Positions 1 through 64,000 of a stretch of DNA of 64,000 bases are shown here, in pieces. Within the stretch, counting starts at the first letter, position 1, and each line of letters starts with the position of its first letter. The notes below the pieces were generated by a model that was not told the origin of the DNA, did not search any database, and was given only the letters and a program-made list of their open reading frames with translations. This DNA comes from Pirellulaceae bacterium (lineage in GTDB: Bacteria > Planctomycetota > Planctomycetia > Pirellulales > Pirellulaceae): NCBI GenBank assembly GCA_029243025.1, contig JAQWSU010000009.1:1-64000 (forward strand), in the 5' to 3' direction. The translations under genes were made by a program, and so were the position numbers.

Positions 1-1
1 C

Positions 2-1135
2 AACCTAAATGGCGACAATCAGTATGTAACGCTCGGTGGGAAAGCAACGGACTACACACCTGAAAGTGGTAGCATCACGATTTCTCTTTGGTTTAACGTC
101 AATGATTTTGACAAGCGATGGCAAACATTGTTGTCAATCGGCGACAACGGTTGGGCTGACTGGCGAATTCACCGACACCAGTGGACTCCCAATATCAGCT
201 ACCTTGCTGGAGCGATGGTACGCAACAACACCAAGGTCGATGACGGTAAGATGCACCACTTAGTGGCAATCACTGAGAAGGGAAAGGAAGCCAGGCTTTA
301 TATCGACAATCTGCTTGTTGCCAATCCGGGTAACAATGGCGTTGGTGATCTTGGGACCGATGAGGACGGTTGGCTTCCCGCGATCGGTGCGAATCTCCAG
401 GGTCAGATCAATCTGGCAACTCCGCTTGAAGGTGAATTCATTCCCTCGCAAGATTCGCTGCGAGTTTTCACCAAGCCGACAAAGCAATCGCAAACTGGAG
501 CTGAATCACTTGCTTCAGGTTCATATCGTAGAACATCGCATCCAGAGGAAGCGCTGTTGATCGCCGCACGCCGCGGTGATCTAGCGAAGGTGAAAGCGTT
601 GTTGAAGTCAGGAGTCAATCCGGATGCAATGTCGAAGAATTCGTATACGGCCCTAGCTTATGCGGCCTCGGCAGGAAATCTGGATGTCGTGAAATTTCTG
701 ATCGACAAAGGGGCGGATGTCAATCATACTTCCCGCCATAAGAAGACTCCGCTGCTCGTTGCTGCGACGACTCCCCATGTGGACGCTGCCAAGTTGTTGA
801 TTGCTAATGGTGCAAAGGTTGATGCACGACAACAGCATGGAGGCGGCTGTCTGCACGAAGCTGCCTATCGAGGGCAGCCGGAGATGCTTGAATTCTTGCT
901 GAAGGAGCAAGAAGCTGATCCCAACATGAGATCTCGAAGTGGTCAAACGGCGCTCCACTTTGCCATTGGGCAAATGCAACCAGGATTGCCGGAGGCCAAC
1001 CAAGGATACCTCGAATGCGTGAAAGTTCTACTCGAGAACGGGACCAATCCGGATCTGCGAGGGAATCGTATGACTGCTTTCGAACTGGCCACCAATAACC
1101 ACCTTGACGAAGTTGCGGAGCTGCTTCGAAATTAG
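2..1135 (+). CDS. LamG domain + ankyrin repeat protein (5' partial)
   Basis: The reading frame is open to the left edge of the window, so the N-terminus is missing. The first ~150 visible residues read as a concanavalin A/LamG-type beta-sandwich: SITISLWFNV, WQTLLSIGDNG, then HHLVAITEKGKEARLYIDN are the usual strands of this fold in planctomycete proteins. From about base 550 to the end come five to six ankyrin repeats (for example ALLIAARRGDLAKVKALL, TALAYAASAGNLDVVKFLI, TALHFAIGQ). LamG domains usually bind sugars or proteins outside the cell, and ankyrin repeats bind proteins. The FecR-LamG architecture common in planctomycetes could be what lies upstream, but this cannot be seen. The gene ends with TAG just before a strong terminator. 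Function is unknown beyond binding. Confidence 0.85.
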   Translation, partial: NLNGDNQYVTLGGKATDYTPESGSITISLWFNVNDFDKRWQTLLSIGDNGWADWRIHRHQWTPNISYLAGAMVRNNTKVDDGKMHHLVAITEKGKEARLYIDNLLVANPGNNGVGDLGTDEDGWLPAIGANLQGQINLATPLEGEFIPSQDSLRVFTKPTKQSQTGAESLASGSYRRTSHPEEALLIAARRGDLAKVKALLKSGVNPDAMSKNSYTALAYAASAGNLDVVKFLIDKGADVNHTSRHKKTPLLVAATTPHVDAAKLLIANGAKVDARQQHGGGCLHEAAYRGQPEMLEFLLKEQEADPNMRSRSGQTALHFAIGQMQPGLPEANQGYLECVKVLLENGTNPDLRGNRMTAFELATNNHLDEVAELLRN

Positions 1136-1172
1136 TCCGCGACTAGATGGTTCTCGCGGGTAAGTCTTTCAG

Positions 1173-1204
1173 CCCCTTGCCAAAATCATGGCAAGGGGTT
1201 TTTT
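1173..1204 (+). terminator. Rho-independent terminator after LamG-ankyrin gene
   Basis: A perfect 9-bp stem (CCCCTTGCC at 1173-1181 with GGCAAGGGG at 1190-1198), an 8-nt loop and a run of six T (1199-1204) lie 37 bases past the stop codon. This is a textbook intrinsic terminator for the plus-strand gene. The minus-strand gene whose stop is at 1232 converges on it but has no matching T-run on its own strand. Confidence 0.9.
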
Positions 1205-1231
1205 GGTGACGGCTTAAAATGCCTTTTCGTT

Positions 1232-2953
1232 CTATCTTCTCCGCGGCCTACGAGATTCGTCGATCATTTCTCCGTTCGCCGTCAGGGCACGATAATGGAA
1301 ATCGCTTGGATGTATGGTCACCTTGATTAGATGATTGGTCGGTTCCGCGTGCGCAAGAAACGGGCGCGCGGTTTTCCAGTTGGAAGCGATGGAACGCGTC
1401 GCAACCCCCCAAGCACCATCTCCCATATAAATCACTCCGTTCTTGTCATCCCGTTTACCATTCGTTAGCGGGTAGGTTCGTTTGTAAACATGGTGGTCAT
1501 TTTCAAAGACTGCATCGACTCGGTATTTCTCGAAGATCGGCGACCAAGCTTTCTGAATATCGACAGCATTGCCTTTGACCCCCGTTCCCCAGGCAGGACG
1601 GTGATAACAAACAAATTGGCGTGGGAAATCCTTGCGGTTTTCCAAGGTTCTGTTTAGCCAATCACGTTGTGACGTGATTCTTTCGGTATGGCCCGAATCA
1701 AGGGCGACGATGCTGAGATAGTCTCCAAAGTCCACCGCAAACTTACTTCCCTCGGATACACCCCGAAATAGGCTGTAAAAGAAGGGCGCATCTGATTTCG
1801 GGGGAGCATTGGTTGGTCGATATTGCGCCCTTTTTACTTCGTGGTTGCCGATGACCACGATCATTGGTATCAGGCGACTGTCCGGTGAAACCGCACATTC
1901 AGCCCAGGAATCGACCCACTCAAGCCAGCGGTTGGAATCGACTCCATTGGCATAGGCTAGGTCGCCTCCCAGCAATGCAAAGAGCGGGTCTTCTGTACCG
2001 GCTCTGCGGTTCATGCTGTCCAGCAATTCTCGCGTGTGATACATGTCACCGCCGGTCACGAAACTCAAGCCATCGGTAAACTGTGCGGGAGCAGTCTCGA
2101 AAAAACAAGTATCCATTACGCGCCCCCATCGTAAACGCTTGAACACGTATCGTGTCCCCGGTGAAAGCCCCTCTAAGTCAACGGCGAAGACGTCAAACTT
2201 CGTGTCACTAAAAGGGCGATTTGAGATCTGAACGCTTGTCCATTTACTATCGTCGACGGGACGGTACACGAATTGAAACCGTTCGGTCGCCGCTAAAAGC
2301 TCGGTCACGGCAGGGATTCGGAGCCATCTTCGATTGGAAATCTCACCTTTGCGGTAGGCCCACGGGGCTCCTTCGGGAAGCAGCGGCACTCGTTGTTCAC
2401 CAACTTGCAAGTCAAGACGAGGATTCAAGCTGTAATCAGCGCTTTGCAACTCGTCGTTGTAGCCCACGATTGCAAGTAATCCCTGTTGGCCCGCTTTGGC
2501 GAGACCGAGCGGGAAATATTCCCACCCGCCCGCGGCCTTGCTCTGCACTTCGGTTGGCTGATCCGCCGGTTTTTCAACGCCTTGCCGGGCAACCTCTTTC
2601 CCGTCAAGGTAAGCCACAAAACCATCCACGTAGCGGAGCGCTAAGACAAGCTCCGCACCTACAGGTGCGTCATCTGGTACCGAAAAAAATTGACGTATTG
2701 AGAGGGAACGATAGTTCCCTTTCATATCCTGCAACGTGGTCCGATCATCATGGCCGTAACCAAAGCCCGCAGGACCGGTTAACCACCTTTGTGTCGGCTC
2801 CCCAATGGGATCCCGGTCGGCGATCCACTGGATCGTCATCGATCTACAGGGATCCTGATGCCATTGGCAAAATGGCCCCACTTCGACTGCCTCGGCGGGA
2901 GAAAAGAGACTGGTGATGAGGCTGAATAATAAAAGCGGAGTGATTTTGTGCAT
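1232..2953 (-). CDS. Secreted purple-acid-phosphatase-like metallophosphoesterase
   Basis: 573 residues with a signal peptide ending near AEA (residues 1-22). The C-terminal half carries the calcineurin-type metallophosphoesterase motifs in order: GGDMYH (~300), GGDLAYANG (~330), GNHE (~368), CYHRPAWG (~448) and DHHVYKR (~486). The last matches the GHxHxYER block of purple acid phosphatases. The N-terminal fibronectin-III-like PAP domain is split. After its first strand (MTIQWIADRD) there is a ~150-residue beta-rich insert with LRYVDGFVAYLDGKEVA, and PAP-like sequence resumes at RFQFVYRPVDDSKW. The insert resembles segments of the large CotH protein at 54966-61856. Likely role: extracellular or periplasmic phosphomonoester or phosphodiester hydrolysis. 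Exact substrate cannot be told. It is a single gene; the next gene on the strand is 368 bases upstream. Confidence 0.88.
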   Translation of the reverse strand: MHKITPLLLFSLITSLFSPAEAVEVGPFCQWHQDPCRSMTIQWIADRDPIGEPTQRWLTGPAGFGYGHDDRTTLQDMKGNYRSLSIRQFFSVPDDAPVGAELVLALRYVDGFVAYLDGKEVARQGVEKPADQPTEVQSKAAGGWEYFPLGLAKAGQQGLLAIVGYNDELQSADYSLNPRLDLQVGEQRVPLLPEGAPWAYRKGEISNRRWLRIPAVTELLAATERFQFVYRPVDDSKWTSVQISNRPFSDTKFDVFAVDLEGLSPGTRYVFKRLRWGRVMDTCFFETAPAQFTDGLSFVTGGDMYHTRELLDSMNRRAGTEDPLFALLGGDLAYANGVDSNRWLEWVDSWAECAVSPDSRLIPMIVVIGNHEVKRAQYRPTNAPPKSDAPFFYSLFRGVSEGSKFAVDFGDYLSIVALDSGHTERITSQRDWLNRTLENRKDFPRQFVCYHRPAWGTGVKGNAVDIQKAWSPIFEKYRVDAVFENDHHVYKRTYPLTNGKRDDKNGVIYMGDGAWGVATRSIASNWKTARPFLAHAEPTNHLIKVTIHPSDFHYRALTANGEMIDESRRPRRR

Positions 2954-3320
2954 TGGTGTCTATTTCAGTTGAAGCTTGGATGGTGTGTTGTGGTTGGAAA
3001 ATAGGGTTCTTTCTAGAGGGGCGGTTCAACCGCTGTAGGTGGGATAGGTCGCAGTTTACCATGATCGGCTACCGATCGCTGGTCGATTTGGAGGGCAGAA
3101 TCTATTTCGAGTGCAGCCGGGAATGCGCCTGTTTCGAATCTCTTACGGTTGACTAGGAGAGAAGGCCAGCATCTGTAACTTGATCAGTGGGGGGTGCGGT
3201 GGAGGAATATCCGTTGATCGGAAGCGATGATCCCTGGTTCGGAGTCAGTATCACGATTGTGAAAGTAATCTGCTCCCGACTTGATCGCTGCTTCTGTAAT
3301 CGCCGTGGCAGTGATCCGAA
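2954..3320. other. Intergenic, nothing recognised
   Basis: About 370 bases between the phosphatase start and the end of the radical SAM gene. It must hold the phosphatase promoter. No convincing ORF, RNA gene or repeat was seen; the short ORFs here lack family-like sequence and ribosome binding sites. Confidence 0.5.
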
Positions 3321-4313
3321 TCATTTTGCTTGCAACGAGTAATATCGCTGGCTTGCATTGATGAAACAGGCGTGCGTGCATGAGCAACCAATCAGCTGTT
3401 GACGCAATTCATTAGCTTCGGTTGAATTCCACACACGTTCGAAGTCAAACTCTGTTTCGCGCAGATCACCGATCACGGGAGTAAGCTCGCAAAGTCGGAC
3501 TTTCGCATCCGGTTCGATCACGCCGATGTAATGGCCCGCCTGACACTGGAAAGGCAAGCCTTCACCTCTCAATAGTCCCATCCAAAGTGCGTAACGATCT
3601 AAGGTTTGTTGAAGGACTGTTGGTTCTTTTTGGAGGTAATGTTCGAAGTACGGTTGTGCTTGGTGTTGAAGAGCTTCGAATTGAGCCGGTGTGGGCGGAC
3701 AACAGTCGGGCGTTGGCCCCGAACCTCGCATGGGTGTGAAGGTGTGCGAGTTGACATAAAGATGTTCCTTTGCATATTCCATCAGTGGAATAATGCGGTC
3801 CACATTTCCATTGGTAACGACGGAGTTCAGGAGTACTGAAAACCATTGTTTTCCCTGGCTTTGTAGATAGCCTTGCAACAGGGTCAATCGTCGGATCGTT
3901 TCGACAACTGAATCGAAAGCGCCTGCTTGTTGGTGGATCTTGTCATGCTCTTCATGTAAGCCTTCCAGAGACATCATTAAGGTCAGTTGTAGGTCCGGCA
4001 TTAAATCTAACATGCGCCTAACTGCGGTGATGATGCGGGCCGGAGTCGATCCATTGCTCGGAATGAAAACCGATCGCGTTCGATTGTTTCGGTAAAAGAT
4101 TTCCACGATCTCAGCAATGTCTTGCCGTAGGAATGGTTCTCCACCCGAAATCAGCAACAGCTCCAAATCATTGAGCTCATCGGAGAGTTTTTGGTATTCC
4201 GCCAGAGTCATCACCTTGGTTCGTCGGTTAAGCGAACTATGGTAATAGCACATTTGACAGCCGTGGTTACACTGGTCCGTAATAGTCAGAATTAATTGAG
4301 CAGGGCGTTTCAT
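3321..4313 (-). CDS. Radical SAM/SPASM domain protein
   Basis: 330 residues. The radical SAM cluster motif CxxxCxxC is C15-C19-C22 (DQCNHGCQMC), followed by the GGEP motif (LLISGGEPFLRQD, ~58) that binds S-adenosylmethionine. A C-terminal SPASM-like region has further cysteines: PFQCQAG (~255), RLCELT (~275) and GCSCTHACF (~310), which would hold auxiliary Fe-S clusters. SPASM enzymes usually modify peptides or proteins, or act in cofactor or sugar pathways. This one starts 6 bases after the stop of a GT2 glycosyltransferase with no clear Shine-Dalgarno sequence, so it is probably translationally coupled to it. The substrate is unknown. A shared role with the glycosyltransferase, such as building a modified glycoconjugate or peptide, is inference only. 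Confidence 0.85.
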   Translation of the reverse strand: MKRPAQLILTITDQCNHGCQMCYYHSSLNRRTKVMTLAEYQKLSDELNDLELLLISGGEPFLRQDIAEIVEIFYRNNRTRSVFIPSNGSTPARIITAVRRMLDLMPDLQLTLMMSLEGLHEEHDKIHQQAGAFDSVVETIRRLTLLQGYLQSQGKQWFSVLLNSVVTNGNVDRIIPLMEYAKEHLYVNSHTFTPMRGSGPTPDCCPPTPAQFEALQHQAQPYFEHYLQKEPTVLQQTLDRYALWMGLLRGEGLPFQCQAGHYIGVIEPDAKVRLCELTPVIGDLRETEFDFERVWNSTEANELRQQLIGCSCTHACFINASQRYYSLQAK

Positions 4314-4319
4314 GGTTTT

Positions 4320-5183
4320 TTATGAAGTGACTTGTACGAACATTGTGAACTTCTCGAGTTGGGCAATCTCGTCTTCGGACATTCCTGATTGCAATAGATA
4401 TCGCTTTGACTGTTGTTGGATGGATTTTAGATTCCACTTGTTTTCAAAAAAGGCTTTGTCTTGATAAAGCTTGGGTAAGGACTCTCGAATCTGGGCATAG
4501 GGCAGGGGTTTGGGGTGATTGTGGTGCCGGACTCTTGAATTCGGATTGCTATATATTTTGTAACCGGCTTGGCGCATGGAAAGACATAGATCTTTGTCTT
4601 CTTCGCAAATCGCCAGTTGCTCATCAAAGCCCCCCGATTCTTCAAATGCTGATTTTTTGATCAAGAGACAAGTCGTTGGATACCAGGGTACCTCGCACTC
4701 GCTACCAACTTCGGGAGAGTCAGCTTTGAGCTTGCAATCGATATGCAAGCCGATCGAGTGCTGGTCCGTCTTCTCGAAGTACTCGACAACGTAGCGAGAA
4801 CAATATTGGACGTCTCCCTGTGCTGAAAGTATCAATGCGCCGACAGCTGCGATCGATTTCTGTTTGTCGGCCGTATCGATTAAGGGTTGGAGCCATCCGT
4901 CGGTGACTTCAACATCGTTGTCGATAACAATGACCTGCTCGCCTGATGAGGCTCGAATGCCAAGATTCCTACCAGCAGCAGTCCCAATATTCTGCTCGTT
5001 CCACAAAACCTTGAAATGGTGTTGCTCTTGTTGAAGTTGTGTTAACCAAGCGACCGTTTCAGCATCGGACTCCTGACTGACGACGACAAGCTCAAACTCT
5101 TGCTCGGTCCGTTGGTACAGTTGCCTGATGAATCGCTCTGTGTGTTCCTTGCGTTGTAAGTGGAGTGTGACAATGGAGATCAT
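4320..5183 (-). CDS. Family 2 glycosyltransferase
   Basis: 287 residues, a complete GT-A fold of the GT2 family. The N-terminus starts with ISIVTLHLQRKEH, and WNEQNIGTAAGRNLGI gives the typical nucleotide-sugar binding block. The DxD metal motif is DND near residue 91 (VIVIDNDVEV). A later CEEDKDLCLSMRQAGY matches the ED(x)D(L)C acceptor/catalytic segment seen in many GT2 enzymes, followed by RVRHH. No membrane segment is visible, so it is cytoplasmic. It transfers a sugar from a nucleotide donor to an unknown acceptor. It is the first gene of a two-gene unit with the radical SAM protein (gap 6 bases). Its ATG overlaps the TGA of an 11-codon upstream reading frame (5180-5215). Confidence 0.85.
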   Translation of the reverse strand: MISIVTLHLQRKEHTERFIRQLYQRTEQEFELVVVSQESDAETVAWLTQLQQEQHHFKVLWNEQNIGTAAGRNLGIRASSGEQVIVIDNDVEVTDGWLQPLIDTADKQKSIAAVGALILSAQGDVQYCSRYVVEYFEKTDQHSIGLHIDCKLKADSPEVGSECEVPWYPTTCLLIKKSAFEESGGFDEQLAICEEDKDLCLSMRQAGYKIYSNPNSRVRHHNHPKPLPYAQIRESLPKLYQDKAFFENKWNLKSIQQQSKRYLLQSGMSEDEIAQLEKFTMFVQVTS

Positions 5184-6011
5184 AGTGCGTTGGCTGATGA
5201 AAAGTGTGAAGACATCTTATTGGGGAGGTCCAGCGATTCGTTGGCTTGTTCAGCGTGCCTCAATTCTACTCGTTCTCAAACCTGGTTTGCCCCTCAAAAT
5301 TCCGCAAAAGACGATTCTTGTGAGTTGTCAAAAGAGGCTGAAAGGGGGCCGGCCCTTGTTCGTGATTGGTCTTTTCACCGGTTCAACTGACAATTTTTGT
5401 TTTGGCGTGAGCGAGAGGTGATTGGGAAATTATCGGATGGCTCAGGTGGGTTTCCCGGTAGGCGCCCAAGGGTCACGCCGCGACTGGGGAATGCTGCGAG
5501 ACTGATTGGCGTTCGTTTCCCTTGCGTGGTGGGCTGCATTATTCCGGATTTTCAGCATGACCATGACGTGGGAATTCCATCGGGCGATCGGAAGGCGGCA
5601 GTGGTTCTCGAGTGGCCGCCCGCTGCTTCGGAAATGTGCCCACTCAAATTCAGTCATGAAGTCGATCGAGCCGCTCTTAAGGAGGTGGCCTGCGCTGTTG
5701 TTGTGTCGTTCTGTTTCGTTGTGGAAATAATCGGAAATCATGATGAGCCCTCTGCGTGCTCGTTCCCAACCCGATATAGCGAAGGCCCCAAGGATCCAAG
5801 AAACGAGATTTAGAAGCGCAACGCGGCGCTGCAAATTTGACAGAACGTCAGGACTTGGGACGATGCTGTTGGTCCCTGTCGCAATCGAGAATGTTCAGAC
5901 CAGTCGATGGAAATCGATGACCTGACTGACTCAGCTTTGTTGGATGATCTCTTTGACGTCTGTTTCCAAATTCTGACATCCGTTCCGAGGGGCATTGGTT
6001 ATCCCCGAAAT
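5184..6011. other. Long intergenic stretch with one doubtful ORF
   Basis: About 830 bases between the glycosyltransferase and hisG. The only ORF with any protein-like character is on the minus strand, 5442 to ATG 5741 (99 residues, starting MISDYFHNETERHN). It has a fair ribosome site (GAGG, 7 bases upstream) and could be extended upstream with a TTG start at 5834. It matches no family I recognise. Overlapping plus-strand ORFs look like shadows. No RNA gene or repeat was recognised. Confidence 0.4.
5442..5741 (-). CDS. Hypothetical small protein (doubtful)
   Basis: A 99-codon frame starting MISDYFHNET with GAGG 7 bases before the ATG. Composition is mixed (many His, Asn, Arg) without signal peptide or membrane segment in this version. 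A TTG start at 5834 would add a hydrophobic stretch (LNLVSWILGAFAISGW). It lies upstream of the GT2/radical SAM pair on the same strand, about 260 bases away. I do not recognise it, and it may be a chance ORF. Confidence 0.25.
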   Translation of the reverse strand: MISDYFHNETERHNNSAGHLLKSGSIDFMTEFEWAHFRSSGRPLENHCRLPIARWNSHVMVMLKIRNNAAHHARETNANQSRSIPQSRRDPWAPTGKPT

Positions 6012-6887
6012 CTACTCGATCACTTTGTTCAGCGGGTATTCGACGATTCCACGGGCACCGACTTCCTTCAGTCGAGGAATGATGCGCCGCACAACGGTCT
6101 CATCGAGTACGGTAATCACGTCGACCCAGCGATCATCAGCCAGATTCGAGACGGTGGGATTGTCGAGCGAGGGTAGCATTTCAAGAACCTCTCCGACCTG
6201 CTCCTTTGGCACGTTCATCATCAATCCAACTTTTCCGTCGGCCGCAATAGCGCCTCGTAGCATCAATGCAATATCGTCAATCTTCTGTTTTTTGACAGGG
6301 TCTTGATAGGCCTCAATATTAGCGATAAAGCGAGTCGTGCTTTGCAGGATTTCATCGACGATGCGGAGGTTATTGGCTCGCAGCGAATTACCCGTTTCTG
6401 TCACTTCGACAATCGCATCCGCCAATACGGGAGGTTTGACTTCCGTGGCTCCCCAACTGAACTCAACTTTTGCCGTGACGCCGTGTTTTTGCAGGTAACG
6501 TTCCGTCATACCCACGGCTTCTGTCGCAATACGACTTCCTTCTAGATCTTTGACCGTTTGTACGGGAGAGTCGTTTGGAACACACAATACCCAGCGAACC
6601 GGGCGACGGCTGACTTTGGAAAAGACCAGCTCCGCGACTTCGTGTACCTCGGCTCCCGTTTCAACAATCCAGTCGTAGCCGGTTAACCCGGCGTCCAAGA
6701 TGCCATCGGCAACATACCGAGCCATTTCCTGTGCTCGTAGTAACATGCACTCGATTTCATCGTCGTCGATCGACGGAAAGTAGCTGCGGGAACTGAAGGA
6801 AATATTGTATCCTGCACGGCCGAAGAGCTCACCGGTCGCTTCCTGAAGGCTGCCTTTGGGCAAGCCCAATCGAATAATTTTTGACAT
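6012..6887 (-). CDS. hisG: ATP phosphoribosyltransferase, long form (HisG)
   Basis: 291 residues, the usual size of the long HisG form. It catalyses the first step of histidine synthesis: ATP + PRPP to phosphoribosyl-ATP. N-terminal [24 protein letters not shown] and [14 protein letters not shown] are the catalytic-domain blocks, and the phosphate/PRPP loop is [19 protein letters not shown]. The C-terminal ~75 residues ([14 protein letters not shown] to [12 protein letters not shown]) form the ACT-like regulatory domain that binds histidine, so no HisZ partner is needed. It lies 3 bases downstream of hisI on the same strand, and the two must be co-transcribed. The other his genes are not in the window. 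Confidence 0.97.
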
Positions 6888-6890
6888 GGA

Positions 6891-7289
6891 TTAAGATTTC
6901 TTCTTATACACTTCTTTGGGGTCAAACACTCGCTGGCCAACGGTTGCCAGCCCCTGGTCGGTTACTTGCCGGTAGAAGCAACTGCGATAGCCATTGTGGC
7001 AGGCCGCATCGCCAATCTGATTCACCTTCAGTAAAATGGTGTCCCGATCGCAGTCCAGGAAAACTCCCTTGATCTGCTGGGTGTTTCCGCTCTCTTCGCC
7101 CTTGCGCCAAAGCTTGTTTCGGCTACGACTGAAGTAAACCGCTCGTCCTGTCGCGATCGTTTCACGATAACTTTCTTCGTTCATATAGGCCATCATCAGC
7201 ACTTCGCCCGTTTCGGCGTCCTGTGCGATGGCCGGAATGAGTCCGCCGGCCCGTTCAAAGTCCGGCGCCCCGTCGACAACGTCACTCAT
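6891..7289 (-). CDS. hisI: Phosphoribosyl-AMP cyclohydrolase (HisI)
   Basis: 132 residues from the ATG at 7289, chosen because GAGGAG sits 6 bases upstream; a longer frame from 7334 lacks such a site. It hydrolyses phosphoribosyl-AMP in the third step of histidine synthesis. Diagnostic blocks: [36 protein letters not shown], the metal-binding DCDRD, and [13 protein letters not shown] with the zinc-ligand cysteines. There is no HisE pyrophosphohydrolase fusion, so HisE must be encoded elsewhere. hisG follows after 3 bases. Confidence 0.96.
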
Positions 7290-7451
7290 CGATTCTCCTC
7301 GGATTTGTGTTTGGAAGGGAGCCTTCAGATTCATATCTTACGCAATTTATCGACGAATTCATATGTCGGCAGGCTTGCCCGCGAGCGAGAAAAATGTCGA
7401 TGGGAGCGAGTTCAAACAACTTAGCGGCCAGAAATGCTAGATGTCGCTATG

Positions 7452-7490
7452 CGAAAAATCCGTGTAGATGCGACTGCGTCTACACGGATT
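7452..7490 (-). terminator. Terminator of the His-rich secreted protein gene
   Basis: A perfect 12-bp inverted repeat (AATCCGTGTAGA at 7457-7468, TCTACACGGATT at 7479-7490) around a 10-nt loop. Read on the minus strand it is followed by a short T-run (ATTTTTCGC), as expected for the minus-strand gene ending at 7516. Confidence 0.85.
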
Positions 7491-7515
7491 GAGCTGATCG
7501 AAGAACTGGTGAACT

Positions 7516-8121
7516 CTAGTGGTCCAAACGGAAGTGGATGTTTGTTCGGCCTAAGCGGATTCCACCGACGTTTTCGTTTGGAGCCAGAAAAGATCGGCCG
7601 AACGAGAAAGGAACCTCATACTTGTACTCGGTTGGCGTGAAGCGTTGGGGTTCGCAGATTGGACGGGTCATCGCTTCGACGTCGTCTCGTAAATGATGAA
7701 GGTCCTCTTCGATTCTCCTTACGATTTGGTAGGTATGTCGTGTCTTCCTATTCACATGGCCCCTATGGTGCCTGTCTGCATTCATTGCGACGCGATCAAG
7801 GGTTTCCTTCAAATGGTGGAAAAAATGATCCATTTGCTGCAAATCAATTCGCATGTGTTCGAGCGAGCAGGATCGGTGTGATAAGTTGTGCACATGATTC
7901 GCGCGGCGGTGAAGTTCTCGAGCATCGGAAACGAGATGGCGATATTCGGGCGTGTGACGATAGTGGTATTTGAATTCTCGCGTCAATGCGCTCGATTGCC
8001 GAACGAGGTTAAGGGCAAGCGATTCGATGTGATGGAAGGAGGCGCCACTCGTCGTCGAGCTACTAGATAGGATGGTAACGGTCGTGAGGATTCCGGCGAT
8101 TACGATTCGATCGAGAGTCAT
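7516..8121 (-). CDS. Secreted His-rich coiled-coil protein, unknown function
   Basis: 201 residues with an N-terminal signal peptide (VIAGILTTVTILSSSSTTSGA). AGGAGA lies 6 bases before the ATG. The mature part is helical and unusually rich in His and Arg, for example KYHYRHTPEYRHLV, DHFFHHLKETLDRV, RHHRGHVNRKTRH and EEDLHHLRDD, and it ends with a short beta-like tail (NIHFRLDH). Similar small secreted helical proteins are common and uncharacterised in planctomycetes. The many His pairs could bind metal, but that is inference. It has its own terminator. Confidence 0.7.
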   Translation of the reverse strand: MTLDRIVIAGILTTVTILSSSSTTSGASFHHIESLALNLVRQSSALTREFKYHYRHTPEYRHLVSDARELHRRANHVHNLSHRSCSLEHMRIDLQQMDHFFHHLKETLDRVAMNADRHHRGHVNRKTRHTYQIVRRIEEDLHHLRDDVEAMTRPICEPQRFTPTEYKYEVPFSFGRSFLAPNENVGGIRLGRTNIHFRLDH

Positions 8122-8493
8122 GGCAAGTCTCCTGGGTTCAGGCGATGGGGGGGGCTGTTCAGACCCTTCTCAACGCAGGTGCTGTGCCAATGGTTGGTTC
8201 AGATTTTTTCTGCTTGGTAACTCGTGGGTGTGAAAAGGGTTGTGTGGGTTCCGTTCAGCGGCCCTCTTGCTTGGCCGGCGCCACGCGTGATCAAAATGAT
8301 TGCTATGCTATCAATTTGACCTGGGTTCGGCGCAGCGGGACGACGGAAGCAGCGTGAGCGTTTTCCAGCGAATCGAACTGGACGCATCGAACTGGACGCA
8401 TCGAACTGGACGCAGTCATCGGCGTGATTCAAGAGTGAATGCACTTCAATCCGCCAGACCGGAGGGAGTCGCAAGCGACGATCTGTCGCTTGC
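8122..8493. other. Intergenic with a 14-bp triplicate repeat
   Basis: About 370 bases upstream of the His-rich protein gene and after the end of the decayed glycosyltransferase. Apart from the tandem repeat at 8372-8413 and the expected promoter of the His-rich gene, nothing was recognised. Confidence 0.5.
8372..8413. repeat. 14-bp tandem repeat, 3 copies
   Basis: The unit ATCGAACTGGACGC is repeated three times without a mismatch. The length is not a multiple of three per unit and it lies outside genes. It is probably a replication-slippage product. Confidence 0.9.
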
Positions 8494-10273
8494 TTAACGG
8501 TAGATCGTGTGCGCCGATTCAGCATCATATTCGCCGTTTGCAAACCTCGAAGGAATCCTGGCGGTCGGGTTAAGCCTGATGCACACCGTTCGCTTTGCCT
8601 GTTCCAAATAGTGCCAGAACTGCCCTGCTTGGAATGCCTGGACCAAGTCGTGCGGCTTGATGCTGATGCCGTTAGAAATCCGAATGTCAGGCAGATCAGA
8701 ATCGATTTCAAATGATGAGGAATGGTCCGTGATGATTGCGGCCGATTTCCTTATTTCTTCGGCGGAGACCGTTTCCAGTGATTCATGCCATTGAACCGGT
8801 AGGCGTCCCTTGGAAACGACGCGAAGTCGACTGGCGTAGGAACTTTTCGCGATCACGATGACCGGCTGATCTTCGATACCATGCGAACTCAGCTCCGAGA
8901 CAATGTTGTGTCCCAGTCCGTGAGTTGCCGCCGTCAAGTAAAGTCCATAGGTGGTGGAGAACAAAAGAATTGACAAAGATAATGCCAATACAGGTCTCTT
9001 CCAATTGAAAGTGTCGGGCTTATGTAGGATTATTGTCCCGATGATTATCAGCGGTGCGAATGCGATCGCAAAGACTGGCGATATTCCCATTTGAGGATAA
9101 AGCGAGACTAGGCCGAGGGACGTAACAAGCAGCAACAATCCGCAGATCCAACTCGCCGTGGTTCGGGCTAAGCGGAACATCCGCTTGGGGGCTAATTCGC
9201 CCAGGTAATAGGCGACGATGATGCAGCAGGCGGGGGCAATCGGAGCCTGGTAACGAAAATTCACTCGACCCAAAAAAAAAGCTGCGGTCAGATAAAGTGC
9301 GATCCAAACACTCAATAAGGCGAATCCTTGTTGATGAGGACTCAACGGGAACGTTCTGATATTGTGAAAGTTATCTCGTAAAGCCCGGATTTGCCGGATG
9401 ACAGGGCGGCGCAGCATATTCAGCCATGGAACGAAGCTGGTGAGTAGTAACATTATCACAAGTGGAAAGGTGGTGATCGGTTCCCACCACTTTCGAGAGA
9501 TACGTCTCGTAACTTGATCTCCTAAGAATTGGTCGACAAGCTTCTCCGGGTGCAGGAGGCTCATCGCGATGAACCATCCACCGCCAACAGCACCACAGAC
9601 GGCCAAGCCTACTACGTGTTGTTTCCAGGCGGATTGCCCGGTCAAATAGCAACATCGCTGCAAGGGCGACTCCCAGAAAAAGTACCCCGGGTAAGCCCTT
9701 GCTGGATATCGCGATTCCAGCCCCAATGTAGACTGCTAGAATTGCCTTCCAAGCTTGATCGCCAGGTTGGAGTAGAAGCTTTAGAAATCCGTAAGTTGAC
9801 AGGCAGATGCCAAAGGCTAATACGATATCAGGCATCGATCTTGGTGATGCGACGATGATCGCTGGATGTGACAGAGTCAGCACCGCCGCGAGAAAAGCGA
9901 CTTGCTGGCAACGAAAGAGGATCTTGGTGGTGGCGTGAGTGAGATAAATACAGAGCCCGCCCAAAATCACAAAGGGGAGACGAGATGAGAACGGAGAGAC
10001 GCCCAATAATTGATGACTTGCGGCGACGATTCAATAAGTGAAGATCGGTTTCCGTAACCGCAGATTTCCCTCGGCCGTCTGGGGCGTTAGGAAATTTCCT
10101 GTCTGATTCATCAAGAGCGCGCCGTCCGTGTAATGCCGCTCGTCTGGATGATGTTTGATGTAGGAACAACAGTGTGGCAGCAATGCAAGCACAAACAATG
10201 CCACGAAACATAGCGAAGCGTGACCGGCAGTAAATGCGCGCAATCGTGAATGAAGGTCGGCTAGAGCAAGCAT
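8494..10273 (-). pseudogene. Decayed GT39/ArnT-like membrane glycosyltransferase
   Basis: Three pieces of one protein are read on the minus strand. The first (10031-10273) has a hydrophobic start and the catalytic-loop motif HHPDERHYTDG typical of GT39/ArnT-type enzymes. It ends KPIFTY followed by an in-frame TGA where the family has Trp (Y-W-I-V). The same frame continues (VAASHQLLGVSPFSSRLP...) to about 9640, then the protein jumps frame to the 8494-9726 frame (VVGLAVCGAVGGGWFIAM...). The rest carries several membrane segments (YLTAAFFLGRVNFRYQAP, SILLFSTTYGLYLTAA) and a soluble tail. Intact homologues transfer sugars from polyprenyl carriers. One nonsense codon plus one frameshift argues for a pseudogene; two sequencing errors are the alternative. 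Confidence 0.8.
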
Positions 10274-10441
10274 TATTGCGTGAGTTGCGAGTGCCGCAAC
10301 GGATTGATGGGATGTGGGTGGGATATGTTTTAGGTGGGAATTCTACTTCGATCATCGTCATGTTCCCTTGTCGATCTCACCGCCTTTTTTGGGTTTGGCC
10401 GGAATATTTCGTCGGAGATACTGGCCGGGAATGCTTTCAGG

Positions 10442-10490
10442 CCGCGTGATAAGCAGTGGTTTTAGCGTGAACGAAGGCGGCTTATCGCGG
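10442..10490 (-). terminator. Imperfect hairpin after the secreted-protein remnant
   Basis: CCGCGTGATAAGC (10442-10454) pairs with GCTTATCGCGG (10480-10490), apart from a 2-base bulge, across a 25-base loop. It lies just past the end of the minus-strand pseudogene. There is no clear T-run, so its role as terminator is uncertain. Confidence 0.3.
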
Positions 10491-10498
10491 GAGATGGA

Positions 10499-11083
10499 TC
10501 ACGGTTTGAAAGCGGATCCGTGATAGCATGACCTGCAGAATTCGGTGCGGCAACTGGAACCAAAATCAAGCGTCGCGGTTCCAGCAGTGATCCGCCCAAG
10601 AGAGATCAAAGGCATTGCCATAAATGGGTCGTACCAAGGACCCCTTGCAGGTCCACCCGGGGGAGCAGCATCATCCCATGCCTCCGGGGCAGAGACCATG
10701 ACGGTACCGCTCGCATTCATAAATTCCGAGCGACGTTGGAAACCGGCGATTGTGATCAACCCATCGAGGTCAGAAAAATTCTAGCCTGCCCCATCAAACA
10801 CGCCGGTGTCTTCTGATGCTATGGCTGTTGAGGGGGGCACTTAATCGTCCGTTCAACCCGATGGAAGCACATTGGCCCAAACACCGGCCGCTTGTGTACC
10901 TCCTCCGTCGCCAATTAGTCCTGCGATACCTTCGTCAACACTGTCGCCAAGAGGTAGGCTATCGAAGTTTTCCGCACAGATTGTCATTTCAGCGTCTGCC
11001 GTTGTGAAGGACATCAACAGAAACGCCGCTGTGACACAAAGTAGGAGTCGTGTGACTGAACACACTTGTTCGATCCTTTCCAT
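10499..11083 (-). pseudogene. Remnant of a secreted planctomycete beta-sandwich protein
   Basis: The frame begins with a good signal peptide (LLLCVTAAFLLMSFTTADA) and then ENFDSLPLGDSVDEG, a start often seen in planctomycete secreted proteins with dockerin or PEP-CTERM tails. In the same frame follow three stop codons (TGA after VLPSG, TAA four codons later, TAG after GVFDGAG) with recognisable sequence between and after them: DGLITIAGFQRRSEF, GTVMVSAPEAWDDAAPP and GTATLDFGSS. Two of the stops sit where Trp is expected (SGW, GAGW). The remnant stops at 10499, well short of a full-length protein. It is clearly decayed and adjoins the decayed glycosyltransferase. Confidence 0.75.
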
Positions 11084-11345
11084 GACGGTTGAGCCGTTGC
11101 TGTGTTGTTGGGGAATCGGTTCTCGGCAGGTCTGAATCCTGATTGGAAGATTCGATTCGGCTGCAATCGATTATTATTTAATGTTGAGTCGTTGGTTGAT
11201 CTTCCAGGGTGCCATCAAGAACCCAGCTTGACTCGCATGATGGATCAGCGGTTTGTTGGGAGCTTCAGGAAGTTGCTTGGGACTCTTTCGCGGTCGAGAT
11301 GGCCCGGCATGCCCGACAACTTTGTCGGAAAAACAGCCGCAGAAG

Positions 11346-12821
11346 TCATCGTTTTTCCTGACTTGTAATGGCTCTTGCTTGAATGGTGGTGAGCGTTGCG
11401 CGTAGATCTCGCAGACTGCCGGCATAGTCAGGGTTGTTAGCAAGATTGTTGCGTTCACGTGGATCACGCTCCAAATCATAAAGCTCCTCGCCATCCGGCC
11501 ATTTGGAGTATCGCCATTGTTGATTTCGAATGGCACGTCCCAAGTGACGGCCGCGTTTCACCACGGTGTAGGCATATGATGTGGAATCGGTGCGACGCGG
11601 GTTGTTGAGTACCGGAACGAGGGAAGTTCCTTGCAAATCTGTGGGTGGAGTGATGTTCGTTAGTTCAGCGAGTGTTGGGTAAATGTCGATGAGTTCGACC
11701 ATGGTATTGGAGTGACTGCCGGCTGTTGTCACGCCCGGTACACGAATCACGAACGGAACCTTCGTTCCAATCTCGAATAGTGTTACCTTTCCCCAGAGAA
11801 AATGATCACCCAGATGGTAGCCATGATCGGATGTGAAAATGATGATCGTGTTTTCCCATAACTGTTGTTCCTTGAGAGTATCGAACACCATTGCGATTTG
11901 AGTATCTAAAAAAGAGATGCAGGCGTGGTAGGCCTGCATGTATTCGCGCCGAAGGCTCTCATTTTCCTTACCCAGTTCGAAACCAAATGCTTTGTAACGG
12001 CGCGAGATTGCACTGTTGGGAAGATTGTCCCAGAGGTCGGGACGATCGGGTTTGAACCGAATTTGATCTGCGGGATACAGGTCAAAATATTTGTCGGGAG
12101 CGAGAAAAGGGACGTGAGGTTTCTGAATGCCAAGTGCAATAAAGAATGGTTTTGCACCATGACTTTGTTCTGTGATCCATTGGACGACTTGTCGGACATT
12201 TTTTCCGTCTTTGTGCTGCTCGTCACGCAGGCCGCTGCGGCCGTGTCCAGGCGGGGTCTGTGCATTAAGCGGTGCGATAATGCGCTCTCGCAGTTGTTTC
12301 CAGTTTCGGCGATTGGGCCGCTGATCGATCGGACCGTTTTCTTGCTCGAATTTTTCACGAGCTGCGACTGCAACCGGAAGTTCGTCATTGTCGAATCGCA
12401 GATGTTCGTTCCATGCTACATCACCCTGTTCGTGTCGGGAAGAATGAAAGACTTTGCCGACGCTGGCGGTCCAATATCCGTTTTCTTTTAAGCACTGCGG
12501 CAAGGTCACCGTTGAGGGGCGTGTTTGGCGAATGTCTAATCGATTGTCCAGCACACCAGTTGATTCTGGGTACAATCCGGAAAGAAATGACGCACGCGAT
12601 GGACCGCAGACGGGATATTGGCAAAAAGCTCGATGGAAAGTCATGGCCTCTTTGCCAAACGCAGTCAGCGTGGGCGTTTGGATTGGCTTGTAACCTGACG
12701 TTGCCACGTGTGTGTTCAAGTCATCGCAAACAATCAAAAGAATGTTGGGTTTTTTTTCTGCGGCAAACGCTGAGGACGTGATGATGAGGACCAATATCAG
12801 GGGAGTGAGCTGTTTGTGCAT
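11346..12821 (-). CDS. Secreted sulfatase, iduronate-2-sulfatase-like
   Basis: 491 residues from the ATG at 12821 (MHKQLTPLILVLIITSSAFA, a signal peptide). A longer frame from 12905 would overlap the upstream gene and lacks a leader. The sulfatase signature CxPSR is C72-G-P-S-R; the Cys is converted to formylglycine by a maturation enzyme not present here. Metal-binding CDDLN at the N-terminus, TSDHGYHLGDH and WGKVTLFEIGTKVPF are typical of the iduronate-2-sulfatase-like branch of family S1, so a sulfated polysaccharide is the likely substrate. Start is 31 bases after the stop of the HEAT/cytochrome gene, so the two form an operon. Confidence 0.92.
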   Translation of the reverse strand: MHKQLTPLILVLIITSSAFAAEKKPNILLIVCDDLNTHVATSGYKPIQTPTLTAFGKEAMTFHRAFCQYPVCGPSRASFLSGLYPESTGVLDNRLDIRQTRPSTVTLPQCLKENGYWTASVGKVFHSSRHEQGDVAWNEHLRFDNDELPVAVAAREKFEQENGPIDQRPNRRNWKQLRERIIAPLNAQTPPGHGRSGLRDEQHKDGKNVRQVVQWITEQSHGAKPFFIALGIQKPHVPFLAPDKYFDLYPADQIRFKPDRPDLWDNLPNSAISRRYKAFGFELGKENESLRREYMQAYHACISFLDTQIAMVFDTLKEQQLWENTIIIFTSDHGYHLGDHFLWGKVTLFEIGTKVPFVIRVPGVTTAGSHSNTMVELIDIYPTLAELTNITPPTDLQGTSLVPVLNNPRRTDSTSYAYTVVKRGRHLGRAIRNQQWRYSKWPDGEELYDLERDPRERNNLANNPDYAGSLRDLRATLTTIQARAITSQEKR

Positions 12822-12852
12822 CTGTTCTTCTCGATACTGAATGAGCGATGAA

Positions 12853-15800
12853 TTATGGTTCGATTTTCGATACTGGTTGGTCGCCGAGTGATTCAAGGTA
12901 GGCAATTAAATCGCTAAGCTCATCTTTGTTTAAATTCATTTCCAATCCTTGCGGCATGATCGAATGGCCAGTTCGGGAGATTTCTTCTACGGCTTCACGA
13001 GGGATTGAGATGTCTTGCCTTTGAGCATTCCGCAAGATGATTTTCCTTGCATCAGCCTGCTGGATCACCCCTTGTTCGATCCGGCCTGTGGTGGTTACGA
13101 CGGCGTAAGTTTCAAAACTGTTAACGATTGACGAATTGGGGTACAGAATCGCCTCGAGCAGATCAGCGCGTCGCCGAATCCTTCCAATCCGTGAGAGGTT
13201 GGGTCCCGTATCTCCACCTTTGCCGTTGACCGCATGGCAAACGCTGCAGGCAGCGCGACTGCTATAGAAAATCGCCTTCCCGTGAGTCGCGTCACCGGCA
13301 ACGAGTGAAGTGAGCAAGGTTTTTAGGCGTTGCTGGATTTGTTCGTCAGTTGATGTGGTTGAGGCAAGCTTACTCGACAACCTTTCCCGCGTTCTCGCCC
13401 ATTGGCCTTGCCATTCCGGCTGTTGCTCAATCGTTTGGTCAATTTTCTTGGTGAGAATTCCCAATTCGTTATTGCTAAGGTGAGGTAGTCTCTGAATCAA
13501 TTGCTGAAGTTGTGCCTCCGTCAACTTCGTGCGATAAATCGAACGGGTAGCCGATAATCGGTCGAGAGGTAAACGTTCTGGGGCAGTCTCGGATAACAGC
13601 AGCTGAAACCCTGGCTCCGAAAGCGTGCGGCCGGATTCTGCAAGGCAGCTTAAAGCGGCGATCCGCAGCTTGTGGCTTCGTGCGAAATTGTCCCCCATTT
13701 GTTCGAGTTTGTCGTTGAGTTGATTGGAATGCGACCTCCGGAGTGCGTCGATTACTTCCAGCGGAATCTGGTCGGCTTCCATCGATAAAAGTTTCTGCAG
13801 AGGAGGTAGCCAAATTTTCGGGAGCTTGCGGATGTTCCCGATTGCTTGCAGGATTGTTTGTCGCTTGGCTGGGTGAGTCGGTGTCGCATTTAGGATCCGT
13901 CGTGCAATTTCTTGTACCTGTGGATCGGTTTGAAATGCCGAAACTGCAATCATGGCCATTTCACGATCGAGGTCTGGTTCCGCCTCTTCATCAGACCAGT
14001 CCATTAAGAGTTGGATGATTTCGGTGCTCCAGTCAGGTCGAGCTGTGATGATGTTGATTGCAGCAGCCCTGAGTCGCTCATCGCGTGATCCCAATAGGGG
14101 TGTGACTTGTTCACGACTTAGCGTATCGGTGTTTATCTGATCCATGGCAAGCAATGCCGCACGTTGCACACGCGGATCCTTGTGGGTGAGACCCGTCGAA
14201 ATGGCTTTCGCATCATTGATTTCGATGAGGGCGTAAACCAAGGCGTGGCGCAGGTGATCGTCTCCAGGCAGGGCGATTGCCGCCAACAGATGCGGAATCG
14301 CACTCGCATCCCCAATCCGACCTAATGCTGTCGCAGCCGATCGACGAAGCGGCCAGGATTCCCCGTTGAGAAGTTGGCAAAGGGCTGCGACACTCTGCTT
14401 GTCTCTCAAGACCCCGACGCTGCGCGCGGCGGCTTGAGCGACAGAATGATCCGGATCGGACAACGCCAGTCGGATTTGTGCCGTTGCAGTCTTGGACTCC
14501 ATTCGAGACAACGACCAGACTGCATTGCGACGTTGTTGTGTGGACAATTCCTTCCAGGCGGCATGCAGGTGGTGAATTGCCTCTTGATCACGGGTTGCCA
14601 GGGCTTCAATGGCTCGATCACGAACAACGGGGCGGGGGTCCTGTAAATATGTCAACAGTTGATTGCTTGACGCTTTCCAATCGATTTGCAGTCCACGCGG
14701 GTCAGCCGGGAGATTAGCCGCTTGTCGCTTAATACGATAGATCGCTCCCATGATCTCTGGTTTGGCAATTTTTGAAAACGGACAGCTGATCAGAAACCAA
14801 CCGCCTGTGTCGATCATTAAAAGGCTGCCGTCTGCATCTTCAATGACATCGGTAGGGTGGAAGTCACGACTGGTCGAGGTGATGAAGTTTTGGTCCGTGC
14901 CTTGAAATGTCGAACCGGCTCGTGTCAGATTGACGTTGACCACTGTTGCGGTGTTGAAATGGGTGGCAAAAAAACTGTTTTGATAGTTGGGCCCGAACGT
15001 CTGGCTTCGATATCGCATCAAGCCCGAGGGGGCAACTTGCCCCCAGCGACGCACCGCTGGCAGGCGGTATCCAGTTTGTTTTAAGACGGGGGGAGCGTAG
15101 TCTTTGGGACCCGCCGTGGATCCGTGTACCCAATGAATCAGTGCGTCGTGACGGCCGCCAATACTGTCGAAAATCGGGCAAGTTGTGAATAACTCCCCCT
15201 CGGCCGTGAACGCTACCTCGACAGGGTTGATGCCGCCATTTCCGAAGACCTCCACATCGGTGCCATCTGTGCGGCAGGAAAAGACGGCAGCCGCTCGACC
15301 TTTCGCAACTGCTTTGCCATCCTTGCTGGTCAGGTCGTAACCTAGATGACCTCCAGAGAAATAAATTCTTCCGTTGGGTCCGAGGTAAGCACCGTGTTGA
15401 TTGGCCTGACCGGTGAAATCCATGTAGCCCAACAGCTTTTCGCGAACATCTGCGACGCCATCGTCATCTGTGTCTTCGAATCGCCAGAGATAAGGGGATG
15501 ACAGGACATATAAGGAACCTCGATACCAGACAGCTCCTTCAGGCATCACCAGTTGGTCAGCAAAGAGGGTGCTCTTGTCGAATTTCCCGTCTTGGTTCGT
15601 ATCTTCAAGCATTCTGATGAAACGGCAGCGTTGCTCAAGCAGCGCTTGTTTGTCCAAATTCTTGCCCTGTGTTTCTGCCACAAACAGTCGACCGCGTTCG
15701 TCGAAACAGGCCATCATCGGATACTTGACCAACGGAGGTGCGGCAACCACCTCAATGGTGAATCCATCGGGGACCTGAAATGGCGGCGGGGAAAATTCAA

Positions 15801-15879
15801 CTGCCTCCGCTCTCCAAAAGGGGAAAACTATCAGACTTGTGACGAGCATCGCAGTCGATCGAAGCACTATTTTGAACAC
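12853..15879 (-). CDS. Membrane-bound dehydrogenase-type propeller + HEAT repeats + cytochrome c
   Basis: 1008 residues with signal peptide (to AEA, ~26). Residues ~35-380 are a beta-propeller of the planctomycete membrane-bound dehydrogenase type (VPDGFTIEVVAAPPLVKYP, MACFDERGRLFVAE, GAYLGPNGRIYFSGGHLGYD, GSLLMIDTGGWF). Residues ~400-840 are HEAT/PBS-lyase-like repeats (for example ATALGRIGDASAIPHLLAA). The C-terminus has a c-type haem site CSVCH (~878) followed by GPNLSRIG and IVNSFETYAVVTTTGR, the usual haem-binding domain of this family. Such proteins are thought to oxidise sugars or alcohols outside the cytoplasm with electrons passing to the haem. This one heads an operon with a sulfatase, which points to polysaccharide breakdown (inference). 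Confidence 0.9.
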   Translation of the reverse strand: MFKIVLRSTAMLVTSLIVFPFWRAEAVEFSPPPFQVPDGFTIEVVAAPPLVKYPMMACFDERGRLFVAETQGKNLDKQALLEQRCRFIRMLEDTNQDGKFDKSTLFADQLVMPEGAVWYRGSLYVLSSPYLWRFEDTDDDGVADVREKLLGYMDFTGQANQHGAYLGPNGRIYFSGGHLGYDLTSKDGKAVAKGRAAAVFSCRTDGTDVEVFGNGGINPVEVAFTAEGELFTTCPIFDSIGGRHDALIHWVHGSTAGPKDYAPPVLKQTGYRLPAVRRWGQVAPSGLMRYRSQTFGPNYQNSFFATHFNTATVVNVNLTRAGSTFQGTDQNFITSTSRDFHPTDVIEDADGSLLMIDTGGWFLISCPFSKIAKPEIMGAIYRIKRQAANLPADPRGLQIDWKASSNQLLTYLQDPRPVVRDRAIEALATRDQEAIHHLHAAWKELSTQQRRNAVWSLSRMESKTATAQIRLALSDPDHSVAQAAARSVGVLRDKQSVAALCQLLNGESWPLRRSAATALGRIGDASAIPHLLAAIALPGDDHLRHALVYALIEINDAKAISTGLTHKDPRVQRAALLAMDQINTDTLSREQVTPLLGSRDERLRAAAINIITARPDWSTEIIQLLMDWSDEEAEPDLDREMAMIAVSAFQTDPQVQEIARRILNATPTHPAKRQTILQAIGNIRKLPKIWLPPLQKLLSMEADQIPLEVIDALRRSHSNQLNDKLEQMGDNFARSHKLRIAALSCLAESGRTLSEPGFQLLLSETAPERLPLDRLSATRSIYRTKLTEAQLQQLIQRLPHLSNNELGILTKKIDQTIEQQPEWQGQWARTRERLSSKLASTTSTDEQIQQRLKTLLTSLVAGDATHGKAIFYSSRAACSVCHAVNGKGGDTGPNLSRIGRIRRRADLLEAILYPNSSIVNSFETYAVVTTTGRIEQGVIQQADARKIILRNAQRQDISIPREAVEEISRTGHSIMPQGLEMNLNKDELSDLIAYLESLGDQPVSKIEP

Positions 15880-16167
15880 TCGGCATTTCCTTGACGTGAT
15901 ACAGAGTCTGATATTTCTCAGCTCATTCTATCGAGACCGTTCATGTCTTGCATGCTGTTTCCTCGTTGCGTCCGCATCTCCAATCGTGAATGATAGGGAT
16001 GCTTGCTACGCGATGATTTCCACGATGATTTCCACGAAGCGGGGAACTCCACGTCTTTCACGAGCGACAGGGAGCGAGCGGTCAAGAGTTTGGCAGGTAA
16101 TACTTATTTTTCTGGGAAAATTTCCACCCAGCGGTAACTTTGGGACGCGATCTGCAATATCTAAGTA

Positions 16168-16761
16168 ATGGAAAATCAATCACCGATCAGTGCCGAGTCG
16201 ATGGATCAAGACATTTGTCGGGTTTTACAAGGCCAGACGGCTGCATTCGAGCCAATCGTTCGCCGTTTTGAGCGGCCGCTACGAGCGTGGCTTGCGACGC
16301 AAGCTCCGCCTGCCGTTGATGTGGATGAGTTGGCCCAACGTAGTTTTGTCGTGGCTTTTTCCAAATTGGCGGAATTTCAACCTGGCACTGATTTTGGCGC
16401 TTGGCTGTTTACGATTGCCCGTTTTCAATTAAAAACCGAGCTGACCCGATTGCGACGAATCGCTGACTATCACGCCCGTTTTGCACCCGACCTGCTGCAG
16501 AAAGAGCTCGATCGGCGCAGCAGCGAACCGCCGGAACTTCAGCAGCGGCGGCTAGAGTGTTTGGCGGAATGCCTGAATTCATTAGCGGTGCCATTGCGAA
16601 ATTACATTCGCTGGAGATACGAGGAGGAAATCACACTGGAGGAAATGGCTTCCCGCAGTGGACGATCATTGTCGGCTGTGAAAAAACAGCTTTGGCAGTT
16701 GCGAAGACGATTGCAGGAGTGTATCGAGAGCCGGATGGCGAGGGACGGAGGAACCTCATGA
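16168..16761 (+). CDS. ECF-type RNA polymerase sigma factor
   Basis: 197 residues of the sigma-70 family found in Rhodopirellula and Verrucomicrobium-type genomes. Region 2 is visible as FEPIVRRFERPLRAWL, VDELAQRSFVVAF and FGAWLFTIARFQLKTEL. Region 4 is the helix-turn-helix ITLEEMASRSGRSLSAVKKQLWQLRRRL near the C-terminus, with LRNYIRWRYEEE just before. It directs polymerase to a small regulon. Its TGA overlaps the ATG of the FecR-type gene by four bases (ATGA), so the partner is translated with it. It is divergent from the sulfatase/cytochrome operon across ~290 bases. Confidence 0.93.
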   Translation: MENQSPISAESMDQDICRVLQGQTAAFEPIVRRFERPLRAWLATQAPPAVDVDELAQRSFVVAFSKLAEFQPGTDFGAWLFTIARFQLKTELTRLRRIADYHARFAPDLLQKELDRRSSEPPELQQRRLECLAECLNSLAVPLRNYIRWRYEEEITLEEMASRSGRSLSAVKKQLWQLRRRLQECIESRMARDGGTS

Positions 16762-18188
16762 CGAATGCCAGTCAATTCGAATCGCTCTGGAATAGCTATC
16801 TGGAGGGCGAACTCGACGAAGCGGGTATCGCCGAGCTCCAGCAGCTATTTGCATTGGATCATGCGTTGCTCGAAGCGGCTGCAGATAGTTTTCGCACTCA
16901 TCGGTTGCTCGGATTGAATGCCCAAGATACGGAAGCACGTCACGAGCAATTTGTCGCAGCGACGATGGCAATGCTGCCTCAAGAGCACAATGCATTTGTC
17001 AGCCAAGTCATGGAAGACTTGCCGGCAAACAACATGAAACGAGCTGGATCGCATCGCGCGCTCTATCGATCGTTCATGGTGACAGCGGTAGCTGTGGTGG
17101 TCTGTGCCGGATTTTTTTTCTCGCGTCCATCATCCGAGATCGCACGTATCACCGGAATCCATGGAAGGGTCCAGTGGACTGGGAAAGGAGGGGTCGTTGA
17201 AGAAATGACCCAAGTGGGACGAACGCTGGAGGGTGGCACATTAGAGATGGTATCTGCGGACGCTTGGGTCGATTTGCGGTATCGAGATGATACGACCGTG
17301 ACGGTTTCCGGGCGATCACTTCTTACCCTTTCAGAGCAGGAACAAAAAATCATTCATCTACGCTATGGAAACCTATCCGCAAACGTTTTGCCGCAGCCAA
17401 TCGGATGTCCAATGGTTGTGCGGACTCCATCCGCAGATTTGAGTGTGTTGGGAACGCGATTCGATGTGGATGCCCAGCAGGAGGCGACTACTCTACTTGT
17501 TTCTGAAGGACGTGTGCGACTGAAACGATCGGGTGATGGTGAAGAAGTCAACGTGATTGCGCAACAGGGAGTGACGGCATCGCTTCAGGATCATCAGGGA
17601 TTGATTCCCATCGAACGAAAGGCGGCAGTCTCAGCATGGAAGAGCAACCTGAAGTCTGATGTCGTCACTGGAAAGTGGATGTCGGACCTGTCGCGACTTA
17701 GCTGGCAACTCAAGAAAGCCGTCGCTGAAGGCCGGATGGATCGAATTCGTGCCTCGGAAGTTTACCGGGATGCTTCGACATTTGACCAAGGCCCCGGAAG
17801 TGTCTGGGCGATGCCCACCTCCTTCGGGTCCTTGGTAGTCCTTTCAATCGTTCGAGAAACGACGAGTCCTGTTGTGTTAACGCCAGGAGCCCGCTTCCAG
17901 ATTCGAGGACGTTTGCTGGATCAATCAGTCGAGGCTGAATTTGGTATCTCTGTAAACAATCCGGGCGGTGGTTTCTCAGGAAAATTTCGTGTTGTCGTTG
18001 GCTTGGATGCCGTGCCGATTACCGGAGAACCATTTACACTCGAATTGCCACTCAGTGATTTTTGCGGGGATGAGAAAGTCGGTCTCCGTGAGGCATTAAC
18101 GGGTAAAGAATTACGCGATTGGTGGTGCGTAACGAAATCAGCTTCGGCGAAGCTCGAGATTCTGAGTGTGGAGCTGATAGAGGAGTGA
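16758..18188 (+). CDS. FecR-domain anti-sigma/regulatory membrane protein
   Basis: 476 residues from the ATG overlapping the sigma-factor stop; the longer frame from 16557 is only the shadow of the sigma gene. The cytoplasmic N-terminus (ESLWNSYLEGELDEAGIAELQQL) looks like an anti-sigma segment. One membrane helix lies at ~105-125 (VTAVAVVVCAGFFF). A FecR domain follows at ~130-280 (GRVQWTGKGGVVEEM, WVDLRYRDDTTVTVSG, VRTPSADLSVLGTRFDVD). The last ~130 residues are beta-rich and unassigned; they may sense a ligand or bind the wall. Function: holds or controls the sigma factor in response to an outside signal (family knowledge). Confidence 0.9.
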   Translation: MTNASQFESLWNSYLEGELDEAGIAELQQLFALDHALLEAAADSFRTHRLLGLNAQDTEARHEQFVAATMAMLPQEHNAFVSQVMEDLPANNMKRAGSHRALYRSFMVTAVAVVVCAGFFFSRPSSEIARITGIHGRVQWTGKGGVVEEMTQVGRTLEGGTLEMVSADAWVDLRYRDDTTVTVSGRSLLTLSEQEQKIIHLRYGNLSANVLPQPIGCPMVVRTPSADLSVLGTRFDVDAQQEATTLLVSEGRVRLKRSGDGEEVNVIAQQGVTASLQDHQGLIPIERKAAVSAWKSNLKSDVVTGKWMSDLSRLSWQLKKAVAEGRMDRIRASEVYRDASTFDQGPGSVWAMPTSFGSLVVLSIVRETTSPVVLTPGARFQIRGRLLDQSVEAEFGISVNNPGGGFSGKFRVVVGLDAVPITGEPFTLELPLSDFCGDEKVGLREALTGKELRDWWCVTKSASAKLEILSVELIEE

Positions 18189-18272
18189 GCAACGATAAGG
18201 CTGCTCAAGCTGCCGTCAATTTTCAGAATTAAAGATGAGTTAACGTTGACTTAACGAAATCGGACAGCCGTA

Positions 18273-19817
18273 ATGAAACGAATTTATCTTACTTGCACAC
18301 TGATCCTTACTTGCACACTGATCGCCTCAATGGTGTCGCCTCTCTCGGCCGACTTGGACTGGAACCAGTTTCGTGGTCCTCAGGGGGATGGGAAATCAAC
18401 GGCGAAGAATTTACCCGTCGAATTTGACGAGGCAAAGAACGTCCGATGGAAAACATTGATTCCACTTGAAGGGTGGTCTTCTCCGGTTGTTTGGGAGAAC
18501 GAAATTTGGGTGACCTCTGGAAGCGATGGGAAGCGAGAACTTCGCGCCATCTGTGTCGATTTGCAAACGGGAGAAATTGTCAAAGATCTCAAGGTTTTCG
18601 ACATGGTCGAGAGAGTGGTTGATCCCGCCTATGCTTTTGACTCGCCGCATCTGAACAGTCCCGCCACACCGACACCCGTCGTCGAGGATGACTGCGTGTA
18701 TGTGAGTTTTGGTTCACAGGGGATCGCTTGTCTGAATCGAAAAACAGGTGATAAAATTTGGGAACGTCGAGATCTGCGCATTTATCAACCGGTTCGGCAA
18801 GGATCATCACCAATCGTGGACGACAAAAATCTGTATGTTGCTTTCGACGGAACCGATCAGCAGTTTTTCGTGGCGCTCGATAAGGAAACGGGTGAGACGC
18901 GTTGGAAGACTAACCGCGATGTTAACACCGATTGGAATGAAACATTGCGTGCGCGTGGGTTTTCACTTAAGAAAGGTGGTAAGCCTAACGATAATAAAAA
19001 GTCGTTTGCAACAGCCACATTAATTGAAGTCGATGGCCAGCGGCAACTTATCGCCCCCGCAGCTGAGGCGATGATTTCCTACGACCCGAATACGGGAAAG
19101 GAACTCTGGCGTGTACTTCATCCGGGCGGATTCAACGTCGCGGCGAGACCAATTTATGCAAATGGATTGGTCTATGTTTTTACCAGCGGATTGAACAATT
19201 ATCTGATGGGCATTCGACCCGACGGAACCGGTGACGTGACCGATACCCATGTCGCATGGTCTACGAATAAGGGTACACCCGGGATTCCATCGCCTGTTAT
19301 CGTGGACGATCTGTTATATATGGTGACGGACAAGGGCGGAATCGTGCGGTGCTTGGCGGCAGAAACGGGTGAACCCGTCTGGAGCAAACGCATCGGCGGG
19401 AACCACTGGGCATCGCCCCTTTATGCTGATGGGAAACTCTATTTCTGTGAAAAGGAAGGTGACGTTACCGTCCTGAAGGTTTCGCGAGAACAACCTGAAA
19501 CGATGGTGACAAATCGGCTTGATGCCAGTTTTGTTGCGTCACCTGCGGTGGCCAACGATTCACTCATTCTGCGCTCAACGACCCACCTGTACTGTCTTGC
19601 GAATGGTTACTCGCGAAGCGATCAGGAAGTTGCTGAAGATGTCAAGCCGAGCCTAAGTGTTGTTGACCGTTCGGCAGGTTCAGCACGGTCTCGGCAGGTT
19701 CGTCTCGCAAAGCTGAAAACCAAACTAGAAGCGATGGTTCAAGCGGGGACTTTGACTGCGAACGAAGCAGGACAACTGTACGATGCAGCCGAGTCTGCTG
19801 AAAAGTATTCCGACTAG
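18273..19817 (+). CDS. Secreted PQQ-type beta-propeller protein
   Basis: 514 residues with a signal peptide that contains a perfect in-frame 18-bp duplication (LTCTLI twice, 18288-18323). The body is an eight-bladed PQQ-like/BamB-type propeller, with WNQFRGPQGDGKS at its start and blades such as GKELWRVLHPGGFNVAARP and ETGEPVWSKRIGGNHWASP. Many planctomycetes have several such proteins; true PQQ binding cannot be shown. The last ~35 residues form a predicted helical hairpin (KLEAMVQAGTLTANEAGQL) that recurs in the next gene's product. Third gene of the plus-strand block starting with the sigma factor, 84 bases after the FecR gene. Confidence 0.88.
   Translation: MKRIYLTCTLILTCTLIASMVSPLSADLDWNQFRGPQGDGKSTAKNLPVEFDEAKNVRWKTLIPLEGWSSPVVWENEIWVTSGSDGKRELRAICVDLQTGEIVKDLKVFDMVERVVDPAYAFDSPHLNSPATPTPVVEDDCVYVSFGSQGIACLNRKTGDKIWERRDLRIYQPVRQGSSPIVDDKNLYVAFDGTDQQFFVALDKETGETRWKTNRDVNTDWNETLRARGFSLKKGGKPNDNKKSFATATLIEVDGQRQLIAPAAEAMISYDPNTGKELWRVLHPGGFNVAARPIYANGLVYVFTSGLNNYLMGIRPDGTGDVTDTHVAWSTNKGTPGIPSPVIVDDLLYMVTDKGGIVRCLAAETGEPVWSKRIGGNHWASPLYADGKLYFCEKEGDVTVLKVSREQPETMVTNRLDASFVASPAVANDSLILRSTTHLYCLANGYSRSDQEVAEDVKPSLSVVDRSAGSARSRQVRLAKLKTKLEAMVQAGTLTANEAGQLYDAAESAEKYSD
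18288..18323 (+). repeat. 18-bp in-frame tandem duplication in a signal peptide
   Basis: CTTACTTGCACACTGATC occurs twice back to back. It adds six residues (LTCTLI) to the hydrophobic core of the signal peptide of the propeller protein, leaving the frame intact. Confidence 0.9.
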
Positions 19818-19843
19818 GTAATGATCTAAAGTAATCGCGAAAA

Positions 19844-21193
19844 ATGTCTTCATTCAATTCGAGAAAAATCATGAAATCTGCGCCTGTTTTAATCTTCCTT
19901 CTTAGTCTCCATTGCTGTTTGCCCACGTTCGCTCAGGAAAAAGATCCGACGATTGATTGGAATGCCGTTTACGAACAACTGTTGAAAGATCCGAAGGCAC
20001 GAAAGAAGATTGAAGCGAAAGGTGCGAGCAAGGAACAGGTGATTCAGTGGCTTAAGCAACGCCCAAAATCAACGGATGACACTGGCAAGCGAACCGCGAC
20101 GAATGAGACGCAGCAGCCCATTCAAGATTGGGATGCTGCCTATCAAAAACTGCTTCAGCAAGATCCTGGGGTTCGTGAAAAGATCGAGCGGGGAGATGCG
20201 ACGAAAGCGGATGTGATTGAGTGGATGAAGCAACAAGCCAAAGGGGAAGGAAAGCAAAAGGCGGATCGAAAAGACGTTCGTCTGGAACAATTTGAAAACA
20301 AGCTGCGCGAATTGGTAGATGCGGGAAGACTTACAAAAAAACAGGCGGAAGAACTTCGTAAGACGATGACTGATTCCCGACTCGCAAAAAAAGAAACGGA
20401 TTGGGATGCGGCTTACGAACAATTTCTGCAGGCCGATCCCGGCGCGAAGGCGAAAGTCGAGAGTGGAAGGGCCACCAAGGAACAGGTCATTGCTTGGTTA
20501 AAGGCCAATCGTGGGCAAGCCAATGGAAAGGACAAAGCTGGCAAACGGATGAACAAAACTGGAAATCGGCGTATTCAGAAGGAGGGTGGAGTTGCCAACT
20601 TCTACGCGGTTCTGGTGGGACGACTGAAGACCAAAGATATTGAACTGGGGGAGTTCAAGTTGGACGTCGAACACGTTTCTTCGATGTATGGTAACCGATG
20701 GATCAAAGGGGAGATCGTGGGGGAGACGGTGCAGATCACCGGCGTTTCTGGCCCCTTACTTGACAAGTTACTGCAAATCAAACCAGGAAAAACGCTGAAT
20801 GTTCGCGTGGGGAAATACTATCCAGAATCGAAAACGCTCCCGGTTGCTCAGAAGTTCCAAGTCCTTGAAGAGATGCCACCTTTTGAACCAGCCGACTACG
20901 GCGTTCCTCCGAAGGATTTCCGCGGTTTTCGAGGACTGCTCCGTGGGGAAATTGTAGAGACCAACGGATATGAAATCTTAATGAAGGTTGAGCAGGTAGA
21001 GCGCGTCGCACCAGAGAGCAAGGCTGTTGACGTCATGTCTGGGAAGGGTAAGCGGGTTCGGATTGTCGGCTTGTATACTCATAAAGATGTGTATGACGGA
21101 CTGCATGTGGGTGACTCGATTCAGGTGGAAGTCAGCCACACCGATCCAAATGATGAAATGAACGTGCTGGACGTTTTGGAAAAAGTTGAATGA
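19844..21193 (+). CDS. Secreted protein with three DW(D/N)AxY-type repeats, unknown
   Basis: 449 residues. An ATG at 19871 (MKSAPVLIFLLSLHCC) is an equally possible start that gives a neater signal peptide. The mature N-terminal half holds three ~35-residue repeats: DWNAVYEQLLKDPKARKKIE (~39), DWDAAYQKLLQQDPGVREKI (~95) and DWDAAYEQFLQADPGAKAKV (~186). Each ends in a (K/A)xxVI(Q/E/A)W(L/M)K helix. Between the second and third lies KLRELVDAGRLTKKQAEEL, like the tail of the preceding propeller protein. The C-terminal ~220 residues are beta-rich (WIKGEIVGETVQITGV). I do not recognise the family. The shared helical motif and tandem position suggest it acts with the propeller protein. Confidence 0.75.
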   Translation: MSSFNSRKIMKSAPVLIFLLSLHCCLPTFAQEKDPTIDWNAVYEQLLKDPKARKKIEAKGASKEQVIQWLKQRPKSTDDTGKRTATNETQQPIQDWDAAYQKLLQQDPGVREKIERGDATKADVIEWMKQQAKGEGKQKADRKDVRLEQFENKLRELVDAGRLTKKQAEELRKTMTDSRLAKKETDWDAAYEQFLQADPGAKAKVESGRATKEQVIAWLKANRGQANGKDKAGKRMNKTGNRRIQKEGGVANFYAVLVGRLKTKDIELGEFKLDVEHVSSMYGNRWIKGEIVGETVQITGVSGPLLDKLLQIKPGKTLNVRVGKYYPESKTLPVAQKFQVLEEMPPFEPADYGVPPKDFRGFRGLLRGEIVETNGYEILMKVEQVERVAPESKAVDVMSGKGKRVRIVGLYTHKDVYDGLHVGDSIQVEVSHTDPNDEMNVLDVLEKVE

Positions 21194-21276
21194 AGTTTCG
21201 CTCGCCTATCGCTTCTACATCCCTCGCGACTTGAGCTCAAAACGACTAGCCGAACATCGTTGTCGGAAAGAATGTC

Positions 21277-23886
21277 ATGAAATGGTCTGGAATCATCATT
21301 GCCAGTTTGATGTTCAACAGCTTCGATGTTGTCACCGCTCAAGATCACCTTCCATCGGCTGATCAGCGTTTTGGAAATCGTTACACGGTTTCCGTGCCAG
21401 ATTTTCAAAAGCATGTCATACCGTTGCTGGGGCGACTTGGTTGCAATGGGGCGAAATGTCACGGCTCGTTTCAGGGCCAAGGAGGTTTGCGTCTTTCCTT
21501 GTTTGGATTCGATTTCCAAGCCGATCACGCAGCACTGCGGGCGGAAGCGTCCTCAGAGCTCGGCAATCGCCTGAACTTAAGTCGACCAGAAGAAAGCTTG
21601 CTCGTGCTCAAGCCCACCGAGCAGATCGATCATGGCGGAGGCAAGCGACTTAAAGTTGATTCGTGGGAACACCACTTGCTCTTGCGGTGGATCCAGTCGG
21701 GTGGGGCAGGTGCTGAACGAGCAACGGCCGAAAACGTTCGGCCTTCCGAAAAACAGTTTTCCGATAAACAGGTTGCCTTCTTTGAAGAAAAAATTCAGCC
21801 GCTATTCGAAAGTCATTGCTTTGAATGTCACGGTCACGGCGATCCAAAGGCAGGATTTCAAGCCATCTCGCGAGAGACGTTGCTGCAAGGCGGGAAATCG
21901 GGAGTCGCCGTTGTGCCGGACGATCCTCAGCAAAGTCTCTTGATGCAGGCGGTAAACTACAGCAACGACGATCTCAAAATGCCGCCCAGCGGTAAGCTGA
22001 AACCAGGGGAAATTGCGGATCTTGAACAATGGATTCGCATGGGAGTTCCTTGGTCAGATCGCTATGGATCAGCGCCTGTCGAAACGAGTCAAACACTGGT
22101 CTCGCTGTACTGTGAGCCTGCAGAGATTGTTTTTCAGCAAACAGGCGATCAGTCCCAAATTCGAATCGTGGCCGAGTGGGAGAGCGGTGAACGCGAGGAT
22201 GTCACCTGTTTGACTCGCTTTCAGACCAACGATGATGCGGTGGTAAGTGTGGACCCAAGTGGATTAGCGACTGCGGTGGGGCAGGGCGATACGCATGTCA
22301 TCGCGTTTTATGACAACGGCGTTGTTGCAATTCCTGTCTTACAGCCGTTTCAACATCACCCCTTGTTGAATGCGACTTTGGAACAAACAGACAATCCTTC
22401 CGGCCAATCGGTGATCCTACCTATCGATCGTTTGGTCAACGAAAAGCTTGGCAAGCTTGGCCTTCGACCATCGCAGCTCTGTAGCGATGCTGAATTTCTG
22501 CGACGCGTCAGCATCGACATGACGGGTACGCTGCCGGCGCCGGACGAGGTTCTGGAGTTTCTGTCGGACTCGACCAAAGACAAACGATCTCAGAAGATCA
22601 ACGAATTGCTCAAACGCCCCGCCTATGCGGCTTGGTGGGCTAACAAGCTGTGCGACTTTACTGGTTGTAATCCTGCCTCGATTCAAAGTCTGCTGGAAAC
22701 GGCCACCGAAACTGGCTATGTGAAAGCCTCCGAATGGTATGACTGGATCTTTGATCGGATTGGTCGCAATCAGCCCTATGATGATCTCGTCGCAGGGATC
22801 ATGTTGGCGCAATTGGCAGAAACAGGCGAGGGGATGCCGTATTTTTGGACTCGCCAGAGTCTCAAGGAGCCCAAGGATACCGCGATGTCGGTGGCACATG
22901 CATTTCTCGGTATTCAATTGCAGTGTGCCGAGTGCCATAAGCATCCATTCGATCGCTGGACCCAAACCGATTTTAATGAGTTCGCTCGGTTTTTTGATCC
23001 CCTCACGGCCGGTCGCCGGACGGCAGTCGTCGACAATGATCGATCCTTGCGTTTGTTGCGAAGTCATAAGGTGATGCTCCAGGCAGGTGACGATCCCCGC
23101 AAACCCATCATGGACTGGCTTCGAGATCCAGCTAATCCCTGGTTCGCGCGCGCGTTTGTCAATCGAGTCTGGGCAGGCTATTTCAACCGGGGGATTGTCG
23201 ATCCTCCGGATCAATTTACACCGGCGAACCCAGCCAGCAATCCTGCGCTACTGGATTGGCTGACTGCGCAATTTATCGAAAATGGTTTTGATATGAAGTG
23301 GTTGCATCGCACGATTGCCAATAGTCGTACCTATCAACGAAGCTGGAAACCCAACGAGACAAATCGAAACGATCGACGAAATTACAGTCGAGCCGTTCCT
23401 CGCCGAATACCGGCGGAAGTGGTTTACGATGCGATTAAGCAGGCGACGGCTTCCGACGAAAAACAAGCTCAAGTCAGAATTGATTTGCGGCGCCGTGCCT
23501 CAGGACATCTTTCCATGCGGATGGCTGGAACCCATGCGATGAAGGTGTTTGGGAAACCCGATCGATCGCTCAATTGTGATTGTGAACGAGTCAATGCACC
23601 GAATTTGCTTCAGTCAATTTTTCTTCAAAATGATCCACTCGTTCGCATGCGGATTGCTGACAGTGAATGGATTATCCAAATCGAAGATGACGAGCAGAAG
23701 CAAATATCGATTGAAAAGAATGATTTCGTTGAACAAGCGTGGTTGCGGACCGTAAATCGACCGCCGAGCCCTGCGGAATTCGACCGTTCCTTACGACATA
23801 TCGATTCCGTCATGACCGTCAGTGAAGGGATCAGCGATCTGATGTGGGCATTGATTAACACGAAAGAATTTCTTTTGAATCATTGA
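21277..23886 (+). CDS. PSCyt1/DUF1549/DUF1553 cytochrome-type protein
   Basis: 869 residues with signal peptide (to about TAQ, ~22). Three haem-type motifs are visible: CNGAKCH (CX4CH, ~54) in the PSCyt-like N-terminus, CFECH (~182) in the PSCyt1 domain, and CAECH (~549) inside DUF1549. A BIG_2-like domain (IRIVAEWESGEREDVT) lies near 290-370. DUF1549 starts about 390 (IDRLVNEKLGKLG, LRRVSIDMTGTLPAPDEV), and DUF1553 follows (ARAFVNRVWAGYFNRGIVDP). These planctomycete proteins are exported and probably redox-active, but the reaction is unknown. It is paired with a DUF1501 protein 30 bases downstream, the usual arrangement. Confidence 0.93.
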   Translation: MKWSGIIIASLMFNSFDVVTAQDHLPSADQRFGNRYTVSVPDFQKHVIPLLGRLGCNGAKCHGSFQGQGGLRLSLFGFDFQADHAALRAEASSELGNRLNLSRPEESLLVLKPTEQIDHGGGKRLKVDSWEHHLLLRWIQSGGAGAERATAENVRPSEKQFSDKQVAFFEEKIQPLFESHCFECHGHGDPKAGFQAISRETLLQGGKSGVAVVPDDPQQSLLMQAVNYSNDDLKMPPSGKLKPGEIADLEQWIRMGVPWSDRYGSAPVETSQTLVSLYCEPAEIVFQQTGDQSQIRIVAEWESGEREDVTCLTRFQTNDDAVVSVDPSGLATAVGQGDTHVIAFYDNGVVAIPVLQPFQHHPLLNATLEQTDNPSGQSVILPIDRLVNEKLGKLGLRPSQLCSDAEFLRRVSIDMTGTLPAPDEVLEFLSDSTKDKRSQKINELLKRPAYAAWWANKLCDFTGCNPASIQSLLETATETGYVKASEWYDWIFDRIGRNQPYDDLVAGIMLAQLAETGEGMPYFWTRQSLKEPKDTAMSVAHAFLGIQLQCAECHKHPFDRWTQTDFNEFARFFDPLTAGRRTAVVDNDRSLRLLRSHKVMLQAGDDPRKPIMDWLRDPANPWFARAFVNRVWAGYFNRGIVDPPDQFTPANPASNPALLDWLTAQFIENGFDMKWLHRTIANSRTYQRSWKPNETNRNDRRNYSRAVPRRIPAEVVYDAIKQATASDEKQAQVRIDLRRRASGHLSMRMAGTHAMKVFGKPDRSLNCDCERVNAPNLLQSIFLQNDPLVRMRIADSEWIIQIEDDEQKQISIEKNDFVEQAWLRTVNRPPSPAEFDRSLRHIDSVMTVSEGISDLMWALINTKEFLLNH

Positions 23887-23916
23887 ATCCATGTTAATGG
23901 AAAGAGTGAAACCAAG

Positions 23917-25194
23917 ATGCGGAATCGAATCAATCGTCGAGAGTTGCTCAAGATCGGTATGCTTGGTACCGGTTTGACACTATCGCAATGGTTGCGAATT
24001 CAGGCGGCCGAGCAAACGCCGAAAGAAAAACGTTCTGCCATCTTTATTTTCATGGAAGGCGCGCCGTCTCATCAGGACACCTTCGATATGAAGCCTAACG
24101 CGCCGGTTGATATTCGCGGTGCGTTTCAACCGATCGCTACCAATGTGCCGGGTGTGCAGATTTGCGAACAGATGCCCCGATTGGCGGAGCGGGCAAATCG
24201 GTTTGCGGTGATTCGTGGGGTCACTCACAGCGTTGCAGATCATGGACTCGCGAAAAAATATTTGTTGACGGGAAATAAACCATCGCAAACCGTCAGTTAT
24301 CCGGAATACGGTAGCGTCGTTAGTCACGAGCATCCGTCGGCACCCAATTTGCCTACCTATGTTTCAATTGATGAGTCGTTTGTCGGACCGGGGTATCTTG
24401 GTGCTCAATACAGCGCTCTGACTGCAGAGAAACCTCGTCACGGCATCGCCTACAAGGTGCGGGGAGTTTCTCTGGAGGAAGGGCTCTCTGTGGCGAAATA
24501 TCGATCGCAGAAACAACTCCTTGAGGATCTTGATCTGACGTTTCGAGGTTTTGAAGATTTAGACGATCAGGTACGTGGGATGGATCGCTTTACGGAGCAG
24601 GCTTATGACATTATCAGCTCACCTCAGACACGCGCCGCCTTTGATTTGTCTCAAGAAAAAACGACGGAGAGTGACCGGTTTGGAAAACATGAGTTTGGCC
24701 AATCGATGTTGCTTGCCGCGCGACTAATTGAAGCGGGCGTGCATTTTGTTACGGTCCGATTGCGACCCGCTGATTTTGATTTTGATACGCATTCGGATAA
24801 TTTCCCCAGGCTGCAACGTCTTTTGCCACCGTTTGATCGCGGCTTGGCCGCGCTGCTTGATCGCCTTGAGGAACGAGGCATGTTGAGCACGACGGCCATT
24901 CTTGCCTGTGGTGAGTTTGGTCGCACGCCGAAAATCAATCCTGCCGGAGGCCGTGACCATTGGGCGAGAGCCATGTGTGCGGTGATGGCTGGCGGTGATG
25001 TTCGAGGCGGTCGAGCGATTGGTGAAACGGACGACACTGCGGCGGAACCTAAGTCGGTCGGATTTTCGCCCGATGATCTTGCCGCGTCGTTTTATCAAAA
25101 CATTGGAATTTCTTCTGATCGCGAGTTTCAAACGAATGTCGGTCGCCCGATCATGCTGTTGCGAGAGGGACGTCCGATCGCTGAGCTCTTTTAA
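23917..25194 (+). CDS. DUF1501 family secreted protein
   Basis: 425 residues. The N-terminus is a Tat-like signal (NRRELLKIGMLGTGL). The body matches DUF1501, a relative of the alkaline phosphatase/sulfatase superfamily: IFIFMEGAPSHQDTFDMKP near the start, HSVADHGLAKKYLLTGN, DFDTHSDNF (~285) and ACGEFGRTPKINPAGGRDHW (~330), which supply the metal-binding-type Asp and His residues. Such proteins are always found beside PSCyt1/DUF1549/DUF1553 proteins, as here. Role unknown, presumably with its partner in the extracytoplasmic space. Last gene of the plus-strand block. Confidence 0.93.
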   Translation: MRNRINRRELLKIGMLGTGLTLSQWLRIQAAEQTPKEKRSAIFIFMEGAPSHQDTFDMKPNAPVDIRGAFQPIATNVPGVQICEQMPRLAERANRFAVIRGVTHSVADHGLAKKYLLTGNKPSQTVSYPEYGSVVSHEHPSAPNLPTYVSIDESFVGPGYLGAQYSALTAEKPRHGIAYKVRGVSLEEGLSVAKYRSQKQLLEDLDLTFRGFEDLDDQVRGMDRFTEQAYDIISSPQTRAAFDLSQEKTTESDRFGKHEFGQSMLLAARLIEAGVHFVTVRLRPADFDFDTHSDNFPRLQRLLPPFDRGLAALLDRLEERGMLSTTAILACGEFGRTPKINPAGGRDHWARAMCAVMAGGDVRGGRAIGETDDTAAEPKSVGFSPDDLAASFYQNIGISSDREFQTNVGRPIMLLREGRPIAELF

Positions 25195-25355
25195 CGGTTG
25201 GCAAACACGCGAACTGCGCCATGCATTGCAAAGGCTCAACGTCTCGAAAGGGGACGCCGGATTGCGACTTGCAACGACAGCCTGGAGTCATCGCTTGCTG
25301 CGGAATAGCTCAGTGAAATGAGGGTTCGCACGCTCTTAATTCGCCATCTTGCATC

Positions 25356-25389
25356 GCGGCTTGGCTGATCCGTAGCGTAGCGAAGCCGC
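25356..25389. terminator. Possible bidirectional terminator hairpin
   Basis: GCGGCTT (25356-25362) and AAGCCGC (25383-25389) form a 7-bp stem between two convergent genes (DUF1501 stop at 25194, SGNH stop at 25399). No T-run follows on either strand, so this is tentative. Confidence 0.3.
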
Positions 25390-25398
25390 AATAGCTGA

Positions 25399-26226
25399 TC
25401 AGGAATCGGATTGCTTAGCCGGATCGGCCAGCAGTTGCTTGAGCATCGGTTTAATTGCATTCGCCCAGGCGTCGGCACCAGCCGGACTAGGGTGTAGCAA
25501 GTCCCACATTAGATTGGTGTTGAGGGTGCCATCCGATCGCAGAAAAATCTGATTAATGTCGAGCCAGAAGACTTGTCGGTTGTCTGCGAGTTGCTTCGTC
25601 AATTCGCCGGCGCGACGACACGTTTCGATGCACTGAGCCGAAGAATGAAAGATCGGCGGACTGATACCCTGCTCGTTGTCGCCGCCGCGTGGGAAAATTC
25701 GCAGGATGAGAATCTTAGTCGTTGGATGTTTCTGTTGAATGAGTTCGACAATGGCCTTCGTACCGGCGAAAATCTCTTTGGCGGTGTGGACGGTCTTGAA
25801 ATGTCGGTCATCGCTGTTGTTTGTGCCGATCAACAAGACGGCGACCTTGGGAGATTGCTTAAAGTCTAACTCCCCATTTTGAAGATTCCAAAGAATCTGC
25901 TCAGTTCGGTAACCGCTATAGCCAAGATTTATTGCCTTGAGCGGCGCAAAATGTTTTTTCCACACGGCTTTCATCGGTGCATATTTACCACCGAAGTCAC
26001 CCACCGTATGAGTGATAGAATCACCAATCAACGCTACGTCGTAGTCGCCACTCTTCACCGCAGCAACTTTCTGCGTGTGACGCTCACTCGGTGACGGTTG
26101 TGGAACGTTGGCCGCACCAGGCCGAATTGCGTCCTGCGACATTCCTGTCATAAGGAATGTCGAAATCGATAACAAAAAAACCAGGATTCGAATAGCGCGG
26201 GGTTGTCGGTGGCTCAAGCTTCTCAT
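25399..26226 (-). CDS. Secreted SGNH/GDSL-family hydrolase
   Basis: 275 residues with signal peptide (VFLLSISTFLMTGMSQDA). SGNH blocks are in place: IGDSITHTVGDF (catalytic Ser, block I), NLGYSGYRTEQILW (Gly, block II), LLIGTNNSDD (Asn, block III) and DLLHPSPAG (Asp-x-x-His, block V). This is the family of platelet-activating-factor acetylhydrolase-like esterases that planctomycetes use to deacetylate glycans, although the substrate here is not known. It lies downstream of the thioredoxin-like gene on the same strand, 156 bases away, and is convergent with the DUF1501 gene. Confidence 0.9.
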   Translation of the reverse strand: MRSLSHRQPRAIRILVFLLSISTFLMTGMSQDAIRPGAANVPQPSPSERHTQKVAAVKSGDYDVALIGDSITHTVGDFGGKYAPMKAVWKKHFAPLKAINLGYSGYRTEQILWNLQNGELDFKQSPKVAVLLIGTNNSDDRHFKTVHTAKEIFAGTKAIVELIQQKHPTTKILILRIFPRGGDNEQGISPPIFHSSAQCIETCRRAGELTKQLADNRQVFWLDINQIFLRSDGTLNTNLMWDLLHPSPAGADAWANAIKPMLKQLLADPAKQSDS

Positions 26227-26382
26227 GAATTACAGTCCTCTCAGCTAAAACTGGCAAGTTAATCTGATTGCGTCTCCAAGGGTAGCGACGTCATGGACGT
26301 GTTGCCAACACGATGCGTGAATGGTCGAAACAAACGTTTGCCATGACGGCAATTCATTTGATGCCACTTCTTGCCCGATCCA

Positions 26383-27495
26383 TCACTCCGAATCGAGTTC
26401 CTGCGAAGCATTTCCTTCTGCCAGCAGTTCTTCAAGGTGCTTCGCCATGATTTCTTGTCCGCCTGCTCCTTGCCAATCGAGTTCGCCATACCACCAGTAA
26501 CGGATACGACCTTGCTTGTCGATTAAATAGACGCTGGGCCAAATCGAATTTCCCCATTCATTCCAGATTTGCTTTTCATTGTCGACGACAATTGGAAAGC
26601 GAAACGCCGCTTCTTCCACTTTGGCTCGAACTCGTCTGATTTCGCTTTCACTGGAGGTCTCAGGAGTATGAACTCCCAAGACGACCAATCCCTGATCTCC
26701 ATAAGTTTTGTCCCAACCCTTGTACCAAGGGTAGTTGCGAATGCAATTGATTCAGCCGAAGGCCCAGAAATGCAACGCCACCACTTTTCCGCGAAGCTCG
26801 GAGAGCTCCAGTGGGGGGGAATTGATCCAAACACCGTCCTCAGACAGATGGGGTGCTCGAAAGGCAACCTTGCCAAGTTGCCGTATGTCGAAACTGCGAC
26901 CTACAAGCGCTACCAGGGTTTCTTTCTGTTTGTCGTCGATTGCTGACAGAATCTGTCGCTGCAATTCGGTCTGGGCTTTTGCCGCAGCTTGGTTTGCAGT
27001 AGTAAGAGTTTGCTTGCCTTCTGTCATTTGCTTTTGAATTTGACGTACTGCTTGTTGCGATTCATTGATGAGTCCCTGGATCTCTTCTTTCTGATTCGCT
27101 GTAAGCTCTAATGCTTTGGCCGCCTCGTCAGTAAGAACAAAGGGAATCCCTCGCACTCGATATTTGATTTGCCGGAGTCGATTTAGTTGATCTTTTGTAA
27201 ACAGATTTTCCAAGGCCTGATCCGTTTGGGCGATAGCTCTTCGCACCGAGGCTTGAGCCGTCTCAGCTGCCTTGTTTCTCGACGCCAATAGGCTCCCGTC
27301 GAGCTTTTCATTCAAATTTCTTAGTTTTTTGAGCTGGAGGTCGCTAAGTTTCAGATCGCGGTGGACCGCCGGTTCACGCAATAAAAAAAGCAGTGAGTTT
27401 GGCATTGTGGCATAGTTCGTGACGTTTTGTGCAAATGCAATCGTTGCGGAAAAACTAAACCACATAATGAACGCAACGAATAATTTTTGGTGCAT
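26383..27495 (-). CDS. Secreted thioredoxin-like protein, candidate selenoprotein (in-frame UGA)
   Basis: 370 codons if the TGA at 26752-26754 is read through; otherwise a 247-residue truncation. A signal peptide (to FAQ, ~22) is followed by a helical region of the LTxxQ type (LELTANQKEEIQGLINESQ). The redoxin/thioredoxin fold follows: VVALHFWAFG-[TGA]-INCIRNYPWYKGW, then GLVVLGVHTPETSSE, RFPIVVDNEKQIWNEWGNS and the cis-Pro region WPSVYLIDKQG. The TGA (codon 248) is exactly at the first Cys of the CxxC active site, giving UINC. The frame downstream is intact for 123 codons. A hairpin lies at a SECIS-like distance after it (separate entry). Alternatives are a recent Cys-to-stop mutation or a base error. 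It is divergent from msrA. Confidence 0.75.
26716..26754 (-). promoter_or_regulatory. Candidate bacterial SECIS element after in-frame UGA
   Basis: Read on the minus strand, the UGA (26754-26752) is followed after 25 bases by a hairpin ACCCTT-GGTAC-AAGGGT: a perfect 6-bp stem (26732-26727 with 26721-26716) with a 5-nt loop starting GGU. Bacterial SECIS elements have their apical loop roughly 16-37 bases after the UGA and a G in the first two loop positions; both hold here. Short stems of this sort arise by chance, so the support is moderate. Confidence 0.5.
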
Positions 27496-27873
27496 TCGAC
27501 TCTCCCCGGGTGTTTGTAAAAGGATTGCGCCTTCGAACGAATTTCCCTAAAAGTTACTCACCTGATAGGCTGAAGAGTATACCAAGCTCGTTACATGATT
27601 AGAGGGTGATTGTTATTTGCACGAAGTCACGTTTTTTGTTTTTCTCCGATCGAAAACCCCTAACTCAAAGTCGAGACGGAGGCAGAGTTGATAAGGGATT
27701 CTGCGATCCGCGTAATTTGGGATGACTGTCGAGGAAAGGTTTTGGTTCTCATTCCCAGGTGAGTTGCCTAAACTAAAGAGTCCCAAAAGGTTGACAAAAA
27801 ACCTATATTTCGGACAGTCAACGAAAGATCAGAAAACAGAAAAGATCGGTCCCCCATTGGGAGAATGTTAGCC
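27496..27873. other. Divergent promoter region, thioredoxin-like gene / msrA
   Basis: About 380 bases between the two divergent starts. It is AT-rich near 27625-27660, and GGGAG at 27859 sets the msrA start. No RNA gene, repeat or clear operator was recognised. Confidence 0.5.
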
Positions 27874-28593
27874 ATGCCACTGCAACGGATGATCTTGCCC
27901 TTTAGCTGCTTTCTGATAATTGCATGTTTGGTGTTGTCGGTCCGTGCCCAAAGCGGCGTGCATCGCAACACGACCAATCAGCTAGAATCGACATTCAGAG
28001 ATCTCGAGCGAAGTGGAATCGATGGAGATGATAAAACGAATCGTGACCCGGGAAAACTGGCCGTTGCGACTTTCGGGAACGGTTGCTATTGGTGCACCGA
28101 AGCGATCTTTGAACAGTTAAAAGGAGTCAAGACGGTTACATCTGGGTTTTCGGGCGGCGTCGTCCCGAATCCAACCTACAAGCAAGTTCTCACCGGGAGG
28201 ACCGGGCATGCCGAAGTTGTCCAGATTGAGTACGATCCAGATGAGATTTCTTTCGCGCGTTTGCTAGAAGCATTTTGGTTGTCGCACGATCCGACGACGC
28301 TGAATCGACAGGGACCGGATGTAGGAACGCAGTACCGGTCTGCCGTGTTTTACCATGATGATCGCCAGCGCGAAGCGGCTGAACGATTCAAGGCAGAGTT
28401 GAATAAGTCGAAAGCATTCCGTAAGCCAATCGTGACTGAGGTGACGAAATTTCAAGCGTTCTATCCGGCCCAAGCCTATCACCAAGACTACTTTGAAAAC
28501 AACGGTCGACAGCCCTACTGCCAGTTTCATATTCGCCCCAAACTCAAGAAATTTAAACGAGTTTTTCGCGAACACCTTGAATTAAAACAGTAA
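27874..28593 (+). CDS. msrA: Secreted peptide methionine sulfoxide reductase MsrA
   Basis: 239 residues from the ATG at 27874, chosen because the Shine-Dalgarno GGGAG lies 9-10 bases upstream; it abuts the alternative ATG at 27865, which is too close. A signal peptide (LPFSCFLIIACLVLSVRA) implies export. MsrA reduces the S-epimer of methionine sulfoxide. The active site GNGCYWCTE (Cys71) and GFSGG, TGHAEVVQIEYDP, and YHQDYFENN are all present. It is followed by msrB on the same strand (81-base gap), so the pair can repair both epimers outside the cytoplasm. Active-site Cys, not Sec, is encoded. Confidence 0.96.
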   Translation: MPLQRMILPFSCFLIIACLVLSVRAQSGVHRNTTNQLESTFRDLERSGIDGDDKTNRDPGKLAVATFGNGCYWCTEAIFEQLKGVKTVTSGFSGGVVPNPTYKQVLTGRTGHAEVVQIEYDPDEISFARLLEAFWLSHDPTTLNRQGPDVGTQYRSAVFYHDDRQREAAERFKAELNKSKAFRKPIVTEVTKFQAFYPAQAYHQDYFENNGRQPYCQFHIRPKLKKFKRVFREHLELKQ

Positions 28594-28674
28594 CAAGAAT
28601 CAACGGGAAAGGGGACGAAAGCGGCCTAGCGATCTTGAATCATTCCGTTTCGGCGTCAAGCTTGGAGGATCTGA

Positions 28675-29214
28675 ATGTTACGAAAACGAAAATCACCAAT
28701 GTGTCTCTTCGGTTTATTCGCTTGCTTGGCAACAGTGTCCGCGGTTCGAGGCGAATCGGGCACGGTGGAAACCAAGGAACCCAAGAAGATTGTCAAAACA
28801 GATGCGCAGTGGCGAAAGCAGCTGACTCGGATGCAGTACAAAGTGACACGAAAGGCGGGAACGGAGCGCGCTTTCAGTGGAAAGTACTGGAACAATAAAG
28901 CAGATGGCAGTTACCTGTGTGTGTGTTGTGACGAGCCTTTGTTTGCTTCGCAGACCAAATTCAAATCAGGTACAGGGTGGCCCAGTTTTTACGCTCCGAT
29001 CGAAAAGAAACAGGTTGAGGAACGGCTTGACCGCGGTTTCTTTTCAGTCCGAACGGAAGTGGTCTGTCGACGATGTGATGCGCATCTTGGTCACGTCTTC
29101 TCGGATGGCCCTCGTCCGACAGGACTTCGGTACTGTATAAACTCCGTTGCGTTGAAGTTTGAGTCGAACGGCAAGGAGTCGTCGGATAAGAAGAGCAGTG
29201 CTGATAAAAAGTGA
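28675..29214 (+). CDS. msrB: Secreted peptide methionine sulfoxide reductase MsrB
   Basis: 179 residues. GGAGG lies 7 bases before the ATG. The N-terminus has a signal peptide ([18 protein letters not shown]). MsrB reduces the R-epimer of methionine sulfoxide in proteins. Zinc-site CxxC pairs are visible ([25 protein letters not shown]). GTGWPSF is the substrate-pocket block, and the catalytic RYCINS places Cys154. A Lys/Ser/Asp-rich tail ends the protein. It works with MsrA upstream; both need an electron donor, for which the divergent exported thioredoxin-like protein is a candidate (inference). Confidence 0.96.
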
Positions 29215-29270
29215 TGCCAAGCTGAAATGTCGTGATTTACTGCTGAGGGGGACTGTCAAGTTGCGGCTCA

Positions 29271-30491
29271 TCACAGCACGTTGTTTCGAGCAGCGAGTCG
29301 CTTGACGTAGAGCTTGGTGAATGGCAAGGCTGACAGACCGTGTGCAACAATGCTCAACGCGACCGTCCAAGTGACGACGTCAGTCAGTCTGGTTGCCCCG
29401 GGGAGTTCTTGGCCGATCACAAGCACAATGAATACGATGCTGGCTAAACCTCGTGGGCCGAACCAGCCCACGAATAGCTTGGTATCCCAACGCATTGCTA
29501 CGCCCGACAGGCAAAGTAGAACGGGTAGGATTCGCACAATGGTCAGACTCAAAATTGCGTAGAGAATCGTTTGCCAACTGATCTGTTGGAGTGCTTGCCC
29601 AAACACAACAGCGCCGAACGCGAACCAAGTGAGCATCGACATCACGCTGCCAGCTCCCTCAGCTCCGTTTAGCACTTCTGCCTTGACCTGGTGTTTTTGG
29701 GTGAGTCTACCGAAGACGAGTCCGCCAACGAACGAACTGATGAAACCGCTACCCCCCAGCCACTGAGACAGGCCGAAGCAACACATTGCCATGGCGACGA
29801 CGGGGATTTGAACCCAGGCGCCGCTGAGCCAATTAGCGGCGTAAGCTCGTTGCAGCGAAAAACTGCCAACCATTGCCAGCGCGACACCAACCACGGTGCC
29901 AATTCCGATTGCTTCCAGGGTCAGCCGGATGATCAGCGATAAGGGAGCACCGTCCACGGATCCGGAGGCACAGGCCAAAAAAAATAGCAAAACGGGGACA
30001 CAAATGCCATCGTTCAGGCCGCTTTCTACATTTAGACTTGCACGTACCGAGTCTGGGACTGCTTTGTTGGTAACGACAGCCTGTCCGAGGGCTGCATCTG
30101 TGGGGGCCAGCATCGTTGCCAGCAAGGCCAACTCGAAGATCGTTAGTTCGTCAAAGATCAGATAGCCAGTGCCGAACCCAGCCACGATCGTCAACGGTAA
30201 ACCGATCAGGAGCAGCCGGGTCGGAATTCTCTCAATCCGTTTTAGGACGGCTAAATCCGCATTGGCCGAATCCGAAAAAAGGACCAGTGCCAAAGTGAAC
30301 TCGGCCAATCTTCGGATTCCTTCTCCATTAATATTTAGTTCGACAAGCTGTAGGCCGTATGAGCCAAAAGCCAGACCCACGAACAAATAGATCACCGGGC
30401 CATTGACGGGGGTCTTTTCCAAACGCGATGCAAGCAGGCTATAAAAGAAAGCAAATGCCGCCAGAACGGTAAGGACTTGGTATTCCGACAT
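29271..30491 (-). CDS. CPA1-type Na+(K+)/H+ antiporter
   Basis: 406 residues with about 12 hydrophobic helices. The CPA1/NhaP signature is present: LVLFSDSANADL in helix 4, LLATMLAPTDAALGQAVV with the cation-site region, and NVESGLNDGICVPVLLF with the Asp of the transport site. GWFGPRGLASIVF is the late conserved block. It has no C-terminal regulatory domain, so it is a short form. It exchanges sodium or potassium for protons across the inner membrane. It converges with msrB and appears to be a single gene. Confidence 0.92.
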   Translation of the reverse strand: MSEYQVLTVLAAFAFFYSLLASRLEKTPVNGPVIYLFVGLAFGSYGLQLVELNINGEGIRRLAEFTLALVLFSDSANADLAVLKRIERIPTRLLLIGLPLTIVAGFGTGYLIFDELTIFELALLATMLAPTDAALGQAVVTNKAVPDSVRASLNVESGLNDGICVPVLLFFLACASGSVDGAPLSLIIRLTLEAIGIGTVVGVALAMVGSFSLQRAYAANWLSGAWVQIPVVAMAMCCFGLSQWLGGSGFISSFVGGLVFGRLTQKHQVKAEVLNGAEGAGSVMSMLTWFAFGAVVFGQALQQISWQTILYAILSLTIVRILPVLLCLSGVAMRWDTKLFVGWFGPRGLASIVFIVLVIGQELPGATRLTDVVTWTVALSIVAHGLSALPFTKLYVKRLAARNNVL

Positions 30492-30660
30492 GGATTAGTC
30501 AGTCTCAGGGAGAGCACAGGCTGTTGGAGCTGGCAGGAAAATGCGATTTGCGTCGAATGCCGTCTTGCGTATTGGCCTCGAAAGCGATGAAAGCCTTTTT
30601 CTCCGTCCATCACAGAACATTGCTTCTTGGAAAACGCCAAAGGACCGTGCTGGATACTTT

Positions 30661-32391
30661 TCAATTGAGCTGTTTGTTCAACCATTGCCGTAGGTCACGC
30701 CGTGCCGAACTAGGACGCAACACCCACTGATCATTGTGATTTCTAAAGCCTGTTGATTGCACGATAAATCGGTTTGAGTTGGGTACCGAATCGAAGTAGT
30801 CTCGAAGCTGTTGCTGCGTGGCCCCAGATTCCGTACAGACAAATTGGTGTCGATTTCCTAGTCGATTGAGGCGAATGCGTGCAGATGTCCGGTCGCTGCC
30901 CGGATAAGGCCAGGATGATTTCACACCATCGTAGTGACTGTAACAGATGAAAGCGCGCCATCGAGACGCGATTTGGTCATTCGCGAGCCCCAAATAGTTG
31001 CAGGCGATGGAACCCCTGGAAAAGCCGGTCAAAACGATGCGATCAGCGTCTCCGCCCCAACTTTGTACGACTTGATCAATGGCTTCTTCAAGAAATTGAA
31101 GGGACGTTTCAGTGCCAAAGGACGGTGGGGTTCCCCACCAAGTTTGAGCAATGTTTTCCCCCGCTGCGTCCAGAAACGGAACCACCAGCCAAATTGCATC
31201 CTGCCCCCCTGTGAGGCCGTATCCCAGACTGGCGTCCTCTACCTTTCCCGTACACCGATCACCAAACTGATTTTGATAGCCGCCATTTCCTGGCATCTCG
31301 ACGATCACGGGGTAGCTTTGCCCCTTTCGCCAATTCGTTGGCAAATACAGGGAGGCAAACAGCTGTGGATGCGGGAACGATTTACAGGATAAGCGGACGC
31401 GTCTTCCTGGATTTGGAGCCCGGTCGACCAAAGCGGGGACGACTAAATCCTCCGGTACGGCTCGGATATCTCCGTTGGTCTTAACCGTTTGGACTGGGAT
31501 GAGTCGCAGTTGTCGAAAATCACCGACCGCTCCGTGGGGCTTGTGAATGGCTTTTAAATGGAAGCGAAGATTATTTGCGGCTGGCAGTTTGATGGTTCCG
31601 TTTCCAACGCGTCGCCAAATGAATCTCTGGAAATGTCCCGTTTCGATGACGTCAAATTCCAATGCCTGGTCGCCGATTTCGCAGACTACCCGACTGCCAC
31701 CCATGCCGGCACCGCACCCCTGCAGCACTTCCAATCGGTAGATGCCTGCCCGTGGTGTCGAAAAATTCCAACTTGCCGAATCTGTTATCTCTGCCCAATA
31801 CCCAACCGTATCTTTAAAAGTTTGAGGCTCGAATCGTAGCTTGCTGCCGGAGGTCGTCGCCTCTCTTGCCGGAAATACGATCGAACCATTTGTTGCGGGT
31901 TGAATCACCTTGGGGCCTGTTCGTCCGTTGAACGGGGAACCGAATTGCAGCCAAACTTGAATGGATTCGGCTTGTTGCAGATTCTTGGGGATCGGAATTC
32001 GCCATTCCGTTAGCTCCGGTTGTATATCGGTGTATTCCCATGATTCGGGAGCATTGGCTCGACCCACCAAAACGGTTCGGACGACATGGAACAGGCGTGG
32101 GATTACTAATTGATTCGCTGCTGGCCGCGTGTCCGCCTTGATTTGTAGCCAATCATCTATGGTTACCACGCGCTGGGCGCCGATGGGCCATGGAACTGAC
32201 TGGGCCTTGGGGAGACTCGCGATCGGAAAAGTTGACGGCAACCAGACCTCACCCAAGAGTTCTGAGGTTGAGATCATACTGACCACGAACGCGATGATCA
32301 TGATCCAGAAAATCTTTGTTTCTTCGATCGCGCGAGCCTCGAGGGACTCCGACGCCGGATTGGAGGTGAGAGCTGGTAAGAAATTTGTCAT
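30661..32391 (-). CDS. Exported alpha/beta-hydrolase (esterase-like) with N-terminal beta domain
   Basis: 576 residues from the ATG at 32391. The frame is open to a TTG at 32493, and an ATG at 32301 just before the hydrophobic segment MIIAFVVSMIST is also possible; no start has a clear ribosome site. The middle (SWNFSTPRAGIYRLEVLQG) resembles the galactose-binding-like domain with GAGMGGSRVVCEIGDQ that accompanies many planctomycete and verrucomicrobial hydrolases. The C-terminal ~250 residues are an alpha/beta hydrolase: PVIVEMPGNGGYQN, the nucleophile elbow GFSRGS (GxSxG), and HNDQWVLRPS supplying the His. It is probably a carbohydrate esterase. No operon partner is evident. Confidence 0.75.
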   Translation of the reverse strand: MTNFLPALTSNPASESLEARAIEETKIFWIMIIAFVVSMISTSELLGEVWLPSTFPIASLPKAQSVPWPIGAQRVVTIDDWLQIKADTRPAANQLVIPRLFHVVRTVLVGRANAPESWEYTDIQPELTEWRIPIPKNLQQAESIQVWLQFGSPFNGRTGPKVIQPATNGSIVFPAREATTSGSKLRFEPQTFKDTVGYWAEITDSASWNFSTPRAGIYRLEVLQGCGAGMGGSRVVCEIGDQALEFDVIETGHFQRFIWRRVGNGTIKLPAANNLRFHLKAIHKPHGAVGDFRQLRLIPVQTVKTNGDIRAVPEDLVVPALVDRAPNPGRRVRLSCKSFPHPQLFASLYLPTNWRKGQSYPVIVEMPGNGGYQNQFGDRCTGKVEDASLGYGLTGGQDAIWLVVPFLDAAGENIAQTWWGTPPSFGTETSLQFLEEAIDQVVQSWGGDADRIVLTGFSRGSIACNYLGLANDQIASRWRAFICYSHYDGVKSSWPYPGSDRTSARIRLNRLGNRHQFVCTESGATQQQLRDYFDSVPNSNRFIVQSTGFRNHNDQWVLRPSSARRDLRQWLNKQLN

Positions 32392-32606
32392 GAACGGTGC
32401 TTTCTGTCGGAAACGGATCACCGAGCCTTTGATGTCGGCTGCAAAATTGCTCGACGAATCGGTCACGACTTGTAAAGAACGGTCTGCAGACAATAGATTT
32501 GTCTTATTCGGGGTGAATGATTAGAGACTATTGTGCGCTGTTGCTCGGATTTCCGCTACGCGCAACAGAAAATAGATGCAATCGGTAAACTGACTTGGAG
32601 AGATTT

Positions 32607-34037
32607 ATGTCGTCCTTGGAGCAGGCCTTTGATTCCACCGCCTTTCGTGAGCTGGGCCATCGACTGGTCGATCGATTAGCAGATCATTTACAGGTGACTC
32701 AGCAAGCCAACGAAAATCGTGTGATTTCGTGGCAAGATCCCGCAGAAAGTCTGGCGTGCTGGGAAAACCTCGATCGCTCGGATGACGTAATGGATCTTTT
32801 CGAACAAGTGATTCAGCAATCCATTCATTTACACCACCCTCGCTATGTGGGTCATCAGATTAGTCCTGCCCTGCCTGTATCGGCACTCGCTGGATTACTC
32901 GTTGATTTGCTCAACAATGGGATGGGGGTTTACGAGATGGGTATGGCGGGTACCGCAATCGAACATGTCGTTGTCAAGCTGACCGCTCGGCAACTCGGAT
33001 TTCCGACGACTGCGGGCGGCTTTCTCACTTCCGGTGGATCTCTAGCGAATCTGACCGGCTTGCTGGCGGCTAGGCAAAGTCGGTTGCAAGACGGTGGAGA
33101 TGATTCTTCCTTGGCGGTGATGGTTTCTGCTGAGGCGCATCATTGCGTGTTGCGAGCTGCAACGATCATGGGGTTGGGCGAAGAGGGGATCGTGCAGGTT
33201 CCCAGTAATGCAAAATATCAGATGGAAGTCGATCAGTTGGAACGACTTCATCAAGAGGCGGCGGGCAGAGGATACGAGGTGATGGCGATAGTGGGCAACG
33301 CTTGTACGACCTCGACAGGTTCGTTCGATGACCTTGCTGCGATCGGCGCATACTGCCAACGTCATCGGCTATGGTTTCATGTTGATGGCGCGCACGGCGC
33401 CGCGATGGCTTTCTCCGAAAAATACTGTGATAAGCTGGCTGGGATTGAATTGGCAGATTCCGTGACGCTGGATTTTCACAAGATGTTGTTAACACCTGCA
33501 TTGCTCAGTGCATTGATATTTCGGGAAGAGTCGAATAGTTTTGACACCTTTCGTCAAACGGCAGATTATCTCTGGTCACAAAATGCAGGTCGCGACGAAG
33601 CGGAATGGTTTAGTCTCGCGAAGCGAACATTTGAGTGCACCAAGTCAATGATGGGATTGAAAATCTATAGCCTGCTTAAAGCACATGGCGTTGAAATTCT
33701 CGATGAGAACGTTACACGACTTGTTGATCTGACAAGGCAGTTTGCGCGCCTAATCGAGCAGCACGCGAGTTTCGAAATCGCCGTGCAGCCCGAGGCCAAT
33801 ATTGTTTGTTTTCGATACGTAGCGGATGTTCCCTCGAGTGACTTATCTCGTCTCAATGAGAAAATTCGCGAGTCAGTCACCCAGCAAGGTCGCTTTTTTA
33901 TCGTGCAGACCACGCTGCAGGACGAGGTCTGGTTGCGGACAACCCTTGCCAATCCGTTGACAACCAAACAGGATTTAGAGGAGCTGCTCGAGCACATTGA
34001 TCAATCAGCAAACTGCTTGCTAAGCCGTCTCCCATGA
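32607..34037 (+). CDS. Group II PLP-dependent decarboxylase
   Basis: 476 residues from ATG 32607, with GGAGAG 5 bases upstream. It belongs to the aromatic-amino-acid/glutamate decarboxylase family. HPRYVGHQISPALPVSALAG starts the substrate-binding part, and GGFLTSGGSLANLTGL is the PLP phosphate-binding segment. WFHVDGAHGAAMAFSE gives the PLP-pyridine Asp, and the Schiff-base lysine is K292 in LDFHKMLLTPA. It lacks a signal peptide, so it is cytoplasmic. Substrate (tyrosine, dopa, glutamate, aspartate or 2,4-diaminobutyrate) cannot be assigned from sequence alone. It converges with the dehydrogenase gene. Confidence 0.92.
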   Translation: MSSLEQAFDSTAFRELGHRLVDRLADHLQVTQQANENRVISWQDPAESLACWENLDRSDDVMDLFEQVIQQSIHLHHPRYVGHQISPALPVSALAGLLVDLLNNGMGVYEMGMAGTAIEHVVVKLTARQLGFPTTAGGFLTSGGSLANLTGLLAARQSRLQDGGDDSSLAVMVSAEAHHCVLRAATIMGLGEEGIVQVPSNAKYQMEVDQLERLHQEAAGRGYEVMAIVGNACTTSTGSFDDLAAIGAYCQRHRLWFHVDGAHGAAMAFSEKYCDKLAGIELADSVTLDFHKMLLTPALLSALIFREESNSFDTFRQTADYLWSQNAGRDEAEWFSLAKRTFECTKSMMGLKIYSLLKAHGVEILDENVTRLVDLTRQFARLIEQHASFEIAVQPEANIVCFRYVADVPSSDLSRLNEKIRESVTQQGRFFIVQTTLQDEVWLRTTLANPLTTKQDLEELLEHIDQSANCLLSRLP

Positions 34038-34114
34038 AACCTCGTAGGTACGTCGTGCCGCCGTCAGATTCAAGAGACAGTCTTAGATCGGGCGCTATCA
34101 GAGCTAACGGACCT

Positions 34115-35119
34115 CTACAGTTTCACGGCGATCACTCGTTTTTCTCGTGCGGCTTGTTCGACCTGATTTGCCAACAGATGGTTAGTGCGAACATCGGTAT
34201 GCGTAATGGGCACCTCGCATTCACCAAGGGCACATTGAGCGAATTGTTCAAGCTCAATTCGATAGGCGTCGCGATAACGAGTAGGAAAGGAAAACTCAGC
34301 TTGAGGTCGCGCGAATCCTCGCTGCGAGGCACGCGTCACCGAGGTTGGGTGATGGTTGTCGGCAAGTAGCATGCCATGCTCTCCAAAGGCCTCGATTCGC
34401 TGATCATAGCCGTACGCGCTTTGCCGGTTAATGTCGATGGATGCGGTGACACCGTTGGGGAATGCAAGGGTGGCAACCACATTATCGAAATCATCGAGTT
34501 TGCCTATTTCTGGAATGAAACTGCTGCCAAAAGCGCTCACATGCTCAGGGTGTTCTCCAATAATGTGCACCACCATATCAAGATCGTGCACCATACAATC
34601 GTGGAATATTCCCCCCGAAGTTCGAATGTAATCGGGGGAGGGTATCGGGTTGTCTCTGGAAACGGATCGTACGTAGTGCAGTTGCCCCAGTTCCCCGCTT
34701 CTTATCGCTTGGACAAGCGAGGCAAAGGATGGGTCGAATCGCCGTTGAAAGGCGACAAACAACGGGGTGTCGTTGGATTCTGCCAAACGAAAACAGTCGT
34801 CGATTTGTGCCAGTTCTCGCCCAAGTGGCTTCTCGGTTAATACGGGTTTGCATTGGTTGAGACATTGTTGAACATACGGATAGTGTGAGTCCGTGGGTGT
34901 TGCAACTATGACTGCATCGACGTCGGTTCGTTCAATCAATTTGTTGGGGGAATCAGCCGCATCACACCCGAACCGAGCGGCTACTTTTTGGGCCCTGTTT
35001 TGATCGATGTCATAAACCGATACTAACCGCGTTGTTTCAATCGCTCGGAGACTCTGTAAATGAAAGTTGCCGGCACGACCAAGGCCCAGTAAACCAATCC
35101 TTACTAACGCTGACGACAT
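34115..35119 (-). CDS. Gfo/Idh/MocA oxidoreductase, inositol-dehydrogenase-like
   Basis: 334 residues. The Rossmann nucleotide site is IGLLGLGRAGNFHL at residues 8-21, and VIVATPTDSHYPYV and the catalytic-lysine motif TEKPLG (~95) follow. FHDCMVHDLDMVVHIIGE contains the His/Asp pair that acts on the sugar hydroxyl. Overall similarity is to myo-inositol/scyllo-inositol 2-dehydrogenases (IolG/IolX type), but related sugar dehydrogenases look alike. It is divergent from the myo-inositol oxygenase operon with 145 bases between starts, which supports an inositol role (inference). Confidence 0.9.
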   Translation of the reverse strand: MSSALVRIGLLGLGRAGNFHLQSLRAIETTRLVSVYDIDQNRAQKVAARFGCDAADSPNKLIERTDVDAVIVATPTDSHYPYVQQCLNQCKPVLTEKPLGRELAQIDDCFRLAESNDTPLFVAFQRRFDPSFASLVQAIRSGELGQLHYVRSVSRDNPIPSPDYIRTSGGIFHDCMVHDLDMVVHIIGEHPEHVSAFGSSFIPEIGKLDDFDNVVATLAFPNGVTASIDINRQSAYGYDQRIEAFGEHGMLLADNHHPTSVTRASQRGFARPQAEFSFPTRYRDAYRIELEQFAQCALGECEVPITHTDVRTNHLLANQVEQAAREKRVIAVKL

Positions 35120-35165
35120 GCTGCTCGGGCTCCTTTGTGAGTCGGTGATTGCAGCGACCGATAAG

Positions 35166-35195
35166 TTGACAATTCGGATATCCTAACACTAGACT
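35166..35195 (+). promoter_or_regulatory. Putative sigma-70 promoter of MIOX-TRAP operon
   Basis: TTGACA (35166-35171), 18-base spacer, TAGACT (35190-35195, 4 of 6 matches to TATAAT). The site lies 70 bases upstream of the MIOX ATG and is oriented toward it. The -10 box touches a 6-2-6 palindrome, suggesting repression by a bound regulator. Confidence 0.45.
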
Positions 35196-35207
35196 ACCGA
35201 CCGGTAG
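35194..35207. promoter_or_regulatory. CTACCG-AC-CGGTAG palindrome, candidate operator
   Basis: A perfect 6-2-6 inverted repeat in the intergenic region shared by the dehydrogenase and MIOX genes, overlapping the predicted -10 end and start point. The size and placement suit a LacI- or GntR-type repressor. No regulator gene is in the neighbourhood. Confidence 0.4.
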
Positions 35208-35264
35208 AAGGTATTTTTCTTGCTGACTCTTTCAAGCTGGCGTTGTTACGGAATAGGAATTCTC

Positions 35265-36167
35265 ATGGTCTCTTCGAATGGTCGAAATGACGAACAGCCC
35301 TTGGATGATTTGCACGAGTGGGAAGATGACTTGTTGCGAAGATATCCTGAGCCAGAGCAGGTGGGGAAATCATCGCAGTTCACAAACGCTGAGAAAAAAC
35401 AGAACGAGTTTCGTGATTATGAAAAAGAGGCACGTCATTCGGTGCGTGAATTCTATCGATTGAATCACCTTTATCAAACGGTTGATTTCGTCCGAGCCAA
35501 GCGGGAGGAATTTCTCTCGCTCAATCAGCGACGGATGGGGGTGTGGAAGGGCTTGGAGTATCTGAACACGCTTGTTGATGACAGTGATCCAGATACCGAC
35601 CTGTCCCAGATTCAGCATTTATTACAAACATCAGAGGCGATTCGCGCCGATGGACACCCACGCTGGTTCATTCTGGCCGGATTGATTCACGATTTGGGAA
35701 AAGTACTTTGTTTGTGGGATGAACCACAATGGGCGGTTGTGGGGGATACATTTCCAGTCGGCTGCAAGTTTTCCGAAAAGATCGTTTACTCCGAATTCTT
35801 CCAAGATAATCCTGATTACCAAAATGAAGAATACCAATCGGAGTTTGGGATCTATGAAGCTGGCTGTGGATTTGAGAATTTGCTGATGTCGTGGGGGCAC
35901 GACGAATATATTTATCACGTCACGAAAGCTTATTTGCCCACCGAAGCTCAGTATATCTTGCGTTATCATTCGTTTTATTCAGCTCATCGCGAGGGTGAAT
36001 ACGGCCGGTTCATGAATGAACAGGATCGGGAATACTTCCATTGGGTGAAGGAATTTAACCCTTACGATCTCTACACCAAGAGCACCGAGCCTCCGAATGT
36101 CGAGCAGCTGAAACCCTACTATCAAGATTTGATCGGCGAGTTTTTTCCAGCCGATATCGCTTGGTAG
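35265..36167 (+). CDS. miox: myo-Inositol oxygenase (MIOX)
   Basis: 300 residues from ATG 35265 (AGGAA 6 bases upstream; a TTG at 35220 would be the only longer start). MIOX is a diiron oxygenase that cleaves myo-inositol with O2 to D-glucuronate. The six iron ligands of the animal enzyme can all be placed: H118 ([10 protein letters not shown]), H142-D143 (AGLIHDLGK), H212 (SWGHDEYIY), H235 (RYHSFYSAH) and D268 (NPYDLYTKS). Length and the FREFY/FLSLN-type blocks ([16 protein letters not shown]) also fit. The first TRAP transporter gene follows directly. MIOX is well known in eukaryotes and scattered in bacteria, so horizontal origin is possible. Confidence 0.95.
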
Positions 36168-36191
36168 ATGAACGGAATTGAAAGGTGCCGC

Positions 36192-37187
36192 ATGTTGCGG
36201 ATGCAACGTTTGTTTTTTGTGCTGGGATGCTTGCTGTTGCTTCCAGCCTGTGAACGTGCGGATCGACCCTTGGTGTTTGCCTATTCGAATGAGCAGCCGA
36301 TTGGATCCTTGCGGAGTCAGTCGATGCTTTTTTTCAAGGAGCAACTTGAACAACAAACGGACGGACGTATTCAGGTTGAGCTGTATTTTGGTGGAGTGCT
36401 GGGTACCGAGCGAGAATTGATGGACCTTGTGGCAACCGGCGCGCTGCAGGGAACTCGAGGTGGATTCTTTGCAGACGCAAATCCAAAATACATGTTGCTG
36501 ACTCTGCCGTTTCTCGTGGATGGTTGGGACCAAGCCATCACTCTCGTCAATAGCGACTTCATGAAAGAGTTGAACCAAGGTGCAAGGGAACGCGGTTGGC
36601 ACATCCCTGCTACCGGTATCTCGCAAGGCTTTCGCGCACACACCAACAATGTGAGGCCAATTACCCATCCCGATGATTTGGCTGGACTCAAAATGCGAGT
36701 GCCTCCGCAAGAAGTATTTGTCCAGACAGCTCTGGCTTTTGGTGCGAACCCTCAAGAAATTCCCGCGGTAGAAATCTACCAAGCCTTGCAGATGGGTGTG
36801 GTCGATGGACAGGATAATCCACCGTCGAACATTTGGGATTACAAAGTGTTTGAAGTCTCAAAGTTTATGACCATTACCAACTATGCCACAGGCCCCGACC
36901 CCATGCTGGTGAATCTTGATTGGTATGAGTCTTTACCTACTGACTTGCAGCAGATATTTGATCGCGTGGCTCGTGAAGCAATCGCCTACAGCGATCAACT
37001 CAATCGAAAGCAAGAGGAAGAATTCATCAATAAGCTTTCCCAGAAACTGGCGGTTAATCAAGTAGCGGGGTCGGAGCTATTGCCATTTCGAGAAGCGGTT
37101 AAACCGGTTTATGATTACTACGTTCAAAAAGGAGATTTGACGTGGGAAGAAGTCGAAAGAGCAAGGCAAGCTGCCCGCGGTGAATGA
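36192..37187 (+). CDS. dctP: TRAP transporter substrate-binding lipoprotein (DctP)
   Basis: 331 residues from ATG 36192, which has AAAGGTG just upstream; an ATG at 36168, abutting the MIOX stop, would add 8 residues. The signal ends in a lipobox (LLLLPAC), so the protein is membrane-anchored by lipid. DctP features: VFAYSNEQPIGSLRSQS, GGVLGTERELMDLVATG, LAGLKMRVPPQEVFVQ with the family's conserved Arg, and EIYQALQMGVVDGQDNPP. It delivers an organic acid or polyol-type solute to DctQM. Its place behind MIOX makes glucuronate or a related sugar acid, or inositol itself, the likely ligand (inference). Confidence 0.93.
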   Translation: MLRMQRLFFVLGCLLLLPACERADRPLVFAYSNEQPIGSLRSQSMLFFKEQLEQQTDGRIQVELYFGGVLGTERELMDLVATGALQGTRGGFFADANPKYMLLTLPFLVDGWDQAITLVNSDFMKELNQGARERGWHIPATGISQGFRAHTNNVRPITHPDDLAGLKMRVPPQEVFVQTALAFGANPQEIPAVEIYQALQMGVVDGQDNPPSNIWDYKVFEVSKFMTITNYATGPDPMLVNLDWYESLPTDLQQIFDRVAREAIAYSDQLNRKQEEEFINKLSQKLAVNQVAGSELLPFREAVKPVYDYYVQKGDLTWEEVERARQAARGE

Positions 37188-37690
37188 TGAATAATTTTGA
37201 GTCTTTACTGACGAAGATCCTCGAGTTTGTGCTTGCACTTGGCTTGTTGGCGATTGCCTTGATTATCGTGACGCTGGTGGTTCTTCGTTATGCCTTCAAC
37301 TCCTCAATTACCGGCGCGAATGAAACGATTACCATTTTGTTTGTCTACACGACTGCAATCGGCGCAGCGGTGGCAATCGGTCAACGAGAACATATTTCGA
37401 TATCGGCTGTGGTCGATAGGCTGCCGATTCGCACGCAGCGATTCATCGATGGGGGGACGCTGGTTTGTATCGCTGTTCTCAACGCAACGCTTGTTGTTTT
37501 GAGCATTCGTTGGATCTATTTCACCGGCCATTTCTTGATGCCCGCCACGGGACTGCCGAGGATTGTTGCCCAGCTTTGCCTTCCAATCGGTTGTGGTCTT
37601 GCCGTGTTCTATTGCATCACTCGACTGGTGCAATTGTTGACGGATGACTCCAAGTCGCGGGGAACGAATTCCGAACGAGGCACCCAATGA
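37184..37690 (+). CDS. dctQ: TRAP transporter small permease (DctQ)
   Basis: 168 residues with four predicted membrane helices (LGLLAIALIIVTLVVLRYAF, ITILFVYTTAIGAAVAIG, VCIAVLNATLVVLSI, IVAQLCLPIGCGLAVFY). The conserved GREHI-like block is QREHISISAVVDRLP. Start overlaps the DctP stop (ATGATGA), and its stop overlaps the DctM start (ATGA), so the three are translated together. It forms the membrane complex with DctM, driven by a sodium gradient (family knowledge). Confidence 0.93.
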   Translation: MMNNFESLLTKILEFVLALGLLAIALIIVTLVVLRYAFNSSITGANETITILFVYTTAIGAAVAIGQREHISISAVVDRLPIRTQRFIDGGTLVCIAVLNATLVVLSIRWIYFTGHFLMPATGLPRIVAQLCLPIGCGLAVFYCITRLVQLLTDDSKSRGTNSERGTQ

Positions 37691-38964
37691 CACTGTTGTT
37701 GGTTAGTTTTGCCGCCTGCCTGATTGTCGGAATCCCAATTGCCTATTCACTTGGTCTTGCAACACTTGTCTACTTTGTGGTGTTACGGCCAGAGTTGATG
37801 ATTGTGTTACCTCAGCGATTTTATGCCGGCATGGATGCCTATGCACTGATCGCCTTGCCCTTGTTCATTCTGATGGGCCAACTGATGAATGCTGGGGGGA
37901 TTACGACGCGTCTGATCAGTTTTTGTCTGATGTTCGTGGGGCGTTTTCGAGGAGGACTTGGGCTTGTTAACGTTGCGGCAAGTATGTTGTTCGGGGGGAT
38001 CTCCGGTTCATCCGCTTCCGACACGGCCTCGATCGGTTCGGTGCTGATACCGGAGATGGAACAACGTGGTTATCCGAAGGGGTTTGCTGCTGGAATCACC
38101 GTGGCTTCATCGACCATGGGAATGATTATTCCCCCAAGTATCCCGATGGTTATTTTTGCTGTCACCGCGCAGCAATCCGTCGGGAAGTTGTTTCTTGGGG
38201 GCCTCGTTCCCGGCCTATTGGTCGGCCTATTTCAGCTGCTTCTCGTCTCGGTGGTTTCCGTCCGACAGAATTATCCCACCGAGCAACGGACTTACTCCGG
38301 AAGGCAAATCGCCAGCGAAGTCTTGCGAAGCATTTACGTGTTAATCATGCCCCTGTTTGTCGTTGGAGCTGTGGTTGGCGGGATTGCAACAGCAACCGAA
38401 TCGGCAGGGCTAGGTGTCCTTTACGCAACAGGAGTCGGGTTCGCCGTGACGCGCCATTTGACCCTGTCTCGGTTTTACAGTGCCTTGCGATCATCCATTT
38501 TGACAAGTGCGAAAATTATGATGATTATCGCGCTGAGTCAAGTTTTCATTTGGGTATTAGCTTATGAACGCGTCCCAGAGACCGTTGCCGCTGCTGTGAC
38601 CGGATTGGGTTTGTCACCCACCCTGATGATGTTGATGATCGGACTGATGATTCTTGCCGCCGGAACGTTCGTCGATGTCAGCCCTGCGATTCTGCTGCTG
38701 ACGCCAGTCTTCCTGCCGGCAGTCGAACAAAACGGTATTTCACCGATCTTATTTGGAGTTGTCTTGGTGTCGGGATTGGCGGTGGGAGCCTGCACGCCGC
38801 CGGTTGGTAATTGTTTGAATGTATGTTCGGCGGTCTCGGGATTACGTATCGGTGTGATATTTCGGAACGCGAGTCCCTTTTTGTTAGCCAATGTTCTGGT
38901 CTTGGTGCTGATCATTTTGGTACCACAACTCGTGTTGTGGATTCCGAATTATCTAATGGATTAG
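37687..38964 (+). CDS. dctM: TRAP transporter large permease (DctM)
   Basis: 425 residues, about 12 membrane helices. Family blocks are clear: FILMGQLMNAGGITTRLI, FGGISGSSASDTASIGSVLIP, GFAAGITVASSTMGMIIPPS and GTFVDVSPAILLLTPVFLP near the end. This is the transport channel of the complex. It is the last gene of the MIOX-DctPQM unit; a weak hairpin with a T-run follows about 140 bases later. Confidence 0.95.
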   Translation: MTLLLVSFAACLIVGIPIAYSLGLATLVYFVVLRPELMIVLPQRFYAGMDAYALIALPLFILMGQLMNAGGITTRLISFCLMFVGRFRGGLGLVNVAASMLFGGISGSSASDTASIGSVLIPEMEQRGYPKGFAAGITVASSTMGMIIPPSIPMVIFAVTAQQSVGKLFLGGLVPGLLVGLFQLLLVSVVSVRQNYPTEQRTYSGRQIASEVLRSIYVLIMPLFVVGAVVGGIATATESAGLGVLYATGVGFAVTRHLTLSRFYSALRSSILTSAKIMMIIALSQVFIWVLAYERVPETVAAAVTGLGLSPTLMMLMIGLMILAAGTFVDVSPAILLLTPVFLPAVEQNGISPILFGVVLVSGLAVGACTPPVGNCLNVCSAVSGLRIGVIFRNASPFLLANVLVLVLIILVPQLVLWIPNYLMD

Positions 38965-39564
38965 AGCATGTCCGTGATTTACCGAACCATCGATTGGATA
39001 CTTGATCAAAGCCATGCCGATTTTTCGTTCGGCGCTGACTGGATCGGCGACCCGCGGGGCGCAACTGCTCGGGGAGGCGTGCTCTGTCTGATGCTGATCG
39101 TGTTTAAGCCGTTTCGTCGAGGTTCGGCTTTTCTGCCGATGAAAAAAATGAAATATTTTTCGCCGTCTTTTTTAAGCGTTCACTGATTTGAGACTCGATT
39201 TCAGCTAACACCACCGAATCAACCGTTCGGCTAGGATGCTTGTCGAAGTGTTCTATTCTGCGAGTCATTGCGCACAACACACAGGAAGTTGAGTAAATCC
39301 GATCTCCATTGAAAGAGCCTCAATGACCTAGCTGAGACGATCACTCAATATCTCAATTGGTTTCGGCAGACGTGACTCGATTCTTTGGCCTCGGAGTGCG
39401 TGAACCCGGATCGTAGCCAACCACAGGTTGTCCTGTAGCCACATTGTGGGTCAGCCGATACACTCAAGACGATAGCGAGTTGTCTGTAATTAATAATGAC
39501 GTTTGCCAGCAAGTAGTGGATTTGCCTGTAACCGTCTGAATAAGCAGTCGAGAGGAGAAACGTG
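38965..39564. other. 600-base intergenic region before bfr
   Basis: No convincing gene. It contains the weak hairpin at 39106-39134 and two stretches that look like degenerate Fur-box sequence: TGAGACTCGATTTCA at 39189-39203 and TGAGACGATCACTCA at 39333-39347. Both recall the better site at the Bfd-like gene. The bfr ribosome site (AGAGGAGA) ends the region. Confidence 0.5.
39106..39134 (+). terminator. Weak hairpin with T-run after DctM
   Basis: AAGCCG (39106-39111) pairs with CGGCTT (39125-39130) across a 13-base loop and is followed by TTCT, so four T in a row span the stem end. It is about 140 bases after the stop codon, hence only tentative. Confidence 0.35.
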
Positions 39565-40047
39565 ATGAAAGGTAGTGAAAAAGTTGTCGAGGCATTGAAC
39601 GCTGGTCTAACGATCGAACTTACCGCGATCAACTTATACTTCATTAGTTCCAAGATGTGTAAAGATTGGGGGCTTCACAAATTGGCAAAACATTTCTACG
39701 ACGAATCGATCGAAGAGATGCAGCACGCCGAACGAGTGATTGATCGAATTCTGTTTCTTGACGGAGTACCAGAAATCGCTCGCTATGGCGTGATCAACGT
39801 GGGGGCAACCCCAGAAGAGCAGATTGAGAATTCGTTGAAGCTGGAGACGATGGGAGTCAGCACCTACAACGACGCGATTCAACTTGCGATTTCCGAAAAG
39901 GATGCGGGAAGCAAAGACCTCATGGAAGCAATGGTCGTTGAGTCCGAAGAAAGTATTGACTGGTGCGAGTCGCAACTTGACCTGATCAAGCGAGTTGGAA
40001 TCCAACACTACTTGGCCCAACAAATGGGAGAAGCGACCCAAGGGTAG
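39565..40047 (+). CDS. bfr: Bacterioferritin, haem-type subunit lacking two diiron ligands
   Basis: 160 residues; ATG 39565 has AGAGGAGA upstream (a GTG one codon earlier is less likely). It aligns without gaps to E. coli Bfr numbering. The haem ligand M52 is present (EEMQHAE), as are ferroxidase residues E18, E51, H54 and E94. However, the region equivalent to E127 and H130 reads ESEESIDW: positions 127 and 130 are both Ser. The catalytic diiron site should therefore be impaired. In some bacteria Bfr is built from a haem-binding and a ferroxidase subunit; this looks like the former. No second subunit gene is in the window. It stores iron in the cytoplasm, with the convergent Bfd-like protein as likely electron partner. 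Confidence 0.92.
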   Translation: MKGSEKVVEALNAGLTIELTAINLYFISSKMCKDWGLHKLAKHFYDESIEEMQHAERVIDRILFLDGVPEIARYGVINVGATPEEQIENSLKLETMGVSTYNDAIQLAISEKDAGSKDLMEAMVVESEESIDWCESQLDLIKRVGIQHYLAQQMGEATQG

Positions 40048-40092
40048 TTTGTTCGCTACTTCGAGACGCTGCGATGACATGCCAATCTATCT

Positions 40093-40252
40093 GATCGGCG
40101 CAGGGTGATCGGAGCAGGGTGATCGGCGCAGGGTGATCGGCGCAGGGTGATCGGCGCAGGGTGATCGGCGCAGGGTGATCGGAGCAGGGTGATCGGAGCA
40201 GGGTGATCGGAGCAGGGTGATCGGAGCAGGGTGATCGGAGCAGGGTGATCGG
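40093..40252. repeat. 14-bp tandem array, 11 full copies
   Basis: Units of GATCGGCGCAGGGT or GATCGGAGCAGGGT run head to tail from 40093 to 40246, followed by a partial GATCGG. The order of the two variants is C-A-C-C-C-C-A-A-A-A-A (the base at position 7). The blocks of identical variants show that copies spread by duplication of neighbours. It lies between the convergent bfr and Bfd-like genes and is noncoding. It may vary in number between strains. Confidence 0.97.
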
Positions 40253-40319
40253 GAGCTATGAGTCGCTGACCTTGGGCGAACAGAGGCGAGCGTTCGGCGA
40301 TGCCGTCCGCACGTCAGAC

Positions 40320-40604
40320 TCAAGCAACCTTGCAATCGCAGCATTGGGCGTTAAAGCCACAACTGTTGCAAGTCTGAAAAACACTACAGACCGGACGTTC
40401 ACCGGCGAGCATTCGTTTGATTCGGCATTGGCAGCCATGACAGCCACCGCCCGCATTGGTTTGCTGCCTGATTTCCCCGAGGCTCGTGGCTCCGTAAAGC
40501 TCGATCGCTTCACGTATTTTTGACTCTCGAACTCGAAAACAATGACAAACGACCGGATTTGTTTCCTGGTCGGTTCGTTGGGTTTGGAGTTTCGCGCTGG
40601 ACAT
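40320..40604 (-). CDS. bfd: Bfd-like [2Fe-2S] bacterioferritin-associated protein
   Basis: 94 residues from ATG 40604 (MSSAKLQTQRTD). The frame is open further upstream, but that part has low-complexity, unprotein-like sequence. The Bfd/Fer2-BFD domain is clear: VCHCFRVRESKIREAI gives CxC, and TNAGGGCHGCQCRIK gives CxxC for the [2Fe-2S] cluster. A second Cys group near the C-terminus (CSVFQTCNSCGFNAQCCDC) is unusual for plain Bfd and might bind another cluster or metal. Bfd donates electrons for iron release from bacterioferritin; bfr lies convergent to it. A Fur-box-like palindrome sits just upstream of the start. Confidence 0.8.
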   Translation of the reverse strand: MSSAKLQTQRTDQETNPVVCHCFRVRESKIREAIELYGATSLGEIRQQTNAGGGCHGCQCRIKRMLAGERPVCSVFQTCNSCGFNAQCCDCKVA

Positions 40605-41146
40605 GGGTGACTGCCTGTGAGATTGAGTCTCAATAACGACTTCCTTTAGTATGTGGCTTCGGGGTACGGATGTCAAGCCTTGATGGGGAACGATCGCTTT
40701 CTTCGGAGCGTCTGGGGGGTGTGTTGCCAACCAGCCGAATCGCGACCCTTCCGGCGTCCGTTGGTAGGGTCGGGCAGGCCTGGGTTTTATCTGCAAAGAA
40801 TCCTTGCGCTTGTTTCGCGCGGTGGTGGGCCGTTTTGAGCGGATTCTTGCCCGCACCTCGCTCCCTCGATTACAGCCAAGCCTTCGTCCATCACTTTCCC
40901 GCCGTTTTGTGATCAACGGGAGCAGTCGATGGGACTTGGACGCTGATGTTTCAGCTACTTGTCAGATCGTGTCCTCAAACAGCCAAATTGGCATAATTTC
41001 CACAATTGGTGAGTGCATTCCAAACAGTCCATGTCGTTTGCTTGGTGCAGTTGTTAGGATACAAACAGTAGCGATTTGCAACGAAGAACTGGATCGGCGA
41101 GCCCTAATACCACAGGGCCTTTTGAGAATCACTTGGGAGAGACTAC
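40605..41146. other. Intergenic, promoter side of bfd and of the PEP-CTERM gene
   Basis: 540 bases between two divergent genes. Apart from the Fur-like site, nothing was recognised. A GGGAGAG ribosome site precedes the PEP-CTERM gene. Confidence 0.5.
40618..40632 (-). promoter_or_regulatory. Fur-box-like 7-1-7 palindrome upstream of bfd
   Basis: TGAGACTCAATCTCA on the coding (minus) strand has 7-1-7 symmetry with 6 of 7 pairs matching. It differs at two positions from the common bacterial site TGAGAATCATTCTCA. It lies 14-28 bases before the ATG of the Bfd-like gene, a placement that fits iron-dependent repression by Fur. Confidence 0.5.
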
Positions 41147-42502
41147 ATGAACGTGTTGTCGATGCGTCAATGTTTTGCGTGGGGAGTTTCCTGCTTACTG
41201 CCGCTTTGGGTCCTGCAGGCCGTTTCGGCTGACACGATTTATGAAGCTGCCATCAAGAGCTTGGGGCCGACTTATTTTTATCAGCTGAACGAGCCGAATG
41301 CGGATGGTGGCGTTCACGATAGCATGGGAAACGCGGCACCGGGTGGTTACAACGGTGACTACGATGACGGATTCCCGGAGGCCGGATGTGAAGGGCCTTT
41401 GTTTACAAACGAAGGGCTCGATGGAGACGACGAGTACGAATACGAAGAAGTCGCCATCCCTGGTGTCGGTGGTGAAGATAATTTAGCGCACTGCAGCAAT
41501 AATGAGGGCCATCTCATTCTGGGGCCTTCCGAGAACTACGGCGCCAGTGCGATGACCGTATCGCTCTTTTTTCGGGCCGACTTTGCACAGGGGGGCGACC
41601 GGCTATTCACCAACAACTTGATCGACGAAGAGACGAGTTTCCAAGTCAACGTTGCGAACGAAGGCCTTGTCGTCGCGGTCAATCCGAACGAAGCGGGTGA
41701 ATTTGCTGAGCGAACCTTATTCACGATTGATGATGCTGCTCCCGATCGAGCTTTGATCAAGGCTGAGTATGGTTGGTTTCACGTTGTCGCTTCGACAAGC
41801 GGTGCACCCGACGAACGTGCGGAAAACATTCAGGTGTGGATTAATGGAGAAGATCGCACCGATAATTTGGTGATCACCGAATGGGGTTGGGGTGTCAATA
41901 CGGATGATGCGAAAATTGGCGGTCGGCATGATGACCCCTTGGCAACGACGACGCATTCTGGTGCTCAAGACGAGGTTGCGATCTGGCTCGATCGCGTGCT
42001 GACTGAGGATGAAGTTCAAACCATCTGGAACGCGGCGAAAGGGGACTTCACTCCTGCTAACCCGGGTGATTTTAATGGGGACAGCGTTTTGGATGCAGCG
42101 GATATTGATCTGCTGACGGCCGAAATCGTTGCGGGTAGCAACAGTGCTGAGTTCGATTTGAACGCTGATAATTTAGTCAATGTGGCTGACCATTCCGTTT
42201 GGGTCGAAGACCTGAAGAAAACCTGGCTTGGTGATGCCAACTTGGATGGCATGTTTGATTCAAGCGACTTTGTGGTTGCTTTTCAGGCGGGTCAATATGA
42301 GACCGGGAATCCGGCAGGCTGGGCTGCGGGAGATTGGAATGCGGACCAGTTGTTCGACAGTTCTGATTTTGTCGCAGCGTTTCAAAGTGGCGCTTACGAA
42401 AATGGACCTCGGCCGGCTGCAGCAGCCGTCCCCGAGCCCTCGACGATCGTGCTTTTGGGACTCGCCATGTTGATTGGTTTGCCGAGGCGACGTCGCAGCT
42501 AA
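41147..42502 (+). CDS. LamG + dockerin-like + PEP-CTERM secreted protein
   Basis: 451 residues. The signal peptide ends near VSA (~28), and GGGAGAG lies upstream of the ATG. Residues ~30-300 are a LamG/ConA-like sandwich (MTVSLFFRADFAQ, GWFHVVASTSG, NIQVWINGE, DEVAIWLDRVLTEDE). The dockerin-type Ca-binding repeats follow: GDFNGDSVLDAADIDLL (~306), GDANLDGMFDSSDFV (~364) and GDWNADQLFDSSDFV (~395). The very end is a PEP-CTERM anchor: VPEPST, a hydrophobic helix, then RRRR, so the protein is sorted to the surface or exopolysaccharide by an exosortase-type system. A binding or structural role is likely; no catalytic domain is seen. Confidence 0.9.
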   Translation: MNVLSMRQCFAWGVSCLLPLWVLQAVSADTIYEAAIKSLGPTYFYQLNEPNADGGVHDSMGNAAPGGYNGDYDDGFPEAGCEGPLFTNEGLDGDDEYEYEEVAIPGVGGEDNLAHCSNNEGHLILGPSENYGASAMTVSLFFRADFAQGGDRLFTNNLIDEETSFQVNVANEGLVVAVNPNEAGEFAERTLFTIDDAAPDRALIKAEYGWFHVVASTSGAPDERAENIQVWINGEDRTDNLVITEWGWGVNTDDAKIGGRHDDPLATTTHSGAQDEVAIWLDRVLTEDEVQTIWNAAKGDFTPANPGDFNGDSVLDAADIDLLTAEIVAGSNSAEFDLNADNLVNVADHSVWVEDLKKTWLGDANLDGMFDSSDFVVAFQAGQYETGNPAGWAAGDWNADQLFDSSDFVAAFQSGAYENGPRPAAAAVPEPSTIVLLGLAMLIGLPRRRRS

Positions 42503-42544
42503 AACAGACGCTGAACGGTACGGAAAATCTTAGTATCTCAAGTC

Positions 42545-42578
42545 CGGCTCAATCGACGCAAGTTTGTCGATTGAGCCG
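42545..42578 (+). terminator. Perfect 13-bp hairpin after the PEP-CTERM gene
   Basis: CGGCTCAATCGAC (42545-42557), 8-nt loop, GTCGATTGAGCCG (42566-42578), 43 bases after the stop codon. The stem is perfect but no T-run follows, so it may act as an mRNA 3' end stabiliser or a Rho-assisted terminator. Confidence 0.6.
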
Positions 42579-42892
42579 ATTGGCGTTGCCTGGCTCGTCA
42601 CGGGAGTCTTTCTCGAGGCCATTTGCGTTTTCTCGGCGGATGCCCGTCGTTCAGGCGAGCGAGCTACGCTCGGTTCAGCAGACATGCGGATGGTGTCTCC
42701 CACTTCATTTCAGGCCATAATTCTGCTGGTGACTTGGTGCGTGTCTTGTTGTTGAATTAAATCTTGGAATGAAGGGTCCGCGTGATCAGGGAGTTCTCAG
42801 CCGCAAGACGTGGCGCCGAAAGCTCCAGTTGATGGACTGAAAAGGTTATGATGAGGGTCCATAATCCAATTTTTTAAGCCCTTGAGTGAGCC
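42579..42892. other. Intergenic, nothing recognised
   Basis: About 310 bases between the hairpin and the DUF1592 protein gene, presumably holding its promoter. No RNA gene or repeat was seen. Confidence 0.5.
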
Positions 42893-45595
42893 ATGTTTGT
42901 AGATAATGCGATGCCATTGAGAAGCTTTGTCTTTTGGGCGATGGTGGTTCCCCTGCACTTGGGAGCATCGATCTTGCTTGCCGAACAAGCTGACGACGAA
43001 GGAAACGCTAGTTTGAAAAAAACAGCGGCACGCCGAGTGGTGACTGGTCTTGTCGCGTTCTACGATTTCAGTTCGTCGACCGGTACGATGGTCAAGGATC
43101 GTGCCGGCACGGGGGAGCCCATTGACTTGAAGATCGAAGCGATGAGTTCTGTGCGTCGAAAGGCAGGCTCACTGGAGGTTATCGGCGACACATTGATTGG
43201 CTCGGAAGGGACACCGCGACGAGTGAGCACTGCAATTCGACGAGCGGGGGAAATCACGATCGAAGCGTGGGTGGAGCCTGCCAATACGAACCAGGCGGGA
43301 CCGGCTCGGATCGTGACACTCTCGCGAAATGGTTCGAATCGAAATGTGACACTAGGTCAAGATGGTGATCGCTATGACGTTCGTTTTCGAACGACTTCCA
43401 GAAGTGCAAATGGCTTGCCATCAATCAGTTCTCCGAGGCAGAGTGTGCAGTCAAAACTAACTCATGTTGTCTACATTCGTGGTCGGAAGGGACGGGCAGC
43501 CCTTTTTCTGAATGGCGATCGGAAGGTTTCCGGTAAAGTTCCTGGAGCGACGTCGAACTGGGATGACGATTACGAGTTTGCCTTAGCCAATGAGTGGGGC
43601 GGTGGACGTCCCTGGCGAGGTACCTATCATTTGGTCGCCGTCTATAAACGCGATTTGTCGCCTCGTGAAATCGAGCAAAACTTCCGAGCCGGTCCGAATG
43701 CAAAATCGCCCGCACCGGCGCTGGCGAAACGAGATCTGCGATCCGAACATTTTCAGACAAAGATTGCGCCCCTCTTGGCTCATCATTGTCTGGAGTGTCA
43801 CGACTCGACTGCCCAGCAGGGCGGGCTTGATCTCTCAAAAAAACGAAATGCACTCGCAGGTGGCGACAGTGGGGCGGTCATTGTCGCCGGCAACTCTGCG
43901 GATAGTCTACTTTGGAATACGGTGGCCTCGGATGAAATGCCGCACGATCGTCCGCCGTTATCTGAACGCGAAAAGCAATCGTTGAAAGCATGGATAGACG
44001 ACGGTGCTGCTTGGTCGGTTCAGCAAATCGACCCTGCCATTTATGCTCACAGCGGGCAAGGAAATCAAAACTGGTTGCGTCGCCTCACCGTTCCTGAGTA
44101 CATCGAAAGTGTGAAGAGCGCGTTGGGAGTCGACATTGCCAGTGAAGCGCGGGGATTATTGCCGCGCGATCTGCGTGCAGACGGTTTCAGCAACACCGCC
44201 TACAATCTCAACGTCGATCTAAAACATGTTGAATCCTACGCCCGGCTCGCGGAGATCATCGTGGAACGGGTTGACGTGATTGCGTTTGCCCGCACGTTTT
44301 CGAAACGTCAGAGATTCACTGACAAGGATATGGGGAAACTGATTTCGGAAATGGGTAAACGGATTCTGCGTGGGCCGATCAGTGAACGCGAAATTATTGC
44401 TTACCGAGGAATCTCCACCACCACTGCGGGCAGTGGCGGTGACTATGAAGAAGCAATCGGCCACATTCTTGAGGCGATGTTACAATCGCCTCGTTTTATT
44501 TATCGAATTGAGAACCAAGTGGGTGATGGTTCACTGGAGCCGGTTGACGAGTACGAACTGGCTTCGCGGATCAGCTACATCGTGTGGGGCGGGCCGCCAG
44601 ATGACGAATTGATTCGCGCGGCCGAATCGGGCGCTTTGTTTGATTCCCAGGAAGCCGCAGCACAGCTGGAACGGATGCTTGGTGATTCACGGGCGGTGGA
44701 GCATTCCTCTCGCTTCGTTTCCGAATGGCTCAATCTTGATCGGCTCGGCAATCTGCAGCCAAACCCTCAACGCTATCCTGATTGGAATCCGGCTTTGGCG
44801 GGCGATATGCGAGAGGAAACCTTGGCGTTTTTTCATGACGTTGTTTGGAGGCAAAATCGGCCACTGGCGGATCTGCTCAATGCCCAGGTGACCTACGCGA
44901 CCCCTCGGCTTGCCCAACATTATGGATTGCAGGGGCAAGGCCAGGTTGTCGATGGAGATGATGACTTATTGCGTTATGACTTGACCACGGATCCGGCTCG
45001 CGGTGGGATCCTTACGCAAGGCAGTCTCCTCACGGTCGGCGGCGATGAGGCATCGATGGTAACGCGAGGCCTCTTGGTTATGCATGATTTTTTGCGAGGA
45101 GTTGTCAAGGATCCTCCACCCGGCGTCAATACCACGCCGATACCTACTAAAGCCGGACTGACGCAACGGTCAATTGCCATGGATCGAATTGGCAATTCAA
45201 ACTGCGGTGGTTGTCATGCGAAATTTGAACCGCTCGCCTTTGGCCTTGAAAAGTTTGATGGGTTGGGAACCGTCCACGAACGGGATGAACATGGAAATGA
45301 TCTGCGGCAAGATGGTCAGATTCTCGTGCCGGGAACAGCCAAGCCCGTGCCTTATCAGTCGATTGCCGAGCTGATGGATCTGCTGGCGAAGAATGAACGT
45401 GTCAATCAATCGATCACCTGGAAATTGACTCAATTTGCCTTGGGACGACCTTTGGTGGCGATTGATGCTGCCGCAGTAGAAGAGATTCACCGCGTCGCCA
45501 AACGAAATGGCGGCACGTACCGAGGTCTGCTCAAAGCCATCGTCGCCAGCGATCTCGTGCAGATGACACGAACCGAAGTCGAGCAGGTTGATTGA
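42893..45595 (+). CDS. LamG-PSCyt1-DUF1587/1592/1588/1585 cytochrome-type protein
   Basis: 900 residues with signal sequence (FWAMVVPLHLGASILLA). Domain order: LamG sandwich (~45-250, FYDFSSSTGTMVKD, ITIEAWVEP); PSCyt1 with haem site CLECH (~301); DUF1587 (LTVPEYIESVKSALGVD, ~400); DUF1595/1592 (HILEAMLQSPRFIYRIEN, YELASRISYIVWGGPPDDE); DUF1588 with CGGCH (~771, SNCGGCHAKFEPLAFGLE); DUF1585 (QSITWKLTQFALGR). Two haem-type CxxCH motifs suggest electron transfer outside the cytoplasm. These planctomycete proteins lack a known reaction. They are always paired with DUF1552 proteins, as here, 74 bases downstream. Confidence 0.93.
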   Translation: MFVDNAMPLRSFVFWAMVVPLHLGASILLAEQADDEGNASLKKTAARRVVTGLVAFYDFSSSTGTMVKDRAGTGEPIDLKIEAMSSVRRKAGSLEVIGDTLIGSEGTPRRVSTAIRRAGEITIEAWVEPANTNQAGPARIVTLSRNGSNRNVTLGQDGDRYDVRFRTTSRSANGLPSISSPRQSVQSKLTHVVYIRGRKGRAALFLNGDRKVSGKVPGATSNWDDDYEFALANEWGGGRPWRGTYHLVAVYKRDLSPREIEQNFRAGPNAKSPAPALAKRDLRSEHFQTKIAPLLAHHCLECHDSTAQQGGLDLSKKRNALAGGDSGAVIVAGNSADSLLWNTVASDEMPHDRPPLSEREKQSLKAWIDDGAAWSVQQIDPAIYAHSGQGNQNWLRRLTVPEYIESVKSALGVDIASEARGLLPRDLRADGFSNTAYNLNVDLKHVESYARLAEIIVERVDVIAFARTFSKRQRFTDKDMGKLISEMGKRILRGPISEREIIAYRGISTTTAGSGGDYEEAIGHILEAMLQSPRFIYRIENQVGDGSLEPVDEYELASRISYIVWGGPPDDELIRAAESGALFDSQEAAAQLERMLGDSRAVEHSSRFVSEWLNLDRLGNLQPNPQRYPDWNPALAGDMREETLAFFHDVVWRQNRPLADLLNAQVTYATPRLAQHYGLQGQGQVVDGDDDLLRYDLTTDPARGGILTQGSLLTVGGDEASMVTRGLLVMHDFLRGVVKDPPPGVNTTPIPTKAGLTQRSIAMDRIGNSNCGGCHAKFEPLAFGLEKFDGLGTVHERDEHGNDLRQDGQILVPGTAKPVPYQSIAELMDLLAKNERVNQSITWKLTQFALGRPLVAIDAAAVEEIHRVAKRNGGTYRGLLKAIVASDLVQMTRTEVEQVD

Positions 45596-45669
45596 TGGCT
45601 GAGGGTTGAGGGCATGGATGCGGGCGAAATACCGCTGGAATCGCAGTTGATCGGAAACAGGAGTCGAGT

Positions 45670-47088
45670 ATGAAAAGATCACGCATTAGCCGACGCACTG
45701 TATTGAAAGGTCTGGGAGCAACCGCTATCGGTTTGCCGTTGCTTGAGGAAATGATTGTGAGTCCGGCGAGCGGGGCCATTCAATCCGCTGTGCCGGAAAG
45801 GGCATTCAACGTCTTCTTTGGGTTGGGAATTCCTGCTCCTCTGCAAAACGAAGGTTGGGATGGTGTTTTGGAGCCACTCAAGCCGCTTCGCGAAAAACTG
45901 TTGCTCCTACGCAACGTGGATCAAGTGCGTTGTGATGAGTCTGGAATAAATGCACACTTCGATGGAGCCACGGGGGCGTTTACCGCAGAACCGCCGCAGG
46001 GGGAAGCGAAATCAGGTGGCGCTTCCATTGATCAAGTCGTGCGTAGAACTTATCACCCGAATGGATTGCCGCCAGGGATGGTTCCAACACTGGTCGCCGG
46101 CACTTTCTTCCGCCGCAGTCGGGTCGGACGCTATGTGCACAGTTACAACGACGATGGGACGGTGGCTGCCAGCATGCAAGAACGTCCTCGCGAGGTATTC
46201 GAACGTGTGTTTGGTTCGGTCAACCTAAGTCGTGGAACCGATGTGAGACGCGATCGCCTCAAACGTAGCGTGCTGGATTCGGTCATGGAACAATATCGTT
46301 TTTACACGGGTAAAAACTCACCCCTTGGTTCGGCGTCAAAGTCACGCGTTACGGATCATCTTGATCGAATTCGTGAGTTTGAACAACGTGCGTATGAAAT
46401 GAAGGAACGCCCTCAGGGCGCTCCAGGCTTGCCGCCAGCGTCCCAATTGGCTCACGGTGGACAAGCCGATCCGGGCGGTCAGGGGATCGATATGAGACTG
46501 GCGGATCTGACAGCCGAATGGCGTCTCATGGCCGACCTCTATGCATTAGCAATCGAGCTTGATCGAGTTCGATTTGGTTCGATCACTTTTCTCGCTGCCG
46601 GCGAACGACTCAGGGTAACCGGAGATTACGAATATAATGGGCGGCTCATCTATCAATTTAATGATGCCAAAGATTTGAACGCGTCCGGTGATCTTGGCTG
46701 CAGTCACGAGTGGTGGCACCGATTCCGACCCGAAAAGGAAAATACGCAATTGCGCGCCCATGCTCATATGAAAATGCGCGAAATTGCTTACTTTCTCTCC
46801 CGGCTTGATGAAAGCAAGGATGCCAATGGAAAAAGCATCTTGGAAAACTCCATGATCACGGTGTCGACAGAGTCTGGGGATGGACGGCACAATGATCCCA
46901 AACGAGAGTTGTCCGGCGTCTTTCATGCGATTAGCGGAGCGAACGGCCGGTTTAAGACTGGACAAATCATGGACCTCGGGCACGAGGGCTTGGATCTTTA
47001 TAACACCATGCTTGATGCGATGGGTGCAAAAGACTATTTGGGGCCGGCCGATCGCGAACGGAAGCTTGTTGACACAATTCGAGCCTAA
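45670..47088 (+). CDS. DUF1552 family Tat-exported protein
   Basis: 472 residues. AGGAG precedes the ATG. The N-terminus is a twin-arginine signal (ISRRTVLKGLGATAIGLPLLE). Blocks typical of DUF1552: LLRNVDQ, SIDQVV, DHLDRIREFEQRA, MADLYALAIELDRVRFGSITF and CSHEWWHRF, with an ending DLGHEGLDLYNTMLDAMGAK. The twin-arginine route implies folding, perhaps with a cofactor, before export. The function is unknown; the partner is the DUF1592-type protein immediately upstream. Confidence 0.93.
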   Translation: MKRSRISRRTVLKGLGATAIGLPLLEEMIVSPASGAIQSAVPERAFNVFFGLGIPAPLQNEGWDGVLEPLKPLREKLLLLRNVDQVRCDESGINAHFDGATGAFTAEPPQGEAKSGGASIDQVVRRTYHPNGLPPGMVPTLVAGTFFRRSRVGRYVHSYNDDGTVAASMQERPREVFERVFGSVNLSRGTDVRRDRLKRSVLDSVMEQYRFYTGKNSPLGSASKSRVTDHLDRIREFEQRAYEMKERPQGAPGLPPASQLAHGGQADPGGQGIDMRLADLTAEWRLMADLYALAIELDRVRFGSITFLAAGERLRVTGDYEYNGRLIYQFNDAKDLNASGDLGCSHEWWHRFRPEKENTQLRAHAHMKMREIAYFLSRLDESKDANGKSILENSMITVSTESGDGRHNDPKRELSGVFHAISGANGRFKTGQIMDLGHEGLDLYNTMLDAMGAKDYLGPADRERKLVDTIRA

Positions 47089-47159
47089 CAGGGGCAGACC
47101 CAAATCGGTCTGGCGTTTTAGGGGGGGTGATCGGTCATGGTGGTTTGCTCGTCGTGAAT

Positions 47160-48530
47160 CTAGCCTGGCTGGGTGTCGCTATACATGTGTAAATCCCGTT
47201 GGGGATAGGGAATGCTGATTCCTTCTGCATCGAAACGCTCCTTGACCTGTCGGATCAGATCCCAGCGAACGTTCCAGTAGTCTTTTGTTTTGACCCAAGG
47301 ACGACAGAAGAGATTAACCGAAGAATCCGCCAGCGTGTCGACGTTGACATTCACTTGAGGATCGTCAAGCACCAACGGATGTTGGTTCGCGATCTCCTGC
47401 AGTATTCTCACAGCGTGCTGGATGTCATCGCCGTATCCGATACCGAAGACGAGATCGATGCGACGCAGATGTTTGCCCGTGTAGTTGACGATGACGTCGC
47501 CCCAAGCTTTCTTATTGGGAATAACTAGCACTTTATTGTCCACCGTCAGCAACGTCGTTGCCACCAAGCTCATTTCCTTGACGGTCCCTTCTACGCCGGC
47601 GACGGTCACGAAGTCATCGACGTCAAAGGGACGATAAATCATGATCATCATGCCGCTGGCAAAGCTTCCCAAGGTTTCTTGTAGAGCAAAGCCTACGATA
47701 AACCCACCAGCACCCAAGGCGGCTAACATCGGAGCAACTTGCACACCCAAGGTACTGAATGCCATTAAGACACCGATGACACAGATTGTCCCACCGGTCG
47801 TCCTGCGGACAAAATCGACTAATAGCAAGGATGTCTTCGGCGAACGCGAGATTGTCCTCGCTGTTAATGATCCCGCGAACTTGGAGATCACCCAAGCGAG
47901 AAGTAAAATCACCAACGCAGTTGCGATTTTTTTTAGCATGAGTTTTCCGCCGTCATCGCGCTGGACCCAGTCAGTGATCAAAACGATTACGGCGGCTCGT
48001 CTAGATGTCGCGTCGGTGGTCTCATCGAGATCTGAAATGGCAGCGATGAACTGTTCCGCGTCTTTTGTGTCTCCGCCCTTTTTCTGCAAAGCCTTAATGA
48101 CGATCATTGTCCGCTCTTTTGCCAAAAGTTCCTGCTCGCGATATTTGATTAATTGATCCTTAAGTGTTTTGAGCTTCTCCTTCTCCTTCTCCTTCTCCTG
48201 TTCCTGTTCCTTGTCTAGACCTTTTTCTTTGCCATCCTCATGCTCTTTGTCGGTTTTTATCGACCACTCCGCGTTGCCCACCTGTTCGACGCGGTTGCTG
48301 AGCACGCGAAGCCAGCCCGTTAGCTCTGCCTCTAATTGAGCCTTTGTGAGCGGTCGCAGGACGATTTTCAGGCGGTCGGGTGCGATGTCGATGTCGGAAG
48401 TCGTCGTTGCTTCTGACTGTGAGCTTATGGGTTTGGGGTCGGAGGCTGCTGCGCTGTGCTTCCCCAAACTGAGGAATATTAACAAGCCCATTGCCGAGAT
48501 AATTCCTAGCCGCGCCGTCAATCGTGGCAT
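47160..48530 (-). CDS. MscS-type mechanosensitive channel with KE-rich linker
   Basis: 456 residues with a signal peptide (IISAMGLLIFLSLGKHSAAA). The exported N-terminal part has a charged low-complexity coil (KEQEQEKEKEKEKLK, ~105-120). Three membrane segments follow (ALVILLLAWVISKFAG; GTICVIGVLMAFSTLGVQV; the pore helix ALGAGGFIVGFALQETLG). The MscS beta domain is YRPFDVDDFVTVAGVEGTVKEM, then VLVIPNKKAWGDVIVNY and the C-terminal RRIDLVFGIGYGDDIQHAV. It releases solutes on hypo-osmotic shock. It stands alone between two plus-strand blocks. Confidence 0.93.
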   Translation of the reverse strand: MPRLTARLGIISAMGLLIFLSLGKHSAAASDPKPISSQSEATTTSDIDIAPDRLKIVLRPLTKAQLEAELTGWLRVLSNRVEQVGNAEWSIKTDKEHEDGKEKGLDKEQEQEKEKEKEKLKTLKDQLIKYREQELLAKERTMIVIKALQKKGGDTKDAEQFIAAISDLDETTDATSRRAAVIVLITDWVQRDDGGKLMLKKIATALVILLLAWVISKFAGSLTARTISRSPKTSLLLVDFVRRTTGGTICVIGVLMAFSTLGVQVAPMLAALGAGGFIVGFALQETLGSFASGMMIMIYRPFDVDDFVTVAGVEGTVKEMSLVATTLLTVDNKVLVIPNKKAWGDVIVNYTGKHLRRIDLVFGIGYGDDIQHAVRILQEIANQHPLVLDDPQVNVNVDTLADSSVNLFCRPWVKTKDYWNVRWDLIRQVKERFDAEGISIPYPQRDLHMYSDTQPG

Positions 48531-48914
48531 TTCAAGGCTCCTTGCGTTTCTATTAAAATTTTCAAGATTGGGAACAAAATCGTAGCGTGAGATGGTCCTG
48601 ATTAGAAGTGCCTTTGCTCACGGATCAGCCAGATCAAGTTGAGCAAGCCATTGCCGATGTTTTTCCAGCTGGATTGATCTGCACCTGTCGTAAGTTGGAC
48701 TCGGTCGGCCTGAGGATTCGCTTCGGGTTTGAATGTGAGAATCTCTCTTTCGTGGGGAGTCAGTTGCAGAATGCCCGGTTCGATTTCTGACGCCAATATC
48801 AGGACGAAGAGACGCTTTGGAAAAAATCCTTTCCATGCTACCGTGTGACCGGATAAAACGTTAGCAACTGGAATTGGGCCGAAAAGACTCGCAGGAGGGT
48901 TGAGGAGCTGAGGA
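48531..48914. other. Intergenic, nothing recognised
   Basis: About 380 bases between divergent genes (MscS and PhyH). Short ORFs here are opposed and overlapping and look random. It must hold both promoters; none could be fixed with confidence. Confidence 0.45.
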
Positions 48915-49679
48915 ATGATTGGCAAAACGAACAGTGAGTTAAGGGGGAAATTCGAAAAAGATGGCTTTGTTTTGTTGCCCGGTTTCTTCGATGCGGCGGC
49001 GATGGCGGAGTTGACGGATCGAGTCGATCGATTTGTTCGGGAGGTGGTACCGGGTTTGCCCGGCGATCAGGTTTTCTTTGAAAATAAAGACGATGTGACG
49101 TCACTCAAGCAGATTCAGCAGATGGGAAATCACGATGCTTGGTTTGATCAACTCTTTCGTGGGCAGGCGATACGTGGCCTGGCGGAGTTCTTGCTGGCTG
49201 GGTCGGTGGTCCCAAAAAATATGCAGTATTTTAACAAGCCAGCGGGCGTCGGCTTGGCGACGCCTCCTCATCAGGATGGCTACTACTTCATGCTTGATCC
49301 ATGTGAGGCGATCACGATGTGGTTAGCCTTGGATGAAGTTGACGAACAAAACGGTTGTGTTCGGTACGTACAAGGATCGCATCGATCGGGAATGCGTGCC
49401 CACAGTCGGACACAGACGTTAGGATTCAGCCAGGGGATTGTTGACTATCCATTGGCCGCCGATCTTGAGTGTGAAGTGGCGATGCGGGCCCAACCTGGTG
49501 ATCTGCTGGTTCATGATGCAATGACAGTGCATCGAGCAGATGGTAATCTGACGCTGAATCGTTCTCGCCGTGCGCTAGGATTTATCTTTTACAGTGAGAA
49601 GGCTCGTGAGGATGAAGCGGCCCATGCGGCCTATCAGCAATGTTTGACTGAAGAGATGGAGGCCGCGAATCGAATTTAG
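48915..49679 (+). CDS. Phytanoyl-CoA dioxygenase (PhyH) family protein
   Basis: 254 residues, cytoplasmic. It has the Fe(II)/2-oxoglutarate dioxygenase facial triad: HQD in TPPHQDGYYFML (~117) and the distal His in VHDAMTVHRADGN (~203), plus the 2-oxoglutarate-binding Arg near SRRALGFIFYS. GKFEKDGFVLLPGFFD begins the family fold. It hydroxylates an unknown small molecule; planctomycetes have many such enzymes. It is followed 40 bases later by the sialidase-like gene and possibly forms an operon with it. Confidence 0.9.
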   Translation: MIGKTNSELRGKFEKDGFVLLPGFFDAAAMAELTDRVDRFVREVVPGLPGDQVFFENKDDVTSLKQIQQMGNHDAWFDQLFRGQAIRGLAEFLLAGSVVPKNMQYFNKPAGVGLATPPHQDGYYFMLDPCEAITMWLALDEVDEQNGCVRYVQGSHRSGMRAHSRTQTLGFSQGIVDYPLAADLECEVAMRAQPGDLLVHDAMTVHRADGNLTLNRSRRALGFIFYSEKAREDEAAHAAYQQCLTEEMEAANRI

Positions 49680-49719
49680 CGGCTGATATTACACCCTGCA
49701 AATCGAGGGGAAATTTACG

Positions 49720-50904
49720 ATGAATCAATCTGTTTTTTTGCTTTGTTGTACCGTTGTCGCAACGGGGACTTGGGTTCCGTCATTAGGGGGCGCTGAGCGC
49801 GAGCAGGAGGGTAAACTTGCGCCTTTCTTGGGGAAGCCTCACAAGGAGATGCAGCAATTGTTTCCCAACGAGCGTTTTCCCAACATCGTGGTGACAACAG
49901 AGGGTACGGTGCTTGCCGCTTTGGGAAGCTCAGGGGTGCGTGTTCGCCGAAGTGAGGATGGTGGTCAGACATGGGGCGAAGTCATCACGATTGCGGAGCC
50001 GGGTTTTCCTGGAGGTGGAATCACGGTGGATGAATCTTGTGGTGACATTCTGGCGTTTGTCGAGGACAAACATCCTCCGGCCCCGCTCACGGTTTACCGA
50101 AGTCAAGACGATGGGCGTAGCTGGAAGGCTGAAGCCATTGAAATTGAGCCTGATAGCCGAGGCAATCTTCCCTCGATGCACATGAATGAACACGGTATCA
50201 CGTTGCGACATGGTAAGCACAAAGGTCGCTTGATTCGTCCGAGTCGATACTACGGTGAACGAAACAGTCGCGAGGAGTGGCCCAATCACTATACGAATGC
50301 GATCTACAGCGACGATGGTGGCAAGAGCTGGAAAACCAGCGATCCGTTCCCCGAAAATGGTACTGGGGAAGCAGCCGTGGCCGAGCTTTCCGATGGGCGG
50401 CTCTATTACAACTCGCGAGTCCACTGGCAGGAGCGACCTCGAAATACGCGCCGGCGAAGTGCGGTTAGCAACGACGGTGGCCAGACTTGGGAAGATTGGA
50501 AAATTGTTGATGTTCTGCCTGACGGACACCAGCATCGGTCTTACGGTTGCATGGGAGGGCTCGTGCGATTGCCTGTTGCGGGAAAGGATATCTTGATTTT
50601 TAGTAACATTGATACGCCAAATGCGAAACGGGAGCGTGCGACGGTTTGGGCAAGTTTCGATGGCGGAAAGAGTTGGCCCTTGAAGCGACTCGTCTATGAC
50701 GGTCCCAGTGCCTATTCCTCCCTGACAGCCGGAATGCCTGGGACTTCCAGTGAAGGTTGGATTTACTTACATTTCGAAGGAGGACCTAAGGGCGGTTCGC
50801 AAGTGGCGAAGTTTAATTTGTCCTGGCTGCTGGTCGGCACCCTCACTGGAGACGGACGTTATCCTGACATTCTGATAGATGAGGGGCGGGGCGATGAATT
50901 TTGA
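49720..50904 (+). CDS. Secreted sialidase-like (BNR/Asp-box) glycosidase
   Basis: 394 residues with signal peptide (VFLLCCTVVATGTWV). Five Asp boxes (SxDxGxxW) mark a six-bladed sialidase propeller: SEDGGQTW, SQDDGRSW, SDDGGKSW, SNDGGQTW and SFDGGKSW. The arginine region FPNIVVTTEGTVLA and the acidic/tyrosine segment GTGEAAVAELSDGRLYYNSR fit exo-alpha-sialidase-like enzymes, but many planctomycete members act on other glycans or only bind them. Flanked by PhyH and a mutarotase-like gene on the same strand. Confidence 0.88.
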   Translation: MNQSVFLLCCTVVATGTWVPSLGGAEREQEGKLAPFLGKPHKEMQQLFPNERFPNIVVTTEGTVLAALGSSGVRVRRSEDGGQTWGEVITIAEPGFPGGGITVDESCGDILAFVEDKHPPAPLTVYRSQDDGRSWKAEAIEIEPDSRGNLPSMHMNEHGITLRHGKHKGRLIRPSRYYGERNSREEWPNHYTNAIYSDDGGKSWKTSDPFPENGTGEAAVAELSDGRLYYNSRVHWQERPRNTRRRSAVSNDGGQTWEDWKIVDVLPDGHQHRSYGCMGGLVRLPVAGKDILIFSNIDTPNAKRERATVWASFDGGKSWPLKRLVYDGPSAYSSLTAGMPGTSSEGWIYLHFEGGPKGGSQVAKFNLSWLLVGTLTGDGRYPDILIDEGRGDEF

Positions 50905-51002
50905 GGGACAAGGTATCAGAATTGCATCGATTTTCAGCTCCTATACGAATGAGCTTTCGGACGACCTGCCCCTTCTAACTTAATTCTGGCTGAGTATACG
51001 AG

Positions 51003-52241
51003 ATGAATCGATCGTCGACGAGGCGTTTGTGTTGGGTAAGAATCTTGACGGGAGTCCTTGTCAGTTGCGTGGGGATGCTGCTTTGCAACGGCGGCATGGC
51101 CCACCCGCCAGTCACGATGCGCGCGGTCAAAGTGCCCGTCCAATTCATTGATTATCAGTTCGCGGTCAAAAACGATCAACGTGGAGTCCCGGTGTTTGAT
51201 TGGAAGGAGTTTCGCAAGCGACCCTCGGAAACTGTTTCGACACTGTGGTCCGGAATTGAATTGGCAAATGATTTCATTAAGGTGCAGATTGTTCCCAGCA
51301 TGGCTCGGATTCATTCCTTGGTCAATCAACGTACTGCAAACGAGCAGCTTTGGATCAACCCATGTGCCAAACCGCTGGGGGCCAATAATGACACTGGATT
51401 TTGGATGACCTGGGGAGGTATCGAGCGTGTGATGCCACGTCGCGAGCATGGGACATCTCACGCGTTGGATTGGAAACATCAACTTCTCGTCGATGATGAC
51501 ACTCGTAAAACGATCAAGTGCTCGTGTATTGAGCCGTTGACACAAATGCGGCACGAGCTGTATTTCACCCTCTTTCGTGATAAGCCTTTTCTTGAAACCA
51601 AGATTGTCATTCACAATCAATCCGACAAACTGACCAAATATTCACACTGGTCGACGGCCGTACTAGCTCCCGGAGAAAGCGACGAGGTGACCGGGAACAC
51701 CGAATTAATTTTACCTGCGGACAAGTTTGTGCCAGACGATCGAGACTTCAATGATTGGATGCACGGTCTGCCACTGGGGACGAGGACGTCGCCCCTGCGA
51801 TGGGTTAAAAACTGGAAGTCGATAGGTGATCTGCTCACCACGAAACTGCGTCAGCCTTTTTACGCGGTGTATTCGCATGAAAGCGATGAAGGGCTCGTGC
51901 ATACGTTTGATCTGGAACAAAGCCCAACCGTCGATATCTGGGGATGGGGTTTCCCGGTTGAGGCAAATCGGCAGCGAGAATTTACTGCGGCAACTCCCAA
52001 TAATGGCTATATCGAATTCTGGAACGGGAATGCCAAAAACTTCAAGGACGAGTCGCTTCGGACGCTCAGTGCCGATGAAACCATTAGCTGGACCGAGCGA
52101 ACATTTTGCGTCGATCATCTTCTTCAACGTCCACTGACGGTCCGCGAATCCATTGGCCAGCTAGTGGAAATGCATCATCCCGTGGCGAAACGGGTCACCC
52201 TTCCTGCTCGTGATACCACGGGATCCTCTCGTGGCGAGTGA
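51003..52241 (+). CDS. Secreted galactose-mutarotase-like (DUF5107-type) protein
   Basis: 412 residues with a signal peptide (VLVSCVGMLLCNGGMA). The body reads as the beta-sandwich of the aldose-epimerase superfamily: ELANDFIKVQIVPSMARIHSL, MRHELYFTLFRDKPFLETKIVIHNQSD and WSTAVLAPGESDEV are close in style to DUF5107 proteins. GYIEFWNGNAKNFKDESLRT lies near the end. A role in sugar binding or lyase/epimerase chemistry is likely but unproven. It follows the sialidase-like gene after 98 bases and may belong to the same unit. I am fairly unsure of the family name. Confidence 0.65.
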   Translation: MNRSSTRRLCWVRILTGVLVSCVGMLLCNGGMAHPPVTMRAVKVPVQFIDYQFAVKNDQRGVPVFDWKEFRKRPSETVSTLWSGIELANDFIKVQIVPSMARIHSLVNQRTANEQLWINPCAKPLGANNDTGFWMTWGGIERVMPRREHGTSHALDWKHQLLVDDDTRKTIKCSCIEPLTQMRHELYFTLFRDKPFLETKIVIHNQSDKLTKYSHWSTAVLAPGESDEVTGNTELILPADKFVPDDRDFNDWMHGLPLGTRTSPLRWVKNWKSIGDLLTTKLRQPFYAVYSHESDEGLVHTFDLEQSPTVDIWGWGFPVEANRQREFTAATPNNGYIEFWNGNAKNFKDESLRTLSADETISWTERTFCVDHLLQRPLTVRESIGQLVEMHHPVAKRVTLPARDTTGSSRGE

Positions 52242-52581
52242 CGTACGTTTGCCAGGGGCGATGTTGAATCAATCGGCTCCAGATACGGGCGGTTCATCTG
52301 CCGTGATGGCTTCGCGTGGGGAGCCCGCAACACCAACTGCATTGGATCCGACGTCCGGAAGGACTTTCGTGGGCGGATACGAGGCTTGGACACGCGGCAA
52401 CTTTGGAGTCGCCGAAATTAATCAGAATGAATTCTGCGTGATTGCTGCCGAACGGGATCTCGGACAATCGCAAGGCCGAGAACCATGATCGTCTCATCAT
52501 GTTGAGCAGCAGTTTGGATGCGTGACCCGACTGCGGCTGCCAATGCGAAACGATGCATTAGCAGAGTTTTGATTCCTTACG
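52242..52581. other. Intergenic, nothing recognised
   Basis: 340 bases between convergent genes (mutarotase-like and infC). No rpmI or rplT gene, which usually follow infC, is found here, and no terminator with a clear T-run was seen. Confidence 0.5.
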
Positions 52582-53130
52582 TTACGTGTTAGCCCGTGTC
52601 CGAGGTGATAAGAGTACGGACATTGCTCGTCCACCTTCCATCTTGACGGGTTGTTCGATCGCGGCAACATCTTCGAGCGTCTTGACAACCTCGTTCAAAA
52701 GCTCTCGACCCCGGTTATGGTGAGCATTTTCCCGGCCACGGAACAACACATTGATTTTCACTTTGTGCTTGTGGCTCAGAAACTCACGGGCCTTGCGGAC
52801 TTTGAAGTCGATGTCGTGTCGATCGATTTTAGCCCGTAAGCGTATTTGTTTTAATTGAACTCTATGTTTCGATCCGTCGCCTTGTTTCTTTTGACGTTGG
52901 TACTGAACCTTGCCATAGTCCATGATGCGACAGACTGGAGGTCGGGCGTCGGCACTTACCTCCACAAGATCCAAACCGGCTTCCGATGCAATTTGCATCG
53001 CGTCGGACGTGGGCATTTCGCCCAGCATTTTTCCGTCATGGCTCACGACCTTTACCGGAGAAATACGGATCCGGTCGTTCATTCGAGGAGTCGTTTCGTT
53101 CGTTCGACTGGGACGGGGCTTATCTCGGAT
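52582..53130 (-). CDS. infC: Translation initiation factor IF-3 (probable AUC start)
   Basis: 182 residues if it starts at the ATC codon at 53130, which has GAGGT four bases upstream. An ATG at 53082 (MNDRIRIS) lacks a ribosome site and would remove the usual N-terminal 16 residues. With the ATC start the length equals that of E. coli IF-3 (180). The N-domain is [20 protein letters not shown] and the C-domain is [20 protein letters not shown] with [18 protein letters not shown]-3 proofreads initiator tRNA and start codons on the 30S subunit, and many bacteria start infC with AUU or AUC so that IF-3 limits its own synthesis. No rpmI-rplT follows, unlike the common arrangement. Confidence 0.95.
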
Positions 53131-53192
53131 GCTTACCTCGCTTGTGGTTGATGTTACGATCCTTCGTGTATCCCGTGGGATCCTTCAAATCG

Positions 53193-53231
53193 CAGTGCTT
53201 CCTGGGTACGCAAGGGTCCCAGGAAGTACTG
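53193..53231 (-). terminator. 14-bp hairpin between csp and infC
   Basis: CAGTGCTTCCTGGG (53193-53206) pairs with CCCAGGAAGTACTG (53218-53231) with one G-U wobble, across an 11-base loop. It lies 18 bases past the csp stop and 63 bases upstream of the infC start codon, on the same strand. No long T-run follows, so it may be the csp 3' end, an RNA stabiliser or a leader structure of infC. Confidence 0.6.
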
Positions 53232-53248
53232 CCAAGGAAAACGCATGG

Positions 53249-53446
53249 TTAGATGACGCTTACCGATTCAGCACGAGGCCCTTTGGGGCCGCTTCCTTCG
53301 GTGTATTCGACAGATTGTCCTTCTCGAAGTGTCTCGAAAGATGCACCTTCGACTGCGCTGTGGTGGAAAAATAACTCACCCTTATCGCCCTCGATGAATC
53401 CAAAGCCCTTGTCCGAAATCAGTTTCTTGATCACACCTTGTGACAT
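53249..53446 (-). CDS. Cold-shock-domain protein (Csp family)
   Basis: 65 residues, a single cold-shock domain. RNA-binding motifs RNP1 (KGFGFIEG) and RNP2 (ELFFHHSAV) are intact, as is VIKKLISDKGFGF at the start. AAGAGGAG sits 9 bases before the ATG. Csp proteins bind single-stranded RNA and DNA and act as RNA chaperones. It lies directly upstream of infC on the same strand, so the two translation-related genes may share a transcript; an infC leader hairpin lies between them. Confidence 0.95.
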   Translation of the reverse strand: MSQGVIKKLISDKGFGFIEGDKGELFFHHSAVEGASFETLREGQSVEYTEGSGPKGPRAESVSVI

Positions 53447-53854
53447 GGCACGTCACTCCTCTTAAAACAAAAAATACGCACAGCCACTCGCACAGCGCAC
53501 CCGTAGCGCCATGGACGAGTCGAAACAGGGAAATCAACCGCGATCAGAGAACACCCGCGGCACCCGCTCACGCGAACTGGAGGGAAAGCATCCAAAAGCT
53601 AGCTGAAGGCCTCTGGTTACGATCGTGGCCTATCAACCCGCGATCATACACGGCTTGTTCACAGTTGAAAAGACACGGTTGGCCGGAAATACGAGGATTG
53701 GGAGACTGACTGACTCGATAAGTGACTCCGATGCAGTTGCCTATTTGCCCCGCAAGTTGGTAGTTGGGCCTCTTTCCTGCAAAATCTCGAATTGTTGAGC
53801 CGACTGTGAAGGGGGCTGGAAACGGCTTGGAGCGGGGTGTCCTGGAGTTCTACA
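53447..53854. other. Intergenic, csp promoter side
   Basis: About 410 bases upstream of csp. It must contain the csp promoter and 5' leader, but no cold-box or other element could be fixed. Short ORFs here look random. Confidence 0.4.
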
Positions 53855-53998
53855 ATGAAGATCAAGCTCAAACAGATGAGAAAACAAAGCTGGTTACTGG
53901 CTGAAGCAGCTAGGCGTGGCCTGAAAGTGGAAACGTCCCGCTGTTTTTGCTTACGGCAAGCTGTGGCTAAATCAGGGAATTCGACGGGGGAGAATTAA
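53855..53998 (+). CDS. Possible 47-residue basic peptide upstream of pfkB-type gene
   Basis: ATG at 53855 with GGAG 8-9 bases upstream, 47 codons, TAA at 53998, then only 5 bases to the next ATG. The peptide (MKIKLKQMRKQSWLLAEAAR at its start) is basic, with no known domain and two Cys (CFC). The close spacing suggests translational coupling with the kinase gene. It could equally be chance. Confidence 0.3.
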   Translation: MKIKLKQMRKQSWLLAEAARRGLKVETSRCFCLRQAVAKSGNSTGEN

Positions 53999-54003
53999 TT
54001 GAG

Positions 54004-54903
54004 ATGAGAGGCGCCTTAGTTGTCGGCCTTGGTTCGGTCGTTGTGGATCAGCAAATGTTTGTGGAGCGGTTTCCGATCGAAAACGAGAAGGAGCATGCCT
54101 TGCAAACCCGGCAGCAAATTGGCGGTCCTGTGCCAACTTCGCTCGTCTTACTGGCTCGATTCGGTACGGATTGCTATTTGATTGCACCCTGGGGTGACGA
54201 CTTGCACGGTCAAGAGATCGAAGCCGATTTAAACAAGGAGGGCGTCGATTTTTCCAGCAGTTGTGCGGGTGGAGATCGCCGTACGGGTACCGCCCACGTT
54301 TGGATTTCGAATGGATCGGGTGATCGAACCATCGTGGCTCATCAATGCGACTGGAACGATTTGGCTTTATCAAGCGAGGATTTGGCCAGGTTGCGCGGCT
54401 GTCAGTTTTTGCACTTGGACGGCACGGGCGGAGAGTTGGCGGTGGAAGCCGCTCGTGTTGTACGCGAAAGTGGTGGCCGAGTTTTTATCGATGCGGGCTC
54501 TCCCAAAGCAGCGACGGCGAAGTTAATCGGGTTGGCGGACGTGATCAGTTTTCCAGAGCGATTTGCCAAGCAGTTTTTTGAAACAGATGATGTGGTGGCT
54601 GCCGGTGAAAAATTGCTCGAGCTTGGTGCCAAAGCCGCTATTTGCACTCAAGGTGAGCGAGGATCGCTGGTTTTTGAAACGCACCAGACCGTCAGGGTTT
54701 CTGCGATCGAAGTCGCGGCTATTGATTCAACCGGCGCCGGAGATGTGTTTTGTGGCGGGGTATTAGCTGGCTTGTTGGAAGGGCTCGAGTTAGAGCAGGC
54801 CTCGAAACTCGGTGCTGCCGCGGCCGCCCACAAGTGTCGGCATATCGGAAACCGAGATGGGTTGCCACGGCTCGCCGACGTGCGGGAAATTCTTGAATCA
54901 TGA
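54004..54903 (+). CDS. PfkB-family (ribokinase-like) carbohydrate kinase
   Basis: 299 residues, cytoplasmic. GLGSVVVDQQMFVERFP begins the fold, and QIGGPVPTSLVLLARFG is the first PfkB signature. AIDSTGAGDVFCGGVLAGLL is the second, with the anion-hole GAGD and the catalytic Asp. Substrate could be ribose, fructose, a nucleoside or a sugar acid; it cannot be told here. A Gly-rich ribosome site (GGGGGAG) is 11 bases before the ATG. It converges with the CotH gene. A short ORF may precede it. Confidence 0.9.
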   Translation: MRGALVVGLGSVVVDQQMFVERFPIENEKEHALQTRQQIGGPVPTSLVLLARFGTDCYLIAPWGDDLHGQEIEADLNKEGVDFSSSCAGGDRRTGTAHVWISNGSGDRTIVAHQCDWNDLALSSEDLARLRGCQFLHLDGTGGELAVEAARVVRESGGRVFIDAGSPKAATAKLIGLADVISFPERFAKQFFETDDVVAAGEKLLELGAKAAICTQGERGSLVFETHQTVRVSAIEVAAIDSTGAGDVFCGGVLAGLLEGLELEQASKLGAAAAAHKCRHIGNRDGLPRLADVREILES

Positions 54904-54965
54904 CGGGCAAATGCGAATGAGCCATGCTACGGCTTACCGGTCTGCTCCGCGAAGCTTAATTCTGC

Positions 54966-57900
54966 TCAGTCTTTCAGCTCTCGCAGGATCCATGCTGCTT
55001 CGTTATCCATCGCATCATCTGATTCAGGTTCGATCGATGGTCGATTCGACCTTGCTTGATACTCATCCATCGACTGCAGCGCCAGATCAATCAAGCGGAC
55101 CTCAGGTTCGACCGTTAAGAGTGGCTCACGGTCCGACTCCCGAGTTCGCAGACGACTTCGATGACTGGGAGGTGCGATGGCCGCCGAGATATCTGCCGCG
55201 GACAGGCGGGAGTCCGGGATCGCAGCAGTTGTATAACCACCGGCTTGGAATGCGACCACCAGGTCAGAAGTGTCAAATTCACCGTCGTTATTCCAATCGC
55301 CGGATGACCAGAGGGAATTACCGGCAACAGCATCTTGATATTGGCCTGCGGAAAATACGATCACGAAATCCAATGAGTTGAATTGTCCATCCAGGTTGGA
55401 GTCTCCTGGGGTGGTTCTGAGAATGTCATTGATCAGCATTGATAGATCGCGATCATCGACGATGCCATCCTCGGTCAAATCGAATCTCAAGTCGTTTGCT
55501 CGAATCCCCAGGCAGGCAAGATCGACATCTTGCACATCAACAACACCATCGCTATTGAAATCGACGTCGACGTTTGACGGAACAAAGCCGCCAGGAGATG
55601 GCTCACCTGCAATCCAGCTGGCCGCATCATTGCCAAATTGACGCGCATCGACGCGTTGGAGAGATTGCCCTCTATCGAGTTGAGGCCAGGGAGTGATGTG
55701 ATCGTAGGTGACTTGGTCTTCCCAGAGACGTGGGATGAAATCAGGTTCCTCCAAGGGGGGCTGATCTGGCCGCTGTAGCTCGATTCGTTCTCCTTCGTTA
55801 CCCAGTTGACCACTTAAGCCACCGACCAATCGGATGTTCTCACTGATGCCGTATTGGATCCGGAAGGCTCGAGTTTTCGCTTCATTTCCGACTTTCGTCG
55901 GCTTGAACGGAACAATCACCAAGGACTCGCCCGCCTGCAGTTGTTCATTCGTGGCGAATTCCCAATCGATTCCACCGCGTAGTCGCCAGTTCGTTAAATC
56001 AACAGTCGCTGATGTTGGATTGTTGATTTCGACAAATTCCAAATCATTGACGGTCAGCGTGGGGTCGGCCAGCAAAGCTTGGATCGTCGGTGTTTTGGGC
56101 GAATATTGGATTTCGCTGATCACGAGCGGACCGGTGCGCGTTGGGGAATTGGCCGTACCGAATGTTGTTTGTTGCAGAGGCGCAAGTCTGCCACTGCCAT
56201 TGGGCACGCGTCCCATCGATTCGCCATTGGGGGTGGCACCAAAGTGAACGTCGTCGACGAAAGCGTCGATGACCGTCCCATTTTGTGATTGGCTCAACCA
56301 GACGTCGTCTCCATGGGCACCGCTTAAGGCAAAGTCGTCTGCCCCGGGATTCAGCGGCGTTGGGTTGAAATCCGCTTCAGTCAGGACGAGATATCCACCT
56401 GCTGCGATTACGGTGTTCGCTTGGATGCGGAACTTCAACAAATCATTTGCTGAGTCGCTGACGAACCAACCACCCACGTTGATGGGTTGATTCGTCGGAT
56501 TGAACAGTTCAATCGAATCCGAGGCGGTGAGCGGCGGATCCGTGTGTGCCAACACTTCGTTGATCATGACGCCAATTTCAGCCGCTGGGGCCGTACCGGG
56601 AGAGCCGCCAATTTCAGTGCTGCTTCGCCATTGGTAATGCTTGCCGAATTGTGAAGGTGGCGTGGTCGCGGGACTGGCGAGTACCAGGGTTCCGCCGACT
56701 CCATCGGCGTTTTGCGGCCAAAGAATGCTGTCTTGGTATTCAAAATCAATGATGACTTCGCCATTCGCATTGAGCAGTTGTAGCGATTCCCCGCCGTTAT
56801 TGAGTTTTCCTTTGAATTCTCCGAGGATCGGTATTGAGTTACCATAACGTAGACGAAATGCATCAGCGTCACGCACGACTAAACCATAATCGCCCGCATC
56901 GAGTTCGACTGTTGGGAAGGTGAATTCGACTCCGTCACCGATTCGTGATTGCAACAAATTGACGCTTCCGTTGCCCACATTCTGTAATTCAATGAACTCG
57001 AAATCGTCATTGTCCAGCGATGGGTCGATGGCCAGTTCCGTTTCGGTCGGATCGTGTGGGTTGTAGTTAAGCTCGGTGATTCGAACGGATGAAGCAATGT
57101 CATTCGTTGCCGTAGAAAGAATCGTGATCGTATCCGAGCGAATTAATTGACCTGCGAAATCATACGCTTCCAGGGTGATCGGATTTTCACCTTCGGACAC
57201 CGGCAAGTTAACTTTCCAGTCGTCTTGGGACGTCCACGTTAATTCCAACGGGATTCCAGCCTGTTTCCAGATGATTTCGCGAACATCAATCCAGCCAGTC
57301 CCTGCTAAGGTTGCAACGTTGTCATTGACAGAAAAATCCCGACCTCCGTTCGTGGTGATGCGAAAGCTGACTTGCGGAATTGCGGACCGGGCTTCGGAAT
57401 TGACGAGCGATACTCGATTTCCAACCAAGTTTGTTTCATTGTTGAAGCTCGATCCGGCAAGCTCTCCATAATGCTGAGCCCAACGACCGATGTAATCAGC
57501 GTTGAAGCCTCGCTGAGTTAAGTCCAGCAGATGCCCCCAGAAAAGTCTCGTGTTGGCCGGCAGGTTGCGGATTTCATCTAAACGGCTGGAACCTCCGTTG
57601 TAGATCAATGGCTCCGTTAAATTCGCGAGGTCGTAATCCCAGGCCAGGGGAATGATCTTGCGATCGCTTGGTCGTTCGTAAACGCGGAGGTTTTTTGGCC
57701 GCCGAAAACCGTAGGTGTCCCAGTTACCGAGGAACGCTTGAGTTGCGTAGTGCCGCATCCAAAGATCGACATCCATCGTTTCGTTGGTGGCTTCATACAG
57801 CTCATCGCCCGATTTGTGGATCGCTTGGGCCATCTCGACGAGGCGGCTGTAATCGTCCTTCGATCGGTTGTTCTTAATCAATAAATGACCGCGGTAAGCC

Positions 57901-60900
57901 TCTTGGTCCGTACCCCGATCGAGGATGTCGGGCGAACTGACGCCCGTTCCGCTTTTCAGTCCTTCTGGTGAAGGGTTAGGGTCAGTGGGATAGGTGACAT
58001 CGTCGAGTTCCCACTTGGTCCCATCGCCTCCGTTTTTAAATTGCTCATCTAAGAACATGTCTTCGAATCGTGCCAGATTCAGAAGGATCGTCCGCGTGTG
58101 TCCCGAGTGAGGGGAGATCAGATAGGAAATGTCATCGTAGACACTCACACTGCTGCCACCGGTCCGATTGATCATTTGTTTGTAGACAATTTCTTCAATC
58201 CCATTCAGATCAAAGCGAAGTGAGTGATGCACTCCGTAGAAGGGCTGCTCAGGATTAAGTCGGATTTTGTAGCCACTATTGGGGCGAATGAAGCGGCTTC
58301 CGACCTGTCGGGCATCGACGTTGTAAAAAACGTCGGTCCCGTTATGGATGAGCGTGGCACCACGGTAGTTGTTGCTCATGCGATTAACTGACGAAAACAA
58401 CGAGCGTTCGTCGCTCGACAGCATGATTAATTGAAACGTGTCAATTGCTCGAGTTGTCGAACTGCTGCCTCGTACCTGGTACAACGCCCGAGAATCAGCT
58501 CCCTCTGCCGGGTACAACGATTTAACGCCGCGATCGTCAGTTGCCTCAATGTAAAATTGCACAACGCGATTCGACGATTGGCCAGGAATTGAACCGCGAT
58601 AGTTCCCGTCGCCCAAATGTGACATGGCAACCGTTTTCCAGCTCCCGCCATCGATGTTCCACCGCAGTTTTAACGAATCGACACCATGAGGATCGTCTGC
58701 GGTAACGGTCACGGTCGTCGGTTGATTGGGAGCAGGGATGATGGGCGAATGCCGTAAATTTTGAAAGGATGGTCCCAGGTTATTAACAAGCGTTGAATTC
58801 GTCAGCCCCGGAGTCCCATTGTCTTGTGGTGTATCTAGCTGAATTGTGTTGCCGATGCGCGTGAAGTACAAGCGGTTGTTGAATTGCCGATTTCCAGTCA
58901 GCCATTTCGCCCGGAATGAAATCGTGTATTCAGCGTTATTACGGATGCTTGTGTTGTTGACGAAGGTCGTTTCCACATGGTCGTGCACGTGCTGTTGTGC
59001 ACCGTTGGCCACCACATGCAGCACCTTGTTGGTCGGGCTGTGCGGGTCAACAACCACTTGTCCGCTGTGCGTGCCGATCAATCGCCAATGATCGGGTGCA
59101 GCTCCAATTGCGTCATCCTCGAAGTCGCCATTTTGCATCAATTCACGACCGCTTTGAACCACCGAGATCTCGTCAATCAAGAATTCGCCCGCATCGAGTA
59201 GGCCGAAGATGAACTCGTTATACAAGGCATTCACTAAGTCAGCTCCAGTCACCTTACTGACTGAGTAAGTTTGCCACTGCGACTTGTCTGATTCATTGCT
59301 GGCGGCCCAGGACGCTCCTTTTGAATTGTCGGCAAAGGGGTCCTGCAGTTCGAGGCTTGAGCCGCCCCCATCCGCGAATTCTGGCCACTCGCCACGCTCG
59401 AGGTAATGCACTCGATCCGCCGGATTGTTGTTGTCATCAACTAGCAAGATGATTTCACCTGAATTTGCTAACGAACCTGAGAATTCGCCGGCAACTGTGG
59501 CAGCTGGGAACTCGGCCGCGAAAGCTTTCGCGTCTCTTGCGATCACGACGTATCCCTTGGCCGGGATTTGTGTGTTGGAGGCAAACGTAAAATTGACGCC
59601 TTCTTTGAGCTTCCATCCGCTGACATCGATCGGCTCGTCACTGCGATTATAGAGTTCGATCCATTCTTCGTCGGATTTGTTGAAGGGAATGCCCGGTGTG
59701 GCAGCTGTTAGTTCGCCCCGTACCACAATTTCGGCACCAAAGACAAAGTCACTGCTGTTGGTCGAACCCTGATGAAGTTCCGCCGAAAGGACATTGGTGC
59801 CGGCTTGTAAAAGATCAAGCGGAATTAAAATGGGGCTGCTGTAGGAGCCTTCATTGACCGTGTTGGATGCCAAGGTGGTCGATGAAACATTGCCACTTGG
59901 CATGTTGAATCGAGTCACTTCCGTGCCATTCAAATAAATGATGACACCGTCATCAATCACATGCCGAAGGACGATGTCTGATGCGGCTGTAAGATTTCCG
60001 TCAAACTGGAAGTTGGTTTGGAAGTAGTAGGTCGTCTGGCGATCGTCACTTGGATTGGTCAGTTGCGTCCTGAGAGGCTCTGGTAAGGTTTCATTTTCGT
60101 AGCCCAACAATCCACGGCCGGAAAACCATGTTTGGTTGTCGACATCATAAGATGTCTTGTACCAGCTGCGTCCCAGATTATCCCCTGACTGGTTGTAACG
60201 CCAGCTCGCGTCGATGGGCAGTAGCGTTGTGGTTTCAAAGGTGGCGGCCGTACCCGGTTGGCTCAGTTGAGGTTGCGCGTGATACATGATCTCGTTAATC
60301 ACGATGTCGTCGGTCATCACAAAGTGGTTAACTGAGCCAGCTGTTGCCGTCGTCGGATAGAGCCAATCTTCATCGTGCACTTGAGAACGACCTCGTAAGC
60401 GATTCGTGACCTGTCGGGCGTCAATCAAGCTTTTTGGGTTGGGACGATAGAGAAACAATCGCTCGCCGTCGTCGGGATGGAAACCAAGCTCTTGTTCGGT
60501 AAGGCTGATCAGCCCGCCGACGGGCAAGGTTTCGGCGCCGAATGTGTAAGTGCCGCCTGTGAGCCCCGTCGCTTCAAGCGTGATACCGTTCAACTCAATT
60601 GCTTCACCGCTGTCGTTAGCAAGTTCAAGCCAGAAGAGACTCTCGTCGGCCGCCTGGATTTCGTTGAAGGCAATCGCCGCCGCACCTCCGCCTGGACCCT
60701 TGCCTGCGATTTCCTCAATGCCGACAATCTCGGGGAGAATCAGGAAGTCGCTGCTGGTCAGGCTTTGATTCAAGCCGTGAATCGCTAGGACGTTTTCCCC
60801 TTGCACAAGAGTATCGACAATGCCCGTGATGTCGTAGTCCGCGAATTGAACTGCCTCCCCATCACTGCGTGAGCCGTTTGCACCTGAATTCCATGTCACG

Positions 60901-61856
60901 GTTGCCGGTGCGTTGTCTTCAGCAACTTCCGTTCCGTTGATGTAGGCCACAAAACCGTCGTCGAATTTCATTCGCAGCGAAAGTGCGTCAAACTCAGCCG
61001 GATCTGAATCCAGTGAGAAGGGAATGCGGACATACGCGGTTTGATTGACATCATACATCGCGACCGCCCGTTGATTCTGGGGCGGATCCGCCAGATTAAG
61101 TCCAAACAGTGCGTCGTAGCCGGAGCTGCGTTCGTAACCGATTCCAGTGGATCCCTGGGTCCAGTCCGCATCGTCGAAGTTAATTTCAGTCCAGTCCAAT
61201 CCCAGCGAATTGTCACTGGGCACATGAACGGTTGCGTCGACCCGACTACGCAATAATGTCGTTTGGCGAACGGAGCCATCTTCGAAAAAGTTTGCTGTAC
61301 CCGGCGTGCCCCCTAGCTCAAGGCTAGTGGTCCAGTTTTTGGCATCTTCGCTCGAGGTCGTCTGCAGGAATTTTGCTAAGGTGGCGCCCGATCCATCCGG
61401 ACCAACTGGCCAATCGCCTCGGTCGTTGTACGAGATGGAATTCATCAAACGAGCATCGTTGTTGTACAGCTTCAGGGAATCGCCCCCATTATCTAGTCGA
61501 CCTGTAAAAGGGCCGAGTGCGTCGATCGGACCCGCAGCCGCTGCCAATTCACTTGGGTTTGCTGCCACCACGACGAACCCGTGACCCGGCACGACTGTGC
61601 CGTCGGGGAAGTCATAATTAACTCCACCTCGTAGGCTCCATTCGGAAATATCCATGTCAACTGACAGTTGGTTGTAAAGCTCGATCCATTCCAGCGTTTC
61701 GTCGGCTGCTGCTGGCGGGTGATACATCACTTCGTTGAAAACGACAGTGCTGTCCAGTACATAGCGAGGTTCGAGTTTTTCAAATTCATGAAAAGCTCTA
61801 CGCGAAAGAGTGCTACTTGAGGAACGCCGAAGGCGATTCATCCGCTTGCGTTTCAT
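54966..61856 (-). CDS. Giant secreted CotH-kinase/lamin-tail-domain/dockerin-like protein
   Basis: 2296 residues from ATG 61856 (MKRKRMNRLRRSSSS); the frame is open to 61976 but that part lacks protein character. The N-terminus has the planctomycete LEPR-type leader (FEKLEPRYVLDS). Several lamin-tail-like domains recur (FNEVMYHPPAAADETLEWIE near the N-terminus, VINEIMYHAQPQ, ITELNYNPHDPTE, VISEIQYSPKTPT). Beta domains with MKFDDGFVAYINGTEVA and ASDIVLRHVIDDGVIIYLNGTEV lie between. The CotH kinase-like domain is at about 1175-1435 (GSRFIRPNSGYKIRLNP, IPLAWDYDLANL). The C-terminus holds dockerin-type repeats (GDSNLDGQFNSLDFV, GDWNNDGEFDTSDLV). CotH domains phosphorylate proteins in spore formers; the target here is unknown. 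Confidence 0.9.
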   Translation of the reverse strand: MKRKRMNRLRRSSSSTLSRRAFHEFEKLEPRYVLDSTVVFNEVMYHPPAAADETLEWIELYNQLSVDMDISEWSLRGGVNYDFPDGTVVPGHGFVVVAANPSELAAAAGPIDALGPFTGRLDNGGDSLKLYNNDARLMNSISYNDRGDWPVGPDGSGATLAKFLQTTSSEDAKNWTTSLELGGTPGTANFFEDGSVRQTTLLRSRVDATVHVPSDNSLGLDWTEINFDDADWTQGSTGIGYERSSGYDALFGLNLADPPQNQRAVAMYDVNQTAYVRIPFSLDSDPAEFDALSLRMKFDDGFVAYINGTEVAEDNAPATVTWNSGANGSRSDGEAVQFADYDITGIVDTLVQGENVLAIHGLNQSLTSSDFLILPEIVGIEEIAGKGPGGGAAAIAFNEIQAADESLFWLELANDSGEAIELNGITLEATGLTGGTYTFGAETLPVGGLISLTEQELGFHPDDGERLFLYRPNPKSLIDARQVTNRLRGRSQVHDEDWLYPTTATAGSVNHFVMTDDIVINEIMYHAQPQLSQPGTAATFETTTLLPIDASWRYNQSGDNLGRSWYKTSYDVDNQTWFSGRGLLGYENETLPEPLRTQLTNPSDDRQTTYYFQTNFQFDGNLTAASDIVLRHVIDDGVIIYLNGTEVTRFNMPSGNVSSTTLASNTVNEGSYSSPILIPLDLLQAGTNVLSAELHQGSTNSSDFVFGAEIVVRGELTAATPGIPFNKSDEEWIELYNRSDEPIDVSGWKLKEGVNFTFASNTQIPAKGYVVIARDAKAFAAEFPAATVAGEFSGSLANSGEIILLVDDNNNPADRVHYLERGEWPEFADGGGSSLELQDPFADNSKGASWAASNESDKSQWQTYSVSKVTGADLVNALYNEFIFGLLDAGEFLIDEISVVQSGRELMQNGDFEDDAIGAAPDHWRLIGTHSGQVVVDPHSPTNKVLHVVANGAQQHVHDHVETTFVNNTSIRNNAEYTISFRAKWLTGNRQFNNRLYFTRIGNTIQLDTPQDNGTPGLTNSTLVNNLGPSFQNLRHSPIIPAPNQPTTVTVTADDPHGVDSLKLRWNIDGGSWKTVAMSHLGDGNYRGSIPGQSSNRVVQFYIEATDDRGVKSLYPAEGADSRALYQVRGSSSTTRAIDTFQLIMLSSDERSLFSSVNRMSNNYRGATLIHNGTDVFYNVDARQVGSRFIRPNSGYKIRLNPEQPFYGVHHSLRFDLNGIEEIVYKQMINRTGGSSVSVYDDISYLISPHSGHTRTILLNLARFEDMFLDEQFKNGGDGTKWELDDVTYPTDPNPSPEGLKSGTGVSSPDILDRGTDQEAYRGHLLIKNNRSKDDYSRLVEMAQAIHKSGDELYEATNETMDVDLWMRHYATQAFLGNWDTYGFRRPKNLRVYERPSDRKIIPLAWDYDLANLTEPLIYNGGSSRLDEIRNLPANTRLFWGHLLDLTQRGFNADYIGRWAQHYGELAGSSFNNETNLVGNRVSLVNSEARSAIPQVSFRITTNGGRDFSVNDNVATLAGTGWIDVREIIWKQAGIPLELTWTSQDDWKVNLPVSEGENPITLEAYDFAGQLIRSDTITILSTATNDIASSVRITELNYNPHDPTETELAIDPSLDNDDFEFIELQNVGNGSVNLLQSRIGDGVEFTFPTVELDAGDYGLVVRDADAFRLRYGNSIPILGEFKGKLNNGGESLQLLNANGEVIIDFEYQDSILWPQNADGVGGTLVLASPATTPPSQFGKHYQWRSSTEIGGSPGTAPAAEIGVMINEVLAHTDPPLTASDSIELFNPTNQPINVGGWFVSDSANDLLKFRIQANTVIAAGGYLVLTEADFNPTPLNPGADDFALSGAHGDDVWLSQSQNGTVIDAFVDDVHFGATPNGESMGRVPNGSGRLAPLQQTTFGTANSPTRTGPLVISEIQYSPKTPTIQALLADPTLTVNDLEFVEINNPTSATVDLTNWRLRGGIDWEFATNEQLQAGESLVIVPFKPTKVGNEAKTRAFRIQYGISENIRLVGGLSGQLGNEGERIELQRPDQPPLEEPDFIPRLWEDQVTYDHITPWPQLDRGQSLQRVDARQFGNDAASWIAGEPSPGGFVPSNVDVDFNSDGVVDVQDVDLACLGIRANDLRFDLTEDGIVDDRDLSMLINDILRTTPGDSNLDGQFNSLDFVIVFSAGQYQDAVAGNSLWSSGDWNNDGEFDTSDLVVAFQAGGYTTAAIPDSRLSAADISAAIAPPSHRSRLRTRESDREPLLTVEPEVRLIDLALQSMDEYQARSNRPSIEPESDDAMDNEAAWILRELKD

Positions 61857-62285
61857 GTCGATTACCGTCAACGAGAAAAGAATGTAGAGGTGAACCGGCG
61901 AACCGTTATCACACGCCGATGCGACGGCGGATCTGTCGAATGCTGTCGTCGTATCGCTGATTGGGCAGCTTGCCAAAGCCGGTCGTGGGAAGCGATTCAG
62001 TGGGCATCAGAATCGTGAGCGTATTCTCTCAATTCTAACAGAAGCCCCCAGTAATACGTCTGAGAAAGCCGGATTCCCGTACGGCGACAGCGATTTCGGC
62101 GGTGAAGCTCGATGTCACGAAATTAGAACATGTGATCGGTGAGAGATCGATCAGCAAACGTTACTGCCGAACCGGAGCAGTCCTGTTAGCAAGAAAGAGA
62201 CTGGCCGGGGTGCTCGCTCGCACGCTCATGACTCCGGCCAGCGCGTTGCTTGGCCGGACGGAGTTTGAGTTGTTGTGAATTTTTT
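61857..62285. other. Intergenic with GGCCGG hairpins
   Basis: About 430 bases between the CotH gene and the coiled-coil gene, both on the minus strand. It holds the CotH promoter and, at 62201-62258, overlapping hairpins built from CTGGCCGG-type arms. Nothing else was recognised. Confidence 0.5.
62233..62258 (-). terminator. Hairpin after the coiled-coil gene
   Basis: TCCGGCCA (62233-62240) and TGGCCGGA (62251-62258) form a perfect 8-bp stem with a 10-base loop, 27 bases past the stop of the minus-strand gene ending at 62286. A further CTGGCCGG at 62201-62208 can pair with the first arm instead. No T-run, so termination is inferred only from position. Confidence 0.5.
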
Positions 62286-62816
62286 TTATTGCATCTCGAG
62301 AATCATTTTCAGGATTTGAACCGTGGCTTCATCCTGAGCACGAATGTATTGTCGATCGTTTAACCCACTCTCGTCGCCATTGGGGGTAGCAAATCGTGCT
62401 TCGAGGTACTTGATGATTTCAAGTTTGTTTTGAGCAGCAAGCAACTGCTTTTCGACGATCGATCGTAGTAGCTTCACCTTGCGTTCTGCTGCTTCGGAAT
62501 TCAAATTTGCGATTTGGATTTCGAGGTTGGTTACTACTGCGTTCGGACGCAGCGTTTTCAAGGTGTCCAGGCTGAGACGCGCGATCTTCAATTCCTTCAA
62601 CGCATCGGTATACGTTGTCGAAAGTCGAATCAGATCATCGGTTGGCGTTTCTAGTTGTTGCCATGATACGATGCCTGCCACCTCTTGCGCGTGGCAAGAT
62701 GAACTGCAATGGGTCAGATTTGCGGTGACGATCGTCATCGCAAACGCTGGCAGACAGATGGCAAGTGACCGGCGCACAGTCACGAAAGCGGCGACCGTAG
62801 GGTTACGTGTCATCAA
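62286..62816 (-). CDS. Secreted coiled-coil protein, unknown function
   Basis: 176 residues with a signal peptide (LAICLPAFAMTIVTANLTHC). The mature part is almost wholly helical: LIRLSTTYTDALKELKIARL, then VTNLEIQIANLNSEAAERKV and LLAAQNKLEIIKYLEARF. It recalls helical periplasmic accessory proteins, but I recognise no family. It is 27 bases downstream of the Cys-rich protein gene, third in a unit that begins with the porin, which suggests an envelope role. Confidence 0.7.
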   Translation of the reverse strand: MMTRNPTVAAFVTVRRSLAICLPAFAMTIVTANLTHCSSSCHAQEVAGIVSWQQLETPTDDLIRLSTTYTDALKELKIARLSLDTLKTLRPNAVVTNLEIQIANLNSEAAERKVKLLRSIVEKQLLAAQNKLEIIKYLEARFATPNGDESGLNDRQYIRAQDEATVQILKMILEMQ

Positions 62817-62843
62817 AATGTCCTTTCGACTTTCTTCGGATTG

Positions 62844-63626
62844 TTATTCTGTTTGTTGATCGTCTTGATCGTCTTGATCGTCTTGGTTCGGATCTGGTTC
62901 GGTTTTTCCGACGGGAGATAACAAATCAACTTTCGGAGTTGGTAAATCAGATACTCGATGGATCGGCTTCGTTTCAACGGCTGGAGGCGACGTAGCGGCT
63001 GGAGCGTTTAACCAGTGTACCTTAGCGGTGTTAATTTCGTCAGACTTTGTTTCTTTTGCTGGGTCTGTCCAGACGCCCAGACGAGGAACGGCTTCTTCGG
63101 CAGCTTTGTCAATCCAGTATATCTTTGCGCTTTCCGTCGCAGTTGTGGCCGAATCCGGCTTGGGAGCAGCCTGTAATTGCACGCCGGCCACATCGCCGTA
63201 GCAGCTGCATTTTTGGCATTCGGATTCAGCCAAATGGACCACCGTGGGTACATAACGAGCTTCTTTGAGCCGTAATAGGCGATTTCGAGGTCGTACTTGA
63301 CTGCAGCGACAGTTGGGGGCTTGAGCACAGCAATCCGAGCAGCCGCGGCCCAGTCCACAGAATGATTTGCACCAACTGACGCAGGCAGGTTCCGTAGAAA
63401 CCGACCATCTTTGGAGCTCAACAGTCCTCCGTGTTCGATGGGGGCGACAGATCATGCAGAGAGGACTCGTTTCGCAACATGCGTCTGCTTCGCAATCGCA
63501 GCCGTCGCAGTTCGCACCGTTGCTCGACTTAGCCGCAGTCAGCGGGGATAACAAGGCTCGAAGCTCTGCGGTTACGGGAGTCGCCCACAGTGAAGCGATC
63601 ACAATACCAACCATCAGGATTCTCAC
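62844..63626 (-). CDS. Secreted Cys-rich protein, unknown function
   Basis: 260 residues with a signal peptide (MVGIVIASLWATPVTA). The N-terminal ~145 residues hold over 20 cysteines in short spacings: CDGCDCEADACC, CMICRPHR, CKSFCGLGRGCSDCC, CRCS, and CQKCSCYGD. This recalls metal-binding or disulfide-knotted proteins. The C-terminal part is low in Cys and repeats a short phrase with AKIYWID and AKVHWLN, ending in a QDDQDDQDDQ tail coded by a 9-bp tandem repeat. No family recognised. Between a porin and a coiled-coil protein gene on the same strand. Confidence 0.7.
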   Translation of the reverse strand: MRILMVGIVIASLWATPVTAELRALLSPLTAAKSSNGANCDGCDCEADACCETSPLCMICRPHRTRRTVELQRWSVSTEPACVSWCKSFCGLGRGCSDCCAQAPNCRCSQVRPRNRLLRLKEARYVPTVVHLAESECQKCSCYGDVAGVQLQAAPKPDSATTATESAKIYWIDKAAEEAVPRLGVWTDPAKETKSDEINTAKVHWLNAPAATSPPAVETKPIHRVSDLPTPKVDLLSPVGKTEPDPNQDDQDDQDDQQTE

Positions 63627-63660
63627 GGTCGAACTCCTTTCGTGTTACAGGCTGCTTGGT

Positions 63661-64000
63661 CTAGAAATCTACCTGCATGCGTAGCGCGATAATGTCGCCA
63701 CTTGCGTTGCCCGTGGTGACCCGTGCGGCGGGACTGTTGTGTGCCATTGGGTGGATCCAATTCATCATCACGCGACAGTTAGGATTCCAATACCAATTCA
63801 CACCAACCGTCAGATCGTTTAGGTATTGCTCGTTGTAATCGGAGAAACTTAGGTAGGACCAACGTGTGGCCAATTCCCAAGCACCCCAGCCGGCACGGTG
63901 CCCATCCTTGGTTGGCACGATCCAAAAGTTCTCATAGGGAGTAACACGTCCGAAGGTGCCAAAGCGACGATTGTAGCTTCGTTGTTCGCCGGTTAAGAAC
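63661..64000 (-). CDS. OprO/OprP-like porin, C-terminal part (5' truncated by window)
   Basis: The frame is open to the right edge; only the last ~112 residues are visible. They match the C-terminus of phosphate-selective porins O and P: LTGEQRSYNRRFGTFGRVTP, GWGAWELATRWSYLSFSDY, TVGVNWYWNPNCRVMMNW, and the terminal strand IIALRMQVDF ending in Phe, as needed for outer membrane insertion. It forms an anion-selective outer membrane channel. Start of a three-gene unit with the Cys-rich (34 bases downstream) and coiled-coil proteins. Confidence 0.9.
   Translation of the reverse strand, partial: FLTGEQRSYNRRFGTFGRVTPYENFWIVPTKDGHRAGWGAWELATRWSYLSFSDYNEQYLNDLTVGVNWYWNPNCRVMMNWIHPMAHNSPAARVTTGNASGDIIALRMQVDF

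Follow-up and report, generated by a model that had tools for sequence, protein, structure and literature searches.

The frame at positions 26,383 to 27,495 (minus strand) of contig JAQWSU010000009.1 from a Pirellulaceae bacterium very probably encodes an exported planctomycete selenoprotein, in which UGA 26752-26754 would be read as selenocysteine (Sec) by way of a hairpin located immediately downstream; this reading is drawn from sequence comparison. Throughout, "the window" designates the whole stretch of DNA that was analysed, namely the first 64,000 nucleotides of this contig. In the mechanism proposed, the hairpin, itself part of the coding sequence, would place SelB with its Sec-tRNA-Sec so that the ribosome then reads the UGA as Sec, and the product would consist of a signal peptide, a helical domain and a thioredoxin domain of the DipZ/SOQ1/NHLRC2 type whose CxxC motif has become U-I-N-C. 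Incorporation of Sec in vivo, export and the direction of the redox reaction are what we infer for this protein. The same reading had been put forward in an earlier note made from the letters of the window, and it is supported by the exchange of TGA and Cys at a single site among homologues, by a conserved and covarying hairpin and by the presence of the Sec machinery in the genome.

The interrupted gene and its product

The frame holds a sole internal stop, the TGA at codon 248; 122 sense codons follow it before the terminator TGA is reached. The internal TGA is aligned with the first Cys of the C-I-N-C motif of DipZ, SOQ1 and NHLRC2, and the description in the earlier note of a redoxin frame broken solely at the first Cys of CxxC is thus confirmed (Table 1). 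In a six-frame scan of the whole window, TGA codons with 70 or more sense codons both before and after them occur at 18 places; judged by eye, only TGA 26752-26754 lies in a redoxin active-site context, and the other 17 have no redox context. Annotation software would probably truncate such a gene at the UGA or divide it in two.

Table 1. Coordinates of the predicted selenoprotein gene, its elements and its two neighbours in the window
Feature	Position	Strand	Description and basis
Predicted selenoprotein gene	26383..27495	-	370 codons plus TGA terminator; helical domain and UxxC thioredoxin-like (DipZ-type) domain
Probable Sec-type signal peptide	27430..27495	-	Residues 1-22, ending TIAFA/Q; by eye; low pLDDT over residues 1-26
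N-terminal all-helical domain	26902..27396	-	Residues 34-198, possibly LTXXQ-like; predicted structure
AhpC-TSA/Redoxin thioredoxin-like domain	26497..26811	-	Residues 229-333; PF00578 E 9e-13; matches to DipZ, SOQ1, NHLRC2 and ResA
In-frame TGA, probably read as Sec	26752..26754	-	Residue 248, first of U-I-N-C; homologue alignment
Presumed resolving Cys	26743..26745	-	Residue 251 of U-x-x-C; kept in 20 of 20 TGA genes
Candidate bSECIS hairpin	26716..26732	-	ACCCUU/GGUAC/AAGGGU; stem 26727-26732 with 26716-26721, loop GGUAC 26722-26726
Terminal TGA, true stop	26383..26385	-	Frame reading
msrA	27865..28593	+	PF01625 E 4e-65; TIGR00401 over cut-off
msrB	28675..29214	+	PF01641 E 2e-52; TIGR00357 over cut-off

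The whole protein is modelled with a mean pLDDT of 77.7, and the helical region modelled alone with a mean of 85.8. Among eight aligned members of the family, five match PF07813 (LTXXQ) at E <= 1, the best at 4.5e-7, and the window's own protein has no match to it in the same Pfam scan. A Foldseek search with the helical domain returned nothing at E <= 0.001, its weak matches including Spy and CnrX; that this domain serves as a chaperone-like or docking element is speculation. The redox domain scores 30.9 bits with PF08534, above the cut-off of 26.6, and is also above the cut-off of PF00578.

The C-terminal domain of DipZ from Mycobacterium tuberculosis (PDB 2hyx, 5cyy) is both the best PDB sequence match (E 4.5e-29) and the best Foldseek match, with 38% identity over 151 columns and its C-I-N-C aligned with U-I-N-C. 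DipZ has Cys where the window protein would have Sec, and the likeness is limited to the thioredoxin domain, which in the window protein is preceded by the helical domain. The other parts of DipZ are an N-terminal CcdA-like membrane part and a C-terminal carbohydrate-binding-like module, and neither is matched by Pfam in the 370 residues of the window protein. SOQ1 (7djj) and NHLRC2 (6gc1) likewise carry CINC thioredoxin-like domains. Both proteins also bear NHL repeats, for which the window protein has no Pfam match up to E 0.001. The window protein thus shares with these three proteins a thioredoxin-like fold and a CINC-type site, with Sec predicted in place of the first Cys; their treatment as a single CINC subgroup is our own grouping, suggested by the sequence matches. 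The thiol-disulfide oxidoreductases ResA, StoA and TlpA have the same fold, and although the ResA model is matched by all eight aligned members, the window protein reaches only 58 of the 170 bits required by NF002854, far under the curated cut-off. By analogy with the structural relatives, Sec248 would attack and Cys251 would resolve, and it is therefore most likely that the protein reduces disulfides or other oxidised thiols, or exchanges disulfides, outside the cytoplasm.

The earlier note had called this a new selenoprotein, a claim that stands for the subfamily and not for the kind, since UxxC redoxin or Prx-like selenoproteins are already in print, both in a 2026 catalogue of 119 families and subfamilies (PMC13188914 Table 1) and in tables of ocean surveys (PMC2398784 Table 2; PMC1088965). 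Catalogued UxxC Prx-like proteins, "Redoxin family proteins" and thiol-disulfide isomerase-like proteins resemble the window protein in having an AhpC/TSA-redoxin or thioredoxin-like domain with Sec first in CxxC and a predicted redox function; the combination of PF08534 and UxxC that defines the catalogued "Redoxin family protein" is found in the window protein, and the sequences behind that entry are HEU0032618.1 and MBA3499694.1. These entries are broad domain and motif classes compared here by their descriptions, and Table 1 of the catalogue names neither U-I-N-C, nor a DipZ-type core, nor the helical domain; no row of that table and no NCBIfam model was found to be specific to a UINC DipZ-like subfamily, some members of which may already be included in one of the broad classes of the catalogue. 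NCBIfam NF041054 ("ResA-like WAxxUGC") likewise places Sec in the active-site loop of a protein similar to ResA, but its motif is UGC rather than UINC and the window protein scores 28 bits where the cut-off is 300; all NCBIfam selenoprotein models stay under their cut-offs with the window protein, and WAxxUGC, far under cut-off, is the sole such match among the eight proteins scanned. Two planctomycetes from a red alga are reported to have selenoprotein genes (PMC4807772), and the literature searched, including the accessible parts of PMC1242214, PMC1794560, PMC9312934 and PMC5330540, yielded no description of the UINC subfamily.

As for the surroundings of the gene, msrA and msrB are transcribed away from it on the opposite strand. 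The earlier note had placed the gene beside msrA/msrB; both are indeed adjacent in the window, but a Pfam scan of ten frames that lie near the gene in four relatives (L053, L055, L056, L058) shows neither them nor any shared redox partner, and the neighbourhood was discarded as a functional clue. On the other side, about 1.2 kb beyond the gene, positions 21277-25194 hold a PSCyt/DUF1549-DUF1553 gene followed by a DUF1501 gene, and in L056 a PSCyt/DUF1501 pair lies directly upstream of the TGA gene. Such pairs are common planctomycete content, and the pair was set aside as a link to the selenoprotein gene.

TGA and cysteine at one site

Homologues were collected in three ways: from contigs (7 loci), with a protein query against 396 genomes of the order, 384 of which had matches, many being to remoter redoxins, and with a profile against 297 genomes of the class, 76 of which matched at E <= 1e-50. 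Among the loci read first (L022-L138, 117 in number), the motif search missed 12 and misread one; these 13 were read by tblastn and all have Cys. Once L053, L058 and L059 had been dropped as second copies or records, 114 genes remained, 10 with TGA and 104 with Cys; an additional 37 loci of the class contributed 10 TGA and 27 Cys genes. L058 is the TGA-form locus of a cultured strain, Planctomycetes bacterium K23_9, whose complete genome is CP036526.1. The reading covers every listed match containing TGA, the distant redoxins and some lower-ranked close matches being left out. Thus, among the matches listed, the site alternates between TGA (20) and Cys (131) in 151 planctomycete homologues, and wherever it is not TGA it is always Cys and never Trp. 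A strict pattern of the TGA site, of a kind that would miss some variants, is found across the phylum in 1 of 392 genomes, the window's own. One TGA gene of genome G080 is present on two contigs (L028 and L059), one copy being cut by the contig end; this duplication is likely to be assembly redundancy, a contamination of 8% being stated for that genome.

Sixteen of the 20 TGA genes fall in families f1, f3, f5, f17, f21, f118 and f121 of the class and the remaining four in the named records L052, L054, L055 and L056; some of the TGA genomes share a genus (G945 with G897, G858 with G888, G951 with G835). Behind the TGA, the conserved frame is 112-122 codons long in the ten genes read first and 112-119 codons long in the ten read later. 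These observations bear on the rival that the earlier note had itself raised, a Cys gene struck by a recent nonsense mutation (or misread in sequencing), which would make the window gene a pseudogene or an artefact. While a change from TGC or TGT to TGA takes a single base, the same codon is TGA in 20 genomes of several families with the downstream frame conserved, and the TGA genes carry a covarying hairpin that the Cys genes counted do not share. A single Cys-to-stop mutation is excluded because 20 genomes share the TGA, and the probability left to mutation or error in general is very small.

The TGA could also be a functional, programmed stop, the real product being the truncated protein of 247 residues (signal peptide and helical domain) and the remainder an occasional readthrough. 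The N-terminal part is indeed predicted to fold as a domain of its own, and without selenium termination at the UGA would give exactly this truncated product. Against it, both the downstream frame and the second Cys of the motif are kept in all 20 TGA genes, and short forms exist in families f118 and f121 (L226-L231), where by eye the signal peptide is soon followed by the UxxC redox domain; the helical domain is absent from five f118 forms and one f121 form, so that truncation there leaves little beyond the signal peptide. We regard a programmed stop as highly improbable and retain the reading of the TGA as Sec.

The hairpin behind the TGA

As the earlier note had described, a 6-bp hairpin with a GGTAC loop begins 19 nucleotides past the TGA, the loop itself starting 25 nucleotides past it. 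The limits published for bacterial SECIS elements (bSECIS) are a loop of 3-9 nt, a stem of 4-16 bp and a minimum free energy of at most -7.5 (legend of Fig. 2A of PMC13188914), together with a G in the first two loop positions and a distance of 16-37 nt from UGA to loop (same source). The window hairpin lies inside them, with a loop of 5 nt starting with GG, a stem of 6 bp, a spacing of 25 nt and, for a stretch of 55 nt, a folding energy of -11.8 kcal/mol; among the first ten TGA genes, the nine besides the window's also fold within the energy limit.

Folding energy of single sequences was tried as evidence and given up in favour of pair and codon tests. The fold of the 55 nt is unexceptional (z -1.61; 11 of 200 shuffles fold as well), 18 out of 83 Cys homologues folded over the equivalent 36 nt likewise reach -7.5 kcal/mol, and the fraction of synonymous versions that fold as well ranges from 0.023 to 0.154 across the first ten TGA genes taken individually. 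Because a lone fold is of this ordinary quality and Cys homologues pass as well, the weight of the hairpin rests on the relatives.

In 18 of the 20 TGA genes the hairpin is shared, 19 nt past the TGA, with four to six of the six Watson-Crick pairs (six in 11 genes, five in 6 and four in one), that is, 92.6% of the stem cells are paired; when G-U is allowed, nine of the first ten TGA genes have six pairs and the tenth has five. The same stem has at most four pairs in the Cys genes (91 counted). Double changes that keep the pair are seen at three of the six pairs in nine cells of the 18-gene alignment: U-A has become C-G in six genes, C-G has become U-A in two and another C-G has become U-A in one. 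Not one shuffle in 500 equalled the observed covariation score, count of double-change cells or share of paired cells. Other shuffle measures are less clear, the number of pairs with a change on both sides being equalled by 6 of 500, and "further pair types" by 500 of 500, i.e., without excess over shuffles. Unaided, RNAalifold returns the same stem minus its outermost pair and plus one more at the loop; the outermost pair is absent in 7 of the 18 genes. The hairpin predicted here thus agrees with published bSECIS limits and covaries in relatives, as the earlier note's proposal of a SECIS element would have it, and an Rfam scan of 26000-28200 gave no match up to E 1.

Part of this conservation is protein conservation, since the hairpin overlaps conserved residues; the residues PWYKG alone permit some stem pairing. 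Synonymous recoding corrects for this: in 5000 trials, run with the window's codon usage for all genomes and on a stem originally delineated from a single member of the 18, 53.2 +/- 3.9 Watson-Crick pairs are expected, with a maximum of 70, and 100 of 108 are observed. One identical 21-mer is common to 9 of the 18 hairpins; when the window's 21-mer and repeats are removed, eight distinct versions hold 41 of 48 pairs. In the ten first TGA genes the commonest codon is retained at a mean of 0.94 in the five hairpin codons vs 0.58 elsewhere, a value reached by none of 200000 random draws from 87 conserved degenerate columns. Amino acids and codons change together. Lys AAG is paired with CCT or TCT in 12 of the 18 genes and Arg AGG with CCC in 6, and therefore the stem pairs; Tyr is encoded by TAT in the two genes in which Asp or Glu has replaced Gly, and one gene has Ser in place of both Pro and Gly, with a pair kept.

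The hairpin is less regular at the margins of the set. L231 keeps four Watson-Crick pairs, and the minimum-energy fold of 42 nt of L230 is a different structure of -6.5 kcal/mol that misses the energy limit. The shared hairpin is absent from the two genes of a single genus, L224 and L225, in which an alternative hairpin, CAA/GUC/UUG extended by further pairs, has the loop GUC with its opening G 32 nt past the TGA; its energy in L224 is borderline, from -6.9 to -8.8 kcal/mol depending on the stretch folded.

Selenocysteine machinery and the history of the family

The genome of the window (8.35 Mb in 60 contigs) contains the machinery that the Sec reading requires, the check proposed by the earlier note having returned selC, selA, selB and selD: a single tRNA-Sec (64.7 bits; anticodon TCA by ARAGORN), a SelA of 570 bits adjoining a SelB of 365 bits, and a SelD of 352 bits, whose gene is itself interrupted by an in-frame TGA, in the motif C-A-G-U-A-G-K. 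This latter TGA (L020:1531-1560, contig C60 of the window's genome) falls at what we take to be the usual Sec position, and behind it UUCCC and GGGAA are, by eye, able to pair; selD is probably a second selenoprotein gene of the genome.

At least one of tRNA-Sec, SelA and SelB is found in every one of the 20 TGA genomes. tRNA-Sec was called above 60 bits, with ARAGORN agreeing in every case but L153; weaker Rfam matches proved to be tRNA-Ser or tRNA-Leu (13 loci checked, L155-L167), and one match of 56 bits a tRNA-Cys. It is present in 15 of 20 TGA genomes vs 21 of 97 Cys genomes (Fisher p 9e-6, a value inflated by kinship), or, by set, in 8 of 10 TGA vs 9 of 70 Cys and in 7 of 10 TGA vs 12 of 27 Cys genomes. 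It was not found in five TGA genomes, with completeness of 76, 89, 94 and 95 and one not stated; G368 and G398 among them have SelA, and G922, G937 and G951 have SelB. For the two of these that belong to the first set, a laxer search gave no tRNA-Sec over cut-off either. SelA lies above cut-off in nine of the ten TGA genomes of the first set, in all six tested Cys genomes with tRNA-Sec and in one of eight tested Cys genomes without it (G261). SelB is found in 10 of 11 tested TGA genomes and in one of nine tested Cys genomes (G842, which has tRNA-Sec). Searches returned no SelA in G080, no SelB in G945 and, at E 1e-60, no SelB in G917, a genome with the Cys form and a tRNA-Sec. As 21 of 97 Cys genomes carry tRNA-Sec and G261 has SelA, the machinery by itself proves little.

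Its presence does bear on the question of whether suppression or an altered genetic code might have the UGA read as Cys or Trp instead of Sec. Any readthrough would restore the frame, but the same gene terminates at a TGA, the genome has a full Sec system, the homologous residue is Cys in the 131 non-TGA genes and never Trp, and a position-specific hairpin stands behind the TGA; such decoding is extremely improbable, and Sec is the reading kept in what follows.

In a tree of the 151 redox domains the TGA label requires 8 changes, with 4 of them forced by well-supported branches, vs 19.1 changes for shuffled labels; a tree of 114 redox domains requires 6 changes, 3 of them forced. Constraining the TGA genes to a single clade gives a borderline p-AU of 0.04, and by this test gains and losses are indistinguishable. 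Cys genes are nested within TGA groups, e.g., L025, which keeps CCUUGGUACAAGG of the hairpin, the residues PWYKG explaining part of it; in its genome, G099, the tRNA-Sec search was negative and the SelA match falls below cut-off. L025 may represent a loss of Sec with a remnant SECIS, and L224 and L225, with their differently placed hairpin, point either to a move of the SECIS or to a separate gain. We lean, by a small measure, towards a history in which the SECIS hairpin has shaped the protein and Sec has repeatedly entered or left this gene family, at least once with a differently placed hairpin.

The gene adds a predicted Sec form to a thioredoxin type that is also present in human NHLRC2 and plant SOQ1, and across its well-sampled relatives the hairpin, the choice of codons and the amino acids change jointly. 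If the history proposed is true, this planctomycete family would constitute a natural series of conversions between Cys and Sec; as the two forms stand side by side, a single protein would allow one to measure what Sec costs and what it gains compared with Cys.
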